Assembly (NCBI RefSeq): GCF_003034845.1
Contig: NZ_PZKC01000015.1
Span: 1-50,040 of the forward strand
DNA: 50,040 bases
Direction: 5' to 3'
From: Pseudothauera lacus
Lineage (GTDB): Bacteria; Pseudomonadota; Gammaproteobacteria; Burkholderiales; Rhodocyclaceae
Position 1 is the first letter of the stretch. Every line of letters begins with the position of its first letter. A program made the translations under genes and the position numbers. Below, piece after piece: positions 1 through 50,040 of this stretch. The notes under the pieces are model-generated. The model had not been told where the DNA came from. It was given only the letters and a program-made list of their open reading frames with translations, and ran no database searches.

Positions 1-349
1 CAGGCTTGGCCGCTGCAGGCTTGCGCGCCGCCGCTGTACCAGCGTCGGCGCGCGGCTTGTCCACGGACACGGGCGCCTTGCTCACCGCCTCCGCCTCGAC
101 CTGCAGCCAGGGCAGGAAGAACTCGATCGCCGGCGGCTGGTCGCTGCGGTTTTCCGCCAGCGCAGGCAGCCAAGGCGTGGGCGTGCGCGCGAGCAGTTGC
201 AGCCACTGCTCCCACTGCCCGCCAACCACCCGGTTCCACTCCTGCCAGGCCGACAGGGGGCGCAGGCAGGCCGCAAACCAGGCCTCGGAAAACTCACGCA
301 TGGGCAGGCCCAGCGTGCTCGGTCCGTCGGTGGAATCCTTCGCTTTCAT
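1..349 (-). CDS. Hypothetical protein, 3' end outside window
   Basis: An open frame of at least 116 codons begins with ATG at 349 and runs off the left edge, so the C-terminus is missing. The start is set by a GAGGAG Shine-Dalgarno seven bases upstream. The N-terminal part is rich in Trp, Leu and Gln and looks helical and soluble. The last visible residues turn into an Ala/Lys/Pro-rich tail of the kind seen in phasins and other granule- or DNA-associated proteins. I do not recognise the family, and the phasin-like impression rests only on composition. It is divergent from the c-di-GMP gene at 562 across a 212-bp spacer. Confidence 0.6.
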   Translation of the reverse strand, partial: MKAKDSTDGPSTLGLPMREFSEAWFAACLRPLSAWQEWNRVVGGQWEQWLQLLARTPTPWLPALAENRSDQPPAIEFFLPWLQVEAEAVSKAPVSVDKPRADAGTAAARKPAAAKP

Positions 350-561
350 CGCAGTGCTCCTCGACACGCTTCAAGAAATATGCCTCGGCGATAACGCCAG
401 CGGCTTTCCAGCATACCCCAGCGACGCCCCGCTTGCCATCCCGCGCGCAAGACAATGCCTATATCCAAAAGCATAGCGTCTGGCGAGCTTTCCGAAGCGG
501 TGCTAAGGTAGGCACCTGACTGCGCATGCCCCGCGCGCCGTCGCCTCAGTAGAGTCCGCAG

Positions 562-3090
562 ATGACCCCCCTTTTTCCCATCGCCGATGATGCGCTGCTG
601 CATACCCTCAGCTCGCACGCCATCACGGTCGGCGAAGTCGTCCACCCGAGCATACTCGAATGCCCGCCTCACACCCCGCTGAGCGAAGCGGCGCGGCTGA
701 TGAGCGAGCTGCGGGTAAGTTCCATCCTCGTCGTCGACGGCGATGCGGTGCTCGGCATCTGGACCGAACGCGACGCCCTGGCGGTGGACTTCGACGACCC
801 CGAGTCCTTCAACCGCCCGGTGGCAACGGTGATGAGCGCGCCGGTGCGCACCGTCACCCGCGACATCAACCTGCACCAGCTGGCGATCCGCTTCCGCGAC
901 GAACGCATGCGCCACTATCTGGTGGTGGACGCCAGCGGCCAGCGTTGCGGCATCGTCTCGCAGACCGACGTGGTGCTCAACCAGGGCATCGAGCACTATC
1001 TCAAGCTGCGCACGCTCGACACCGTGGTCAAGAGCCGCCTCCACGCCCTGCCCGCCGACGCCACGCTCGGCGATGCCGCGCGCTACATGCGCCAGGCGGG
1101 CACCGATGCCGCGGTGGTGCGCTTTGCCGACGGTGACTACGGCATCATCACCGAACGCGACCTGACCCGCCTGGTGGCCAGCCGCAGCGCCAACCTGCAG
1201 GTTGGCGAGGTGGCCAGCCGGCCGCTGATCACGGTCACCGAGAACGCCAGCCTCTACCACGCCCGCTGCCTGCTCGCCGAACGCCGGGTGCGCCACATCG
1301 GCGTGCTCCGCGACGACGGCAGCCTTGCCGATCTGGTCAGCTTCTCCGACATCCTCTCCGGCATGGAGCTGGCCTACGTCCATGAGCTGCAGCATGCCCT
1401 GCACGAGCGCGACCAGGCCCTCAACACCTCGCAGCGCAACCTCCACCTCGCCGAGCGGGTCATCGAGACCTCGCTGGAAGGGATCGTCATCACCGACGCC
1501 GAGGCCCGCATCGTCTCGGTCAACCCCGCCTTCACCCGCCTCACCGGCTACAGCGCCGCCGAAGTGCTCGGGCGCAACCCCTCGCTGCTCAATTCCGGCC
1601 GCCAGGACAAGGCCTTCTACGCAGAAATGTGGCAACGCCTGAAAACCGAAGGGCAATGGCAGGGAGAAATCTGGAACCGCCGCAAGAACGGCGAGCTCTA
1701 CCCCGAGCTGCTCACCATCACCGCGATCACCGACCGCAACGGCCGCCTCACCAACTACGCCGCGGTGTTCAGCGACATCAGCGAACTGAAGGCCAACGAG
1801 GCGCACATCCGCCACCTCGCCTACTACGACCCCCTCACCGGCCTGCCCAACCGCCGCCTCCTCGACGACCGCCTGCAGATGGCCATCGCCCACGCCCAGC
1901 GCGCACGCGGGCGCGGCGCGGTGCTGTTCATCGATCTCGACCGCTTCAAGCGCATCAACGACACCCTCGGCCACGAAGTCGGCGACGAGGTGCTCGCCGA
2001 AGTCGCCCGCCGCCTGTGCAAATGCCTGCGCGAGGATGACACCGTGGCGCGCATGGGCGGCGACGAGTTCATCGCCATCCTCGGCGACCTCACCGACCCC
2101 GACGACGCCGCCCACAGCGCGGCGCGCATCATCGGCGCCCTGCGCCGCCCCATCATCGCCGGCGAACACGAACTGGTGATCACCACCAGCATCGGCATCA
2201 GCATCTTCCCCGAAGACGGGCGCGACCCCGCGACCCTGATCAAGAACGCCGATGTCGCCATGTACCGCGCCAAGGACGAAGGCCGCGACAGCTTTCAGCT
2301 CTACCAGGCAACCATGAACGCGCGCTCGCTCGAACATCTGGCGCTGGAAACCGCACTCCACCGCGCCATTTCGCGCGCCGAACTGCTGCTGCACTTCCAG
2401 CCCCTGGTCGAGGTGGGCAGCGGCCAGATCATGGCCGCCGAAGCACTGCTGCGCTGGCAGCATCCTCAGCTCGGCGTCGTCGCGCCGGCCGACTTCATCC
2501 CGCTGGCCGAGGAAACCGGGCTCATCGTGCCGATCGGCGAATGGGTGCTGCGTCAGGCCTGCGAACAGCACCGCGCCTGGCGCGCCAGCGGCCACAGCCG
2601 CCTGCGCATGATGGTCAACCTGTCCGCACGCCAGTTGCGCGACGAAGGCTTCGTGGACATGGTCAGCCGCGTGCTCGCCGACACCGCCATGCCGGCCGCC
2701 CAGCTCACACTCGAACTCACCGAAAGCATGCTGATGGAAGGCAGCGGCTGCACCGTCGAAGTGCTCGAACGCCTGCGCACCCTCGGCGTGCGCCTGGCCA
2801 TCGACGACTTCGGCACCGGCTACTCCTCGCTCGCCTACCTGAAGCGCTTCCCCATCGACGAACTGAAGATCGACCGCCTGTTCATCCGCGACATCGAGCG
2901 CAACAGCGGCGACGCCGCCATCGCCGAGGCCATCGTCAAGCTCGGCCACAGCCTCGGCCTGCGGGTGGTTGCCGAAGGGGTGGAAAGCGCCGCCCAGTTC
3001 GCCATCCTCTCCGCCCACGGCTGCGACTTCGCCCAGGGCTACCACTTCGGCCGCCCCGTGGCCGCGGCCGAATTCCCCTTGCCGGACTAA
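562..3090 (+). CDS. CBS-CBS-PAS-GGDEF-EAL c-di-GMP signalling protein
   Basis: This 842-residue protein should be a bifunctional or switching diguanylate cyclase/phosphodiesterase. Residues about 20-270 carry four CBS motifs (two Bateman modules, likely nucleotide sensors). A short coiled-coil linker (about 270-300) leads to a PAS domain (about 300-405), then GGDEF (about 415-575) and EAL (about 590-835). The GGDEF signature is intact at 499-503, with an RxxD product-inhibition site (REDD, 490-493) five residues upstream. EAL is intact at 627-629, and the downstream DDFGTGYSS metal-binding loop is present. There are no transmembrane segments, so it is cytosolic. Both catalytic halves look competent; which dominates cannot be told from sequence. 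The ATG at 562 has only a weak Shine-Dalgarno. Its stop overlaps the convergent DUF3014 gene by 4 bp. Confidence 0.93.
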   Translation: MTPLFPIADDALLHTLSSHAITVGEVVHPSILECPPHTPLSEAARLMSELRVSSILVVDGDAVLGIWTERDALAVDFDDPESFNRPVATVMSAPVRTVTRDINLHQLAIRFRDERMRHYLVVDASGQRCGIVSQTDVVLNQGIEHYLKLRTLDTVVKSRLHALPADATLGDAARYMRQAGTDAAVVRFADGDYGIITERDLTRLVASRSANLQVGEVASRPLITVTENASLYHARCLLAERRVRHIGVLRDDGSLADLVSFSDILSGMELAYVHELQHALHERDQALNTSQRNLHLAERVIETSLEGIVITDAEARIVSVNPAFTRLTGYSAAEVLGRNPSLLNSGRQDKAFYAEMWQRLKTEGQWQGEIWNRRKNGELYPELLTITAITDRNGRLTNYAAVFSDISELKANEAHIRHLAYYDPLTGLPNRRLLDDRLQMAIAHAQRARGRGAVLFIDLDRFKRINDTLGHEVGDEVLAEVARRLCKCLREDDTVARMGGDEFIAILGDLTDPDDAAHSAARIIGALRRPIIAGEHELVITTSIGISIFPEDGRDPATLIKNADVAMYRAKDEGRDSFQLYQATMNARSLEHLALETALHRAISRAELLLHFQPLVEVGSGQIMAAEALLRWQHPQLGVVAPADFIPLAEETGLIVPIGEWVLRQACEQHRAWRASGHSRLRMMVNLSARQLRDEGFVDMVSRVLADTAMPAAQLTLELTESMLMEGSGCTVEVLERLRTLGVRLAIDDFGTGYSSLAYLKRFPIDELKIDRLFIRDIERNSGDAAIAEAIVKLGHSLGLRVVAEGVESAAQFAILSAHGCDFAQGYHFGRPVAAAEFPLPD

Positions 3091-3923
3091 CCCGGCCGGC
3101 CGCCGGCTGCCAGCAAGGCGCGGATCTCGCGCAAACGGGCCTTCACCCGCGTGGCGTTGTCCGTGCCCATGCGGATCATCACCTTCTGCCCCGCAGAAAG
3201 CCCCTCCAGGCGCGCATCGGCGAACAGGTAGCGCACCTTGGGCTGCACCAGCGCAACCGGACCGCTGATCTCCGGCGCCGCCAGCAGATGGTCGATCACC
3301 GCCACCAGGCGGTCGTTGAACTGCGCCGCAGGCCCGTAGCCAAGCTCCTCGTAGGCGGCCTGGAAGAGCGGATAGAAGCGCGCATAGAGAGCCACCACGC
3401 GCTCCGCCGGCAGCGCCTCGGCAAGGCGCACATAGCGCGTGTAGCGCGCCGCGTTGTCGGCGGCAATGCTCATCTCCGCGCCCTCGCCGGCGACGCGGAA
3501 ACTGCCTTCCGGCGGCCGCAACGGCGAGCGCGCCTGCGGCAGGCTCTCGCCCGGCAGGTTATCCACCGCAACCACGATGCGGCGCACCAGATGGTTGATC
3601 ACCACCAGGCCGCCATGCTCGCCCAGCAGGCCGGAAACCGCCTCGCCAAAGGCCGCATCGCTGTCGTCCAGCTCCGGCAGCACCTCGCCGGCAAACTCCA
3701 CCGGCGGCTCCGGCGGCGGCAGGCTCACCGGCGGCTCGATGACCCCACCCGCAACATTGCCCGGCTCAACGGGCATCGCCGGCGCCACCGCCAGCGGCTG
3801 CTGCACCGCCGGCTCTGCCCCTTGCCGCAGCCACAGGTAGCCCGCAACAACCGCCGCCGCCAGCACCAAGCCCAGAACCGGCAGCCATTTCCCGCCGCTG
3901 CGGCGGAGTTCCTTCCTCGCCAT
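3087..3923 (-). CDS. DUF3014 domain membrane-anchored protein
   Basis: A 278-residue protein with a basic N-terminus and one transmembrane helix (about residues 13-32). A Pro-rich linker (about 40-80) leads to a C-terminal domain that matches my recollection of DUF3014 (features such as NHLVRRIVVAVDNL and FYPLFQAAYEELGY). Topology suggests a periplasmic domain on an inner-membrane anchor. The biochemical role of the family is unknown to me. The gene converges on the c-di-GMP gene, sharing 4 bp at the stops, so the two are unlikely to be co-regulated. Its 5' side faces a repeat-rich noncoding stretch. Confidence 0.85.
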   Translation of the reverse strand: MARKELRRSGGKWLPVLGLVLAAAVVAGYLWLRQGAEPAVQQPLAVAPAMPVEPGNVAGGVIEPPVSLPPPEPPVEFAGEVLPELDDSDAAFGEAVSGLLGEHGGLVVINHLVRRIVVAVDNLPGESLPQARSPLRPPEGSFRVAGEGAEMSIAADNAARYTRYVRLAEALPAERVVALYARFYPLFQAAYEELGYGPAAQFNDRLVAVIDHLLAAPEISGPVALVQPKVRYLFADARLEGLSAGQKVMIRMGTDNATRVKARLREIRALLAAGGRPG

Positions 3924-4317
3924 GTCGCCCCCCTTGATGGTGGATGAGATACCGCGTTATCAACCCGGCAATGAAACAGGCGCCACCGTTCGCCCGGAGC
4001 CCTTCGGCTGCGCCCAGGGAGCCTCGTCGAAGGGCATTGGCGTCGACCGGGTTTCGACGGGCTCTCAAGAAACAGCTTTCGATCGTCATTGCCCGGAAGC
4101 CCCCACTCCCGTTCGGGCTGAGCCTGTCGAAGCCCGTTCGAAGGTACTGCCATCAACTGCCCTTCGACAAGCTCAGGGCGAACGGAGTACCGGTTTCTGC
4201 GTCCGCTTTGCCACGCCCGCGGCGGGGCTTGCTTCGCTCAGCCCGAACGGTACTTGATTGCCGGGCTAATAGGAGTCGTGCACGCCGCATGGTGTTCCCC
4301 CTGCCCTGGCACCCCGC
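3924..4317. repeat. Noncoding stretch with REP-like inverted repeats
   Basis: This 394-bp stretch has no convincing gene. It holds a cluster of variants of a common proteobacterial palindromic unit. One arm, GTTCGGGCTGAGCCTGTCGA, lies at 4111-4130. Its imperfect inverse, CCTTCGACAAGCTCAGGGCG plus AAC, lies at 4161-4183, so the two could fold into one long hairpin. Degenerate copies are visible near 3990-4035 (CGTTCGCCC, then CCTCGTCGAAGGG) and 4225-4255 (GCTCAGCCCGAACGG). Such REP-type units act at 3' ends as RNA stabilisers, gyrase or IHF sites, or RAYT targets; which applies here is unknown. Confidence 0.7.
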
Positions 4318-4542
4318 TCAGGCGAGCAGCCGCGCCGCGTCCTCACGCCACCAGGACAAAGCATCGAAGTAGCCCGTCCATACGCAACCGTTACAGCCGC
4401 GCCCGCAACAACTGGTCGGCACCGGCGGCGGTGGGCGATGCGCCAGCCCGCGCGCGGCCAGCCGCAACTGCACGGCGGCGATGAGGCATTCGGCCTCGCG
4501 CAGATCAGCGGGGCGGTGGCGGAAAGGATCAACGACATCCAT
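4318..4542 (-). CDS. Small oxidoreductase-like domain protein
   Basis: A 74-residue protein with a C-terminal Cys motif, CCGRGCNGCVW, followed by an aromatic and acidic helix. This matches the oxidoreductase-like N-terminal domain (PF09791 type) found as short stand-alone proteins in betaproteobacteria. The clustered cysteines suggest metal or Fe-S binding; the function is not established. The ATG at 4542 lacks a strong Shine-Dalgarno. It is divergent from the exported hydrolase at 4655. A longer frame on the same strand (4266-4679) lacks the Cys motif and is a shadow. Confidence 0.75.
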   Translation of the reverse strand: MDVVDPFRHRPADLREAECLIAAVQLRLAARGLAHRPPPPVPTSCCGRGCNGCVWTGYFDALSWWREDAARLLA

Positions 4543-4654
4543 CTGCCGCAGCGTAGCAGAAGCACGCCCGCCCCCGCCGTCGATACTGTAAGCACGCGTG
4601 AATCATGGGATACTCGAAATCGATACCGCCCCAACAACACCAACGGAGAGCCCC

Positions 4655-5659
4655 ATGCCAGCCAGTTACCCCCTCGCACTCCTCCGCCACCCGCTCCTTC
4701 ACCTCCCGTTCCGCGCCCTCCTCGCCGCCGCCCTCCTCGTCTGCGCAGGGCTCGCCGCCGCCGCGGCGCCGCAGCAGATGACCCAGGTGCCCGGCTACTA
4801 CCGCATGGCCCTCGGCAGCTACGAGATCACCGCGCTCTACGACGGCACCATCGAGCTCGACAGCGCCCTGCTGAAGAACATCGACGACAGCGAAATCCCG
4901 CCCCTGCTCGCCCGCCAGTTCCTCAAGGGCCCGGCGGTGCAGACCGCAGTCAACGCCTACCTGATCAACACCGGCGACAAGCTGGTGCTGGTCGACGCCG
5001 GCGCCGCCAGCCTCTTCGGACCCACCCTCGGCCACGTCATCGACAACCTCCGCGCCGCCGGCTACCAGCCCGAACAGGTCGACCTGGTGCTCCTCACCCA
5101 CCTCCACGGCGACCACGTAAACGGCCTCGTCAGCGCAGACGGCAAGGCCGTGTTCGCCAACGCCGAAGTGTGGTCAGCCGAAGCCGACAACGAACACTGG
5201 CTGAGCGAGGCAATCGCCGCCGCCGCACCCGCCGACGCCCAGCCCTTCTTCAAGATGGCCCGCGACGCCGCCGCCCCCTACCTTGCCGCAGGCAAGTGGA
5301 AAACCTTCGCCAGCGACGGCGAAATCCTCCCCGGCATCGCCTCCGTCGCCGCCCCCGGCCACACCCCGGGCCACACCGCCTTCCTGGTCAGCGACGGCGA
5401 CGCCCGGCTGCTGATCTGGGGCGACGTAGTGCACAACCACGCCGTCCAGTTCGCACGCCCCGAGGTCACCATCGAGTTCGACACAGACCCCGCAAAGGCC
5501 GTCTCCACCCGCCTGACGATGTTCACCTGGGCAGCCGAAGAACGGCTGCTGGTCGCCGGCATGCACCTGCCCTTCCCCGGCATCGGCCACGTACGGCGTG
5601 AGCGCGAAGGCTATGCCTGGGTGCCGGTGGAGTTTGCGCCCTTGCCGGCGAAGCCGTGA
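4655..5659 (+). CDS. Exported metallo-beta-lactamase-fold hydrolase
   Basis: A 334-residue MBL-fold enzyme. The start at 4655 is chosen over an upstream in-frame ATG at 4598 because of GGAG nine bases upstream and because it places a signal peptide (hydrophobic run about residues 18-37, Ala-rich cleavage region) at the N-terminus. The zinc motif HLHGDH is at 149-154. A second metal-binding GHTPGH loop and the later WGDVVHN segment are also present. The layout resembles lactonase-like or organophosphate-hydrolase-like MBL proteins acting on small periplasmic substrates. The true substrate cannot be deduced. It is a single gene ending before the convergent defence island. Confidence 0.88.
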   Translation: MPASYPLALLRHPLLHLPFRALLAAALLVCAGLAAAAAPQQMTQVPGYYRMALGSYEITALYDGTIELDSALLKNIDDSEIPPLLARQFLKGPAVQTAVNAYLINTGDKLVLVDAGAASLFGPTLGHVIDNLRAAGYQPEQVDLVLLTHLHGDHVNGLVSADGKAVFANAEVWSAEADNEHWLSEAIAAAAPADAQPFFKMARDAAAPYLAAGKWKTFASDGEILPGIASVAAPGHTPGHTAFLVSDGDARLLIWGDVVHNHAVQFARPEVTIEFDTDPAKAVSTRLTMFTWAAEERLLVAGMHLPFPGIGHVRREREGYAWVPVEFAPLPAKP

Positions 5660-5753
5660 GGACCGCTGACCGCTTATTCGGCCGAAGCTACCGTCTGGAA
5701 TTCGCGCCAGGAACGGCTGGCGCTGAATCCCAATGCCGCCAATACTCAGCGGG

Positions 5754-6089
5754 TCAGCGCGCCCGCTGTTGCGAAACGTCCTGCGCTATACGCTTTAGCT
5801 CGCGTTCATGTTCCTCATACTCACCCAAGTGGGCGCGCATCAGGCTTTTCCAGAGTTTTCCGTGGTTGGGAACAGAGAAATGGAGCAGCTCGTGGACGAT
5901 CACGTAGTCCCAAAGATCGGGTTTCAGGGCGGGCAGTTCGTCGCTGAAATTCAAATGGCCCGATGTCGAACACGAAGCCCATTTGTTGCGCATCGGCCGC
6001 ACACCCAGCCAGACAATCTTTACTTCCAGCTTGCCGGCCCAGTGCCGGACGCGCTGTTTGAACCGGTCCTTGTGATCGATGGCCGTCAT
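5754..6089 (-). CDS. YgjP-type zinc metallopeptidase (DUF45), short
   Basis: A 111-residue protein with the YgjP/DUF45 signature: MRNKWASCS followed by GHLNF, then the zinc motif HELLH at 66-70 and a third-ligand region NHGKLW at 75-80. I chose ATG at 6089 because it lies 4 nt after the hsdR stop, which implies translational coupling. An ATG at 6134 would overlap hsdR by 41 nt. Full YgjP proteins are about twice as long, so this is a minimal or N-terminally reduced form. Small M48/YgjP peptidases are common riders at the 3' end of type I restriction operons; their role there is not established. Confidence 0.8.
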   Translation of the reverse strand: MTAIDHKDRFKQRVRHWAGKLEVKIVWLGVRPMRNKWASCSTSGHLNFSDELPALKPDLWDYVIVHELLHFSVPNHGKLWKSLMRAHLGEYEEHERELKRIAQDVSQQRAR

Positions 6090-6093
6090 CGCG

Positions 6094-8106
6094 CTAAATC
6101 CGGTCCGCCTTTTCCAGCAGCGTAAACAGCTCATCCACCAGCGCCGTCACCCGGTCCAGGTCCTCCGTTTCGGCGAAGATGGCGAAGGTGACTTTCTTGC
6201 GGAGTTCACGGAGTTCGTTCTCGCTGCGCTTCCAGTTCGGGAACTCGGTGAAGGCGTGGCGAATCTTGCGGCTGACCACCTCGGCGTTCTCAATCTTCGC
6301 GTCCAGCAGGCTGCGGTAGACAAAATACGTCAGGCCATCGAAAGACTTTTCGGCCTGTTCCTTCTTCCGCGTTTCGTTGCCTTCCACTTCTCGCAGCAAT
6401 TCGGCCAGGGCCTCGGCCGTGCTGGTCTGGCGCTGCTCGAAGCTCTCCTGCACCGCCCGCGCGCGTTCCGCCATGGCGATGAGCCAAGGGTCACCGCTGC
6501 CTTCCTCAGCCAGCTTTTCAATGCTCTTGATCAGGTTGATGACCTTGGTGCCATCCCCGCCGGGCTTGTTCTTGATCAGCTCGATGGTATTGCCGTCGAT
6601 CGCGACGATCTCGCCCAGACCGCCCACGCCATAACTGCCGACCTGCTCCTGCACCAGATGGTGGGTCTTGGCCTGGAACTCGCGGTCCACCATCACGGTG
6701 CGGGTGTAGGCCTTGCGGACGACCTGATAGATCGCCGACAAGGTGCCATAGTCATCCATGAACGGGCGCAGGAAGGCATCGGGCGAGATGATCTCGTAGA
6801 GCATCTCGATCTCTTTGTATTCCTTGAAGAACGCCTTGCGCCGCTCGGGGTCGCGGAAGTGCTCGATGAGCGTGTCCACATCCTTGTCGTTGAAGTTGCG
6901 CTCGATCAGGCCGAGGTAGTCCGGGGCCCTGGACTCCATCTTGTTCTTGAACAGCACCTTGAGCAGCTTCAGATCCTTGACGATGGCGTTGATCTCGTCG
7001 CTGTCGAAGGCCAGCGCCTTTTCCAGCTTGTCGAAGATGCCGACAAAATCCAGCACGAAGCCATGCGGCTTCACCATCTCCTGCGCCTCGTTCTCGTAGG
7101 GGCGATTCACCCGGGCGATAGCCTGCAGCAGCGTGTGGTCGCGCATCGGCTTGTCGAGATACATGGCGTAGAGCACCGGCGCATCGAAACCGGTGAGCAG
7201 CTTCTCGGTGACGATCAGGATCTTCGGCATCTGGTCGAGCTTGCCGAAGCTCTTGCGAATCTGCCGTTCCCTCTTCGGGTCGAGGTGGAATTCCTTCAAG
7301 AGCTTGGAATCGTTGTTGCTGCCGGTGTAGACCACTTCGGAATACTCCGGTGGCAAGAACTGGTCGAGCGCATGTTTGTAATGGGCGCAGGTCTCGCGGT
7401 CGACGCCGACCAGGAAGGCCTTGTAGCCCAGCGGCTCGACGTTCTGGCGGTAGTGCTCGGCGACGAATTGCGCCACTTGCTGAATCCGCTCCTTGCCCTT
7501 GAGGAAGTTCTTCAGGTTCACCGCCCGTTCGAGAATCTTGTTCAGCTCCTCGATGTCGGCCACGCCTTCGGCCTCGGCCAGCGACAGGAACTCCTTGTCC
7601 AGGGTCTCGTGCGGCACCAGCATTTCGTTGGGGGCAAGCTGGTAGTAGAGCGGCAGCGTGGTGCCGTCCTCGATGCTGTCGGCGATGGAATACTTGTGCA
7701 GGTAGCCCTGGTCGTCCTCGCAGCCGAAGGTCTTGAAGGTGCCCTTGCCGTACACCGTCTTGTCCACCGGCGTGCCGGTGAAGCCGAGGAAGCTCGCGTT
7801 CGGCAGGCCGGCCATGAGGAAGTTGCCAAGGTCGCCGCCGGTGGTGCGGTGGGCCTCGTCGATCAGCACGTAGATGTTTGCGCGCGTGTTCAAGTCGGCC
7901 GGCATGTCGCGGAACTTGTGGATCATCGTCACGATGATGCCCCGGTATCCATGGAGGTGAGAACCAACGAGGGCACGGATGCGTGAACCCGTGCCTGCAC
8001 AGGCGTTTCGGCCAAATGCGAAAAAGGCCAGAGCAACGTCTGGCCTTGATGTCTTGGTGGCGGACGGTTGACCAGGTGCAGACTGGCCTCCCGAGCTTAT
8101 GAGCAC
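6094..8106 (-). pseudogene. hsdR: Type I restriction subunit HsdR, 5'-truncated
   Basis: The frame encodes the C-terminal two thirds of an HsdR motor subunit. Homology starts abruptly near residue 56 (about nt 7941) at GIIVTMIHKF, just before the Walker B box DEAH (83-86). The motif-III-like FTGTP (109-113), later helicase motifs (VTEKLLTGFDAP, QAIARVNRP) and the long C-terminal helical region follow. The N-terminal PD-(D/E)xK nuclease domain and the Walker A ATP-binding motif, which should occupy some 300-400 further residues, are absent from the whole window. The first 55 residues (GTG at 8106) read through a junction sequence with a hairpin and do not look like HsdR. I therefore infer a non-functional restriction subunit, though a truncated protein could still be made. 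Confidence 0.85.
8021..8045 (-). terminator. Rho-independent terminator after the SIR2 gene
   Basis: On the minus strand a 7-bp GC-rich stem GGCCAGA/TCTGGCC (8026-8045) is followed by five T (complement of 8021-8025). It lies about 100 bp downstream of the SIR2 stop and inside the chimeric 5' end of the hsdR frame. It would therefore end SIR2 transcripts before the hsdR remnant. Confidence 0.65.
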
Positions 8107-8140
8107 TGGTGCGGGTTACTGCGGGGTGCTGCAAACAACA

Positions 8141-11100
8141 TCAAATTCCGCGTCTTCGGGAATACTCGCGCAGTCGCAAGTAACGGGCATCCTGCGCAAG
8201 GTTTGGCGCGGCCTGAACGATTTGATCCAGGCATTGCCCCAACTCCCGAGGCCCCCACTGTTGGTCGGCAATCACGGCATTCAGCAGGATCAGTGCATCC
8301 GCTGGATATCTGCTGCACAAACCCGATTCGTGTAGCAGATGTACGACATAGTGCGGGTGTTCAATCGGTTGCAGCCAGTCCTGCACCGCAGCCAAGGCAG
8401 CCGGGAATTCACCCCGGGCGGCAATTACCATACGAGTCAAAGACTCGGCGATTCGTCGGGTGGCCAAGTCGCGGGATTTTGGCCAGATCTGTTGCCAGAA
8501 CGGTTGGGCGCGGTTATTCCAGTAGTCCTCACGCTGATCGGCTGCGCCTTCCAGTGCTTGGGAGAGTGCCTGCGCGGATTCCTCCAACCCTTCTTGTGGA
8601 AGCGCGCCAATTGCAGATCGGAATTCCTCTACGGAGAATCCCTCGGTCGGGCCCAATGCTGCGTAGGTGAGGAAGGTCGCGAATTGCTGGCGGTGCTCGC
8701 CAAGATCGGCATAGTGCTTTGCACTGTCCAGAAACTGTGACTTGAAGGCTGTCAGCAATGGCTGGTACAAGCGCGGCGACCAGAGGAATCCTTCCCACAC
8801 GGCCTTGGCTTCAACGGGATTGCTCCAGCCGAACAACGGCAGCAGGTGCTGCTCGGTCCAAGGGCGATCCACACGGAAAAATGCGATCAGCCGAGACCCC
8901 ATCAGCACCCGACCGTGGCGGAATCGATCTACCTGCACGTCGCACAGTGTGGTGAAGATGGGCTTCAATTCAGCAGGAAGCAGATCGTTGTCGTTCGGGT
9001 TCTGCTTGAACCACAAGTTGATCAGTGCCTGTGTGGCGTGTCCGATGGGATGATTGATTGCCGAGCCGACAGGGTCGTAGGTTTCGACGCCGTTTCGAAT
9101 AATGCGAGAACCTGAGCCTGCCTCTAGCGGCAAGGCCAGAACACGGCGGCACAGGTTCAGCAGGATGTCCTCATGGCGGCTGATAGCCTTGGAGGCTGCC
9201 TCCATCCACCAAGTCACGGCGTGATCAATTTCCAGCAGCACAGCATCCGGCATGGTCTGTACCAGCGGTGCGGCGTACCGCCAGGATCGCAACACCATTC
9301 CTTCTTCGGCCCATGCCTGCAGAGCTTCGCGCCATCGGCCAGCGGGCCACACGCCATCTCGTGCGAGATCACCTAGCGCGGACAAGCTGTGAAAGAAACG
9401 AGTGCGGCAAACGTCGCGCCACGTGTCTTCGTAGAAAGGTCGCCGCTCCGGTGTAGGCTTGGTGAGCCATTGCACAAGCTCCTGCCGTTTGCGGGGAGCA
9501 ATGTCGACATCCCGGCTGTCCTCGTAATCCGGATCACCGGTGCCGCTCATCCAGTGTGAGAACTCGTCACGCTCGTTGGTCGCCAACTGCCATTGCGGGT
9601 AGGCAGTAGATATTTCCGCCAAGCGTGCCGCCGCAGACGCACCCAAAACGAGGCCCGATGTGTTGAGCTTGGCCAGATGCAGCCAGACGGTACGGGCCAC
9701 CAAGTCTTGCCAATGTTCTGCTTCCAAGTCGTCCCGGTACATCTCTCGCGGCGGGCCTGCCAAAATGGCCGCCTCCAGGCTTTGCTCTGCGACTCCTGCC
9801 AAATGCTGTCCCTGCAGGACCAACAGCCTGAATACCTCCCGCCCGGTATCTGTGGACCACAGCCACCACGCGTCGTCGGCCAGCAACCAATCCACCCACT
9901 GCTCGGGCTGGATGCAATCGTCGTGGCTCGCGGCAAACAGGGCCAGACGTTTAAAGGTGGGGTAAGGCAACTCGAACCAGTTCTGCGCGATGCGTGTTGC
10001 ACGCGCACTGTCGTTGACACGAATCGCCAGCCAGGCATCGCGCAGCAATTCGATCAGGCTACTCCAGTCGCGGAAACCCCGGTTCTGCCAGTGGGGCGTG
10101 ATGGATGGCAGATCCCAATGCGAGCGGTCGCTACGGTCGTCGGCCTCGCCCAATTCGCGCAGCAGGTCCAGTGCATCACGCAACAACTGCTGGAAATCTT
10201 CCAACAGATGCGGCAAAGCAGATTTCCATGGCTCGTCGGCAAGGTCGCACAGGGTTGAATGCACGTGATCGGCGGCCAGCGCGAGCTCCCAGTCCACCAA
10301 TTGCTTGATCCGCGCGGGCTCGTCAGCGCTGCTCGAATCATCGTCGCCCCAGCGAAACGGCTTCTTCAAGACTACCTTCGGGGCAAGCAACTCCCGCAAT
10401 TCCAGACGCAATGTGGCGGTCAGTCCTTCGCGCTTGAGACGACCTTGCCAGCGATATAAGTCGGGATCACGCCATGGCGATTTCACCCGGCCACAGAGCA
10501 GTAGACGCCACAAGGTGCGCATCAGTGGGCCAGGAATGGCCTTGGGTGCGTGTAAGCGGATTTCATCGAGCTCGGAGGTTTTTCCTTCGCGTTCCAGTGA
10601 AGCAAATTGATCCAGCTCGTGTTCGATCAGCCACGGCCAACGGTCGTGCAACTGCCCCCCGCGTTCTGCGATCCAGACGACTAGTCTGGGGTCATCCAGG
10701 TGGCGCACCAGCCAGCGGGCCAGATGGAACATCACGTCATCCCATTGAGTTTCGGGGCTCACTCCGGAAACCAATCGCATTGGCTGCGCGCGGTCGTAAG
10801 GGGCAGGTCTACGAATCAGACTGAAGCGGAGATTGCCATCAATCTTTTTGCGTGCAGGAACATCAAAACGTGCCAGATCACTGTAACGATAGCGTTCGTC
10901 AGAAAATGCGTCCAACAACCAATCCAGCGACGGAGCAGGACTGCAATCGGCAAAGCGTTTAGCCGGCAAGCCCGCTTGATCTGACAATGCCCACAGCATC
11001 CTTCCTACAAAGTCGTTTTGTGGCTTGCTTTCCTTGGGTAGGCGATGCGCATAGCGTGCGACAAGGCGTTCTTTGCCACCAACTCCATCGCGATACACGG

Positions 11101-11941
11101 ACGCCCAAACGTGCAGGGTCCGGTGCAGGCTCCGATGAAAGGCTGCATCGTCGTACAAGATAGGACTTACATGCTTATCCTTCCATGCCTGTAATGCAGA
11201 CTCCGCCTTACCGGTTTCGTAAGATGCGAAGGCGAACATTTTCTGTGCCCCATCCAGCGCATGGGCCGCAGTCATGTATCTCAACACAGGGTCGTCGATG
11301 CTGTATCCAACGAAACACAGCGTGTAGTCCCGAAATAAGCCAGCGACAAATCGAGCCGCCCAGCCTTGGGTCAAGTATGCCTGACCAAAATCTCCATCTG
11401 ACAAGACGAGCTGATCGAGGTCATCCGCCGATGGTTGGACAGGCATTCTCCCGTGCAGATGCACAACACCATCCCAGCGCAGGCGGGTCGGTGGATCGTG
11501 ATAAACGGTCGGGGCTGGCAAGCGATAGCAGCTTGCCGCATCTTCGAACAAGGTATCGAAATTTGTTGTTACCAGCTTGAGACCATCGTCACGAGACCTA
11601 CCGAGAGTCAGCAATGCGAAATGGGTTGTCAGTGCGCGCCGCTTGGTCAGATCAGCAGTGAGTATGGAAGGCAGCCCTCGACGAGTGGTCGTCCGTCCCC
11701 CTTGAATCCGCCGCTCATAGTGGCCAATCGCGCGATCAAATTGGCTTTGCTCGATCAAATCACCTTCAACTCTATCCGCCGGTTCTCCAGCTTGCTGGAA
11801 CAATCTCTGTACCAAGCCGCCAAAGTCTGGCAACCCTGCAGGACGTGAAATGCCTGCCCCACAGAAAAACACCAAGCGACCTTCCTCGTGCGCTTGCAAG
11901 AGCGCATCCGGAATGTCGGGGCCGTTGGTGACGAACTGCAC
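8141..11941 (-). CDS. Giant SIR2-domain protein, probable anti-phage NADase
   Basis: A 1266-residue protein with an N-terminal SIR2 fold: GAGISRPAGLPDF at 28-40, TTNFDTLFE with N127 and D129, and HLHG with H161. These positions correspond to NAD-binding and catalytic residues of SIR2-type NADases. The remaining thousand residues are helical, Trp-rich and unrecognised, as in the defence-associated sirtuins (DSR1/DSR2 type), which deplete NAD+ on phage infection. The DSR-like assignment is inference from architecture and context. The start is GTG at 11941, with AGAAGG upstream; the frame is open back only to the RhuM stop 57 nt away and contains no ATG. Sampled lines are 55-60 percent G+C, clearly below the flanking genome, which suggests acquisition. 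It occupies the place where hsdS and the 5' half of hsdR would be expected. Confidence 0.82.
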   Translation of the reverse strand: MQFVTNGPDIPDALLQAHEEGRLVFFCGAGISRPAGLPDFGGLVQRLFQQAGEPADRVEGDLIEQSQFDRAIGHYERRIQGGRTTTRRGLPSILTADLTKRRALTTHFALLTLGRSRDDGLKLVTTNFDTLFEDAASCYRLPAPTVYHDPPTRLRWDGVVHLHGRMPVQPSADDLDQLVLSDGDFGQAYLTQGWAARFVAGLFRDYTLCFVGYSIDDPVLRYMTAAHALDGAQKMFAFASYETGKAESALQAWKDKHVSPILYDDAAFHRSLHRTLHVWASVYRDGVGGKERLVARYAHRLPKESKPQNDFVGRMLWALSDQAGLPAKRFADCSPAPSLDWLLDAFSDERYRYSDLARFDVPARKKIDGNLRFSLIRRPAPYDRAQPMRLVSGVSPETQWDDVMFHLARWLVRHLDDPRLVVWIAERGGQLHDRWPWLIEHELDQFASLEREGKTSELDEIRLHAPKAIPGPLMRTLWRLLLCGRVKSPWRDPDLYRWQGRLKREGLTATLRLELRELLAPKVVLKKPFRWGDDDSSSADEPARIKQLVDWELALAADHVHSTLCDLADEPWKSALPHLLEDFQQLLRDALDLLRELGEADDRSDRSHWDLPSITPHWQNRGFRDWSSLIELLRDAWLAIRVNDSARATRIAQNWFELPYPTFKRLALFAASHDDCIQPEQWVDWLLADDAWWLWSTDTGREVFRLLVLQGQHLAGVAEQSLEAAILAGPPREMYRDDLEAEHWQDLVARTVWLHLAKLNTSGLVLGASAAARLAEISTAYPQWQLATNERDEFSHWMSGTGDPDYEDSRDVDIAPRKRQELVQWLTKPTPERRPFYEDTWRDVCRTRFFHSLSALGDLARDGVWPAGRWREALQAWAEEGMVLRSWRYAAPLVQTMPDAVLLEIDHAVTWWMEAASKAISRHEDILLNLCRRVLALPLEAGSGSRIIRNGVETYDPVGSAINHPIGHATQALINLWFKQNPNDNDLLPAELKPIFTTLCDVQVDRFRHGRVLMGSRLIAFFRVDRPWTEQHLLPLFGWSNPVEAKAVWEGFLWSPRLYQPLLTAFKSQFLDSAKHYADLGEHRQQFATFLTYAALGPTEGFSVEEFRSAIGALPQEGLEESAQALSQALEGAADQREDYWNNRAQPFWQQIWPKSRDLATRRIAESLTRMVIAARGEFPAALAAVQDWLQPIEHPHYVVHLLHESGLCSRYPADALILLNAVIADQQWGPRELGQCLDQIVQAAPNLAQDARYLRLREYSRRRGI

Positions 11942-11998
11942 AGTCAGCGCGCCTTCTGAGAGACACGCAAGGTGCGAGGATTCGCTGTGTGAACTTGA

Positions 11999-13054
11999 TT
12001 ACGCATCGTCATTCCCCTGCTTATTGCCAGACTCGATTTGTTTCAGCAGCCGGTCGAAGTCGCTTTCAAACAAGCGATCCTGGACGATGCGGTATTTCTC
12101 GAACTCGGATTCGGCGTGGGCTTTGGCGATTTCTGCGGTGACTTTGCCGGCGTCCTGCAGGATTTCCCGGTCGGTGGCTTCGATGAAGCGGTTGAGGCGT
12201 GTTTCCCAGTCCTGCATGGTCATGGGGATGTGCCGCTGGGCCATGTCTTCGGCGACATCGAGGTAGGCGTTCACGAGGCGGGAGAGCTGCGCCATTTCCG
12301 GTTCGGTGAGATAGTTCTTGTCGACGCTGACATCGAATTTCTGGATTTTTCCATGGGGCGCGTCTTTCCATGTGGTCAGGCCCATGTGCTGTTTCCCGGC
12401 ATCGGCCCGGTCCACGATGACCTCGGCGGCGGTGTGGCCGTGGATGGCCCAGTGGAGCTTGTTCTGCACGGTGGCGAAGAAGCGCTGGGTGGCGGTGGCG
12501 CTGCGGTCGTAGTCGATGGCGGTGGCGTAGATGTCGGTGATCTTCTGGTAGAACTTGCGCTCGCTGAGGCGGATTTCGCGGACGCGCTGGAGTTGTTCTT
12601 CGAAGTACTGTTTGGTCAGGACGGTGCCGCCGGCCTTGAGGCGTTCGTCGTCCATCGCGAAGCCCTTGATGGTGAACTCCTTGACCACGGTGGTCGCCCA
12701 TTTGCGGAACTGGACGGCCCGCTCGGAGTTGACCTTGTAGCCGACGGCGATGATGGCGGAGAGGTTGTAGTGGCCGGTGTCGTAGGTTTTGCCGTCGGCG
12801 GCAGTTATTCGAAATTTTCGAATAACTGAATCCTCCGTGAGTTCGTTGTCGGCGAAGAGGGTTTTGAGGTGGTAGTTGATGGTGGGGGTCTTCACGTCGT
12901 AGAGGACGCCCATCTTTTTTTGAGACAGCCAGATGTCCTCGTCGGCATAAACCGCCTCGACGCCACCTTGACCCTGCGCGGCGACGAAGGTGAGGTATTC
13001 CACCGCGGAGGAACGCGTGATGGTGGTTTCCTTGTTGTCGGGCTTCTTTTTCAT
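11999..13054 (-). CDS. RhuM family (virulence RhuM) protein
   Basis: A 351-residue protein of the RhuM family. It is recognised by the N-terminal block around WLSQKKMGVLYDV, INYHLKTLF and GKTYDTGHYNLSAIIAVGY, followed by the conserved VQFRKWAT segment. The C-terminal half includes a RAD-AGKQHMGLTTWK region. RhuM proteins often travel with type I methyltransferase genes and have been linked to toxin or defence functions, but the activity is unproven. Its ATG overlaps the TGA of the upstream ATPase-like gene (ATGA), so the two are translationally coupled. It is followed after 57 nt by the SIR2 gene. Confidence 0.85.
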   Translation of the reverse strand: MKKKPDNKETTITRSSAVEYLTFVAAQGQGGVEAVYADEDIWLSQKKMGVLYDVKTPTINYHLKTLFADNELTEDSVIRKFRITAADGKTYDTGHYNLSAIIAVGYKVNSERAVQFRKWATTVVKEFTIKGFAMDDERLKAGGTVLTKQYFEEQLQRVREIRLSERKFYQKITDIYATAIDYDRSATATQRFFATVQNKLHWAIHGHTAAEVIVDRADAGKQHMGLTTWKDAPHGKIQKFDVSVDKNYLTEPEMAQLSRLVNAYLDVAEDMAQRHIPMTMQDWETRLNRFIEATDREILQDAGKVTAEIAKAHAESEFEKYRIVQDRLFESDFDRLLKQIESGNKQGNDDA

Positions 13055-14619
13055 GTGTTGCCCCCTGGCTTTTCCAACTCCACCAGCAATGCCTGGCCCT
13101 TGGCGGTGAGCCGGTATTTCTGGAGGCGACTGCTGGGCTTTTCGGGGATGGTGGGCTCGATGAGGCCGCCTTCCACCATGCGCTTGATCTGCTTATGGAG
13201 TTCGCCGGAGACCGTTTTGTGACCGAGGATCGGCGCAATGACGGCTTTGCCGAGGGGCTGTGGTCGGATGGCCAGCATGACTTTGGCGGCCAAGGCCGAC
13301 TCTAGCCGTGACTCTAGCCGTGACTCTAGCCGTGACTCTAGCCGTGACTCTAGCCGTGACTCTAGCTGTCCGTCTGGGTCCTGACCTGCTCCCGACGGGG
13401 TCGCCGAGCCAGTGGCCGGTCTGCGGATCGTCAGGACGAAGGAGCCGCCATCCAGCCGGATTTCGGGTTCCGGGAGACCGGCCTCCCGGCAGCGGTGGAT
13501 CATGTCGCGGATGCCGGTGCCCATGCGCTCGATGTATTTGGTGAGATACATGGGCTCGGCAAGCAGCGGGTTGTGCGGGACGGAGGCGTGCGGGCCGCGC
13601 AGTTTTTCGAGGGTCAGGGTGGGCGGCAGGGAACCAGGGTTCCAGATTTCCAGCCGGTCCTTGAAGAGCATGACCTGCACGCTGGCGTTGCTGGTGTAGT
13701 CGCGATGCACGACGGCGTTGACGATGGCCTCGGCAACAACCTCCTGCGGGATTTCGTATTTCGTGGGCACCTGGGTGCCGTGCTCGCGGGTGCCGACCCA
13801 GAGATCGATTTTGGAGAGCACAAAGTCCTTGGCCTGGTCCACGAGGTCGAAGACCGTGCCCTTGTACACCTGATAGGAAGGGATGGGCTTGGCCACTTCA
13901 TAGCCGTGGAAGTGGGCGCATTTCACCTCGGATGTGATCAGGAAGCGTTGCGGCTGTTTGCCGAACAGCAGGATGGCGGCATGGGTCGGCCGACCCTTGT
14001 CGAGCAGGTTGAGGTGGGCCAGCACCTCATGGGGCGGCGTGTCCTCCGGCAACGGGAAATTGCGCCCCCGGCGGGCCAGCCCAAGAAAGCGGGTGATCTT
14101 GTCCGGGTCCAGGTCGTCGAGCGCGGCGTTTCGGCAGAACGTGGCATCGAAGGGCCCCAAACGGATCAGCTCGCGCTCTTCAAGTATCCGGACCAGGCTG
14201 GCGTAGACGGCGGAGACAAGTTCTTCGGAGGAATTGAAACGCCGCCGAACAAGGTTGTCCCCGACGCTGCGGATCAAGGCGCGCATTTTCGGATGCTTGG
14301 CATCATCGGCCGCACCCTTGACGAAGATCAGGCGGGTCTTGCCCTGCCGGGTGGCCTCGTTCAGTTCGAGGTGGGTGGGCGAGAGGCCGTCCTTGCTTTC
14401 CCAACCGTAGTCGTCTCCAAAGAGACCGAGGTAGAGGTCACAGTTCCGGACTTCATCGAGATAGACGGCATCGGGCCGACGGTCGGAAGAAGGGACGTCG
14501 CGCTCGAAGAGAAACGTCGCGAAGAAACGCCGCAGCAACGGGTCGCCGGAAAGGTATTCGCCCAGCGCCTTGCGCTCGGCGGCAAATTCCTTCTGCACGC
14601 TGCTGATGAAGATCCTCAT
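13051..14619 (-). CDS. DUF4062-AlbA_2-HATPase ATP-binding protein
   Basis: A 522-residue protein. Residues 1 to about 115 form a DUF4062 domain (MRIFISSVQKEF, RNCDLYLGLFGDDYGWE), a TIR/STAND-associated module. The middle resembles AlbA_2-type ATP-dependent DNA-binding proteins (THAAILLFGKQP). The GHKL-like block EAIVNAVVHRDY and GTGIRDMIHRC (HATPase_c_4 type) follows. A stretch of six LES units (RLES repeats) links this to a C-terminal winged-helix-like segment. Start ATG at 14619 overlaps the hsdM stop (ATGA), and its own stop overlaps RhuM, so hsdM, this gene and rhuM form one coupled block. A longer open frame upstream to 15285 is a shadow of hsdM. Confidence 0.85.
   Translation of the reverse strand: MRIFISSVQKEFAAERKALGEYLSGDPLLRRFFATFLFERDVPSSDRRPDAVYLDEVRNCDLYLGLFGDDYGWESKDGLSPTHLELNEATRQGKTRLIFVKGAADDAKHPKMRALIRSVGDNLVRRRFNSSEELVSAVYASLVRILEERELIRLGPFDATFCRNAALDDLDPDKITRFLGLARRGRNFPLPEDTPPHEVLAHLNLLDKGRPTHAAILLFGKQPQRFLITSEVKCAHFHGYEVAKPIPSYQVYKGTVFDLVDQAKDFVLSKIDLWVGTREHGTQVPTKYEIPQEVVAEAIVNAVVHRDYTSNASVQVMLFKDRLEIWNPGSLPPTLTLEKLRGPHASVPHNPLLAEPMYLTKYIERMGTGIRDMIHRCREAGLPEPEIRLDGGSFVLTIRRPATGSATPSGAGQDPDGQLESRLESRLESRLESRLESRLESALAAKVMLAIRPQPLGKAVIAPILGHKTVSGELHKQIKRMVEGGLIEPTIPEKPSSRLQKYRLTAKGQALLVELEKPGGNT
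13298..13369 (-). repeat. 12-bp tandem repeat, six copies, coding RLES units
   Basis: The unit GACTCTAGCCGT is repeated six times in perfect register (starts 13298, 13310, 13322, 13334, 13346, 13358; the last copy has CTGT). On the minus strand it encodes (R/Q)LES repeats in the linker of the DUF4062/HATPase protein. Because the unit is 12 bp, copy-number change would alter linker length without breaking the frame. Each unit contains CTAG, usually a rare tetranucleotide in such genomes. Confidence 0.95.
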
Positions 14620-16187
14620 GCGCCGATTCCGAGTTGTTTGAGAATTCTGCCAAGGGCCTGGTCGGTTTCCTTGGCCTCGGCCTCGATGACCTTGAGCTCC
14701 TCGACGATCTCCGCGATGGGCCGGTAGGTTTGCGCATCGCTGGTGTGGATATAGCGGCTGGGCGAGATGTTGTAGTCGTTCTTCTTCAGCTCGGCGTGAT
14801 CGACGATGCGGCTGAGTTTTTCTTCTTCCTTCCACCCGATGAGGGTGTCGGCAATGCGCTGGATGCCGGCTTCGGGGATGAAGTTCTTGGGGTCGCCCTT
14901 TTCGAAGACCTGCGAGGCATTGACGAGGAAGACCTTGCCCTGGCGCGCCGGCTGCTTGGCCTTGTTGAGGAACAGCACGATGCCCGGCGCGGTGGTGTTG
15001 TAGAAGAGATTTTCGGGCAGGTAGAGGACGCTCTCGATGAGATCGTGGTCGACGAACCACTGGCGGACGGCCTTTTCCTTGTTGGTGCCGGCATTGCCCG
15101 AGCCGCGCGAGGCAGCGCCGGTGTCGAGGACGACGGCGGCGCGGCCGGTGGCGTTCAGGCTGGCGTGGATGTGCTGCACCCAGCCCCAGTCGGCGGAAGA
15201 TTTGCCGGGAAAGCCGGCCCCGGCGGGGAAGCGGTCGAGTTCGTCGTTGTCGTAATCGGCCTCGGTGAACCAGTCCTGGTTCCACATGGGATTGGCGACG
15301 ACGCGGTCGAAGCTGCGGAGCTTGCCCTGCCTGTTGCGGAATTTGGGGTTCTTGAAGGTGTCGCCGATCTCGATCTGGCCTTCCATGTCGTGGATGATCA
15401 TGTTCATGTTGGCCATGGCCCAGGTTTCGGCGGTGTATTCCTGGCCGTAGAGCTTGAGGGGGGCGACGGTGCGTTTCTTGCCCTTGGCCGCCGCTTCCAT
15501 CGCGATCTCACATTTGATCAACAGGCCACCGGAGCCACACGTAGGATCGTAGATTTCCATTCCCGGCTCTGGCTGGAGCACGCGGGACATGATGGAGCCG
15601 ACCTCGGGCGGGGTGTAGAACTCGCCGGCGCTCTGGCCGCCGCCTTCGGCGAACTTGCGGATCAGGTATTCGTAGCTCTTGCCAATGATGTCGGCCTCGA
15701 CGTCGTCGAGCCCGAGGCGCTTGGTGCTGATGGCCTCGATAAGGTTGGAGAGGCGGTCGTCGTCGAGATCGCGCTGGCCGTGGGTGGTGGCGTTGAAGTC
15801 AACGCGGTCGATGATGCCCTGTAGCAGCGGATTCTCCCGGGCGATGGCCCGCATGTGGGTGGTAACGCCTTCGCCGATCTTGTCGGCGAGCTTGCGGATG
15901 ACCGACCACACCGGCTGCTCGGGATCGTCCGGCACGAGCGGAAGGTAGAAGCGGACGAGCTTGTGGTCGGCCCTGGCGAGCTGGAAGGCTCTCTTGCGCG
16001 AACCGACTTCCTCGGCAATGCGGTTCAGTTCATCGTCGAAGACGTCGCACAGGCGCTTGGTGAAGATGAGGGGGAGGATGTAGTCCTTGTATTTCGGCGC
16101 ATCCTTGGCCCCGCGGATGGAACAGGCTGCATCCCAGATCCAGGATTCGAGGGATTTGGCGCTACCGTTATTGCTTGCCATCGGCAT
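14616..16187 (-). CDS. hsdM: Type I DNA methyltransferase subunit HsdM
   Basis: A 523-residue, full-length HsdM. It has the N-terminal helical domain (about 1-170), the EFYTPPEV entry motif (189-196), the SAM-binding motif DPTCGSGG (214-221) and the catalytic NPMW variant of the NPPF/Y motif (299-302). It would methylate adenine when complexed with a specificity subunit. No hsdS is present in the window, so a partner in trans would be needed. ATG at 16187 is preceded by AAAGGG. It heads the minus-strand defence block and is coupled to the next gene by an ATGA overlap. G+C is about 58 percent in a line counted, lower than the flanks. Confidence 0.93.
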   Translation of the reverse strand: MPMASNNGSAKSLESWIWDAACSIRGAKDAPKYKDYILPLIFTKRLCDVFDDELNRIAEEVGSRKRAFQLARADHKLVRFYLPLVPDDPEQPVWSVIRKLADKIGEGVTTHMRAIARENPLLQGIIDRVDFNATTHGQRDLDDDRLSNLIEAISTKRLGLDDVEADIIGKSYEYLIRKFAEGGGQSAGEFYTPPEVGSIMSRVLQPEPGMEIYDPTCGSGGLLIKCEIAMEAAAKGKKRTVAPLKLYGQEYTAETWAMANMNMIIHDMEGQIEIGDTFKNPKFRNRQGKLRSFDRVVANPMWNQDWFTEADYDNDELDRFPAGAGFPGKSSADWGWVQHIHASLNATGRAAVVLDTGAASRGSGNAGTNKEKAVRQWFVDHDLIESVLYLPENLFYNTTAPGIVLFLNKAKQPARQGKVFLVNASQVFEKGDPKNFIPEAGIQRIADTLIGWKEEEKLSRIVDHAELKKNDYNISPSRYIHTSDAQTYRPIAEIVEELKVIEAEAKETDQALGRILKQLGIGA

Positions 16188-16350
16188 TAAGCCCTTTGGT
16201 GTTTGGGTTCTTATTGGAACGGAGTCAGCGTTCGAAACATTCTGCGATTATGCAAATTAAAGTGACCATCCGAAGGACGGCTTCATGCAGATTGCAGACT
16301 ATATCAAAGCGGGAACCGATAGGCTGCTGAGGCCGACCACCCGCCCCCTC

Positions 16351-16391
16351 CAAAAACAACGCCCCCGCCCGGTTTCCCGGACGGGGGCGTC
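16351..16391 (-). terminator. Intrinsic terminator of acnB
   Basis: A strong GC-rich hairpin (stem about 16361-16390, CGCCCCCGTCCGGG pairing with CCGGGCGGGGGCG around a short loop) is followed on the minus strand by GTTTTTG. It lies about 50 bp after the acnB stop and separates the aconitase transcript from the hsdM upstream region. Confidence 0.85.
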
Positions 16392-16441
16392 TTGCTACGG
16401 GTGGGTGGCGCTACGTCGGCGCCTCGCCCTGTCTCCCTACC

Positions 16442-19039
16442 TCAAACTTCAACCGTGTCGGCGACGCTCTTGAACTCTTCGATCTGGTCGAAGTTCATGT
16501 AGCGGTAGATGTCGCCGGCCTTCTTGTTGACCACCTCGACCTGCTCCATGTACTCGGCCACGGAGGGGATCTTGCCCATCAGCGCGCACACGGCGGCCAG
16601 TTCGGCAGAGCCGAGGTACACGCGGGTGTCGATGCCCAGGCGGTTCGGGAAGTTGCGGGTGGAGGTGGACATGGCGGTGCTGCCCTTGCGGATCTGCGCC
16701 TGGTTGCCCATGCACAGCGAGCAACCGGGCATTTCCATGCGGGCGCCGGACTTGCCGAGCACGCCGTAGTAGCCTTCCTCGTTGAGGATCATCGCGTCCA
16801 TCTTGGTGGGCGGGGCGATCCACAGGCGGGTCGGGATGTCGGACTTGCCGTCCAGCACCTTGCCGGCAGCGCGGAAGTGGCCGATGTTGGTCATGCACGA
16901 GCCGATGAAGACTTCGTCGATCTTGTCGCCGGCGACTTCGGAGAGCAGCTTGACGTCGTCCGGGTCGTTCGGGCAGGCGACGATGGGTTCCTTGACGTCG
17001 GCCAGATCGATTTCGATCACGGCGGCGTATTCGGCATCGGCGTCGGCCTTCAGCAGCTTGGGATCGGCGATCCAGGCTTCCATGGCCTTGATACGGCGGC
17101 CCAGGGTGCGCTTGTCTTCGTAGCCGTTGGCGATCATCCACTTCATCAGGGTGATGTTCGAGCGCATGTACTCGATGATCGGCTCTTTATCCAGGTGCAC
17201 CGAGCAGGCGGCGGCGGAACGTTCGGCGGCGGCGTCGGAGAGTTCGAAGGCTTGTTCCACCTTCAGGTCCGGCAGGCCTTCGATTTCCAGCACGCGGCCG
17301 GAGAAGATGTTCTTCTTGCCCTTCTTCTCGACGGTGAGCAGGCCCTGCTTGATGGCGTAGTAGGGGATGGCGTTGACCAGGTCACGCAGGGTGACGCCGG
17401 GCTGCAGCTTGCCCTTGAAACGCACCAGCACGGATTCCGGCATGTCCAGCGGCATCACGCCGGTGGCGGCGGCAAAGGCGACCAGGCCGGAGCCGGCCGG
17501 GAAGGAGATGCCGATCGGGAAGCGGGTGTGGCTGTCGCCGCCGGTGCCGACGGTGTCGGGCAGCAGCAGGCGGTTGAGCCAGGAGTGGATGACGCCGTCG
17601 CCCGGGCGCAGGCTGACGCCGCCGCGGGTGGAGATGAAGGACGGCAGCTCGCGGTGCATGCGCACGTCGACCAGCTTCGGGTAGGCCGCGGTGTGGCAGA
17701 AGGACTGCATCACCAGGTCGGCGGAGAAGCCGAGGCAGGCGAGGTCCTTGAGTTCGTCGCGGGTCATCGGGCCGGTGGTGTCCTGGCTGCCGACGGTGGT
17801 CATCTTGGGTTCGCAGTAGGTGCCCGGACGGATGCCCTGACCTTCCGGCAGACCGCAGGCGCGGCCGACCATCTTCTGCGCCAGCGAGAAGCCCTTGCCG
17901 GTGTCGGCGGGGTTTTGCGGCAGGCGGAACAGCGTGGAGGGCGGCAGGCCCAGCGCTTCACGCGCCTTGGCGGTGAGGCCGCGGCCGATGATCAGCGGAA
18001 TGCGGCCACCGGCGCGCACTTCGTCGAGGATCACCAGGGTCTTGAGCTGGCTCTCGGCGATCACGGCGCCGTTCTTCAGCGCGCTGACCTTGCCGGAGGC
18101 GGCGTCGACCTTGAGCTCGATCTCGTCGCCCATGTCCATCTGGCCGGCGTCGATCTCGATCGGCAGCGCGCCGGCGTCTTCCATGGTGTTGAAGAAGATC
18201 GGGGCGATCTTGGAGCCCAGGCACACGCCGCCGAAGCGCTTGTTCGGCACGAAGGGGATGTCTTCGCCGGTGAACCACAGCACCGAGTTGGTGGCGGACT
18301 TGCGCGAGGAACCGGTACCGACCACGTCACCGACGTAGGCCACCAGGTTGCCCTTGGCGCGCAGTTCTTCGAGGAACTTGACCGGGCCACGCACGCCCGG
18401 CTCTTCCGGGGTGATGCCCGGACGCGGGTTCTTCAGCATGGCCAGCGCATGCAGCGGGATGTCCGGGCGGGACCAGGCGTCCGGCGCGGGGGAGAGGTCG
18501 TCGGTGTTGGTTTCGCCAGTGACCTTGAACACGGTCAGCTTCTGCGAAGCCGGCACTTCCGGGCGGCTGGTGAACCACTCGGCGTCGGCCCAGGACTGCA
18601 TCACGGCCTTGGCGTTGGCGTTGCCCTTCTCGGCCAGTTCCTTGACGTCGTGGAAGTAGTCGAACATCAGCAGGGTCTTTTTCAGGCCCTCGGCGGCGAT
18701 GGCGCCCACTTCGGCGTCACCGAGCAGGTCGATCATCGGCTTGATGTTGAAGCCACCCAGCATGGTGCCGAGCAGTTCGGTGGCCTTGGCACGCGACACC
18801 AGGCCACAGGCTTCTTCGCCCTTGGCGACCTTGGCGAGGAACTCGGCCTTGACCTTGGCGGCGTCGTCCACGCCGGCGGGCACGCGGTGGGTGAGCAGTT
18901 CGACCAGGAAGGCTTCTTCGCCGGCGGGCGGGTTCTTCAGCAGTTCGACCAGGTCGAGGGTCTGCTGCTTGTTGAGCGGGAGGGCGGGGATGCCGAGGGC
19001 GGCACGCTCGGCTGCATGGGCACGGTAGGCTTCAAGCAC
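16442..19039 (-). CDS. acnB: Aconitate hydratase B
   Basis: An 865-residue bifunctional aconitase B / 2-methylisocitrate dehydratase, exactly the E. coli AcnB length, interconverting citrate and isocitrate in the TCA cycle. The N-terminal HEAT-like domain begins [13 protein letters not shown]. Fe-S ligand cysteines are seen in [11 protein letters not shown] and [10 protein letters not shown] near the C-terminus. I chose GTG at 19039, preceded by GGAAGGAAG, because it gives the canonical N-terminus. Upstream ATGs as far as 19141 would add non-homologous residues. It is divergent from acnA over a 334-bp spacer containing a palindrome, so the two may share control. Confidence 0.97.
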
Positions 19040-19373
19040 GGCGACTTCCTTCCTTTTTCGTGACGGTGACAGGGAATGATCCGGGCAGACCCGGAGGCTG
19101 CTGACTTGGATTATATGTCTTTTATAAGACTTGCGGTGCAACGCAGCAACACGGGTACGATCAGGGTCGGATTCTACGCGCCGGACAGCCCGCGCGCATC
19201 AGCGAGCAGCCTCTTTTTTCTGTCGCCGATGTCGCCAAAGCGCCCGTCATGCACTACAAATCCAAGTACCGCCCCGAAGCTGCGCGCCCCGCCAGGGAAC
19301 ACCCCGCCACGGCGCGCTGTCGGAACCTGCACCGGCGCAGATGCCTTGCGCCAGCACGGACAGGAGGATCGCC
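19040..19373. promoter_or_regulatory. acnB/acnA divergent control region with palindrome
   Basis: A 334-bp gene-free spacer. At 19117-19130 GTCTTTTATAAGAC forms an inverted repeat (5-bp arms, 4-bp centre), a plausible operator. On the acnB strand a perfect TATAAT lies at 19115-19110, immediately beyond the palindrome. A TTGCAC about 20 bp further upstream is a poorly spaced -35. A protein binding the palindrome would sit in the promoter spacer. The acnA side (19140-19360) has no element I can support except the GGAGG ribosome site at 19362-19367. Confidence 0.55.
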
Positions 19374-22082
19374 ATGGCTGCTCATCCGTTCGACTCGCTG
19401 AAGTCCTTCGCCACGCCCTCCGGGCGTCAGCTGCTGTTCCATGACCTGGCGGTGCTTGAGGCGGCAGGCCTGGGCCGCGTCTCCCGCCTGCCGGTGTCGC
19501 TGCGCATCGTCCTTGAAGCGGTGCTGCGCCACTGTGACGGGCGCAAGATCACCACCGAACATGTGCGCGAGCTCGCCGCCTGGCAGCCCGATGCGCCGCG
19601 CACGGCGGAGATTCCCTTCGTGGTGGCGCGCGTGGTGCTGCAGGATTTCACCGGCGTGCCGCTGCTCGCCGATCTGGCGGCGATGCGCAACGTTGCCGCC
19701 GAGATGGGACACGACCCGAAGAAGATCGAACCGCTGGTGCCGGTGGATCTGGTGGTCGACCACTCCGTACAGGTGGACCACTACGGCACGCCACTGGCGC
19801 TGCGCCAGAACATGGAACTGGAGTTCCAGCGCAACCGCGAGCGCTACCAGTTCATGAAGTGGGGCATGCAGGCCTTCGACACCTTCAGGGTGGTGCCGCC
19901 GGGCATCGGCATCGTGCACCAGGTGAACCTGGAATACCTGTTCCGCGGCGTACGCCGCGAAAGCACGCCGGCGGGCGAGCTGTGCTACCCGGATACCCTG
20001 GTCGGCACCGATTCGCACACCACCATGATCAACGGCGTCGGCGTGGTGGGCTGGGGGGTGGGTGGCATCGAGGCGGAAGCGGCGATGCTCGGCCAGCCGG
20101 TGTATTTCCTCACCCCGGACGTGATCGGAGTGGAACTCAAGGGCGCACTGCGCGAAGGCGTCACCGCCACCGATCTGGTGCTCACCGTCACCGAGATGCT
20201 GCGCCGCGAGAAGGTGGTGGGCAAGTTCGTCGAGTTCTGCGGAGAAGGCACCGCCAGCCTGTCGGTGACCGACCGCGCCACGCTGGCCAACATGGCCCCG
20301 GAGTACGGCGCGACGATGGGCTTCTTCCCGGTGGATGAGAAGACGGTGGCCTACATGCGCAACACCGGGCGCAGCGAGGAGGACTGCGAGCTCTTCGAAG
20401 CCTGGTTCCGCGCCCAGGGGCTGTTCGGCATCCCGCGCGCCGGGGAGATCGACTACACGCGCACGCTCACCCTGGATCTCGACAGCGTGACGCCCTCGCT
20501 CGCCGGCCCGAAGCGCCCGCAGGACCGCATCGCCCTCGACGACATGGAAGCCACCTTCAACCGCCTGCTGGAGACCCCCGAGGTGGACGACGGTTTCGGC
20601 GTCCCCGAGGCTTCGCTGTGCACGCGCTTTCCCACCGCCCTGCCGGGCGTCACCCTGGGGCATGGCGACGTGCTGATCGCGGCGATCACCTCATGCACCA
20701 ACACCAGCAACCCGGCGGTGCTGATCGCCGCCGGCCTGCTGGCGAAAAAGGCAGTGGCGCGCGGCCTGAAGGTGGCGCCGCACATCAAGACCTCGCTGGC
20801 GCCCGGTTCGCGCGTGGTCACCGATTACCTGGAACGCGCCGGACTGCTCGAACCGCTGGCCCGGCTCGGCTTTGCGCTGGCGGGCTACGGCTGCACCACC
20901 TGTATCGGCAACGCCGGCGACCTCGCCCCCGAACTCAACGCGGCGATTGCCGAAAACAAGGTGGTCGCCGCCGCGGTGCTCTCCGGCAACCGCAACTTCG
21001 AGGCCCGCATCCACCCCAACCTGCGCGCCAACTTCCTCGCCTCGCCACCGCTGGTGGTGGCTTTCGCCATCGTCGGGCGGGCCAACGCGGACCTGGCCAA
21101 CGAACCGCTCGGCCTCGGGGACGACGGCCATCACGTCTATCTGCGCGACATCTGGCCGAGTTCGGAGGAGATCGAGGCGCTGATGCCCTTTGCCACCGAT
21201 CCGGCCACCTACCGCCGCCTGTATGCCGATTTCACCCGCGACCACGACCTGTGGAACGCGATTCCGGCGCCAGCAGGCCAGGTCTATGACTGGCCGGCCT
21301 CCACCTACATCGCCCGCCCGCCCTTCTTCGACGGCTTTGCCATGCAGCCCGGCGGCATCGGCGACATCAGGGGCGCCCGCACCCTGCTGCTGCTCGGCGA
21401 TTCGGTGACCACCGACCACATCTCCCCCGCGGGCTCCTTCGGCGAAGCCACGCCCGCCGGCAAGTGGTTGAAGTCGCACGACGTGGCGCGCGCCGACTTC
21501 AACTCCTACGGTTCGCGGCGCGGCCACCACGACGTGATGGTGCGCGGCACCTTCGCCAACGTGCGGGTGAAGAACCTGATGATCCCGCCGCGTGCGGACG
21601 GCTCACGCGTGGAGGGCGGCTACACCCTGATGGATGGCAGGCAGCTCACCGTGCATGAGGCGGCAATGGCCTGGCAGAAGCACGGCACCCCGACCATCGT
21701 CTTCGCCGGCGAGGAATACGGCACCGGCTCCAGCCGCGACTGGGCGGCCAAGGGCACGGCACTGCTCGGCGTGCGCGCGGTGGTGGCGAAGAGCTTCGAG
21801 CGCATCCACCGCTCCAACCTGGTCGGCATGGGCGTGCTGCCGCTGCAGTTCAAGGGCGAGGACAGCTGGCAGAAGCTGGGGCTGGACGGCAGCGAGCGCT
21901 TCGACGTGCTCGGCGTTTCGGCCGACCTGCAGCCGCAGCAGGACCTCACCCTGGTGATCCACGGCAGCGACGGCAAGCGGCGCGAAGTGGCGGTGCTGTG
22001 CCGCATCGACACCCCGATCGAGGTCGATTACTACCGCCACGGCGGCATCCTGCCCTACGTGCTGCGCGAGATCCTGGGGTGA
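19374..22082 (+). CDS. acnA: Aconitate hydratase A
   Basis: A 902-residue monomeric aconitase A/IRP-type enzyme. Landmarks are the substrate and Fe-S region [10 protein letters not shown], the two-cysteine motif [10 protein letters not shown], and the C-terminal swivel domain with [18 protein letters not shown] at 19374 has AGGAGG upstream; longer in-frame extensions back to 19131 have no homology. AcnD (methylcitrate dehydratase) is similar but usually shorter and sits in prp operons; there are no prp genes here, so AcnA fits better. It is divergent from acnB. Having both isozymes is common and usually reflects growth-phase or oxidative-stress specialisation. Confidence 0.93.
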
Positions 22083-22115
22083 GGCTGCCCCCCGCGCCGG
22101 GCGAAGCTTGAGCCT

Positions 22116-22165
22116 GGGCGCCCCCTCCCCTTCAAGGGGAGGGCTGGGGTGGGGATGGGTCTGCG
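22116..22165. repeat. Dispersed CCCCTCCCC hairpin repeat
   Basis: CCCCTCCCCTTCAAGGGGAGGG followed by CTGGGGTGGGGATGGG is a widely dispersed proteobacterial palindromic repeat. The central CCCCTCCCCTT/AAGGGGAGGG can pair. It lies between the convergent acnA and DUF502 genes and extends into the 3' coding end of the latter, so it may serve as a 3' stabiliser or terminator. Confidence 0.7.
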
Positions 22166-22875
22166 GCGGGCTGCCCCCCCGGTTCAACGCCAGCCACCGG
22201 CGCAAAGGGCGCCGGGGGGTTGCTGAAGCGGATGCGGTCGGGCGAGGTGGCGCCGCCGGTCATCACGAAGCTCATCGCCTCGTCCATCGTCCAGTCGGTG
22301 GACACCACCTGCGACACCGGCACGATCTCGATGTAGCCGGAGGTCGGGTTGGGCGAGGTGGGTACGTATACGGCGGCCAGTTCCTGCCCGCTGACCTCGT
22401 CGCGGATGACCTTGGTGACGAAACCCACGGCCTTCATCTCCGCGGTCGGGAAGCTGATCAGCACGACGCGCTGCACGCCCGAGGGCTTCTCCTTTACCGC
22501 GGCAAGAAAGCGCTTGGTGCCGCCGTAGATGGCGGCCACCAGCGGGATGTTCTGCACCACCCGCTCCAGCCAGCTGATGATGCGCTGGCCGATCACCTGG
22601 GTGGCCATCCAGCCCAGCGCGTAGATCACCAGCACGGTGACGATGAGGCCCAGGAAGGACTGGAACAGCGGCTGCAGCAGGATGTCGGCGAGCGAGGGCG
22701 AGACCCCGCGCACCGCGCGCGCGAAGGCCACCACCCAGGGGGTGCCCATCTTGGAGAGCTGCGAGAAGATGAAGTCGAAAACCAGCCAGGTCACCCACAG
22801 CGGTGCGGCGGTAAGCAGACCGACAAGGAGATAGCGGCGGACGTGTTTGAGGCGGTCTTGGGTCTGCGGGGTCAT
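22132..22875 (-). CDS. DUF502 family inner-membrane protein
   Basis: A 247-residue DUF502 protein. It has an N-terminal transmembrane helix (YLLVGLLTAAPLWVTWLVFDF), a second pair of hydrophobic segments around LGLIVTVLVIYALGW, and the family block VVQNIPLVAAIYGGTKRF. It also has VPTSPNPTSGY, the usual DUF502 signature. The family function is unknown to me. ATG at 22875 is preferred because it gives the normal N-terminus; there is no strong Shine-Dalgarno. The last 10-15 residues (Pro/Ser-rich) are encoded by a dispersed hairpin repeat rather than conserved sequence. Confidence 0.9.
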   Translation of the reverse strand: MTPQTQDRLKHVRRYLLVGLLTAAPLWVTWLVFDFIFSQLSKMGTPWVVAFARAVRGVSPSLADILLQPLFQSFLGLIVTVLVIYALGWMATQVIGQRIISWLERVVQNIPLVAAIYGGTKRFLAAVKEKPSGVQRVVLISFPTAEMKAVGFVTKVIRDEVSGQELAAVYVPTSPNPTSGYIEIVPVSQVVSTDWTMDEAMSFVMTGGATSPDRIRFSNPPAPFAPVAGVEPGGQPAADPSPPQPSP

Positions 22876-22986
22876 GGAACACTGGCACAGGTGGAGACAG
22901 CCGCCCGCGCCGGGTGGCTGTGGAAAGCGCAAGTGTAACAAGGGCGCCAGCGTTTAAGATGTGCACAAGCGCAACAAACTGCTGCC

Positions 22987-23391
22987 ATGCCGATGCCCCG
23001 CCCTGCCGCCCTGCCCTGCCCCTGCCAGTCCGACCACCCCTATTCCGCCTGCTGCCAGCCCGCCCACACCGGCGAACGCCCGCCGGCCAGCGCCGAGGCG
23101 CTGATGCGCAGCCGCTACAGCGCCTTTGCCCTTGGCCTGGGCGACTGGCTGCTGGCGAGCTGGCACCCTTCCACGCGGCCGGCGACACTGGAAGCCGACG
23201 AAGGCGCGGCGCCGAAGTGGATCGGCCTGCAGGTTGTTGACCACCGCCAGATCGACGCCGATCATGCCATCGTGGAGTTCGTTGCGCGCTGCCGCATCGG
23301 CGGGCGCGCCAGCCGCCTGCACGAGACCAGCCGCTTCGTGCGCGAGGACGGCCAGTGGCTGTATGTCGATGGCGAACTGCACGAACGCTGA
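22987..23391 (+). CDS. ychJ: YchJ-family SEC-C motif protein
   Basis: A 134-residue protein of the UPF0225/YchJ family. It has an N-terminal zinc-binding Cys cluster (CPCQ, SACC), the family block ALMRSRYSAFALG with a tryptophan-rich segment, and a C-terminal NTF2-like beta sheet ending LYVDGEL. The second, C-terminal Cys motif found in longer members is absent. The role is unknown; SEC-C motifs bind zinc and often protein partners. It lies just upstream of the DUF6394/K+ channel pair on the same strand. Confidence 0.88.
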   Translation: MPMPRPAALPCPCQSDHPYSACCQPAHTGERPPASAEALMRSRYSAFALGLGDWLLASWHPSTRPATLEADEGAAPKWIGLQVVDHRQIDADHAIVEFVARCRIGGRASRLHETSRFVREDGQWLYVDGELHER

Positions 23392-23436
23392 ATCCGCCAC
23401 CGGCACTCTCCATCAATCGCCAGCAGAGACATCATC

Positions 23437-23820
23437 GTGAATCTGGAAAAGGTCATCTTCGGTTTCTTCATCGTCCTCGCCGCGACGCTGAACTTCGGTT
23501 TCTTCATCGGCGACATCGACAACCCCGCCCATCACGACATCTACGAGCTCTTCGCCGCCATCGTGGTCAGCCTGATCGCCACCGTGCTGAAGTTCGGCGA
23601 CCGCACGCAGATCGGCGCGGTGCATCTGTCCACCAGCCTGGTCGCCGACCTGCAGCTGATCGCCGCGGCCATGGTGTGGGGCTACGCCGCCCACATCTCG
23701 GCCGCCGGCCTGACCCCCGAGATGACCGCCAAGGTGGTCTCGCTGTCCGGCGGGGCGCTGCTCGCCAACGGCATTTCGGTGATCATCCTGATCGCCGAGA
23801 CCATCATGCAGCGCCGCTGA
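23437..23820 (+). CDS. DUF6394 small membrane protein
   Basis: A 127-residue protein with four hydrophobic segments and no catalytic motif. It resembles the DUF6394 family, which is regularly encoded next to TrkA-domain potassium channels. The start is GTG at 23437 with an AGAGA-type ribosome site. It ends 19 bp before the channel gene, so they are very likely co-transcribed. It may be a channel accessory or modulator; that is inference from the pairing. Confidence 0.72.
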   Translation: MNLEKVIFGFFIVLAATLNFGFFIGDIDNPAHHDIYELFAAIVVSLIATVLKFGDRTQIGAVHLSTSLVADLQLIAAAMVWGYAAHISAAGLTPEMTAKVVSLSGGALLANGISVIILIAETIMQRR

Positions 23821-23839
23821 GACGCGCGCGGAGAGGGCG

Positions 23840-25579
23840 ATGACGCCGCTGGCGCGCCACCACAGCATCTTCTTCCTGATCATGCGGCGCCTGCGCGCGC
23901 CGCTGATCCTGCTGATCAGCATCATCGCGGTGTCGGTGCTGGGGCTGACCCTGGCACCCGGCGTCGATGCCGAGGGCAATGTCCATTACCTGAGCTTCTT
24001 CCACGCCTTCTACTTCATCAGCTACACCGCCACCACCATCGGCTTCGGCGAGATCCTCTACGACTTCTCCGACCAGCAGCGCCTGTGGGTGACCATCTCG
24101 ATCTACATGTCGGTGATCGGCTGGACCTACACCCTCGGCACGCTGTTCGCCCTCCTCGGCGACCGCAGCCTGCAGCAGGCCATCCACACCCAGCGCTTCG
24201 TGCGTGCAGTGCGCCGCCTGCGCGAACCCTTCTACCTGGTCTGCGGCTACGGCGAGACCGGCCGCCTGATCTGCAGCGCGCTCGACCGCATGGGCCACCG
24301 TGCGGTGGTGGTGGAAATCGACGAGATCAAGGTCGGCGACATCGACCTGCACAGCTTCATCGCCGACGTTCCGGCGCTTGCCGCCGATGCCTCGAACCCC
24401 GAAACCCTGCGCTTTGCCGGCCTCACCAGCCCGCACTGCGCCGGCGTCATCGCGCTCACCAACGACGACAGCGTCAATCTCGCCATCGCCATCGCCGCCC
24501 GCCTGCTGGCTCCCCGCCTGCCCGCCCTGTGCCGTGCGGAAACCCCGGAGACGGCGGCCAACATGGCCTCCTTCGGCACCCGCCACATCATCAACCCCTT
24601 CGAGAAGTTCGGCGACTATCTGCGCCTGGCACTGCAGCTGCCCGCCGGCTGGCAGTTGCTCGCCTGGCTCACCGGCCTGCCCGGCACCACCCTCGAACAC
24701 CACCGCGAGCCGCCGCGCGGGGCGTGGATCCTGTGCGGCCACGGACGCCTCGGCCGCCTGCTGGTGCAGGCCATGGACGACGAATCGGTGCCGGTCACGA
24801 TCATCGACCGCCACCCCCCGGAGGACTTCACCCACCGCTGGGTCCAGGGCGACGCCACCGGCGCCGGGGTGCTCGGCGAGGCGGGCGTGGAGCGCGCCGC
24901 GGGCATCGTCGCGGGCACCAGCTCGGACGTCGACAACCTCTCCATCGCGGTCACCGCGCGGGAGCTGAACCCGAAGCTGTTCGTCGTGCTGCGCCAGAAC
25001 CAGTACAGCAATCACGCCCTCTTCGACGCCTTCGAGTCCGATTTCAACATGGTGCCGAGCGAGATCATCGCCCACGAGTGCCTGGCCATCCTGTCCACGC
25101 CGCTGCTGGTGCCCTTCCTTGAACAGATGAAGGAGCGCGATGGCGAATGGTGCACATGGCTGCTGAAACGTCTCACCGGGCGCTTCGGCTGGGAGGTGCC
25201 GACGGTGTGGAGCGAGCGCATCAACCTTGCCCGCGCGCCGGCGCTGTACCGCCACCTGATGCGCAACGGCGAAGTCCGCCTGGACGCCCTGCTGCGCTCG
25301 CCGCACAACCGCAACGAGTATGTCGCCGGCGAGGTGCTCTACCTGCGCCGCGACGACGACGACCACCTGCTGATGCCGCGCGGCGACGTTACCGTGCGTG
25401 CCGGCGACGAACTGCTGCTGGTCGGCCGCGCTGGCGCACGCAGCGATCTCGCCCTCACCCTCGCCAACGAGCACACCCTGGCCTACGTGCTCACCGGCAC
25501 CGAGCTGCCTGGCGGCTGGATCTGGGAGCGCCTCGCCGGCCGTCGCCAGGCGCGCGCCAGCCGGCGCCTGCCGGGCTGA
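23840..25579 (+). CDS. Potassium channel with two TrkA-N (RCK) domains
   Basis: A 579-residue channel subunit. Hydrophobic segments flank a pore loop with the selectivity filter TTIGFGE at 65-71 (Phe instead of the usual Tyr in GYG). Two tandem RCK modules follow, each with a Rossmann dinucleotide motif: CGYGETGRL (about 134) and CGHGRLGRL (about 300). C-terminal TrkA-C-like beta structure (GDELLLVGR) ends the protein. It resembles tandem-RCK BK/GsuK-like bacterial channels gated by nucleotide or ions. GTG/ATG alternatives are not needed; ATG at 23840 has GGAGAGG upstream. Confidence 0.88.
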   Translation: MTPLARHHSIFFLIMRRLRAPLILLISIIAVSVLGLTLAPGVDAEGNVHYLSFFHAFYFISYTATTIGFGEILYDFSDQQRLWVTISIYMSVIGWTYTLGTLFALLGDRSLQQAIHTQRFVRAVRRLREPFYLVCGYGETGRLICSALDRMGHRAVVVEIDEIKVGDIDLHSFIADVPALAADASNPETLRFAGLTSPHCAGVIALTNDDSVNLAIAIAARLLAPRLPALCRAETPETAANMASFGTRHIINPFEKFGDYLRLALQLPAGWQLLAWLTGLPGTTLEHHREPPRGAWILCGHGRLGRLLVQAMDDESVPVTIIDRHPPEDFTHRWVQGDATGAGVLGEAGVERAAGIVAGTSSDVDNLSIAVTARELNPKLFVVLRQNQYSNHALFDAFESDFNMVPSEIIAHECLAILSTPLLVPFLEQMKERDGEWCTWLLKRLTGRFGWEVPTVWSERINLARAPALYRHLMRNGEVRLDALLRSPHNRNEYVAGEVLYLRRDDDDHLLMPRGDVTVRAGDELLLVGRAGARSDLALTLANEHTLAYVLTGTELPGGWIWERLAGRRQARASRRLPG

Positions 25580-25597
25580 GCAACGCGCGGCGCGCCG

Positions 25598-25810
25598 TCA
25601 GCGCACCAGCAGCACTGCCTCGGCGCCCATTTCCACGCGCTGCCCGGGGCGCAGCTTGGCGCGCTTGCGCGTCTCCACCTGGCCGTCGACACGCACCAGA
25701 CCGGCCTCCACCGCGGCATGCGCGGCGCCGCCGGAATCGACCCATGCGAGGGTCTTGAGCAGTTGATCAAGCTGGATGTGATCGCCGCGCACGGCAAGGG
25801 TCTGGGACAT
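25598..25810 (-). CDS. S4-domain RNA-binding protein (YbcJ-like)
   Basis: A 70-residue stand-alone S4 domain: IQLDQLLKTLAWVDSGG, then VRVDGQVETRKRAKLRPGQRV, close to YbcJ-type proteins that bind RNA. ATG at 25810 is chosen because GGAGCG precedes it and it yields the normal family length; an upstream in-frame ATG at 25870 adds no homology. It converges with the K+ channel gene and is divergent from the nucleotidyltransferase at 25897. Confidence 0.87.
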   Translation of the reverse strand: MSQTLAVRGDHIQLDQLLKTLAWVDSGGAAHAAVEAGLVRVDGQVETRKRAKLRPGQRVEMGAEAVLLVR

Positions 25811-25896
25811 GCTTCGCTCCGGCACCGCCAGCAGGCGGCGCACACGTACAATGACAAAGTTGCCGCGCATTGTCGCTCACCCGCCCGCCTACCGCC

Positions 25897-26757
25897 ATGC
25901 CCGTCACCACCGCCAGCCCCACGCCCGCCCTGCTCGACCGCATCCGCCAGTGCCGCGAGGCGGCGCTGCGCAGCGGCGCGCTGCAGCCCATTGCCACCGA
26001 GCGGGCGGAGATCGACGACCACGGCCTGCACTTCAGCGTGCGCTGGATCTCCTCCCTGGAGCGCAAGCATGCCCAGCGCGAGCAGGCCGCGGGGCGGCGC
26101 GACCCCGGCTTCAACCCCTTCCTGCCCCCGGAGGCCGGACTCACCGTCGGCGAACTGGGGGCGGACCACCTCGCCGTGCTGAACAAGTTTCCGGTCATCG
26201 ACGATCACCTGCTGGTGATCGCCCGCCACTTCGTGGAGCAGAGCGCGCCGCTCGACGCCGGTGATTTCACCGCCCTCGCCCGCGTGCTCGGCCCGCTCGG
26301 CGGCCTCGGCTTCTACAACGGCGGCACGGCCGCCGGTGCCAGCCAGCGCCACAAGCATCTGCAGTGGATTCCCCGCGCCGCGGACGACACCTGCCTGGGG
26401 CCGTTCGCGCCCGGCGCTGCCGGCTCTCTGCCCTTTCGTCACGCCACCGTCGCCCTCGGCGAAGTGGACTGGTCACAACCCGCCGCGGCCGGCGCACGCC
26501 TCCACACCGCCTTTGCGGGCGCCTGCGCCAGCCTGGGGATGGATGCCGGAGCGGACCCGATGCCGCCCTACAACCTGCTCATCGACCGCCAGCGCATGCT
26601 GGTGGTGCCGCGCTGCGCCGAGCACTGGCAGGACATTTCGGTGAACGCGCTGGGCTTTGCCGGATCCTTGTTCGTGCGCCGGCCGGCGCAACTCGACAGC
26701 ATCCGTGCCTGTGGCCCACTGCAGGTGCTGACGGCGGTGGGCTGCGCACTGCCCTAA
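25897..26757 (+). CDS. Ap4A phosphorylase / ATP adenylyltransferase-like
   Basis: A 286-residue HIT-superfamily enzyme of the APA1/APA2 type, which splits diadenosine tetraphosphate with phosphate (ADP + ATP). Evidence is the NKFPVIDDHLLVI block (96-108) and the active-site HKHLQ at 152-156 in the SQRHKHLQWIP context. The C-terminal domain has PPYNLLIDRQRMLVVPR. ATG at 25897 is preferred to a TTG at 25870. It is monocistronic, with a dispersed inverted-repeat element immediately after its stop. Confidence 0.85.
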   Translation: MPVTTASPTPALLDRIRQCREAALRSGALQPIATERAEIDDHGLHFSVRWISSLERKHAQREQAAGRRDPGFNPFLPPEAGLTVGELGADHLAVLNKFPVIDDHLLVIARHFVEQSAPLDAGDFTALARVLGPLGGLGFYNGGTAAGASQRHKHLQWIPRAADDTCLGPFAPGAAGSLPFRHATVALGEVDWSQPAAAGARLHTAFAGACASLGMDAGADPMPPYNLLIDRQRMLVVPRCAEHWQDISVNALGFAGSLFVRRPAQLDSIRACGPLQVLTAVGCALP

Positions 26758-26758
26758 C

Positions 26759-26849
26759 GCGGATTTCTCACACTGACACGTCACGAGGGAGTACGGCGTG
26801 CCACGGCGGGCGCATCGGCACCCGCAGTGGGACAGCGTGAGAAATGCGG
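26759..26849. repeat. MITE-like inverted-repeat element, copy A
   Basis: A 91-bp noncoding element between convergent genes, bounded by imperfect 15-bp inverted repeats GCGGATTTCTCACAC (26759-26773) and GCGTGAGAAATGCGG (26835-26849). Its interior includes GGAGTACGGCGTGCCACGG and GCATCGGCACCCGCAG. The whole element recurs in reverse orientation at 38304-38477. It begins 2 bp after the Ap4A phosphorylase stop and ends just before the YkgJ stop at 26858. Confidence 0.85.
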
Positions 26850-26857
26850 ACCAGGAC

Positions 26858-27247
26858 TCAGGCAGCCTGCGGCAACGGATAGAAAGGCGGCAGCGGCGGC
26901 AGGCCGATGGTGGCGCGCAGTTCGTCGCAGCGCGGGTTGGCGCTGCCGTCTTCGAGATACACCGGAAACTCCCGGCATGGCGTCGGGCGATTGGCGTAGA
27001 TGGTGCAGGCGACGGCTTCGCCGACGGTACCGGAGAGGCCGACGCAGCGCCGCGGCAGGCTGTTGCTGCCCTGCATGCAGCGCAGGTGGGGGGTCAGCTT
27101 CTCGGTCAGATGCGCGGGAACGAAGCCGCCGGGGGCATCATCGGCCTCGGCCCAGTAGAAGGAGATGCGGAAGTGGGTGCAGCAGATGCCGCAGCTGATG
27201 CAGGGATTGAAGCCGCCGTCGGCGGGGATGGAATCGGCCTGGGACAT
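26858..27247 (-). CDS. YkgJ family cysteine-cluster protein
   Basis: A 129-residue protein with the YkgJ (CxxCxxCC) zinc/Fe-S cluster motif: NPCISCGICCTHFRI near the N-terminus, plus LPRRCVGL and the AVACTIYANRPTPCREFP block. These Cys residues probably coordinate an Fe-S cluster or zinc; the function is unknown. ATG at 27247 is chosen because the preceding frame is not homologous; the ribosome site is weak. A second family member is encoded 232 bp upstream at 27480-27821, suggesting an old duplication. Confidence 0.87.
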   Translation of the reverse strand: MSQADSIPADGGFNPCISCGICCTHFRISFYWAEADDAPGGFVPAHLTEKLTPHLRCMQGSNSLPRRCVGLSGTVGEAVACTIYANRPTPCREFPVYLEDGSANPRCDELRATIGLPPLPPFYPLPQAA

Positions 27248-27432
27248 GGAAGGCGCCACGAGGAGGTTTTCGGCCCGAAGCAGCCTCTTCCCCGCGCACG
27301 CCTCCGGCACCTGCGTGCTCCGGAGGCACGGCTGGATGCCGCCCCACCGGCGCAACAGACGATGAGCGTCACGCCCGGCGCGCGGATTGTAGCGTTTCCA
27401 TGCGCCGAATCAAGCATCTAAACTACTGATTA

Positions 27433-27444
27433 AAAAGTACTTTT
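27433..27444. promoter_or_regulatory. AT-rich palindrome AAAAGTACTTTT
   Basis: A perfect 12-bp palindrome in the only markedly AT-rich patch (about 27412-27465) of an otherwise GC-rich area, in the 232-bp gap between the two ykgJ-type genes. It could be an operator or part of a promoter for the downstream YkgJ gene at 27247. No -35/-10 pair is convincing. Confidence 0.35.
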
Positions 27445-27479
27445 ACGGGAATAAATTTTGCCGGAAGATATTCCCGCAG

Positions 27480-27821
27480 CTACAGCGCTGGCAGCCCGTG
27501 GCGACGGCGCGCGCGTTCACAGCCGCTGTCGCCGATGCCGAGCGCGGCATAAGGGGCAAAATCGCGACAGGGCGGCGGGCGGCGCTCGTAGATGGTGCAC
27601 GCCACGGCCTCGCCGATCACCCCGGCGAGGGCCACGCAGCGCGGCGACTCGGCATCGGTGCCAAGCATGCGCACCAGGCGCGGGGTCAGCGCCACGGTGA
27701 GTTCATCGGGCACCCCGGCGGCATCGCGGCTGGCCAGCATGGCGGGGTGGAAATCCACCCGGAAGGCCGCGCAGCACGCGCCGCAGCGCGTGCACGGATC
27801 GGAACCGGCAGCGTTGCTCAA
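27480..27821 (-). CDS. Second YkgJ family cysteine-cluster protein
   Basis: A 113-residue paralogue of the protein at 26858-27247. It has DPCTRCGACCAAFRVDF, then SPRCVALAG and the EAVACTIYERRPPPCRDF block. No ATG fits. The frame starts with TTG at 27821, which overlaps the TGA of the UPF0149 gene (TTGA) and has GAGGA seven bases upstream, so translation is probably coupled. It is the last gene of a dus-trmB-UPF0149-ykgJ run on the minus strand. Fe-S or zinc binding is inferred from the cysteines; the function is unknown. Confidence 0.82.
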   Translation of the reverse strand: MSNAAGSDPCTRCGACCAAFRVDFHPAMLASRDAAGVPDELTVALTPRLVRMLGTDAESPRCVALAGVIGEAVACTIYERRPPPCRDFAPYAALGIGDSGCERARRRHGLPAL

Positions 27822-28525
27822 GCGTCCTCGGCGCCGCAGCACTTCTTGAACTTCTTGCCGCTGCCGCATGGGCAGGGCTCGTTGCGCCCCGGCCCGGCAG
27901 TCGACCCCTGCGGCGCCTCGATCACTGCCAGCGCAGGACCTTCGATGCCGGCGGCCTGCCAGCGTGCGCGCAGGTCGGCAACCACCGCGGCGGCATCCTC
28001 CAGCCATTGCAGGCGGGTTTCGCCATCGGCCTGGTCGGCGTCGGGGGCTTCCCACAGCGTCGCCATGCGGGCGATCTCGTCGCGCGCGGCATCGGCATCC
28101 GCGGCCGGCACACGGCTTTCCCAGTCCGCCGGCCACAGCTCCAGGCCCTGGGTGAAACCGGCCATCCATTCCTCGCCGAGCGCCAGCCCGTCACCATCGG
28201 TGCTGGCATAGCAGAACGGCTCCCAGCCATCGTCGATGCCGACGGTGGCGACCAGCTCGTTGTAGTAGCGCAGCACCAGGGTGATGGCCTGCTGCATCTG
28301 GCGCCCGGATCCGAAACTGACCGCCTCGTCGTGGGCACTCCACACCGCTGGCAGCCATTGCGCCGGGACCAGCGCCTGCGGGCAGGCGACCACGGCGGCG
28401 AGATAGCCGTCGAGCATTTCGAGGTTCATGCAATCCTCGGGCACCGCATCCGATACCAACAAGGCTTCGAGTTCGTCGAAAGCCTCGTCGTCGAGGATGT
28501 GGGCCTGGATTTCGTCGTCAGTCAT
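27818..28525 (-). CDS. UPF0149/YecA-like protein with C-terminal SEC-C
   Basis: A 235-residue protein. The UPF0149 domain (residues 1 to about 190) includes LEMLDGYLAAVVACP and FTQGLELWP. It ends in a SEC-C zinc motif, GRNEPCPCGSGKKFKKCCG, also found at the tail of SecA and YecA. YecA binds ribosomes and SecA-related partners in E. coli; a similar role here is inference. ATG at 28525 has GGGAG upstream and overlaps the trmB stop by 8 nt. Its own stop overlaps the next gene, so the run is tightly coupled. Confidence 0.88.
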   Translation of the reverse strand: MTDDEIQAHILDDEAFDELEALLVSDAVPEDCMNLEMLDGYLAAVVACPQALVPAQWLPAVWSAHDEAVSFGSGRQMQQAITLVLRYYNELVATVGIDDGWEPFCYASTDGDGLALGEEWMAGFTQGLELWPADWESRVPAADADAARDEIARMATLWEAPDADQADGETRLQWLEDAAAVVADLRARWQAAGIEGPALAVIEAPQGSTAGPGRNEPCPCGSGKKFKKCCGAEDA

Positions 28526-29255
28526 CGCTGTACTCCCTAGTGTCATCCGTGCACCGTGCCCCAGCCTCACGCCCAGCGCAAGCGCCTTGGTCAACATCCC
28601 AGCGGAGGCGGTACAGGGGCTGGCCGGAATCGCGGTACTTGCGCTCGAAGGGGGTCAGCGCCACCTCGGCCTCGAAACGCTCCCAGCCCACCTCGCGCCC
28701 ACTGGCGATGCGCAGCGCCAGGGCCAGTTCCTCGATATAGACCTGCCAGTTGCTGCGGCACTCCAGCACCCCGCCAAGGCGCAGCAGCCAGGGGAAGACA
28801 GGGTGCGCGTGCCAGCGCCGTGCGAGGTGGCCGATCTTCGGCCACGGATTGGGATAGAGCAGGTAGTGGCGCGCCAGTCGCACGCCGCGTTCGTCGAGCA
28901 GGCGCCAGAAATCGACCAGGTCGGCACGCACGAACACCATGTTGCGTGGCATCAGGGCGTCCGGATAGGGCTTGCGGCGGTTCAGGCGGTCGGCGGACTG
29001 GTCGACGCCGATGACCCAGTGGTCGGGGTGGGCGCGGGCGAGCTGGATGGTGCTGTGCCCGACTCCGCAGCCGGCGTCGAGGATCAGCGGGGCGTGACCG
29101 TCCCAGCCTTCGAGGGCCTGCGCGCAGGCGGCACGGTTGTAGTCGGTGCAGGGCTTGCGGAAGGGATGCTGGAGGTGGCGTTCGACCAGGCGCGCGAGGT
29201 GTTCATGAACCCCTTGCTGGGCGCTGGTGGGAATACTCGAATTGGCGTAACTCAA
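28518..29255 (-). CDS. trmB: TrmB-like tRNA (guanine-N7) methyltransferase
   Basis: A roughly 245-residue SAM-dependent methyltransferase: SAM-binding LDAGCGVGHST, acidic DQS loop, and the TrmB hallmark YPNPWPKIGHLARRWHAHP. The G-loop differs from the EIGFGNG form of standard TrmB, so this is a divergent subgroup. m7G46 tRNA methylation is likely but not certain. The start is unclear: no ATG lies upstream of the homology. TTG at 29255, 16 nt after the dus stop, is my best choice. It is flanked by a tRNA dihydrouridine synthase, which supports a tRNA-modification operon. Confidence 0.75.
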   Translation of the reverse strand: MSYANSSIPTSAQQGVHEHLARLVERHLQHPFRKPCTDYNRAACAQALEGWDGHAPLILDAGCGVGHSTIQLARAHPDHWVIGVDQSADRLNRRKPYPDALMPRNMVFVRADLVDFWRLLDERGVRLARHYLLYPNPWPKIGHLARRWHAHPVFPWLLRLGGVLECRSNWQVYIEELALALRIASGREVGWERFEAEVALTPFERKYRDSGQPLYRLRWDVDQGACAGREAGARCTDDTREYSDD

Positions 29256-29271
29256 TGTTCTTGGCCTGCAA

Positions 29272-30297
29272 TCAGGCGGCCAGCAGGCCGCGCTCGGGGT
29301 GGATGCCGTGGGCACGCAGCACGGCCTCGCTTTCGGCCAGCCCGCGCACGGTGCGCAGGGCGGCAAAGAGGGCTTCGGCCTGTGCGTAGTTGCGCCGCAG
29401 CAGACCCACCCACTGCTTGAGGCGGCCGGGCGCATGGCGGGCTTCGACGCGGCTCAGCACGCGCACCCAGAACTGCGCCAGCAAGGGCTGCAGCTGCGCC
29501 CATTCGGCCGCCCGCGCGGCGTCGAGGTCGCGTCCGCCAAGGGCATCGCCGGCGCGGATGCGGCGGGCGAGGAAGGGGTCGGCGACCGCGCCGCGGCCAA
29601 GCATGACGTCGGCGACGCCACTGACCTCGCGGCAGCGCCGCCAGTCGGCTTCGCTCCAGACCTCACCGTTGGCGACCACGGGGATGTCGACAACGTCGGC
29701 GATGCGTCCCACCCACTCCCAGTGCGCCGGGGGGCGATAGCCTTCGGCGCGGGTGCGGGCATGCACCACCAGTTCGGCGACGCCGCCAGCGGCAAGCGCG
29801 CGTGCGCAATCCAGCGCCCGCCCGCAGTCGTCGATGCCGAGACGCATCTTGGCGGTGAGCGGCAGGCCCTGCGGCATCGCTGCGCGCACGGCCACGGCGA
29901 TGCGGTGCAGCAGTTCGGGCTCGCCGAGCAGCGCCGCGCCGCCGCGATGGCGGTTGACGGTGGGCGCCGGGCAGCCGAAGTTGAGGTCGATGCCGGCCGG
30001 CCCCAGCGTTGCCAGACGCGCCGCGCTGGCGGCCATCAGCGCCGCATCGCTGCCGAGCAGCTGCACGCGCACCGGCGTACCGGCGAGGGTGCGCCCGCCG
30101 GCGTCGAGCTCGGGGCTGATGCGGCGGAAGAAACGCGCCGGCAAGGCCGTTGCAGAGACGCGGGCAAACTCGGTGACGGCGAGATCGTAGCCCCCGGCGC
30201 AGCTCAGCACCTCACGCAGGGCGTGATCGAGCAGACCTTCCATGGGGGCAAGCAAGAGGCGCACGGATGGGAACAGGGCGGATGGATGGGCGCGCAT
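29272..30297 (-). CDS. dusC: tRNA dihydrouridine synthase DusC
   Basis: A 341-residue FMN-dependent tRNA-dihydrouridine synthase. It has the N-terminal LLLAPMEGLLDHALR, the catalytic-cysteine block DLNFGCPAPTVNRHRGGAALL, KMRLGI, the HARTRAEGY flavin region and PVVANGEVWS. Overall features fit the DusC (U16) subgroup rather than DusA/B. ATG at 30297 gives the canonical start; the in-frame extension to 30396 is not homologous. It leads the dus-trmB-UPF0149-ykgJ run and is divergent from rpmE. Confidence 0.9.
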   Translation of the reverse strand: MRAHPSALFPSVRLLLAPMEGLLDHALREVLSCAGGYDLAVTEFARVSATALPARFFRRISPELDAGGRTLAGTPVRVQLLGSDAALMAASAARLATLGPAGIDLNFGCPAPTVNRHRGGAALLGEPELLHRIAVAVRAAMPQGLPLTAKMRLGIDDCGRALDCARALAAGGVAELVVHARTRAEGYRPPAHWEWVGRIADVVDIPVVANGEVWSEADWRRCREVSGVADVMLGRGAVADPFLARRIRAGDALGGRDLDAARAAEWAQLQPLLAQFWVRVLSRVEARHAPGRLKQWVGLLRRNYAQAEALFAALRTVRGLAESEAVLRAHGIHPERGLLAA

Positions 30298-30333
30298 TGT
30301 AACGCGCCCGCCGCCGCTGGCATACGAAACGCC

Positions 30334-30362
30334 TTGCCTTGGGCGCGGGTGTAGGGGATAAT
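30334..30362 (+). promoter_or_regulatory. Sigma70 promoter for rpmE
   Basis: TTGCCT (30334-30339) and GATAAT (30357-30362) are separated by exactly 17 bp and lie 64 bp before the L31 start codon. Confidence 0.65.
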
Positions 30363-30425
30363 CCCGCGTTTCCCACCGTACCCAGGGCGGCCACATTCAC
30401 CGCCCGCCTGCATCAAGGACCTGCC

Positions 30426-30644
30426 ATGAAAGCGGACATCCATCCCAACTACAAAGCCGTTCAGGTGACCTGCTCCTGCGGCAACACCTTCGAGACCCGC
30501 TCCACCCTGGGCAAGCCCGCCCTGCACGTGGAAGTGTGTTCCGCCTGCCACCCGTTCTACACCGGCAAGCAGAAGATCGTCGATACCGCCGGTCGCGTCG
30601 AGCGCTTCCGTCAGAAGTACGGCAACGTCCAGCGCCTGGGCTGA
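30426..30644 (+). CDS. rpmE: 50S ribosomal protein L31, zinc form
   Basis: A 72-residue L31 protein of the Zn-binding (type A) class: CSC at 16-18 and CSACH near residue 37-41 supply the metal ligands. It starts MKADIHPNY and ends GNVQRLG. The C-minus paralogue YkgM is not in the window. It is flanked by a good promoter and by an intrinsic terminator, so it is a monocistronic gene. Confidence 0.97.
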
Positions 30645-30661
30645 TTTGCCCGCGCAGGGTC

Positions 30662-30690
30662 AAAAAAGGCAGCTCCGGCTGCCTTTTTTG
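30662..30690 (+). terminator. Intrinsic terminator of rpmE
   Basis: AAAAAAGGCAGC, loop TCCG, GCTGCCTTTTTTG: a 12-bp stem with a T6 tail that starts 18 bp after the rpmE stop. The A-tract makes it potentially bidirectional. Confidence 0.93.
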
Positions 30691-30781
30691 TTGTCCTGCG
30701 CGCCGGCAAGGCTCACCGCAGGCGCGGCATCGCGCTGCAGGCTGCTAAAATCCGCCCTCCAGACATCCGGCCCCCTGGCCC

Positions 30782-32422
30782 ATGATTCCGTCCACCGCTC
30801 CACAGACCACCCTGTCCCGCATGCTCTTCGGCGCCCCCGGCCTGGTGGCGCTGGCGGCGCTGTACCTGCTGGTCGGGCTGATCGGCCACGACCCCTGGCG
30901 CGGTGACGATGCCCGCCACCTCGGCCCGGTATTCGCCATGCTGCAGGGCGAAGGCCTGTTGCTGCCGCATCTGGCCGGCGAGGCAGTGGGCGAGTATCCG
31001 CCGCTCTACTACTGGACCGCGGCAGTGCTGGCGACGCTGTTCTCGTGGGCGCTGCCGGCACACGACGGCGCCCGCCTGGCGACCGCACTGTACGCCGCCC
31101 TCACCCTGTACTGGATCTCCCAGGCCGCCGCCGCCCTGCATGGCCGCGAGGCACGGGCGGCGGCGGTGCTGCTCACCCTCGGCACCCTCGGTCTGGTCAT
31201 CCACGCCCACCAGGCCCAGCCGCTGATCGCCCTGATGGCGATGCAGGCGCTCACCCTTGCCGGCCTCGCCCGGCTCGGCCAGGCCCCGCTCGGCGGCGCC
31301 CTGCAGGCTGCCGCGGGCGCGGCACTGGCCTTCCTCGCCGCCGGCCTGGGCGGCGCCCTGCTCACTTTGCCGCTGCTCTTCGGGGTCATCGCGCTCAGCC
31401 CGGAGTGCCGCACCCCGCGCATCAGCGGCGCGCTGCTGCTCGCCCTGTGCTGCGCGCTGGGTGCAGCGGCGCTGTGGCCACTGGCGCTGCACTACCAGCA
31501 GCCGGAGCTTTTTGCACTGTGGTGGGAGAGCGACTGGGGCAGCTTCGGCGGCGCCCTGCCCGCCGACCGCCTGCGCCCCTTCGTGGAGGACATCGGCTGG
31601 TTCACCTGGCCGCTGTGGCCAATCGCGCTGTGGTCGCTGTGGCTCGCCCGCCGGCGCCTGTTCAGCCTGCCCGTGCAACTGCCGCTGGCCGCCACAGTGC
31701 TGGCGGTGATCTGGCTGGTGACCGACTATGAACCCGAGGTCAGCACCCTGCTCGCCCTCGTCGCGCCGCTGGCCCTGCTCGCCGCCGGTGGCGTGACCCG
31801 CCTGCGCCGCGGCGCCGCCAACGCTTTCGACTGGTTCGGGGTGATGACCTTCGCGGTGTTCGCGCTGCTGGTGTGGCTGGGATGGACCGCGCAGGTGTTT
31901 TCCTGGCCCCCCGGGCTGGCGCGTCACGTTGCCCGCTACGGCCCCGATTTCGTCCTCCAGGGCGAGGCCCGTCAGGCCGTGCTCGGCGCCCTGGCCTGCG
32001 CGCTGTGGCTGCTGCTGGCGTGGAAGCTGCCGCGTTCGCCGCAACGCGGCCCGGCAAACTGGGCGATGGGCATGACCATGCTGTGGTGCCTGGCGGTGAT
32101 CCTGCTGATGCCGTGGTTCCAGCACGGGCGCAGCTACCGCCCGGCGGTGGAAGCCCTGCAGGTGGCCCTGGCCGAGTACAGCGAGGAGTGTGTCGCCAGC
32201 ACCGGGCTGTCGCCCAGCGTGCGCGCTTCGCTGGATTACTACGCCGGCCTGCGGCCGCTCGCCGTCGGCCCCCAGGGCAGCCCGTGCCGGCTGCTGCTGG
32301 TGCATGAGGACCGCCGCAGCAAGCCGCCTTCACTGTCGCCGGAATGGCTGTCGGTGTGGGAGCACAGCCGCGGCGGCGACAAGCAGCGCGAGACCTTCCG
32401 CCTGTACCACCGTCAGCCGTAG
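30782..32422 (+). CDS. ArnT/GT39-like membrane glycosyltransferase
   Basis: A 546-residue polytopic protein with about a dozen hydrophobic helices. The first periplasmic loop carries the GT39/GT83 acidic motif (GHDPWRGDDARH), followed by EYPPLYYW, typical of ArnT and protein-O-mannosyltransferase-like enzymes using polyprenyl-phosphate sugars. The C-terminal 80 residues form a soluble domain. Donor and acceptor (lipid A, protein or polymer) cannot be decided. There is no lipid-A operon nearby, so ArnT itself is not claimed. It converges with a small membrane protein, overlapping by 10 bp. Confidence 0.82.
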   Translation: MIPSTAPQTTLSRMLFGAPGLVALAALYLLVGLIGHDPWRGDDARHLGPVFAMLQGEGLLLPHLAGEAVGEYPPLYYWTAAVLATLFSWALPAHDGARLATALYAALTLYWISQAAAALHGREARAAAVLLTLGTLGLVIHAHQAQPLIALMAMQALTLAGLARLGQAPLGGALQAAAGAALAFLAAGLGGALLTLPLLFGVIALSPECRTPRISGALLLALCCALGAAALWPLALHYQQPELFALWWESDWGSFGGALPADRLRPFVEDIGWFTWPLWPIALWSLWLARRRLFSLPVQLPLAATVLAVIWLVTDYEPEVSTLLALVAPLALLAAGGVTRLRRGAANAFDWFGVMTFAVFALLVWLGWTAQVFSWPPGLARHVARYGPDFVLQGEARQAVLGALACALWLLLAWKLPRSPQRGPANWAMGMTMLWCLAVILLMPWFQHGRSYRPAVEALQVALAEYSEECVASTGLSPSVRASLDYYAGLRPLAVGPQGSPCRLLLVHEDRRSKPPSLSPEWLSVWEHSRGGDKQRETFRLYHRQP

Positions 32423-32574
32423 ATCAGGCACATCCCCGGCGTCGAGCCCTGCTGCGGGGCGAAGTAGCCCAGCAGGTAGAAGAACAGGATCACCCCTGCG
32501 ATGATCAGCAGGCGTCGCCGCCGGGCGCGGGCCCAGGCGACGACAGCTGCGAGCAGCACGCCCAGTCTTGCCAT
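32413..32574 (-). CDS. Small single-pass membrane protein
   Basis: A 53-residue open frame: MARLGVLLAAVVAW, a basic RARRRR stretch, then the transmembrane helix LLIIAGVILFFYLLGYF and a short polar tail. ATG at 32574 is 1 nt after the orn stop (TGAGATG), so translation is probably coupled to orn. I do not recognise a family. The clear hydrophobic helix with positive-inside residues supports its being real. Confidence 0.55.
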   Translation of the reverse strand: MARLGVLLAAVVAWARARRRRLLIIAGVILFFYLLGYFAPQQGSTPGMCLIYG

Positions 32575-32575
32575 C

Positions 32576-33124
32576 TCAGGACAGGCGCAGGAAGGTGTCG
32601 CGGTAGTGGCGCAGTTCGGCGATGGATTCGTGGATGTCGGCCAGGGCCTCATGCTTGCCCTTCTTCTCCACGCCCTTGTACACCTCCGGGCGCCAGCGCC
32701 TGGCGAGTTCCTTGAGGGTGGACACGTCGAGGTTGCGGTAGTGGAACCACGCTTCCAGCTGCGGCATGTAGCGCGCCATGAAGCGGCGATCCTGGCACAC
32801 CGAGTTGCCGCACATCGGCGAGGTGCGCGCCGGCACCCATTCCTTGAGGAAGGCCAGCATCTGCGCTTCGGCCTCCACCTCGCCCACCGTGGACGCCTGC
32901 ACACGGGCGGTCAGTCCGGACTTGCCATGGGTGTTGCGGTTCCATTCGTCCATGCCGTCGAGCACGCTGTCGGGCTGGTGGACGGCAATCACCGGGGCTT
33001 CGGCGACGACGTTGAGCTGGCTGTCGGTGATGACGACGGCAATTTCGATGATGCGGTCGCGATCCGGTTCGAGCCCGGTCATCTCCATGTCCAGCCAGAT
33101 GAGGTGGTTCTGATCCTGTGCCAT
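32576..33124 (-). CDS. orn: Oligoribonuclease
   Basis: A 182-residue DEDDh 3'-5' exoribonuclease that degrades 2-5 nt RNAs and pGpG. The motifs are [13 protein letters not shown] (Exo I with D and E), [13 protein letters not shown] (Exo II) and [13 protein letters not shown] (Exo III with H and D). ATG at 33124 gives the normal start and length. It is divergent from the M48 protease at 33207 over 82 bp. Since it clears pGpG, it connects functionally with the c-di-GMP phosphodiesterase at the left end. Confidence 0.96.
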
Positions 33125-33206
33125 AATCGTTCGGCCAATAATGAAACGAGAAGGCGCTGATTGTGTCACAGAAAGCGTCCTGCCTCCCGCCCCCCGACCG
33201 CCCCCG

Positions 33207-34457
33207 ATGACCGCCACCGCCTTTGCCGCCCTCTTCGTCTGCGTGCTGCTCGCCGGCAGCGCCCTGCGCGCCGTGCTGATGCTGCGCCAGATGCGCCATG
33301 TTGCCGCCCACCGCGAGAGCGTGCCGGCGGCCTTCGCCGCCACCATCGGCCTCGCCTCGCACCGCAAGGCGGCGGACTACACCGCGGCACGGATGCGCAT
33401 CGGCCTGGTCGAACTGGCGGTCTCGGTGCTCTTCGTCCTCGCCCTCACCCTCGGCGGCGGCCTGCAGGCGGTGAGCGGGCTGTGGCTGGCGGCCTTCGCG
33501 CACGACAGTCTCGCCCACGGCATCGCCATGCTCGCCACCCTGGCGGTGCTGAGCTGGCTGGTGGATCTGCCCTTCGCGCTGCTGCGCACCTTCGGCATCG
33601 AGAAGCGCTTCGGCTTCAACCGCATGACACCGCGGCTGTATGCCGCCGACACTGCCCGCGAAGCCCTCCTCGGCGTCCTCATCGGCCTGCCGGTGCTGGC
33701 CGCGGTGCTGTGGCTGATGGGCGCGATGGGAGAACTGTGGTGGCTGTGGGTATGGGCCTTCTGGCTGGGGGTGAACCTGCTCGCCCTGCTCATCTGGCCG
33801 ACCTTCATCGCCCCGCTGTTCAACACTTTCACGCCGCTGGCCGACGACAGCCTGCGCAGCCGCGTCAACGCGCTGCTGGAGCGCTGCGGTTTCCGCGCCC
33901 GCGGCCTGTTCGTGATGGACGGCTCGAAGCGCTCGGCGCACGGCAACGCCTACTTCACCGGCTTCGGTGCCGCCAAGCGCATCGTCTTCTTCGACACCCT
34001 GCTCGACAAGCTCGCCCCGGAAGAGGTCGAGGCGGTACTTGCCCACGAGCTCGGCCATTTCCACCACCGCCACATCGTCAAGCGCATCGCCGTGCTGGGC
34101 GCCACCAGCCTGGCGCTGTTCGCCGTGCTGGGCTGGCTGATCGCGCAGCCGTGGTTCTACGCCGGCCTCGGTGTCGACACCCCGGGCACCGCTGCGGCAC
34201 TGGCGCTGTTCGCCCTCGCCCTGCCCGCCTTCAGCTTTCCGCTCTCGCCGCTGCTCAGCCACTGGTCGCGCAAGCACGAGTTCGAGGCCGACCGCTATGC
34301 CGCGCGCCAGACCCGCGCCGCCGATCTGGTCAGCGCGCTGGTGAAGCTCTACCGCGACAACGCTGCCACGCTTACCCCCGATCCCCTGTATTCGCGCTTC
34401 TTCGATTCCCATCCGCCGGCCGCCGTGCGCGTTGCACGTCTGCAGGCGGCGCCGTGA
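33207..34457 (+). CDS. M48 (Ste24/HtpX-like) membrane metalloprotease
   Basis: A 416-residue integral-membrane zinc protease of the CAAX/Ste24 type. It has hydrophobic helices at about 5-25, 68-85, 103-125, 155-172 and 177-200. The catalytic HELGH is at 280-284 and the third-ligand motif [11 protein letters not shown] comes later. The block [13 protein letters not shown] before the active site is typical of the bacterial Ste24 group. Targets are unknown, presumably membrane-protein quality control. ATG at 33207 fits the first transmembrane helix. A small cytochrome gene follows. Confidence 0.9.
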
Positions 34458-34489
34458 GCCACCGCCCCGCACCCAGGAGGAGACGACCC

Positions 34490-34813
34490 ATGATGCGCAC
34501 CACAACCCTCGCCCTGCTCAGCCCGCTGGCCCTGCTGCTGCCCGCCACGGCCGCCGCCGACCCCTTCCCCGCCGCGGACCGCGCCGCCGGCCAGCGCATG
34601 CACGCAGAGATGTGCATCGAGTGCCACGCACGCCGTTTCGGCGGCGAGGACGGCGCCGAGATCTACACCCGCTTCGACCGCCGCGTGAGCACCCCCGGCG
34701 CGCTGGAGCAGCAGCTCACCGCCTGTACGGCAATGCTCGACCTCGACCTTTTCCCCGAGGACGAACACCACATCGCCGGCTATCTCAACGACCGCTATTA
34801 CAAGTTCAAGTGA
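34490..34813 (+). CDS. Small monoheme c-type cytochrome-like protein
   Basis: A 107-residue secreted protein: signal peptide (ALLSPLALLLPATAAA) followed by one heme-attachment motif, CIECH, in the context AEMCIECHARRFGGED. A C-terminal helix ends DRYYKFK. The distal Met ligand is not obvious, so the axial ligand is uncertain. AGGAGGAGA lies upstream of ATG 34490. Its TGA overlaps the GTG of rsgA (GTGA), so this cytochrome is translationally linked to a ribosome-assembly GTPase. Confidence 0.85.
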   Translation: MMRTTTLALLSPLALLLPATAAADPFPAADRAAGQRMHAEMCIECHARRFGGEDGAEIYTRFDRRVSTPGALEQQLTACTAMLDLDLFPEDEHHIAGYLNDRYYKFK

Positions 34814-35724
34814 AACATCGCCCTGCCGGCGGCCGCATGTTGCGCGGCCTGATCACCGCGGCCTTCGGCCGCCACTACGAGATCCTCACCGACGAGGGCC
34901 GCCTGCAGGGCTATCCGCGGGGCAAGAAGAGCGTCTTTGCCTGCGGTGACGAGGTTGACCTGGCGCCGCGCGGCGACGACCAGGGCGCCATCGAATACCT
35001 TCATCCGCGGCGCAGCCTGCTGTGGCGCTCCGACGCCTTCCGCGAAAAGCTCATCGCCGCCAACATCGACCAGGTGGTGATCGTCGTCGCCACCGAGCCG
35101 GGCTTCTCCGACCTGCTGGTGTCGCGCTGCCTGTGCGCGGCCGAGGCGCAGGACGTCGCCGCGCTGATCGTCCTCAACAAGGCCGACCTCGGCGAGCGCC
35201 TGCCGGCGGCGCGCGCATCCCTCGAACTGTTCACCGCGCTCGGCTACCGCGTCGTCGAACTGGCGGCGATCGATGGCGCCGATGCCCTGCGCGCGCATCT
35301 GCACGGGCGCCGCAGCATCTTCGTCGGCCAGTCCGGGATGGGCAAATCGACCCTCACCAATGCGCTGATCCCCGAGGCCCGCGCGGCCACGCGGGAGATC
35401 TCCACTGCCCTCGATGCGGGCAAGCACACCACCACCTTTGCGCGCCTGTACGCCCTCGGCGACCACGGCTGGCTGGTCGACAGCCCCGGGCTGCAGGCCT
35501 TCGGCCTTGCCCACCTGGCACCCGAGGAACTCGCCGAGTGTTTCGTCGAGTTCCGCCCCCACCTTGGCAATTGCCGCTTCCGCGACTGCCAGCACGATGC
35601 CGAGCCGGGCTGCGCGCTGCAGGCAGCGCTGAGCGCCGGCGCCATCCACCCGCGGCGCTTCGAGCACTACCGCGCGATCCGCGAAGAGATCCTCGCCGCC
35701 CGCCGCCTCAACCCGGGCTGGTAA
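34810..35724 (+). CDS. rsgA: Ribosome small-subunit GTPase RsgA
   Basis: A 304-residue circularly permuted GTPase that matures the 30S subunit. It has an OB-fold N-terminus (ITAAFGRHYEILTDEG), G4 NKAD, then G1 GQSGMGKSTL and G3 DSPGLQ. The zinc-binding C-terminal motif is CRFRDCQHDAEPGC. GTG at 34810 is preferred over ATG at 34837 because it overlaps the upstream stop (GTGA) and gives the usual N-terminal length. It ends 7 bp before the convergent alpha-E gene. Confidence 0.93.
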   Translation: MKHRPAGGRMLRGLITAAFGRHYEILTDEGRLQGYPRGKKSVFACGDEVDLAPRGDDQGAIEYLHPRRSLLWRSDAFREKLIAANIDQVVIVVATEPGFSDLLVSRCLCAAEAQDVAALIVLNKADLGERLPAARASLELFTALGYRVVELAAIDGADALRAHLHGRRSIFVGQSGMGKSTLTNALIPEARAATREISTALDAGKHTTTFARLYALGDHGWLVDSPGLQAFGLAHLAPEELAECFVEFRPHLGNCRFRDCQHDAEPGCALQAALSAGAIHPRRFEHYRAIREEILAARRLNPGW

Positions 35725-35730
35725 GCCCTC

Positions 35731-36675
35731 TCAGGACACCGGCACGAGGAAGTCGTCGGCGATGCGGTTGCCGAGGTCCTGCACGCGGCTGAGCAGGCGC
35801 ACGACGTAGTTGTGCAGGCCGTCGCGGACGATGTCGTCGATGCGGCCGAAGCGCAGTTGCGCCTCCAGTTCGCCGGCACGGCGCTCGGTTTCCGCGGAGT
35901 GGTCGTTGGCCACCGCCTGCAGGTTGGAATAGACCTCTTTCAGGCAGCGCGCGATGGAGCGCGGCATGTCCACCCGCAGCAGCAGCAGCTCGGCCACCCG
36001 CGACGGCGTGATGAGGTCGCGGTAGACCTTGCGATACACCTCGAAGGCCGACACCGAGCGCAGCAGTGCGCTCCACTGGTGATAGTCGGCGGCGCCGCCC
36101 TCGACCTCGCCGGCGGGCAGCAGCAACTGGTATTTGACGTCGAGGATGCGGGCGGTGTTGTCGGCGCGTTCGAGGAAGGTACCGAGGCGGATGAAGCGCA
36201 GTGATTCATCCTGCAGCATGGTGCCGATGGTGACCCCGCGCGACAGGTGAGAGCGGTACTTGACCCACTCGAAGAACTCGCCGGCCCCGGAGTCGGCCAG
36301 CATCTCGGGGGTGAAGTCGCGCATCTTCAGCCAGGTGCCGTTGGTGGTCTCCCACAGCTCGGAGGTCAGCGTGCCGCGCACCGCGTGGGCGTTCTCGCGC
36401 GCCGCGCGCAGGCAGTTGCGCACGCTGGAAGGATTCTCGGCATCGAAGACCATGAAGGCCAGTACGTTGTCGGCGGACAGTTCGCCGTGGCTGCGGTAAT
36501 AGGCGCCTTCCAGCCCCATGATGCGCAGCGTCGCGCCCCAGGCCTGCTCCTGCTGCACGGCGGACTGCGGCATCATCGACATGCGGTGATTGACGTCGAG
36601 GATGCGGGCGATGTTCTCGGCGCGCTCCATGTAGCGTGCCATCCAGTAGAGGTGATCGGCGGTACGGCTCAGCAT
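35731..36675 (-). CDS. Alpha-E domain (DUF403) protein
   Basis: A 314-residue, mostly helical protein starting MLSRTADHLYWMARYMERAEN, the signature of the alpha-E family. A second copy-like block, GTFLERADNTARILDVKYQ, occurs in the middle. Family members are encoded next to circularly permuted ATP-grasp proteins and are thought to work with them in a peptide-ligase-like system; the chemistry is not established. It follows the ATP-grasp gene by 34 bp on the same strand. Confidence 0.92.
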   Translation of the reverse strand: MLSRTADHLYWMARYMERAENIARILDVNHRMSMMPQSAVQQEQAWGATLRIMGLEGAYYRSHGELSADNVLAFMVFDAENPSSVRNCLRAARENAHAVRGTLTSELWETTNGTWLKMRDFTPEMLADSGAGEFFEWVKYRSHLSRGVTIGTMLQDESLRFIRLGTFLERADNTARILDVKYQLLLPAGEVEGGAADYHQWSALLRSVSAFEVYRKVYRDLITPSRVAELLLLRVDMPRSIARCLKEVYSNLQAVANDHSAETERRAGELEAQLRFGRIDDIVRDGLHNYVVRLLSRVQDLGNRIADDFLVPVS

Positions 36676-36709
36676 CGTGTTTCTCCCAGTGTTCTCGCGT
36701 GCACCGCGC

Positions 36710-38128
36710 TCAGGCTTCCAGCACCCAGGTATCCTTGGTCCCGCCGCCCTGCGACGAGTTGACCACCAGCGAACCCTCGCGCAGCGCCACCCGGGTGAGG
36801 CCGCCGGCAACCAGCTGCACCTCCTCGCCGGAAAGCACGAAGGGCCGCAGGTCGATGTGACGCGGCGCGATGCCGGCATCGACGAAGGTCGGGCAGGTCG
36901 ACAGCGCCAGCGTGGGCTGGGCGATGTAGCGCTCGGGATGGGCGACGAGGATCTGCCGGAAGGCCTCGACCTCGGCCTTGGTGGCGGCGGGGCCGACCAG
37001 CATGCCGTAGCCGCCGGCGCCGTGCACTTCCTTCACCACCAGTTTGGCGAGGTTGTCGAGCACGTAGGCGAGGTCATCGGCCTTGCGGCACATGTAGGTC
37101 GGCACGTTGTGCAGGATGGGCTCTTCGTCGAGGTAGAAGCGCACCATGTCGGGGACGTAGGGGTAGATCGACTTGTCGTCGGCAACGCCGGTGCCGATGG
37201 CGTTCGACAGCGTCACCCGCCCGGCGCGGTAGGCCTGCAGCAGCCCGGGCACGCCGAGCACGGAATCCTTGCGGAAGGCGGTGGGATCGAGAAAATCGTC
37301 GTCGATGCGGCGGTAGATCACATCCACACGCTGAGGCCCGCGCGTGGTGCGCATGAAGACCTGGTCATCCTGTACGAACATGTCCTGCCCCTCGACCAGT
37401 TCCACGCCCATCTGCTGGGCGAGGAAGGCGTGCTCGAAGTAGGCGCTGTTGTAGGCGCCCGGCGTCATCACCACCACAGTCGGGTCGGCCACCCCGGTGG
37501 GGGCGACGCTGCGCAGGGTATTGAGCAGGATGTCGGGATAGCGGTCCACCGGCGCGACGCGGTAGCGCGAGAACAGGCGCGGGAAGAGCCGCATCATCAT
37601 CTTGCGGTTCTCCAGCATGTAGGACACCCCCGAGGGCACCCGCAGGTTGTCCTCCAGAACGTAGTACTCGCCCTTGCCGGCACGCACGATGTCTACCCCG
37701 GCGATGTGGGCGTAGAGGTCGCGGGCAACATCCACCCCCTGCATCTCCTTGCGGTACTGGGCGTTGTTAAGCACCTGCTCGGCGGGAATGCGCCCGGCCT
37801 TGAGGATGTTCTGGTCGTGGTAGACATCGTGGATGAAGAGGTTCAGTGCCTTCACGCGCTGGCGCAGGCCGGCCTGCAGCATGGCCCACTCGTCGGCGGG
37901 GATGATGCGCGGCACGATGTCGAAGGGAATCAGGCGCTCGGTGCCGGCGTTTTCGCCATAGACGGCGAAGGTGATGCCATGGCGGTGGAACAGCGCGTCG
38001 GCCTCGGCACGCTTCTGGCTGATGCGCTCCTCGGGCATCTCCGACAGCCAGCTGGCAAAGGAGGCGTAGTGCGGACGCACCCGCCCGGCCTCGTCGATCA
38101 TTTCGTTGTAGAAGGTCTTGTTGCTCAT
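36710..38128 (-). CDS. Circularly permuted ATP-grasp protein (DUF404/407)
   Basis: A 472-residue member of the circularly permuted ATP-grasp family. Features are IIPADEWAMLQAGLRQRVKALN, the ATP-binding EYYVLEDNLRVPSGVSY, and the C-terminal GAGGYGMLVGP and ALREGSLVVNSSQGGGTKDTW. It is predicted to catalyse an amide-bond ligation with the alpha-E partner. The usual third and fourth partners (transglutaminase-like protease, peptidase) are not in this window. ATG at 38128 has no strong Shine-Dalgarno. Upstream lies a 415-bp gene-free stretch with a repeat element. Confidence 0.92.
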   Translation of the reverse strand: MSNKTFYNEMIDEAGRVRPHYASFASWLSEMPEERISQKRAEADALFHRHGITFAVYGENAGTERLIPFDIVPRIIPADEWAMLQAGLRQRVKALNLFIHDVYHDQNILKAGRIPAEQVLNNAQYRKEMQGVDVARDLYAHIAGVDIVRAGKGEYYVLEDNLRVPSGVSYMLENRKMMMRLFPRLFSRYRVAPVDRYPDILLNTLRSVAPTGVADPTVVVMTPGAYNSAYFEHAFLAQQMGVELVEGQDMFVQDDQVFMRTTRGPQRVDVIYRRIDDDFLDPTAFRKDSVLGVPGLLQAYRAGRVTLSNAIGTGVADDKSIYPYVPDMVRFYLDEEPILHNVPTYMCRKADDLAYVLDNLAKLVVKEVHGAGGYGMLVGPAATKAEVEAFRQILVAHPERYIAQPTLALSTCPTFVDAGIAPRHIDLRPFVLSGEEVQLVAGGLTRVALREGSLVVNSSQGGGTKDTWVLEA

Positions 38129-38303
38129 GACGCCGGGCCCGCCTCTTGGTTGGTGAAACTGACAGGGTAATGACAGCGAGAAACGTGCCAGGGTTCTGTC
38201 CGCGGCGCGCCGGGGTTTTGCGGTCTGGCGGCGAGCAGGCGCACCAAAGCGGTGCATCGTCACGCCGCAAGGACGGTGGCGTGGTGCATGGACAACCCCT
38301 GGC

Positions 38304-38477
38304 CCGCATTTCTCACACCATCCCTGCTGCGGGTGCCGATGCACTCGCCGTGGCACGCCGTACTCCCTCACGCCGCCTCGACGTAGTGTCAGCTACGCCT
38401 TCGGCGCCGCTCAGTCCGTGCGGCGCACCACGGCGGCGCCTCGACCCCCTCGCGACGTGAGGGTGTGAGAAATGCGG
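38304..38477. repeat. MITE-like inverted-repeat element, copy B
   Basis: A 174-bp relative of 26759-26849 in the opposite orientation. It is bounded by perfect 15-bp inverted repeats CCGCATTTCTCACAC (38304-38318) and GTGTGAGAAATGCGG (38463-38477). The interior GGTGCCGATGC, GCCGTGGCACGCCGTACTCC matches copy A, but copy B carries about 80 extra bp (about 38372-38450). The gene-free stretch 38129-38543 holds this element plus the thiolase terminator; between 38129 and 38303 I see nothing. Confidence 0.88.
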
Positions 38478-38496
38478 ACTAACACCGGGCAGGGCG

Positions 38497-38526
38497 AAAA
38501 AAAACCCGCCGTAGCGGGTTTTTCTG
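38497..38526 (-). terminator. Intrinsic terminator of the thiolase gene
   Basis: AAACCCGC-CGTA-GCGGGTTT (38503-38522) with A-tract on one side and TTTTT on the other. On the minus strand a T8 run follows the stem, 20-40 bp after the thiolase stop. Confidence 0.9.
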
Positions 38527-38543
38527 GCTGAGATCAACGGCGC

Positions 38544-39725
38544 TCAGATGCGCTCGAAGATCGCCGCAATACCCTGGCCGCCGCCGATGCACATGGTGAC
38601 CAGCGCGTAACGCCCGTTGGTGCGCTGCAGCTCATACACCGCCTTGGTGGCAATGAAGGCGCCGGAGCAGCCCACCGGGTGACCCAGGGCGATGGCACCG
38701 CCGTTGGGGTTGGTCTTGGCCATGTCGAGTTCCAGGCCCTTGGCCACGGCCAGCGCCTGCGCGGCGAAGGCTTCGTTGGACTCGATCACGTCCATCTGGT
38801 CAAGGCTCAGGCCGGCACGCTTGAGCGCCAGCTTGGAGGCCGGGATGGGGCCTTCGCCCATGACGTCGTTGGGCACGCCGGCGACGGCGTAGGACACCAG
38901 ACGGGCCATCGGCTTGTAGCCGGCACTGGCCGCCGCGGCAGCGTCGGCGAGCACGAAGAAGGCCGCACCGTCGTTGATCCCGGAGGCGTTGCCGGCGGTC
39001 ACGCTGCCGTCCTTCTTGAAGGCGGGCTTCATCTTCGCCAGCGCTTCCAGGGTGGTCATGCGCGGATGCTCGTCGGTGTCGAACACCGTCTCGCCCTTGC
39101 GGGTCTGCTGCACGATGGGGACGATCTGCGACTTGAAGTAGCCGGCGGCGATGGCGCGCGCGGCACGCTCCTGGGATTCCAGCGCGAAGGCATCCTGCTC
39201 TTCACGGCTGATGCCCCACTTGGTGGCCAGGTTCTCGGCGGTGATGCCCATGTGGCCAACGCCGAAGGGGTCGGTGAGCACGGAAACCATCATGTCGATG
39301 GCCTTGGCGTCGCCCATGCGCGCACCGGAGCGCAGCGCCGGCATCATGTAGCCGCCGCGCGACATCACTTCGACGCCGCCGCCGACGCCGAATTCGCAGT
39401 CGCCGAGCATGATCGACTGGGCGGTGGAGACGATGGCCTGCAGGCCGGAGGAGCACAGGCGGTTGACCTGCATGGCCACCGAGTCCATCGGCAGGCCGGC
39501 CTGGATGGAAGCGACGCGCGGCACATAGGCGTAGCGCGAATCGGTGGGGATGCAGTTGCCCACGGTGACGTAGTTGATCTGCTGGGGGTCGACGCCGGAG
39601 CGGGAGACCGCCTCGCGCATCACGGTACCGGCAAGCTCGGCGGGCTCGATGCTGCTCAGCGAACCACCGAAAGCACCGATTGCGGAGCGCACTGCGCTCA
39701 GGACTACGACTTCACGATTTGCCAT
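38544..39725 (-). CDS. bktB: Acetyl-CoA C-acyltransferase, BktB/PhaA-like thiolase
   Basis: A 393-residue thiolase. It has the nucleophilic Cys in NRLCSSGLQA, NEAFAAQ with the catalytic His in GHPVGCSG, and the CIGGGQG general-acid Cys near the C-terminus. It resembles Ralstonia BktB along its whole length, including the tail LVTMCIGGGQGIAAIFERI-type end. BktB condenses acetyl-CoA with acetyl- or propionyl-CoA for polyhydroxyalkanoate synthesis or works in reverse in beta-oxidation. GGAG-type Shine-Dalgarno precedes ATG 39725. It has its own terminator. The CobD-like gene lies 26 bp upstream on the same strand. Confidence 0.92.
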   Translation of the reverse strand: MANREVVVLSAVRSAIGAFGGSLSSIEPAELAGTVMREAVSRSGVDPQQINYVTVGNCIPTDSRYAYVPRVASIQAGLPMDSVAMQVNRLCSSGLQAIVSTAQSIMLGDCEFGVGGGVEVMSRGGYMMPALRSGARMGDAKAIDMMVSVLTDPFGVGHMGITAENLATKWGISREEQDAFALESQERAARAIAAGYFKSQIVPIVQQTRKGETVFDTDEHPRMTTLEALAKMKPAFKKDGSVTAGNASGINDGAAFFVLADAAAAASAGYKPMARLVSYAVAGVPNDVMGEGPIPASKLALKRAGLSLDQMDVIESNEAFAAQALAVAKGLELDMAKTNPNGGAIALGHPVGCSGAFIATKAVYELQRTNGRYALVTMCIGGGQGIAAIFERI

Positions 39726-39751
39726 CTGAAACTCCCACTCCTTGATGTCAA

Positions 39752-40678
39752 TCAACCGCCAACCCAGCCGGCAACGCCGACCAGGGCCAGCAACAGCAGG
39801 CAGAGCAGCAGGGCCCGCCATACCAGGCCCACCGTACTCTGCATGTAATCGGCATCGGCTTCATCGCCGAGGCCCAGTTCCGGTCTTTCCATGACTTCGC
39901 CGGATTCATGCACGGGCATGCCCAGACGCACGCCCATCGCACCGGCACCGCTGGCAAGCAGTATACCGGAGGCCTTGTCGGCCCACAGGACGGCCTGGGT
40001 ACGCCAGCAGAATATCGCCCCTTCGAAGTCGCCGACCACCGAGAACGACGCCGAAGTCAGGCGGATCGGTACGTAGTCGATGATCTCGAAGGCCTTGCGC
40101 GCAAAGGCGCCGAACTGGCCGAACTCGGCATCGCGGCGGCTGCCCCAGTCCTCCGCCAGGTAGCGCGCGACGCGATACAGCACCGCGCCGAGCGGGCCGG
40201 GCAGGATGATGAACCAGAACACTACACCGAAGACGTTACGATGTGCCGACAGCAGGGCCTGCTCGATGGCCAGGCGGGCAACCTCCGAGGAACTCGCCTC
40301 GCGGTACTGGTGACCACGCCACTCGCCAAGCAACGCGCGCGCGCGGTCGAGTTCGCCCATGCGCAGGGCCAGGTGGATGTCGGTGAAGAAGTGGCTTTCG
40401 TGGCGGAAGCCCATGGTGAGGTAGAGCACGCCGACGTTGAAGGCGAAGGCCAGCAGCGGGTGGATGGCGCACAGCAGGTAGAACAGCGCCGCGGTGAGCG
40501 CCACCGCCGCGAGCACCAGCAGCCACCAGGCGAGCTGGCCGTGACGCGCGCTGCCGTCGTTGAAACGCTCCACCAGCAGGCCCGAAAGGCGGGCCAGCGG
40601 CGCGCCGACGACCTGCTGCGCGGCCAGGGGACGAACCTGCTCGATGAGCAGGGCAACGATCAGCGAAAAAAGCGTCAT
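39752..40678 (-). CDS. CobD/CbiB-family membrane protein
   Basis: A 308-residue CobD/CbiB-like protein: MTLFSLIVALLIEQVRPL, four or more transmembrane segments (about 50-75, 85-100, 155-175, 285-305) and a cytosolic mid region with GDFEGAIFCWR. This is the betaproteobacterial branch that lacks a cobalamin operon and is often annotated as a regulatory or AmpE-like protein. No other cobalamin genes are nearby, so a B12 role is doubtful. ATG at 40678 fits the first helix. It is divergent from the diiron oxygenase gene and could share the operator at 40848. Confidence 0.8.
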   Translation of the reverse strand: MTLFSLIVALLIEQVRPLAAQQVVGAPLARLSGLLVERFNDGSARHGQLAWWLLVLAAVALTAALFYLLCAIHPLLAFAFNVGVLYLTMGFRHESHFFTDIHLALRMGELDRARALLGEWRGHQYREASSSEVARLAIEQALLSAHRNVFGVVFWFIILPGPLGAVLYRVARYLAEDWGSRRDAEFGQFGAFARKAFEIIDYVPIRLTSASFSVVGDFEGAIFCWRTQAVLWADKASGILLASGAGAMGVRLGMPVHESGEVMERPELGLGDEADADYMQSTVGLVWRALLLCLLLLALVGVAGWVGG

Positions 40679-40847
40679 GCGGTCGGTCTGGAAGATTCTG
40701 GCCGGCGGCACGCCCGCCCGGGCCTGTGTGTGACGATACCACAAGTGAACGACGGTTGATGCGCGCAAACGCCCACGGGCCAAGGCTTGCCGCGCCAGCG
40801 GGAGCGACGCCGGGGATGTCCGGCAGGAGGCCCGGCCAATAATTACT

Positions 40848-40877
40848 ATTGACCGACCGGTCAATCAATTCTATATT
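40848..40877 (+). promoter_or_regulatory. Sigma70 promoter overlaid by a TetR-type operator
   Basis: TTGACC (40849-40854) and TATATT (40872-40877) are separated by exactly 17 bp. ATTGACCGACCGGTCAAT at 40848-40865 is an 8-bp perfect inverted repeat with a 2-bp centre. This style (TGACCG.CGGTCA) is typical of TetR-family sites, including regulators of acyl-CoA metabolism. It covers the -35 box and most of the spacer, so a bound repressor would block RNA polymerase. It lies 90 bp before the diiron oxygenase start. No TetR gene is in the window. Confidence 0.8.
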
Positions 40878-40966
40878 TTCTTGACCCAGATCATTTTTTG
40901 CTCTGGCGAACTTGCGGCGAGGCACTGCACCGCCCCGCCGCCCCATACCAAGATGAGGAGACACAC

Positions 40967-41992
40967 ATGGCCCGTAACGAAAAGCTTGCTCAGCAGATGG
41001 AGTTTCCGCCGGCGACCGAGCAGCCCAACGTCTATCCGCTCTCCTGGCACGCCCAGACCGCGAAGATGGAGGAGGTCTGGGACGCCGCCCAGCGCGAGAA
41101 CTGGGATCCGAAGAAGCTGCCCTGGGACACGCTGGACGTCGAGTCCTACTCCTGGGAGGAGCGTGAGGCCATCGCCTACTGGTGGACGCTGCTGTCGGTG
41201 TTCGACGCCTCCGCTCCCCCGGTGTTTGCCGAAGCCTTCATCAAGACCTATGAAGTGCATGAGGAAGACCCGGTGCGCCGCTGCTTCTTCTCGGTGACCC
41301 GCGACGAGCAGAACCACGAACAGATGTGCGGCCTGGCGATCACCAGGTTCCTGGAGCACCCGGACCCGCTGACCTACGAACCGAAGACCGAACTCGGCAA
41401 GCGTCTGCAGAAGAACGCCAAGTGGCTGTACTACAACGGCGGGCGTTACTGGAGCGGCTACAAGCAGGCGGTGCCGAAGTACTCGCTGGCGGTGCTGTTC
41501 AGCTCCTTCCTGATGGGCGAGATCGCTGCGGCGACGATCTTCAAGCAGATGCACGACAACTCCCGCGAACTGGTGTTCAAGGAAGCCTTCCGCAACATCG
41601 GCCGCGACGAAGGCCGCCACATGGCCATCTGTATGGCACTGATGGAGCGCGACTACCCGAAAATGCCGGCCGAGGACAAGGCTCTGGTGACCAAGCAGAT
41701 CCGCGCCGGCTACCTTTTCCTCTCCGCCGTGCTGTTCGAACCGCCGATGGAATTCTGGGATCTGCCCAACGACTTCATCGACAACCAGCGCGAGGCCGAG
41801 GAAGTGGCGCGCGGCGCGGGCTTCGGCGTGCCCAGCTATGAGGCCAAGAAGGAGAACTGGAAGAACGCCATGCTCAACCTGAAGGGCGTGCTCGACCGCT
41901 ACGGCATTCCCTTCCCGGCGATTCCGGAAGTCGGCATCACCGGCCAGGAAGTGTCGGACATCGACATGCAGGACATCATCCCGGTGTTCTGA
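40967..41992 (+). CDS. Ferritin-like diiron oxygenase candidate
   Basis: A 341-residue, all-helical soluble protein with the carboxylate diiron pattern: an acidic residue in the first helix (D80 or E89), E114xxH117 (DEQNH), E185 (GEIAA) and E215xxH218 (DEGRH). The spacing resembles the ribonucleotide reductase R2/ferritin-like oxidase fold. It does not resemble BoxB, PaaA or bacterial multicomponent monooxygenase alpha subunits in the signatures I know, nor is there a catalytic Tyr/radical context to call R2. A hydroxylase, desaturase or N-oxygenase role is inference from the reductase encoded next to it. GAGGAG precedes ATG 40967. The substrate is unknown. Confidence 0.82.
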   Translation: MARNEKLAQQMEFPPATEQPNVYPLSWHAQTAKMEEVWDAAQRENWDPKKLPWDTLDVESYSWEEREAIAYWWTLLSVFDASAPPVFAEAFIKTYEVHEEDPVRRCFFSVTRDEQNHEQMCGLAITRFLEHPDPLTYEPKTELGKRLQKNAKWLYYNGGRYWSGYKQAVPKYSLAVLFSSFLMGEIAAATIFKQMHDNSRELVFKEAFRNIGRDEGRHMAICMALMERDYPKMPAEDKALVTKQIRAGYLFLSAVLFEPPMEFWDLPNDFIDNQREAEEVARGAGFGVPSYEAKKENWKNAMLNLKGVLDRYGIPFPAIPEVGITGQEVSDIDMQDIIPVF

Positions 41993-42015
41993 GCCCTCGC
42001 AGCACGCACGACAAC

Positions 42016-42046
42016 GGGCCGCGGGCAATGCACCCGCGGCCCTTTT
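42016..42046 (+). terminator. Terminator-like hairpin between oxygenase and reductase
   Basis: GGGCCGCGGG (42016-42025) pairs perfectly with CCCGCGGCCC (42033-42042) around a 7-nt loop and is followed by TTTT. It lies 24 bp after the oxygenase stop and 36 bp before the reductase start. It may attenuate read-through and so keep the reductase below the oxygenase level. Confidence 0.7.
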
Positions 42047-42081
42047 GCACCTCCTCGATACCCCCTGAGCGGGAGACAACA

Positions 42082-43131
42082 ATGCAGAAGATCCGCCTCC
42101 ATCCCTCCGGCCGCGAGGTCGAATGCGCCGCCGGCGACACCGTGCTCGGCGCGCTGGAAAAGGCCGGCTACGCGCTGCCCAACAACTGCCGCGCCGGCGC
42201 CTGTGGCGAATGCAAGGTGAAGGTACTGTCCGGCCAGTTCGACCAGGGCATGGTGCTCGACATGGCGCTCTCGCAGGACGAGCGCAAGCAGGGCTACGGG
42301 CTGATGTGCATGGCCAAGCCGCTGTCGCCGGAACTGGTCATCGAATGGGGCACCGAAGACGCCAAGCCCAAGCTCTTTCCGCCGCGCGAGGACCAGCGCT
42401 TCGTGCTCACCGACCGCATCGCGCGCACCCCGCGCATCCTCGAACTGCACTTCCGCCCGGTGGGCCAGCCGATGCGCTACTGGCCCGGGCAGTACGTCAC
42501 CCTCGGCGACGAACGCGCCGGGGCGCCGGCGCGCTGCTACTCGATTGCCAACGCGCCGCGCCCGGACGGCGAGATCGTGCTGCAGATCACCCGTGTCGAC
42601 GACGGCCAGACCAGCCGCTGGGTGCATGACAGCCTGAAGCCCGGCGACCTGGTGAAGATCTCCGGCCCCTACGGCACCTTCATCGGCGACCCCTCGGTGG
42701 ACACCCCGGTGCTGTGCATGGCCGCCGGTTCGGGCCTGGCCCCCATCCTCTCGCTCACCGAAGCAGCGCTGCGGCGCTCCTACCGCAAGCCGGTCACGCT
42801 GCTGTTCTCGGCACGCGCGGAGGCCGACCTCTACGACTCCGGGCTGATGAAGTACTGGGAGACGCGCCACCGCAACTTCACCTACCGCCCCACGCTCACC
42901 GGCGAGGCCTGTGAGGGCATGCTGCACGGACGCATCCCGGCGGTGCTGCCGGGCTTGTTCCCGGACCTCTCCAAGCACAGCGTATTCGTTGCCGGCAGCC
43001 CGGAATTCGTCGCTGCCTGCGTGGACGCCGCCAAGGCGCTGGGCGCGCAGGATGAGCTGATCCACACCGAGGGCTACTTCGGCCAGGCGGTGCCGCAGAC
43101 CGCGCCCGCCAGCCATCTGGTGACGGCGTAA
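42082..43131 (+). CDS. NAD(P)H reductase, ferredoxin-FAD-NAD three-domain type
   Basis: A 349-residue electron-transfer protein in the BenC/MmoC domain order. An N-terminal plant-type [2Fe-2S] ferredoxin has ligands C36, C41, C44 and C76. The FAD-binding domain has RCYSIAN at 151-157, and the NAD-binding domain has MAAGSGLAP at about 213 and a C-terminal FVAGSPEFV segment. It passes electrons from NAD(P)H to a partner oxygenase, almost certainly the diiron protein just upstream. GGGAGA precedes ATG 42082. It ends at a hairpin facing the convergent yajQ. Confidence 0.93.
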   Translation: MQKIRLHPSGREVECAAGDTVLGALEKAGYALPNNCRAGACGECKVKVLSGQFDQGMVLDMALSQDERKQGYGLMCMAKPLSPELVIEWGTEDAKPKLFPPREDQRFVLTDRIARTPRILELHFRPVGQPMRYWPGQYVTLGDERAGAPARCYSIANAPRPDGEIVLQITRVDDGQTSRWVHDSLKPGDLVKISGPYGTFIGDPSVDTPVLCMAAGSGLAPILSLTEAALRRSYRKPVTLLFSARAEADLYDSGLMKYWETRHRNFTYRPTLTGEACEGMLHGRIPAVLPGLFPDLSKHSVFVAGSPEFVAACVDAAKALGAQDELIHTEGYFGQAVPQTAPASHLVTA

Positions 43132-43137
43132 ACGGCA

Positions 43138-43165
43138 GCGGGGGCAGCACAGCGGCTGCCCCCGC
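43138..43165. terminator. Hairpin between convergent reductase and yajQ
   Basis: GCGGGGGCAGC (43138-43148) pairs with GCTGCCCCCGC (43155-43165). There is no T-run on either side, so it is a bidirectional hairpin of uncertain terminator strength placed where both transcripts end. Confidence 0.6.
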
Positions 43166-43182
43166 GCGCCCATCCCATTCGC

Positions 43183-43668
43183 TCAGTCGCGGAAGTTGCC
43201 GAACTGCAGCGGGAAGTCGGTGATGTCCTTCTTCACCAGTGCGATGGCGTCCTGCAGCACGTCGCGCTTGGCGCCGGAGACGCGCACTGCATCGCCCTGG
43301 ATGGCGGCCTGCACCTTCATCTTGCTGTCCTTGAGGAGCTTGACGATCTTCTTCGCCAGTTCCTGCTCGACGCCGACGCGCACCTTCACTTCCTGCTTGA
43401 CCTTGTTGCCGGAGATCTTCTGCACGTCGCCGTAGTCGAGGCAGCGCACGTCGACCTTCTTCTTGGTCATCTCGGGAAGCAGGATGGCCTTCATCTGGTC
43501 GAGCTGGAAGTCACTGTCACCGAACAGGGTAATCAGCTTGTCGCCCAGTTCGAGCTTGGCGCTGGTGCCCTTGAAGTCGTGACGGCCGGCGATCTTGCTG
43601 TTGGACACCTCCACTGCATTGCGCAGCGAGGGCTGGTCCACCTCGGACATGATGTCGAATGACGGCAT
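43183..43668 (-). CDS. yajQ: YajQ family nucleotide-binding protein
   Basis: A 161-residue YajQ protein. It starts [20 protein letters not shown], with the typical [18 protein letters not shown] segment and a C-terminus ending [10 protein letters not shown]. YajQ-type proteins (XC_3703) are c-di-GMP effectors in Xanthomonas, so this could respond to the c-di-GMP enzymes elsewhere in the window; that link is inference. GAGGAGG lies just before ATG 43668. It is the distal gene of the argD-argF-argG-DUF2788-ppnP-yajQ minus-strand run. Confidence 0.95.
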
Positions 43669-43686
43669 GGTGTGCCCTCCTCCGCC

Positions 43687-44010
43687 TCAGCCGAAGTGGC
43701 AGATGTAGTGGTAGGGCTCGCCAGCGACTTCGATGTCGAAGCTGGAATTGCCCGGCACGTCGAAGGACTCGCCGGCGCCGTAGGTCTTCCACTCGCTCTC
43801 GCCCTTGAGACGCACGCGGCAGCTGCCGGCCACGCCTTCCATGATCTCCGGCGCGCCAGTGTTGAAGGTCAGGCTGGCGGGCAGGATCACCCCCACCGAC
43901 TTCTTCGTGCCGTCGGCCAGGACGATGGAGTGGCTGACGCACTTGCCGTCGAAATAGACGTTGGCCTTGGTGGTGACGGCCACGCCGTCGAACTTTTCAG
44001 TCACGCTCAT
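43687..44010 (-). CDS. ppnP: Pyrimidine/purine nucleoside phosphorylase PpnP
   Basis: A 107-residue cupin-fold protein (formerly DUF1255) that phosphorolyses nucleosides. It contains [40 protein letters not shown] and the C-terminal [10 protein letters not shown] with [11 protein letters not shown] at 44010 has GGAACGAG upstream. An ATG at 44028 would overlap DUF2788. It is placed 14-18 bp after DUF2788 and 18 bp before yajQ on the same strand. Confidence 0.92.
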
Positions 44011-44024
44011 TGCTCGTTCCGTAG

Positions 44025-44255
44025 TCATTCGATGCCCATCAGCTTCTGGATCAGGGCCTTCGAGACAAAGCCCACGAAGCCCAGACCGAGGCCGATGAAC
44101 ATCCACATCGCGCCGTACTTGCCGGCCTTGGATTCCTTGGCGAGATTGCCGATGATGAACAGCATGTAAAGGATGAGCACGGTAAAGCCAACCTTCAGGG
44201 CCAGCGACTCGAACTCCTCCAGGGTGAGGCCGAACATCACCACTTCATTGCCCAT
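44025..44255 (-). CDS. DUF2788 small membrane protein
   Basis: A 76-residue protein with two transmembrane helices: residues about 21-40 ([18 protein letters not shown]) and about 47-66. The intervening [14 protein letters not shown] loop is the DUF2788 signature. The function is unknown. The start could be ATG 44255 or M7 (44237); 44255 is 10 bp after argG and has no conflict. It sits between argG and ppnP in the minus-strand run. Confidence 0.85.
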
Positions 44256-44265
44256 CGTGCGCGCC

Positions 44266-45495
<1,230 letters not shown>

Positions 45496-45608
45496 CTTCT
45501 CGTCCAGTCCAATGCCAGGGGGCTTCGTGGGCTCCCCGCGCGGTTAGCAGCCATTCGCGTCATCACTTGCAGGTCCCGCCGCCGACGCGAGCCGCGGCGG
45601 AATCCTCG

Positions 45609-46535
45609 TCACTTGGGCTCGACCCTGCCGAGCACCAGGTATTCCATCAGCGCCTTCTGCGCGTGCAGGCGGTTCTCGGCCTCGTCCCACACCACCGACT
45701 GCGGACCGTCGATCACCTCGGCGGTCACTTCCTCGCCGCGGTGCGCGGGCAGGCAGTGCATGAACACCGCGTCCGGCGCGGCGACCGACATCATTTCGGC
45801 ATCCACGCACCAATCGGCAAAGGCCTTCATGCGTTCCTCGTTCTCCGCCTCGAAGCCCATCGAGGTCCACACGTCGGTGGTCACCAGATGGGCGCCCTTG
45901 CAGGCCTCCAGCGGGTCGGCGAACTGCTCGAAGTGATCAGTGCCGTAGAGGCCGGCGCGCTCCGGCTCGACCTCGTAGCCCGGCGGTGTGGACACGTGGA
46001 CGTTGAAGTCCAGCACTTCGGCCGCCTGCAGCCAGGTGTTGCACATGTTGTTGGAGTCGCCCACCCAGGCCACGGTCTTGCCCTGAATCGGGCCGCGATG
46101 CTCGATGAAGGTGAAGATGTCGGCGAGGATCTGGCAGGGGTGGTATTCGTTGGTGAGGCCATTGATCACCGGCACGCGCGAGTTGGCGGCGAAGCGCTCG
46201 ATGATGTCCTGCTCGAAGGTGCGGATCATCACCACGTCGCTCATGCGCGAGATCACCTGCGCGGCATCCTCCACCGGCTCGCCGCGGCCCAGCTGCGAGT
46301 CGCGGGTGTTGAGGTAGATCGCCGAGCCGCCGAGCTGGTGCATGCCGGCCTCGAAGGACAGCCGCGTACGCGTGCTGGCCTTCTCGAAGATCATCACCAG
46401 GGTGCGGTCGAACAGCGGATGGTAGGGCTCGTAGCGCTTGTACTTGTCCTTGATCCAGCGCGTGCGCTCGAAGAGGTAGTCGAACTCCTCGCGGGTGAAG
46501 TCCTTGAACTGCAGGAAATGCTTGTTTGCCGTCAT
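45609..46535 (-). CDS. argF: Ornithine carbamoyltransferase
   Basis: A 308-residue enzyme making citrulline from ornithine and carbamoyl phosphate. It has the carbamoyl-phosphate motif STRTRLSFE, NGLTNEYHPCQILAD, and the ornithine-binding HCLPAHRGEEV. The family length is normal. It begins 16 bp after argD on the same strand, so the two are co-transcribed. Confidence 0.97.
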   Translation of the reverse strand: MTANKHFLQFKDFTREEFDYLFERTRWIKDKYKRYEPYHPLFDRTLVMIFEKASTRTRLSFEAGMHQLGGSAIYLNTRDSQLGRGEPVEDAAQVISRMSDVVMIRTFEQDIIERFAANSRVPVINGLTNEYHPCQILADIFTFIEHRGPIQGKTVAWVGDSNNMCNTWLQAAEVLDFNVHVSTPPGYEVEPERAGLYGTDHFEQFADPLEACKGAHLVTTDVWTSMGFEAENEERMKAFADWCVDAEMMSVAAPDAVFMHCLPAHRGEEVTAEVIDGPQSVVWDEAENRLHAQKALMEYLVLGRVEPK

Positions 46536-46551
46536 CGGATCGCTGCCTTAC

Positions 46552-47724
46552 TCATTGCGCGAGGAAGTCGCGCACCAGCGGAGCCAGGCGTTCGACCAGC
46601 GTCGCCGCTTCGGCCTCGGTGAAGGTCAGCGGCGGCAGCAGGCGGATCACCCGCTCGGCGGTGACGTTGAGGAGCACGCCGGCCTCCAGCGCTTGCCCGA
46701 CCAGGGCACCGCACGGGCGGTCGAGCTCGATGCCGAGCATCAGGCCGCGGCCGCGGATGTCCACGACCCCGGCAACGCCTTCCAGTGCACGGCGCATGCC
46801 CTGGCGGATGGCCTCGCCAACCTCGACGGCGTTGGACATCAGGCCTTCGGTCTCGATCACCTCCAGCGTGGTCAGCCCGGCGGCGCAGGCGAGCGGATTG
46901 CCTCCGAAGGTGGAGCCGTGATTGCCGGGACCGAACAGCCCGGCCGCGCGCCCGGCGGTCACGCAGGCGCCGATGGGCACCCCGGAGCCGAGGCCCTTGG
47001 CCAGGGTCATCACATCGGGCGTCACCCCGGCGTGCTGCCAGCCGAACCAGCGCCCGGTGCGGCCGACGCCGCACTGCACCTCGTCGCAGATCAGCAGCCA
47101 GCCGCGCTGGTCGCAGATCTCGCGCAGTTCGCGCTGGAACTGTTCGTCGGCCACATTGATGCCGCCCTCGCCCTGGATCATCTCCAGCATCACCGCCACC
47201 ACACTGTGGTTGTGCTCGGCAACGGCGCGGATCGCAGCGATGTCCTTGTACGGCACGCGCACGAAACCGCTTACCAGGGGCTCGAAACCGGCCTGAGCCT
47301 TGCGGTTGCCGGTGGCCGAGAGGGTTGCCATGGTACGGCCGTGGAAGGCGTTCTCCATGACGATGATGGTAGGCAGCTCGATACCCTTGCGGTGGCCGTA
47401 GAAACGCGCCAGCTTGATCGCTGCCTCGTTGGCCTCGCAACCGGAGTTGCAGAAGAACACCTCTTCCATCCCCGACAGCGCCGCCAGGCGATCGGCGAGC
47501 TTTTCCTGCAGGGGAATGCGGTAGAGGTTGGAGGTGTGCAGCACGCTGGCGGCCTGCTCGGCGATCGCCCGCACCAGACGCGGGTGATTGTGCCCGAGGG
47601 TGGATACCGCGATACCGGACAGCGCATCCAGATAGGCCTTGCCAGCCTCATCGTAGATCCACGCGCCTTCGCCGCGAGCAAAGGCCACCGGCAGTCTGGC
47701 GTAGGTGTTCATGAGATGGGACAT
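46552..47724 (-). CDS. argD: Acetylornithine aminotransferase
   Basis: A 390-residue PLP-dependent class III aminotransferase. It has FCNSGCEANEAAIKLAR (Cys/Glu region), MLEMIQGEGGINV, DEVQCGVGRTG and the PLP-Lys motif TLAKGLGSGVPIGA. It starts MSHLMNTYARLP. ATG 47724 is the first gene of the argD-argF-argG run. A stable hairpin in its leader may control entry into the operon. Confidence 0.95.
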   Translation of the reverse strand: MSHLMNTYARLPVAFARGEGAWIYDEAGKAYLDALSGIAVSTLGHNHPRLVRAIAEQAASVLHTSNLYRIPLQEKLADRLAALSGMEEVFFCNSGCEANEAAIKLARFYGHRKGIELPTIIVMENAFHGRTMATLSATGNRKAQAGFEPLVSGFVRVPYKDIAAIRAVAEHNHSVVAVMLEMIQGEGGINVADEQFQRELREICDQRGWLLICDEVQCGVGRTGRWFGWQHAGVTPDVMTLAKGLGSGVPIGACVTAGRAAGLFGPGNHGSTFGGNPLACAAGLTTLEVIETEGLMSNAVEVGEAIRQGMRRALEGVAGVVDIRGRGLMLGIELDRPCGALVGQALEAGVLLNVTAERVIRLLPPLTFTEAEAATLVERLAPLVRDFLAQ

Positions 47725-47749
47725 GGATAACCCCGAAATGAATGAAGCA

Positions 47750-47782
47750 CAAAACGCTCACGGCGGCACAGGCCGCCGTGAG
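47750..47782 (-). promoter_or_regulatory. Leader hairpin upstream of argD, possible attenuator
   Basis: CTCACGGCGG (47757-47766) and CCGCCGTGAG (47773-47782) form a perfect 10-bp stem with a 6-nt loop. On the minus strand it is followed by CGTTTTG, terminator-like, about 30 bp before the argD start. A TATACA at about 47826-47821 upstream could be the -10 of the argD promoter, which would put the hairpin in the 5' untranslated leader. Confidence 0.45.
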
Positions 47783-47908
47783 ATTGGCAAAGAGGGGATG
47801 GTAAGGGAAAGTCTCAGGGTTGTATATATCGCCACCGTGACGGGCCGGCACCGTCCGCCATGGCATCCCGTGACATGGCATTCCGCATCGCGAATCAGGG
47901 TTTTCCGT

Positions 47909-47914
47909 TATAAT
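47909..47914 (+). promoter_or_regulatory. Candidate -10 box upstream of DUF3579
   Basis: A perfect TATAAT at 47909-47914, 82 bp before the DUF3579 ATG, with no good -35 at 16-18 bp. It could drive DUF3579 from the argD/DUF3579 divergent spacer (47725-47995). Confidence 0.45.
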
Positions 47915-47995
47915 CCGCCCCGCTTTGCGAGGCGCACCGGCAGCGACAAGACTGCCGCGCCGGAGACGGACTCCCCAGCCCACAGGGCGTGACAC

Positions 47996-48292
47996 ATGAA
48001 CCAGAACATACAAAGCTTTGTCATCATCGGGGTCACGACAGAGGGAAAGAAGTTCCGCCCCAGCGACTGGGCGGACCGCCTGTGCGGGATCATGTCGGCC
48101 TTCGGCGCCGACCACCGCATGATGTACTCCCCCTACGTGCGCCCCGGGTGCACCCTCAAGGGTGACAAGACGGTCGTCGTCGACGCCCGCCTCTACGACA
48201 TCGAGCCGCTGGCCTACAAGTTCCTGATCAACTTCGCCAACGACAACGACCTGCAGATGGAGCCGATCGACGACGCACACAGCGCCGTCTGA
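47996..48292 (+). CDS. DUF3579 protein
   Basis: A 98-residue betaproteobacterial protein of the DUF3579 family: FVIIGVTTEGKKFRPSDWADRLCG and PYVRPGCTLKGDKTVVVDARLYDIEPLAYKFLxNF. The function is unknown. It is conserved opposite the arginine genes in this group. ATG at 47996 is used; Shine-Dalgarno signal is poor. It converges on rpsT through a shared terminator. Confidence 0.87.
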   Translation: MNQNIQSFVIIGVTTEGKKFRPSDWADRLCGIMSAFGADHRMMYSPYVRPGCTLKGDKTVVVDARLYDIEPLAYKFLINFANDNDLQMEPIDDAHSAV

Positions 48293-48330
48293 CCCCCGCC
48301 CACGACACGCAGAACCGCAGCACAAAAGCA

Positions 48331-48356
48331 AAACGGCGACCCGAGGGTCGCCGTTT
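48331..48356. terminator. Bidirectional terminator of DUF3579 and rpsT
   Basis: AAACGGCGACCC, loop GAG, GGTCGCCGTTT: an 11-12-bp stem with A- and T-tracts on both sides, placed between convergent genes, so it should stop both transcripts. Confidence 0.88.
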
Positions 48357-48379
48357 CAATGCTGCCGGAAGGGCGCCGC

Positions 48380-48646
48380 TCAGGCAGCCATGCCCTTGAT
48401 GGCGGCAGACAGGCGGCTCTTGTGACGGGCGGCCTTGTTCTTGTGGATGATCTTCTTGTCGGCGATGCTGTCGATGGTGCTCTCGGAGCTGCGGAAAACC
48501 GCCTGAGCCGCCGCTTTGTCGCCACCCACGATGGCCTTGCGAACGGCCTTGATCGCGGTACGCAGACGCGAGCGCAGGCTGGCGTTGTGAGCGCGAGCTA
48601 CAACAGCTTGGCGGGCACGCTTGCGGGCTTGTGCGGAGTTGGCCAT
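48380..48646 (-). CDS. rpsT: 30S ribosomal protein S20
   Basis: An 88-residue, highly basic protein of the S20 family starting [13 protein letters not shown] and ending [11 protein letters not shown], with [10 protein letters not shown] near the end. It binds 16S rRNA at the base of the 30S body. Its own promoter and a shared terminator bound it. Confidence 0.97.
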
Positions 48647-48684
48647 GTGATTGACTTCCGTTGTTCAGGTTTGGAAAACCCGTG

Positions 48685-48713
48685 ATTCTACCGGCGACAC
48701 CCCCCTTCCGCAA
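48685..48713 (-). promoter_or_regulatory. Sigma70 promoter for rpsT
   Basis: On the minus strand, TTGCGG (48713-48708) and TAGAAT (48690-48685) are 17 bp apart. The -10 is 39 bp before the S20 start codon. The rest of the 274-bp spacer 48647-48920 holds no clear gene, only possible C-terminal debris of a T6SS-linked protein near 48778-48910. Confidence 0.7.
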
Positions 48714-48920
48714 GACTTTTGTTCCAGTTGGCGCTTGTGTTCCAACACCGGGACAAGCCTACTTGCCAAGCGATCCATCAATCTTCCTCTTCATCTGCCA
48801 TCCCCCTGCACTTCTGGCTCACGGATCTCGGTGCCGTAGCCTCTGCATGGGCGGCGAAGTGCTCGATCATGCACACCGCCTGCACTGAACCCCGGGCGTT
48901 CTCCAAGGTTGCACACTATC

Positions 48921-49220
48921 TCAACCCACATGGATGGTGAGGTTGCCTGGGCAGCGCACGGTGATGCTGCCGTCGAGGGTGATGCTGGCGCCGCCGTCGA
49001 CGGCGATGACGATGCGCCGGGCGGCGGCGAAGTCGATGTGTTCGGCGAGGCTGGCCAGATCGAGGGTGTCGCGCGCCTGCAGGGCAAAGGTGCTGCTGTG
49101 GGCGGCCAGATCGATGTCGTCGTGGGCGGCGATCAGGGCCAGGCCGGTGTTGCCTTCGCCGGGGGCGATGGCGCCGGCCACCAGGCCGATCGCCTGGCCG
49201 GCGTGACCACCAGCCCGCAC
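48921..49220 (-). pseudogene. VgrG C-terminal (DUF2345-like) fragment
   Basis: About 99 residues matching the tail of type VI secretion VgrG proteins: DDIDLAAHSSTFALQARDTLDLASLAEHIDFAAARRIV-type repeats and the end SITVRCPGNLTIHVG. The phage-spike gp27/gp5 core (some 600 residues) is missing, so this is a fragment, not a functional spike. A GTG at 49220, 5 nt after the upstream stop, could still start it. It is downstream of the DUF6396 gene, consistent with a recombined VgrG-effector-immunity cassette. Confidence 0.75.
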
Positions 49221-49225
49221 GCCGC

Positions 49226-50040
49226 TCAGTCCGGCTGTCCGGCGGGCCGGCCGGTGCGCGGGTCGAGCCCCTTGGTGCGGGCCATGTCATCGATCACTGC
49301 GGCTTCGGGCAGTGGTGGGGGGACGTTGGCGTCGAACTCGACCTTCCAGCGCAGGGTGCCATCCCAGGGCGGCAGGGGCGCGGGGGGCAGGGGTACGATG
49401 TCGTCGACATCGGGCACCTTGGGGTCGAGGTAGGAGTAGTCGGAGAGAAAACGCTGGATGAGGCCGTAGCGGCGCACGCGCTCGGGGTCCTTTTGCTGGG
49501 CAAGGTAGTCGAGCTGATTGTCAGGGGTGGGGCCATCAAACCCATCCCGAAGAGCAAGCGCGGCAGTAGGGATCCCGGCCTGAATACCCCACTGGAAGGC
49601 TTGAATTGCTTCCGTGTAGGAGCCTCCCGCACCGTGAAAAGTGTCCGTGGCGAGATCGATGCCAAGAGCCTCCGCAGCTCTTCCGTGCCCCTGCATTGCG
49701 GCGCATCTACGCATTTGGCGCGCTACTTCAGGAGCCCGATCAATTGGTGCAAGATAGCCCGCCACCAGATACTGTGCCTCAGGGCTACCCAGGTCGGCGG
49801 CCTTGCGGTAGTAGCGCAGGGCGAGGACGGGGTCGCGGGCGACGGTGGAGCCGGTTTCGAGCATGCGGGCCATGTCGTAGTAGCCGCCGGGGATGCCGCG
49901 GGCGATGAGTGCCTCGGTGAGGGCGAGGCGCTCGCCCAGGGGGTTGGCGCTGCGCGCCTGGCCGCGCTCGATCATGCGGCGTAGCTCGAGGTTGGCGAGG
50001 TCGTGGTCCCAGGCGGCGGCGATGCGCAGCAGGCGTTCGA
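49226..50040 (-). CDS. Sel1-repeat DUF6396-like protein, 5' end outside window
   Basis: At least 270 residues, open to the right edge, so the N-terminus is missing. Sel1-like repeats (PVLALRYYRKAADLGSPEAQY) occupy the middle. The C-terminus (DDIVPLPPAPLPPWDGTLRW, then LDPRTGRP) resembles DUF6396 proteins that accompany T6SS phospholipase effectors and are thought to be their immunity lipoproteins. An immunity function is inference from that family context and the adjoining VgrG fragment. The stop lies 5 nt before the VgrG fragment start. Confidence 0.72.
   Translation of the reverse strand, partial: ERLLRIAAAWDHDLANLELRRMIERGQARSANPLGERLALTEALIARGIPGGYYDMARMLETGSTVARDPVLALRYYRKAADLGSPEAQYLVAGYLAPIDRAPEVARQMRRCAAMQGHGRAAEALGIDLATDTFHGAGGSYTEAIQAFQWGIQAGIPTAALALRDGFDGPTPDNQLDYLAQQKDPERVRRYGLIQRFLSDYSYLDPKVPDVDDIVPLPPAPLPPWDGTLRWKVEFDANVPPPLPEAAVIDDMARTKGLDPRTGRPAGQPD

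What the first reader, a model, noticed from the sequence alone, without database searches (positions are those of the whole stretch)
5754..16187. Type I restriction locus rebuilt around a giant SIR2 protein
The minus-strand order is hsdM, DUF4062 ATPase-like, RhuM, SIR2, truncated hsdR, YgjP peptidase. hsdS is absent and hsdR has lost everything before its DEAH box, while hsdM is intact. The SIR2 gene lies exactly where hsdS plus 5' hsdR should be, so one exchange appears to have swapped a restriction core for an NADase-type defence gene. The question is whether the surviving HsdM/DUF4062/RhuM block now serves the SIR2 protein or is merely a relic.
Basis: partly seen in the sequence, partly recalled or inferred. 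Interest (0 to 1): 0.75.

Follow-up and report, generated by a model that had tools for sequence, protein, structure and literature searches.

The report
Dsr1 gene replacing restriction-locus core
A bacterial DNA-restriction gene cluster has had its target-recognition gene and the first third of its cutting gene overwritten by a different, already known, anti-virus gene that probably works alone and may have come from a small mobile island; the leftover restriction genes are probably scars rather than a new machine.

Summary
The minus strand reads hsdM, DUF4062-HATPase, RhuM, SIR2 gene, 5'-truncated hsdR, YgjP; hsdS is absent. The SIR2 gene is a full-length Dsr1 (NF041818, 1951 bits, cut-off 1400), a known single-gene system. 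An intact counterpart exists (L077: hsdM-DUF4062-RhuM-hsdS-hsdR-YgjP). The breaks are sharp: 7947 inside hsdR, and 12067 inside the last 22 codons of RhuM. Of 80 hsdR-relative loci none carries Dsr1, and of 73 assessable none lacks the hsdR 5' part, so this looks like one event, not a stable system. The hsdR remnant shows no relaxed selection (0 nonsynonymous, 8 synonymous private changes): the exchange is recent. Best reading: Dsr1 works alone; the R-M parts are hitchhikers or relics. A 72-bp element and a terminator-like hairpin follow Dsr1. The same element follows ParE, HsdR, Dsr1, Fic, TOTE or RhuM genes in other genomes (17 of 25 copies), with a tRNA or tmRNA gene upstream in 5 of 21 loci. 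This suggests an origin in small islands, in which no tyrosine integrase was found. Dsr1 is itself chimeric: its SIR2 domain and its C-terminal part have different relatives.

The parts
14616..16187 (-). hsdM, intact type I methyltransferase subunit
   Evidence: PF12161 and PF02384; 91-94% aa to nine near relatives; private changes 2 nonsynonymous / 24 synonymous
13051..14619 (-). DUF4062 - HATPase_c_4 accessory gene with an in-frame LESR repeat linker; overlaps hsdM and RhuM by 4 bp
   Evidence: 92-93% aa to L016, L022, L077
11999..13054 (-). RhuM accessory gene; its last ~22 codons (12066-12002) differ from the near relatives and look like those of other RhuM lineages
   Evidence: PF13310; break at 12067; tail resembles L038, L158 and L007 over only 26-36 bp
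7948..12066 (-). incoming block that replaces hsdS and the 5' part of hsdR
   Evidence: break points; intact counterpart L077 7644-9994
8141..11941 (-). dsr1, full length (1266 aa, GTG start); SIR2 domain with N127 and H163 conserved; SIR2 part (1-300) from a different lineage than the C-terminal part
   Evidence: NF041818 1951 bits; PADLOC Dsr1 2198 bits; alignment; GC3 63.6 against 79-89 in four hsd-block genes and acnB
8054..8125 (-). 72-bp element 15 bp after the dsr1 stop; right end of tRNA/tmRNA-associated islands (inferred)
8021..8045 (-). terminator-like hairpin and T run right after the element; would cut the hsdR remnant off from upstream transcription (inferred)
   Evidence: sequence; script; not listed by the consensus scan
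6094..7947 (-). hsdR remnant: starts at about residue 356 of 972 (L009 numbering), keeps the DEAH box, lacks nuclease domain and Walker A
5754..6134 (-). YgjP-like metallopeptidase, usual last gene of this locus type
   Evidence: PF01863; a match in 79 of 80 relative loci

Best explanation
This was an ordinary type I restriction-modification locus (hsdM-DUF4062-RhuM-hsdS-hsdR-ygjP). A recombination brought in a 4.1-kb block that overwrote the end of RhuM, all of hsdS and the first third of hsdR (shown by comparison). On the 5' side the crossover lies inside RhuM, probably by homology with another RhuM gene (inferred); on the 3' side it is sharp, with no evident homology. The block carries a complete dsr1 gene, a 72-bp island-end element and a terminator-like hairpin. 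Dsr1 most likely acts alone: its C-terminal part senses a phage protein and unleashes the N-terminal SIR2 NADase (from the family and by analogy with DSR2, not tested). It probably rides the hsdM-DUF4062-RhuM transcript, since those genes overlap by 4 bp and dsr1 follows after 57 bp (inferred). Restriction is dead: no specificity subunit, no nuclease domain, no Walker A. HsdM without HsdS has no target, and the two other type I systems of this genome have HsdM only 27 and 31% identical, so lending is unlikely. HsdM, DUF4062 and RhuM are probably recent leftovers.
For: Intact counterpart L077 with PF01420 in hsdS and HSDR_N in hsdR. Sharp breaks. 0 of 80 relative loci with Dsr1 and 0 of 73 assessable loci without the hsdR 5' part. 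Full-length Dsr1 with N127/H163 invariant in 8 aligned proteins. No annotated hsd gene in operon with Dsr1 in 8 of 8 annotated records. Foreign GC3. No hsdS or HSDR_N match elsewhere on C7. hsdR remnant private changes 0 nonsynonymous / 8 synonymous, so loss is recent. Element and hairpin behind Dsr1. HsdM identity to the C34 and C2 systems 27% and 31%. That DSR1 inhibits phage through NADase activity is from passages of PMC10952713.
Against: No donor with RhuM next to dsr1 was found. The RhuM tail match is short (26-36 bp). In G252 an apparently intact related hsd locus with YgjP is followed directly by Dsr1 (L115), so some association of Dsr1 with this locus type exists. The consensus scan found no promoter in the region (0, shuffles 2.7) and did not list the hairpin. 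No transcript or activity data. The lack of relaxed selection is also what a still-used hsdM, RhuM or hsdR fragment would show.
Confidence: 0.7

Rival explanations
1. Two-step origin: Dsr1 first entered the known insertion site between hsdS and hsdR of an intact locus, and later deletions removed hsdS and the 5' part of hsdR.
For: Defence genes embedded between hsdS and hsdR are described (PMC12255303 passages); L009 has a HipA gene there.
Against: RhuM ends in a tail unlike its near relatives that begins inside the gene, which fits a crossover in RhuM better than a deletion reaching to it; no intermediate was found in 80 loci.
Confidence: 0.25
2. A new joint system: HsdM, DUF4062 and RhuM now regulate or target Dsr1, for example methylation-gated NADase activation.
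For: Tight spacing (4-bp overlaps, then 57 bp) suggests co-transcription; hsdM shows purifying selection (2 nonsynonymous / 24 synonymous private changes); Dsr1 lies next to a related hsd locus in G252.
Against: Arrangement absent from 80 relative loci; no annotated hsd gene in operon with Dsr1 in 8 of 8 annotated records; HsdM has no specificity subunit; selection was measured on a branch that may be mostly older than the exchange.
Confidence: 0.07
3. Assembly chimera joining an island fragment to an hsd locus.
For: No second genome with these junctions: 2 of 6 genomes of the genus have Dsr1, own and G004 at 50% identity; raw reads were not available.
Against: Dsr1 followed closely by the element recurs in G205 and G1016; the junctions lie inside one contig of a 41-contig assembly, 99.99% complete, 0.16% contaminated.
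Confidence: 0.05
4. PrrC-like guard: the SIR2 protein is kept next to hsd genes to punish phage inhibition of restriction.
For: PrrC is such a guard embedded in a type IC locus (PMC12707154 passage).
Against: There is no functioning restriction enzyme left at this locus to guard.
Confidence: 0.02

Closest known systems
Dsr1, defence-associated sirtuin 1 (NF041818)
   Same: Full length, above the curated cut-off, N127/H163 and GAGIS motif conserved
   Different: In windows of 75 residues the SIR2 part (1-300) is 37-65% identical to seven other copies, while from residue 376 on it is 76-92% identical to the Shewanella copy: a chimeric member
Type I R-M locus with accessory genes and YgjP/M48 peptidase, e.g. 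L077, and the RRDM island with DarTG2 between hsdS and hsdR (PMC12255303, passages seen)
   Same: hsdM, accessory defence gene, hsdR, metallopeptidase in order
   Different: hsdS and the first third of hsdR are gone, so the inserted gene replaces rather than joins the R-M system
PrrC/RloC anticodon nucleases linked to type I loci (PMC12707154, passages seen)
   Same: Antiviral effector placed within an hsd locus
   Different: No active restriction enzyme left to guard; different chemistry
Islands integrated at tRNA and tmRNA genes (PMC10121019, passages seen)
   Same: Element ends like a tRNA/tmRNA 3' end (by eye), is followed by a perfect-stem terminator in 5 of 21 copies, and a tRNA or tmRNA gene lies upstream in 5 of 21 loci
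   Different: No tyrosine integrase (PF00589) between the tRNA/tmRNA gene and the element in these 5 loci; cargo as small as one gene

Membership tests
Type I restriction-modification system | HsdM with HsdM_N and N6_Mtase domains | tested here: met
Type I restriction-modification system | HsdS specificity subunit | tested here: not met
   No PF01420 match on contig C7 at E 0.01
Type I restriction-modification system | HsdR with nuclease domain and full motor | tested here: not met
   No PF04313 match on C7 at E 0.01; homology starts at about residue 356
Dsr1 | Full-length match over the curated cut-off | tested here: met
   1951.1 bits against 1400, residues 2-1262
Dsr1 | SIR2 active-site residues | tested here: met
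   N127 and H163 invariant in 8 aligned proteins; equated by motif, from recall, with DSR2 N133/H171, the catalytic mutant named in a PMC10973363 passage
Dsr1 | Works as a single gene | tested here: inconclusive
   8 of 8 annotated records have no annotated hsd gene in operon with it; activity not tested
Dsr1 | NADase activity and phage protection | not testable with these tools
   needs bench work
RRDM-type island (defence gene embedded between hsdS and hsdR) | Intact hsdS and hsdR on either side of the insert | tested here: not met
PrrC-type guard | Functional cognate type I enzyme | tested here: not met
Integron gene cassette (for the 72-bp element) | attC-like folding of one strand | tested here: not met
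   z-scores +0.8 and +1.6, no stable hairpin
Integron gene cassette (for the 72-bp element) | Integron integrase in the genome | not tested
   only the general PF00589 family was searched

The most novel reading that the evidence does not exclude
The 72-bp element behind Dsr1 marks a widespread, undescribed class of very small integrated islands with no integrase of their own at tRNA and tmRNA genes. Each carries a toxin or defence gene directly before its right end, and they feed new defence genes by recombination into resident restriction loci such as this one.
Probability: 0.4. Interest if true: 0.7.

Novelty: new variant of a known kind. Interest (0 to 1): 0.42.

Why it matters
It catches one defence system overwriting another: a recent replacement of a restriction core by an NADase gene, with an intact counterpart to compare and break points placed to the base. 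It also gives a lead to how defence genes move: a recognisable 72-bp end element behind toxin, restriction and sirtuin genes in a number of genomes. If the element is what it seems, it offers a sequence tag for finding small defence islands that searches based on integrases would miss.

Tried and rejected
Rejected: that the six-gene order is a stable system; that hsdS or the hsdR 5' part was merely moved elsewhere in the genome (only two unlike systems on C2 and C34); that the 72-bp element is a known RNA family (no Rfam match up to E 5 in 7800-8300; none at gathering level in the window), an attC-like hairpin, or coding (its substitutions do not favour third codon positions, read by eye). Searches that led nowhere: the element in phages (22-bp matches in 3 Streptomyces phage records); a 21-base pattern in viral contigs gave 3 contigs, which the element model did not confirm; junction pieces in plasmids gave one Azotobacter record each; promoters, 0 found; solved structures, only distant SIR2 matches. 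The donor of the block was not identified. Residues 1-300 of Dsr1 found no plasmid relative of 60% or more in 61 records. Four partial element matches (L145, L148, L149, L150) were only looked at in 3-kb pieces, without a family search of the neighbouring frames; G376 likewise; weak matches in G024, G059 and G141 were not followed. Dsr1 matches in G221 and G329 were not fetched further. In print: I saw no paper on RhuM within type I loci or on such an element in the listings (one open-licence library; one search lists two papers holding both RhuM and type I restriction-modification, which I did not open).
Full report
Anatomy. Pfam and NCBIfam name them hsdM, DUF4062-HATPase_c_4, RhuM, Dsr1, an hsdR C-terminal part and YgjP. 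The SIR2 gene is not a giant oddity: it matches the Dsr1 equivalog end to end at 1951 bits (cut-off 1400), and PADLOC's Dsr1 profile at 2198 bits. A genome-wide search finds Methylase_S and HSDR_N domains at E 0.01 only on contigs C2 and C34, so the missing pieces were not simply moved within this genome. The HsdM proteins of those two systems are 31% and 27% identical to this one.

Relatives. A scan of 84,980 genomes with the hsdR remnant gave 194 confirmed relatives, of which the best 80 were kept and examined. Dsr1 occurs in 0 of 80. The hsdR N-terminal part aligns nearly whole in 67, in split pieces in 6, is beyond the contig end in 7, and is absent in 0. L077 has hsdM, DUF4062, RhuM, hsdS, hsdR and YgjP in that order at 87-94% protein identity for the shared genes, with PF01420 in hsdS and HSDR_N in hsdR. 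It is the intact counterpart. L016 also has DUF4062-RhuM-hsdS and hsdR, but only the last 101 residues of its hsdM matched.

Break points. blastn to close relatives ends at window 7947 in 20 of 20 loci printed, and an alignment of seven relatives shows the same edge. On the other side, similarity to six loci ends at 12067, inside RhuM; L016 runs to 12054 and L038 to 12042. From 12066 RhuM continues in frame with a tail (ESDFDRLLKQIES) that differs from those of L077 and L009 and resembles, over only 26-36 bp, RhuM genes of L038, L158 and L007. So a 4119-bp block (7948-12066) stands where L077 has 2351 bp.

The incoming gene. Dsr1 has third-position GC of 63.6%, against 79-88% for hsdM, DUF4062, RhuM and the hsdR remnant and 89% for acnB, so it looks like a newcomer. 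It is chimeric: over residues 1-300 it is 41-60% identical to the Shewanella copy in windows of 75 residues, while from 376 on it is 76-92%; for the control pair Shewanella-E. coli PAR the two parts are 87-100% and 69-92%. The best match in hand for residues 1-300 is only 53% (L115), and no plasmid record of 61 reached 60%. N127 and H163 and the GAGIS motif are invariant in eight aligned proteins. In eight annotated plasmid and E. coli records Dsr1 has no annotated hsd gene in operon with it; six of these rest on the incomplete plasmid gene table. One of them, pMTY18781-2, has S, M and a helicase gene of a type I system downstream in the opposite direction. So the neighbourhood may be a recurring landing place even though the replacement was not seen again.

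Relic or partner. In the hsdR remnant the window has 0 nonsynonymous and 8 synonymous private changes against 11 relatives; hsdM has 2 and 24, RhuM 5 and 7, DUF4062 10 and 23, within the range of their relatives apart from a larger synonymous count in hsdM. This shows no decay, so the exchange is recent compared with the divergence of these loci; it does not prove that the parts are used. A terminator-like hairpin at 8045-8021 would separate the hsdR remnant from upstream transcription (sequence). The consensus terminator scan did not list it, probably because it pairs the flanking A and T bases and then counts too few T. The simplest mechanism is a self-sufficient NADase riding the old operon's promoter. 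PMC10952713 (passages) reports that DSR1 inhibits phage without cell death; PMC10973363 (passages) counts DSR1 among single-gene systems.

Where the block came from. Fifteen bases after the Dsr1 stop lies a 72-bp element (8125-8054). It was first seen as a 68-bp match behind a type I hsdR on an Azotobacter plasmid, then behind a Dsr1 gene in G205, behind a three-gene AAA-ATPase operon in G139 and behind a Fic gene on contig C23 of this same genome. A sequence-only model found 22 copies in 19 of 349 genomes of the order, at most two per genome (strict filters, so weak copies can be missed). Adding the three copies from Azotobacter, G139 and G205 makes 25. In 17 of 25, a toxin or defence gene on the same strand ends between 10 bp inside and 57 bp before the element: ParE 6, HsdR 3, Dsr1 3, Fic 2, TOTE helicase 1, RhuM 1, and the last gene of the AAA operon 1. 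Some of these are fragments or rest on indirect naming: the G1016 Dsr1 frame covers only the C-terminal quarter, the G959 Fic is named by 78% DNA identity to the C23 gene with only a 108-residue open frame, and in G139 the gene next to the element has no Pfam match while the AAA gene lies two genes upstream. Of the eight others, one follows an ABC-2 permease, one a decayed ParE-like stretch, two no gene recognised by Pfam, and four are partial matches with no evident gene by eye.

The element ends in CGCCACCA, like a tRNA or tmRNA 3' end. By a strict rule 5 of 21 copies are followed by a perfect-stem terminator against 4 of 1050 random positions in the same loci; more show an imperfect one by eye. 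In 5 of 21 loci a tRNA-Ala (this genome, C23) or tmRNA gene (four genomes) lies upstream on the same strand, 0.5 to 8.7 kb away; in the other 16 none lies within the fetched stretch. A tmRNA gene is normally single-copy (recalled), so four hits are far beyond chance (estimate by hand). No PF00589 integrase lies between the tRNA/tmRNA gene and the element in these five; other recombinases were not searched. I infer that the element is the right end of small islands at tRNA/tmRNA genes. The window itself has no tRNA, so its block would be a copy recombined away from such an island. A RhuM gene precedes the element directly in G816 and lies between tmRNA and element in G720, which makes crossover within RhuM plausible, but a RhuM-Dsr1 donor was not found.

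Known context. Embedding of defence genes between hsdS and hsdR, with a metallopeptidase gene downstream, is described for DarTG2 in enteropathogenic E. coli, and the authors suggest a recombination hotspot (PMC12255303, passages). PrrC is a well-studied embedded guard (PMC12707154, passage). Integration of many defence-bearing elements at tmRNA is described (PMC10121019, passages). The locus is therefore a new variant of a known kind; the element is the less known part.

Noticed in passing
window 8054-8125 and 24 copies elsewhere, e.g. L121 8940-9011: 72-bp element behind toxin/defence genes, ending like a tRNA/tmRNA 3' end, sometimes followed by a terminator; low copy, no PF00589 integrase nearby in five loci checked.
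   Followed up: partly
L121 7379-9011 (own genome contig C23): A 1.5-kb stretch between a tRNA-Ala 3' end and the element holds a Fic gene; G959 has a related Fic-element unit (Fic frame broken) downstream of a tmRNA gene.
   Followed up: partly
window 8141-11941: Dsr1 is chimeric: SIR2 domain and C-terminal part have different nearest lineages, as if the effector domain had been swapped.
   Followed up: partly
window 13051-14619 (about 13308-13375): In-frame LESR tetrapeptide repeats in the DUF4062 protein linker; the number differs between the window, L077, L016 and L022.
   Followed up: no
L118: Three Dsr1-like genes in tandem in one genome (matches 36-44% identical to the window's copy), one in two overlapping pieces.
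   Followed up: no
L016 1768-2070: A relative of the locus where hsdM matches only over its last 101 residues while DUF4062, RhuM, hsdS and hsdR remain: possibly a break at the opposite end.
   Followed up: no
L117 13980-18107: In G335 a Dsr1 gene ends about 150 bp from the 3' end of a tmRNA gene, facing it; the element model found nothing there.
   Followed up: no
L115 4362-16183: Related hsd locus with full hsdR and YgjP, followed directly by a Dsr1 54% identical to the window's.
   Followed up: partly
L008 5001-5421 (Limnohabitans plasmid pTEGF4): A 421-bp stretch 84% identical to the window's Dsr1 C-terminal part, not annotated as Dsr1: probably a fragment.
   Followed up: no
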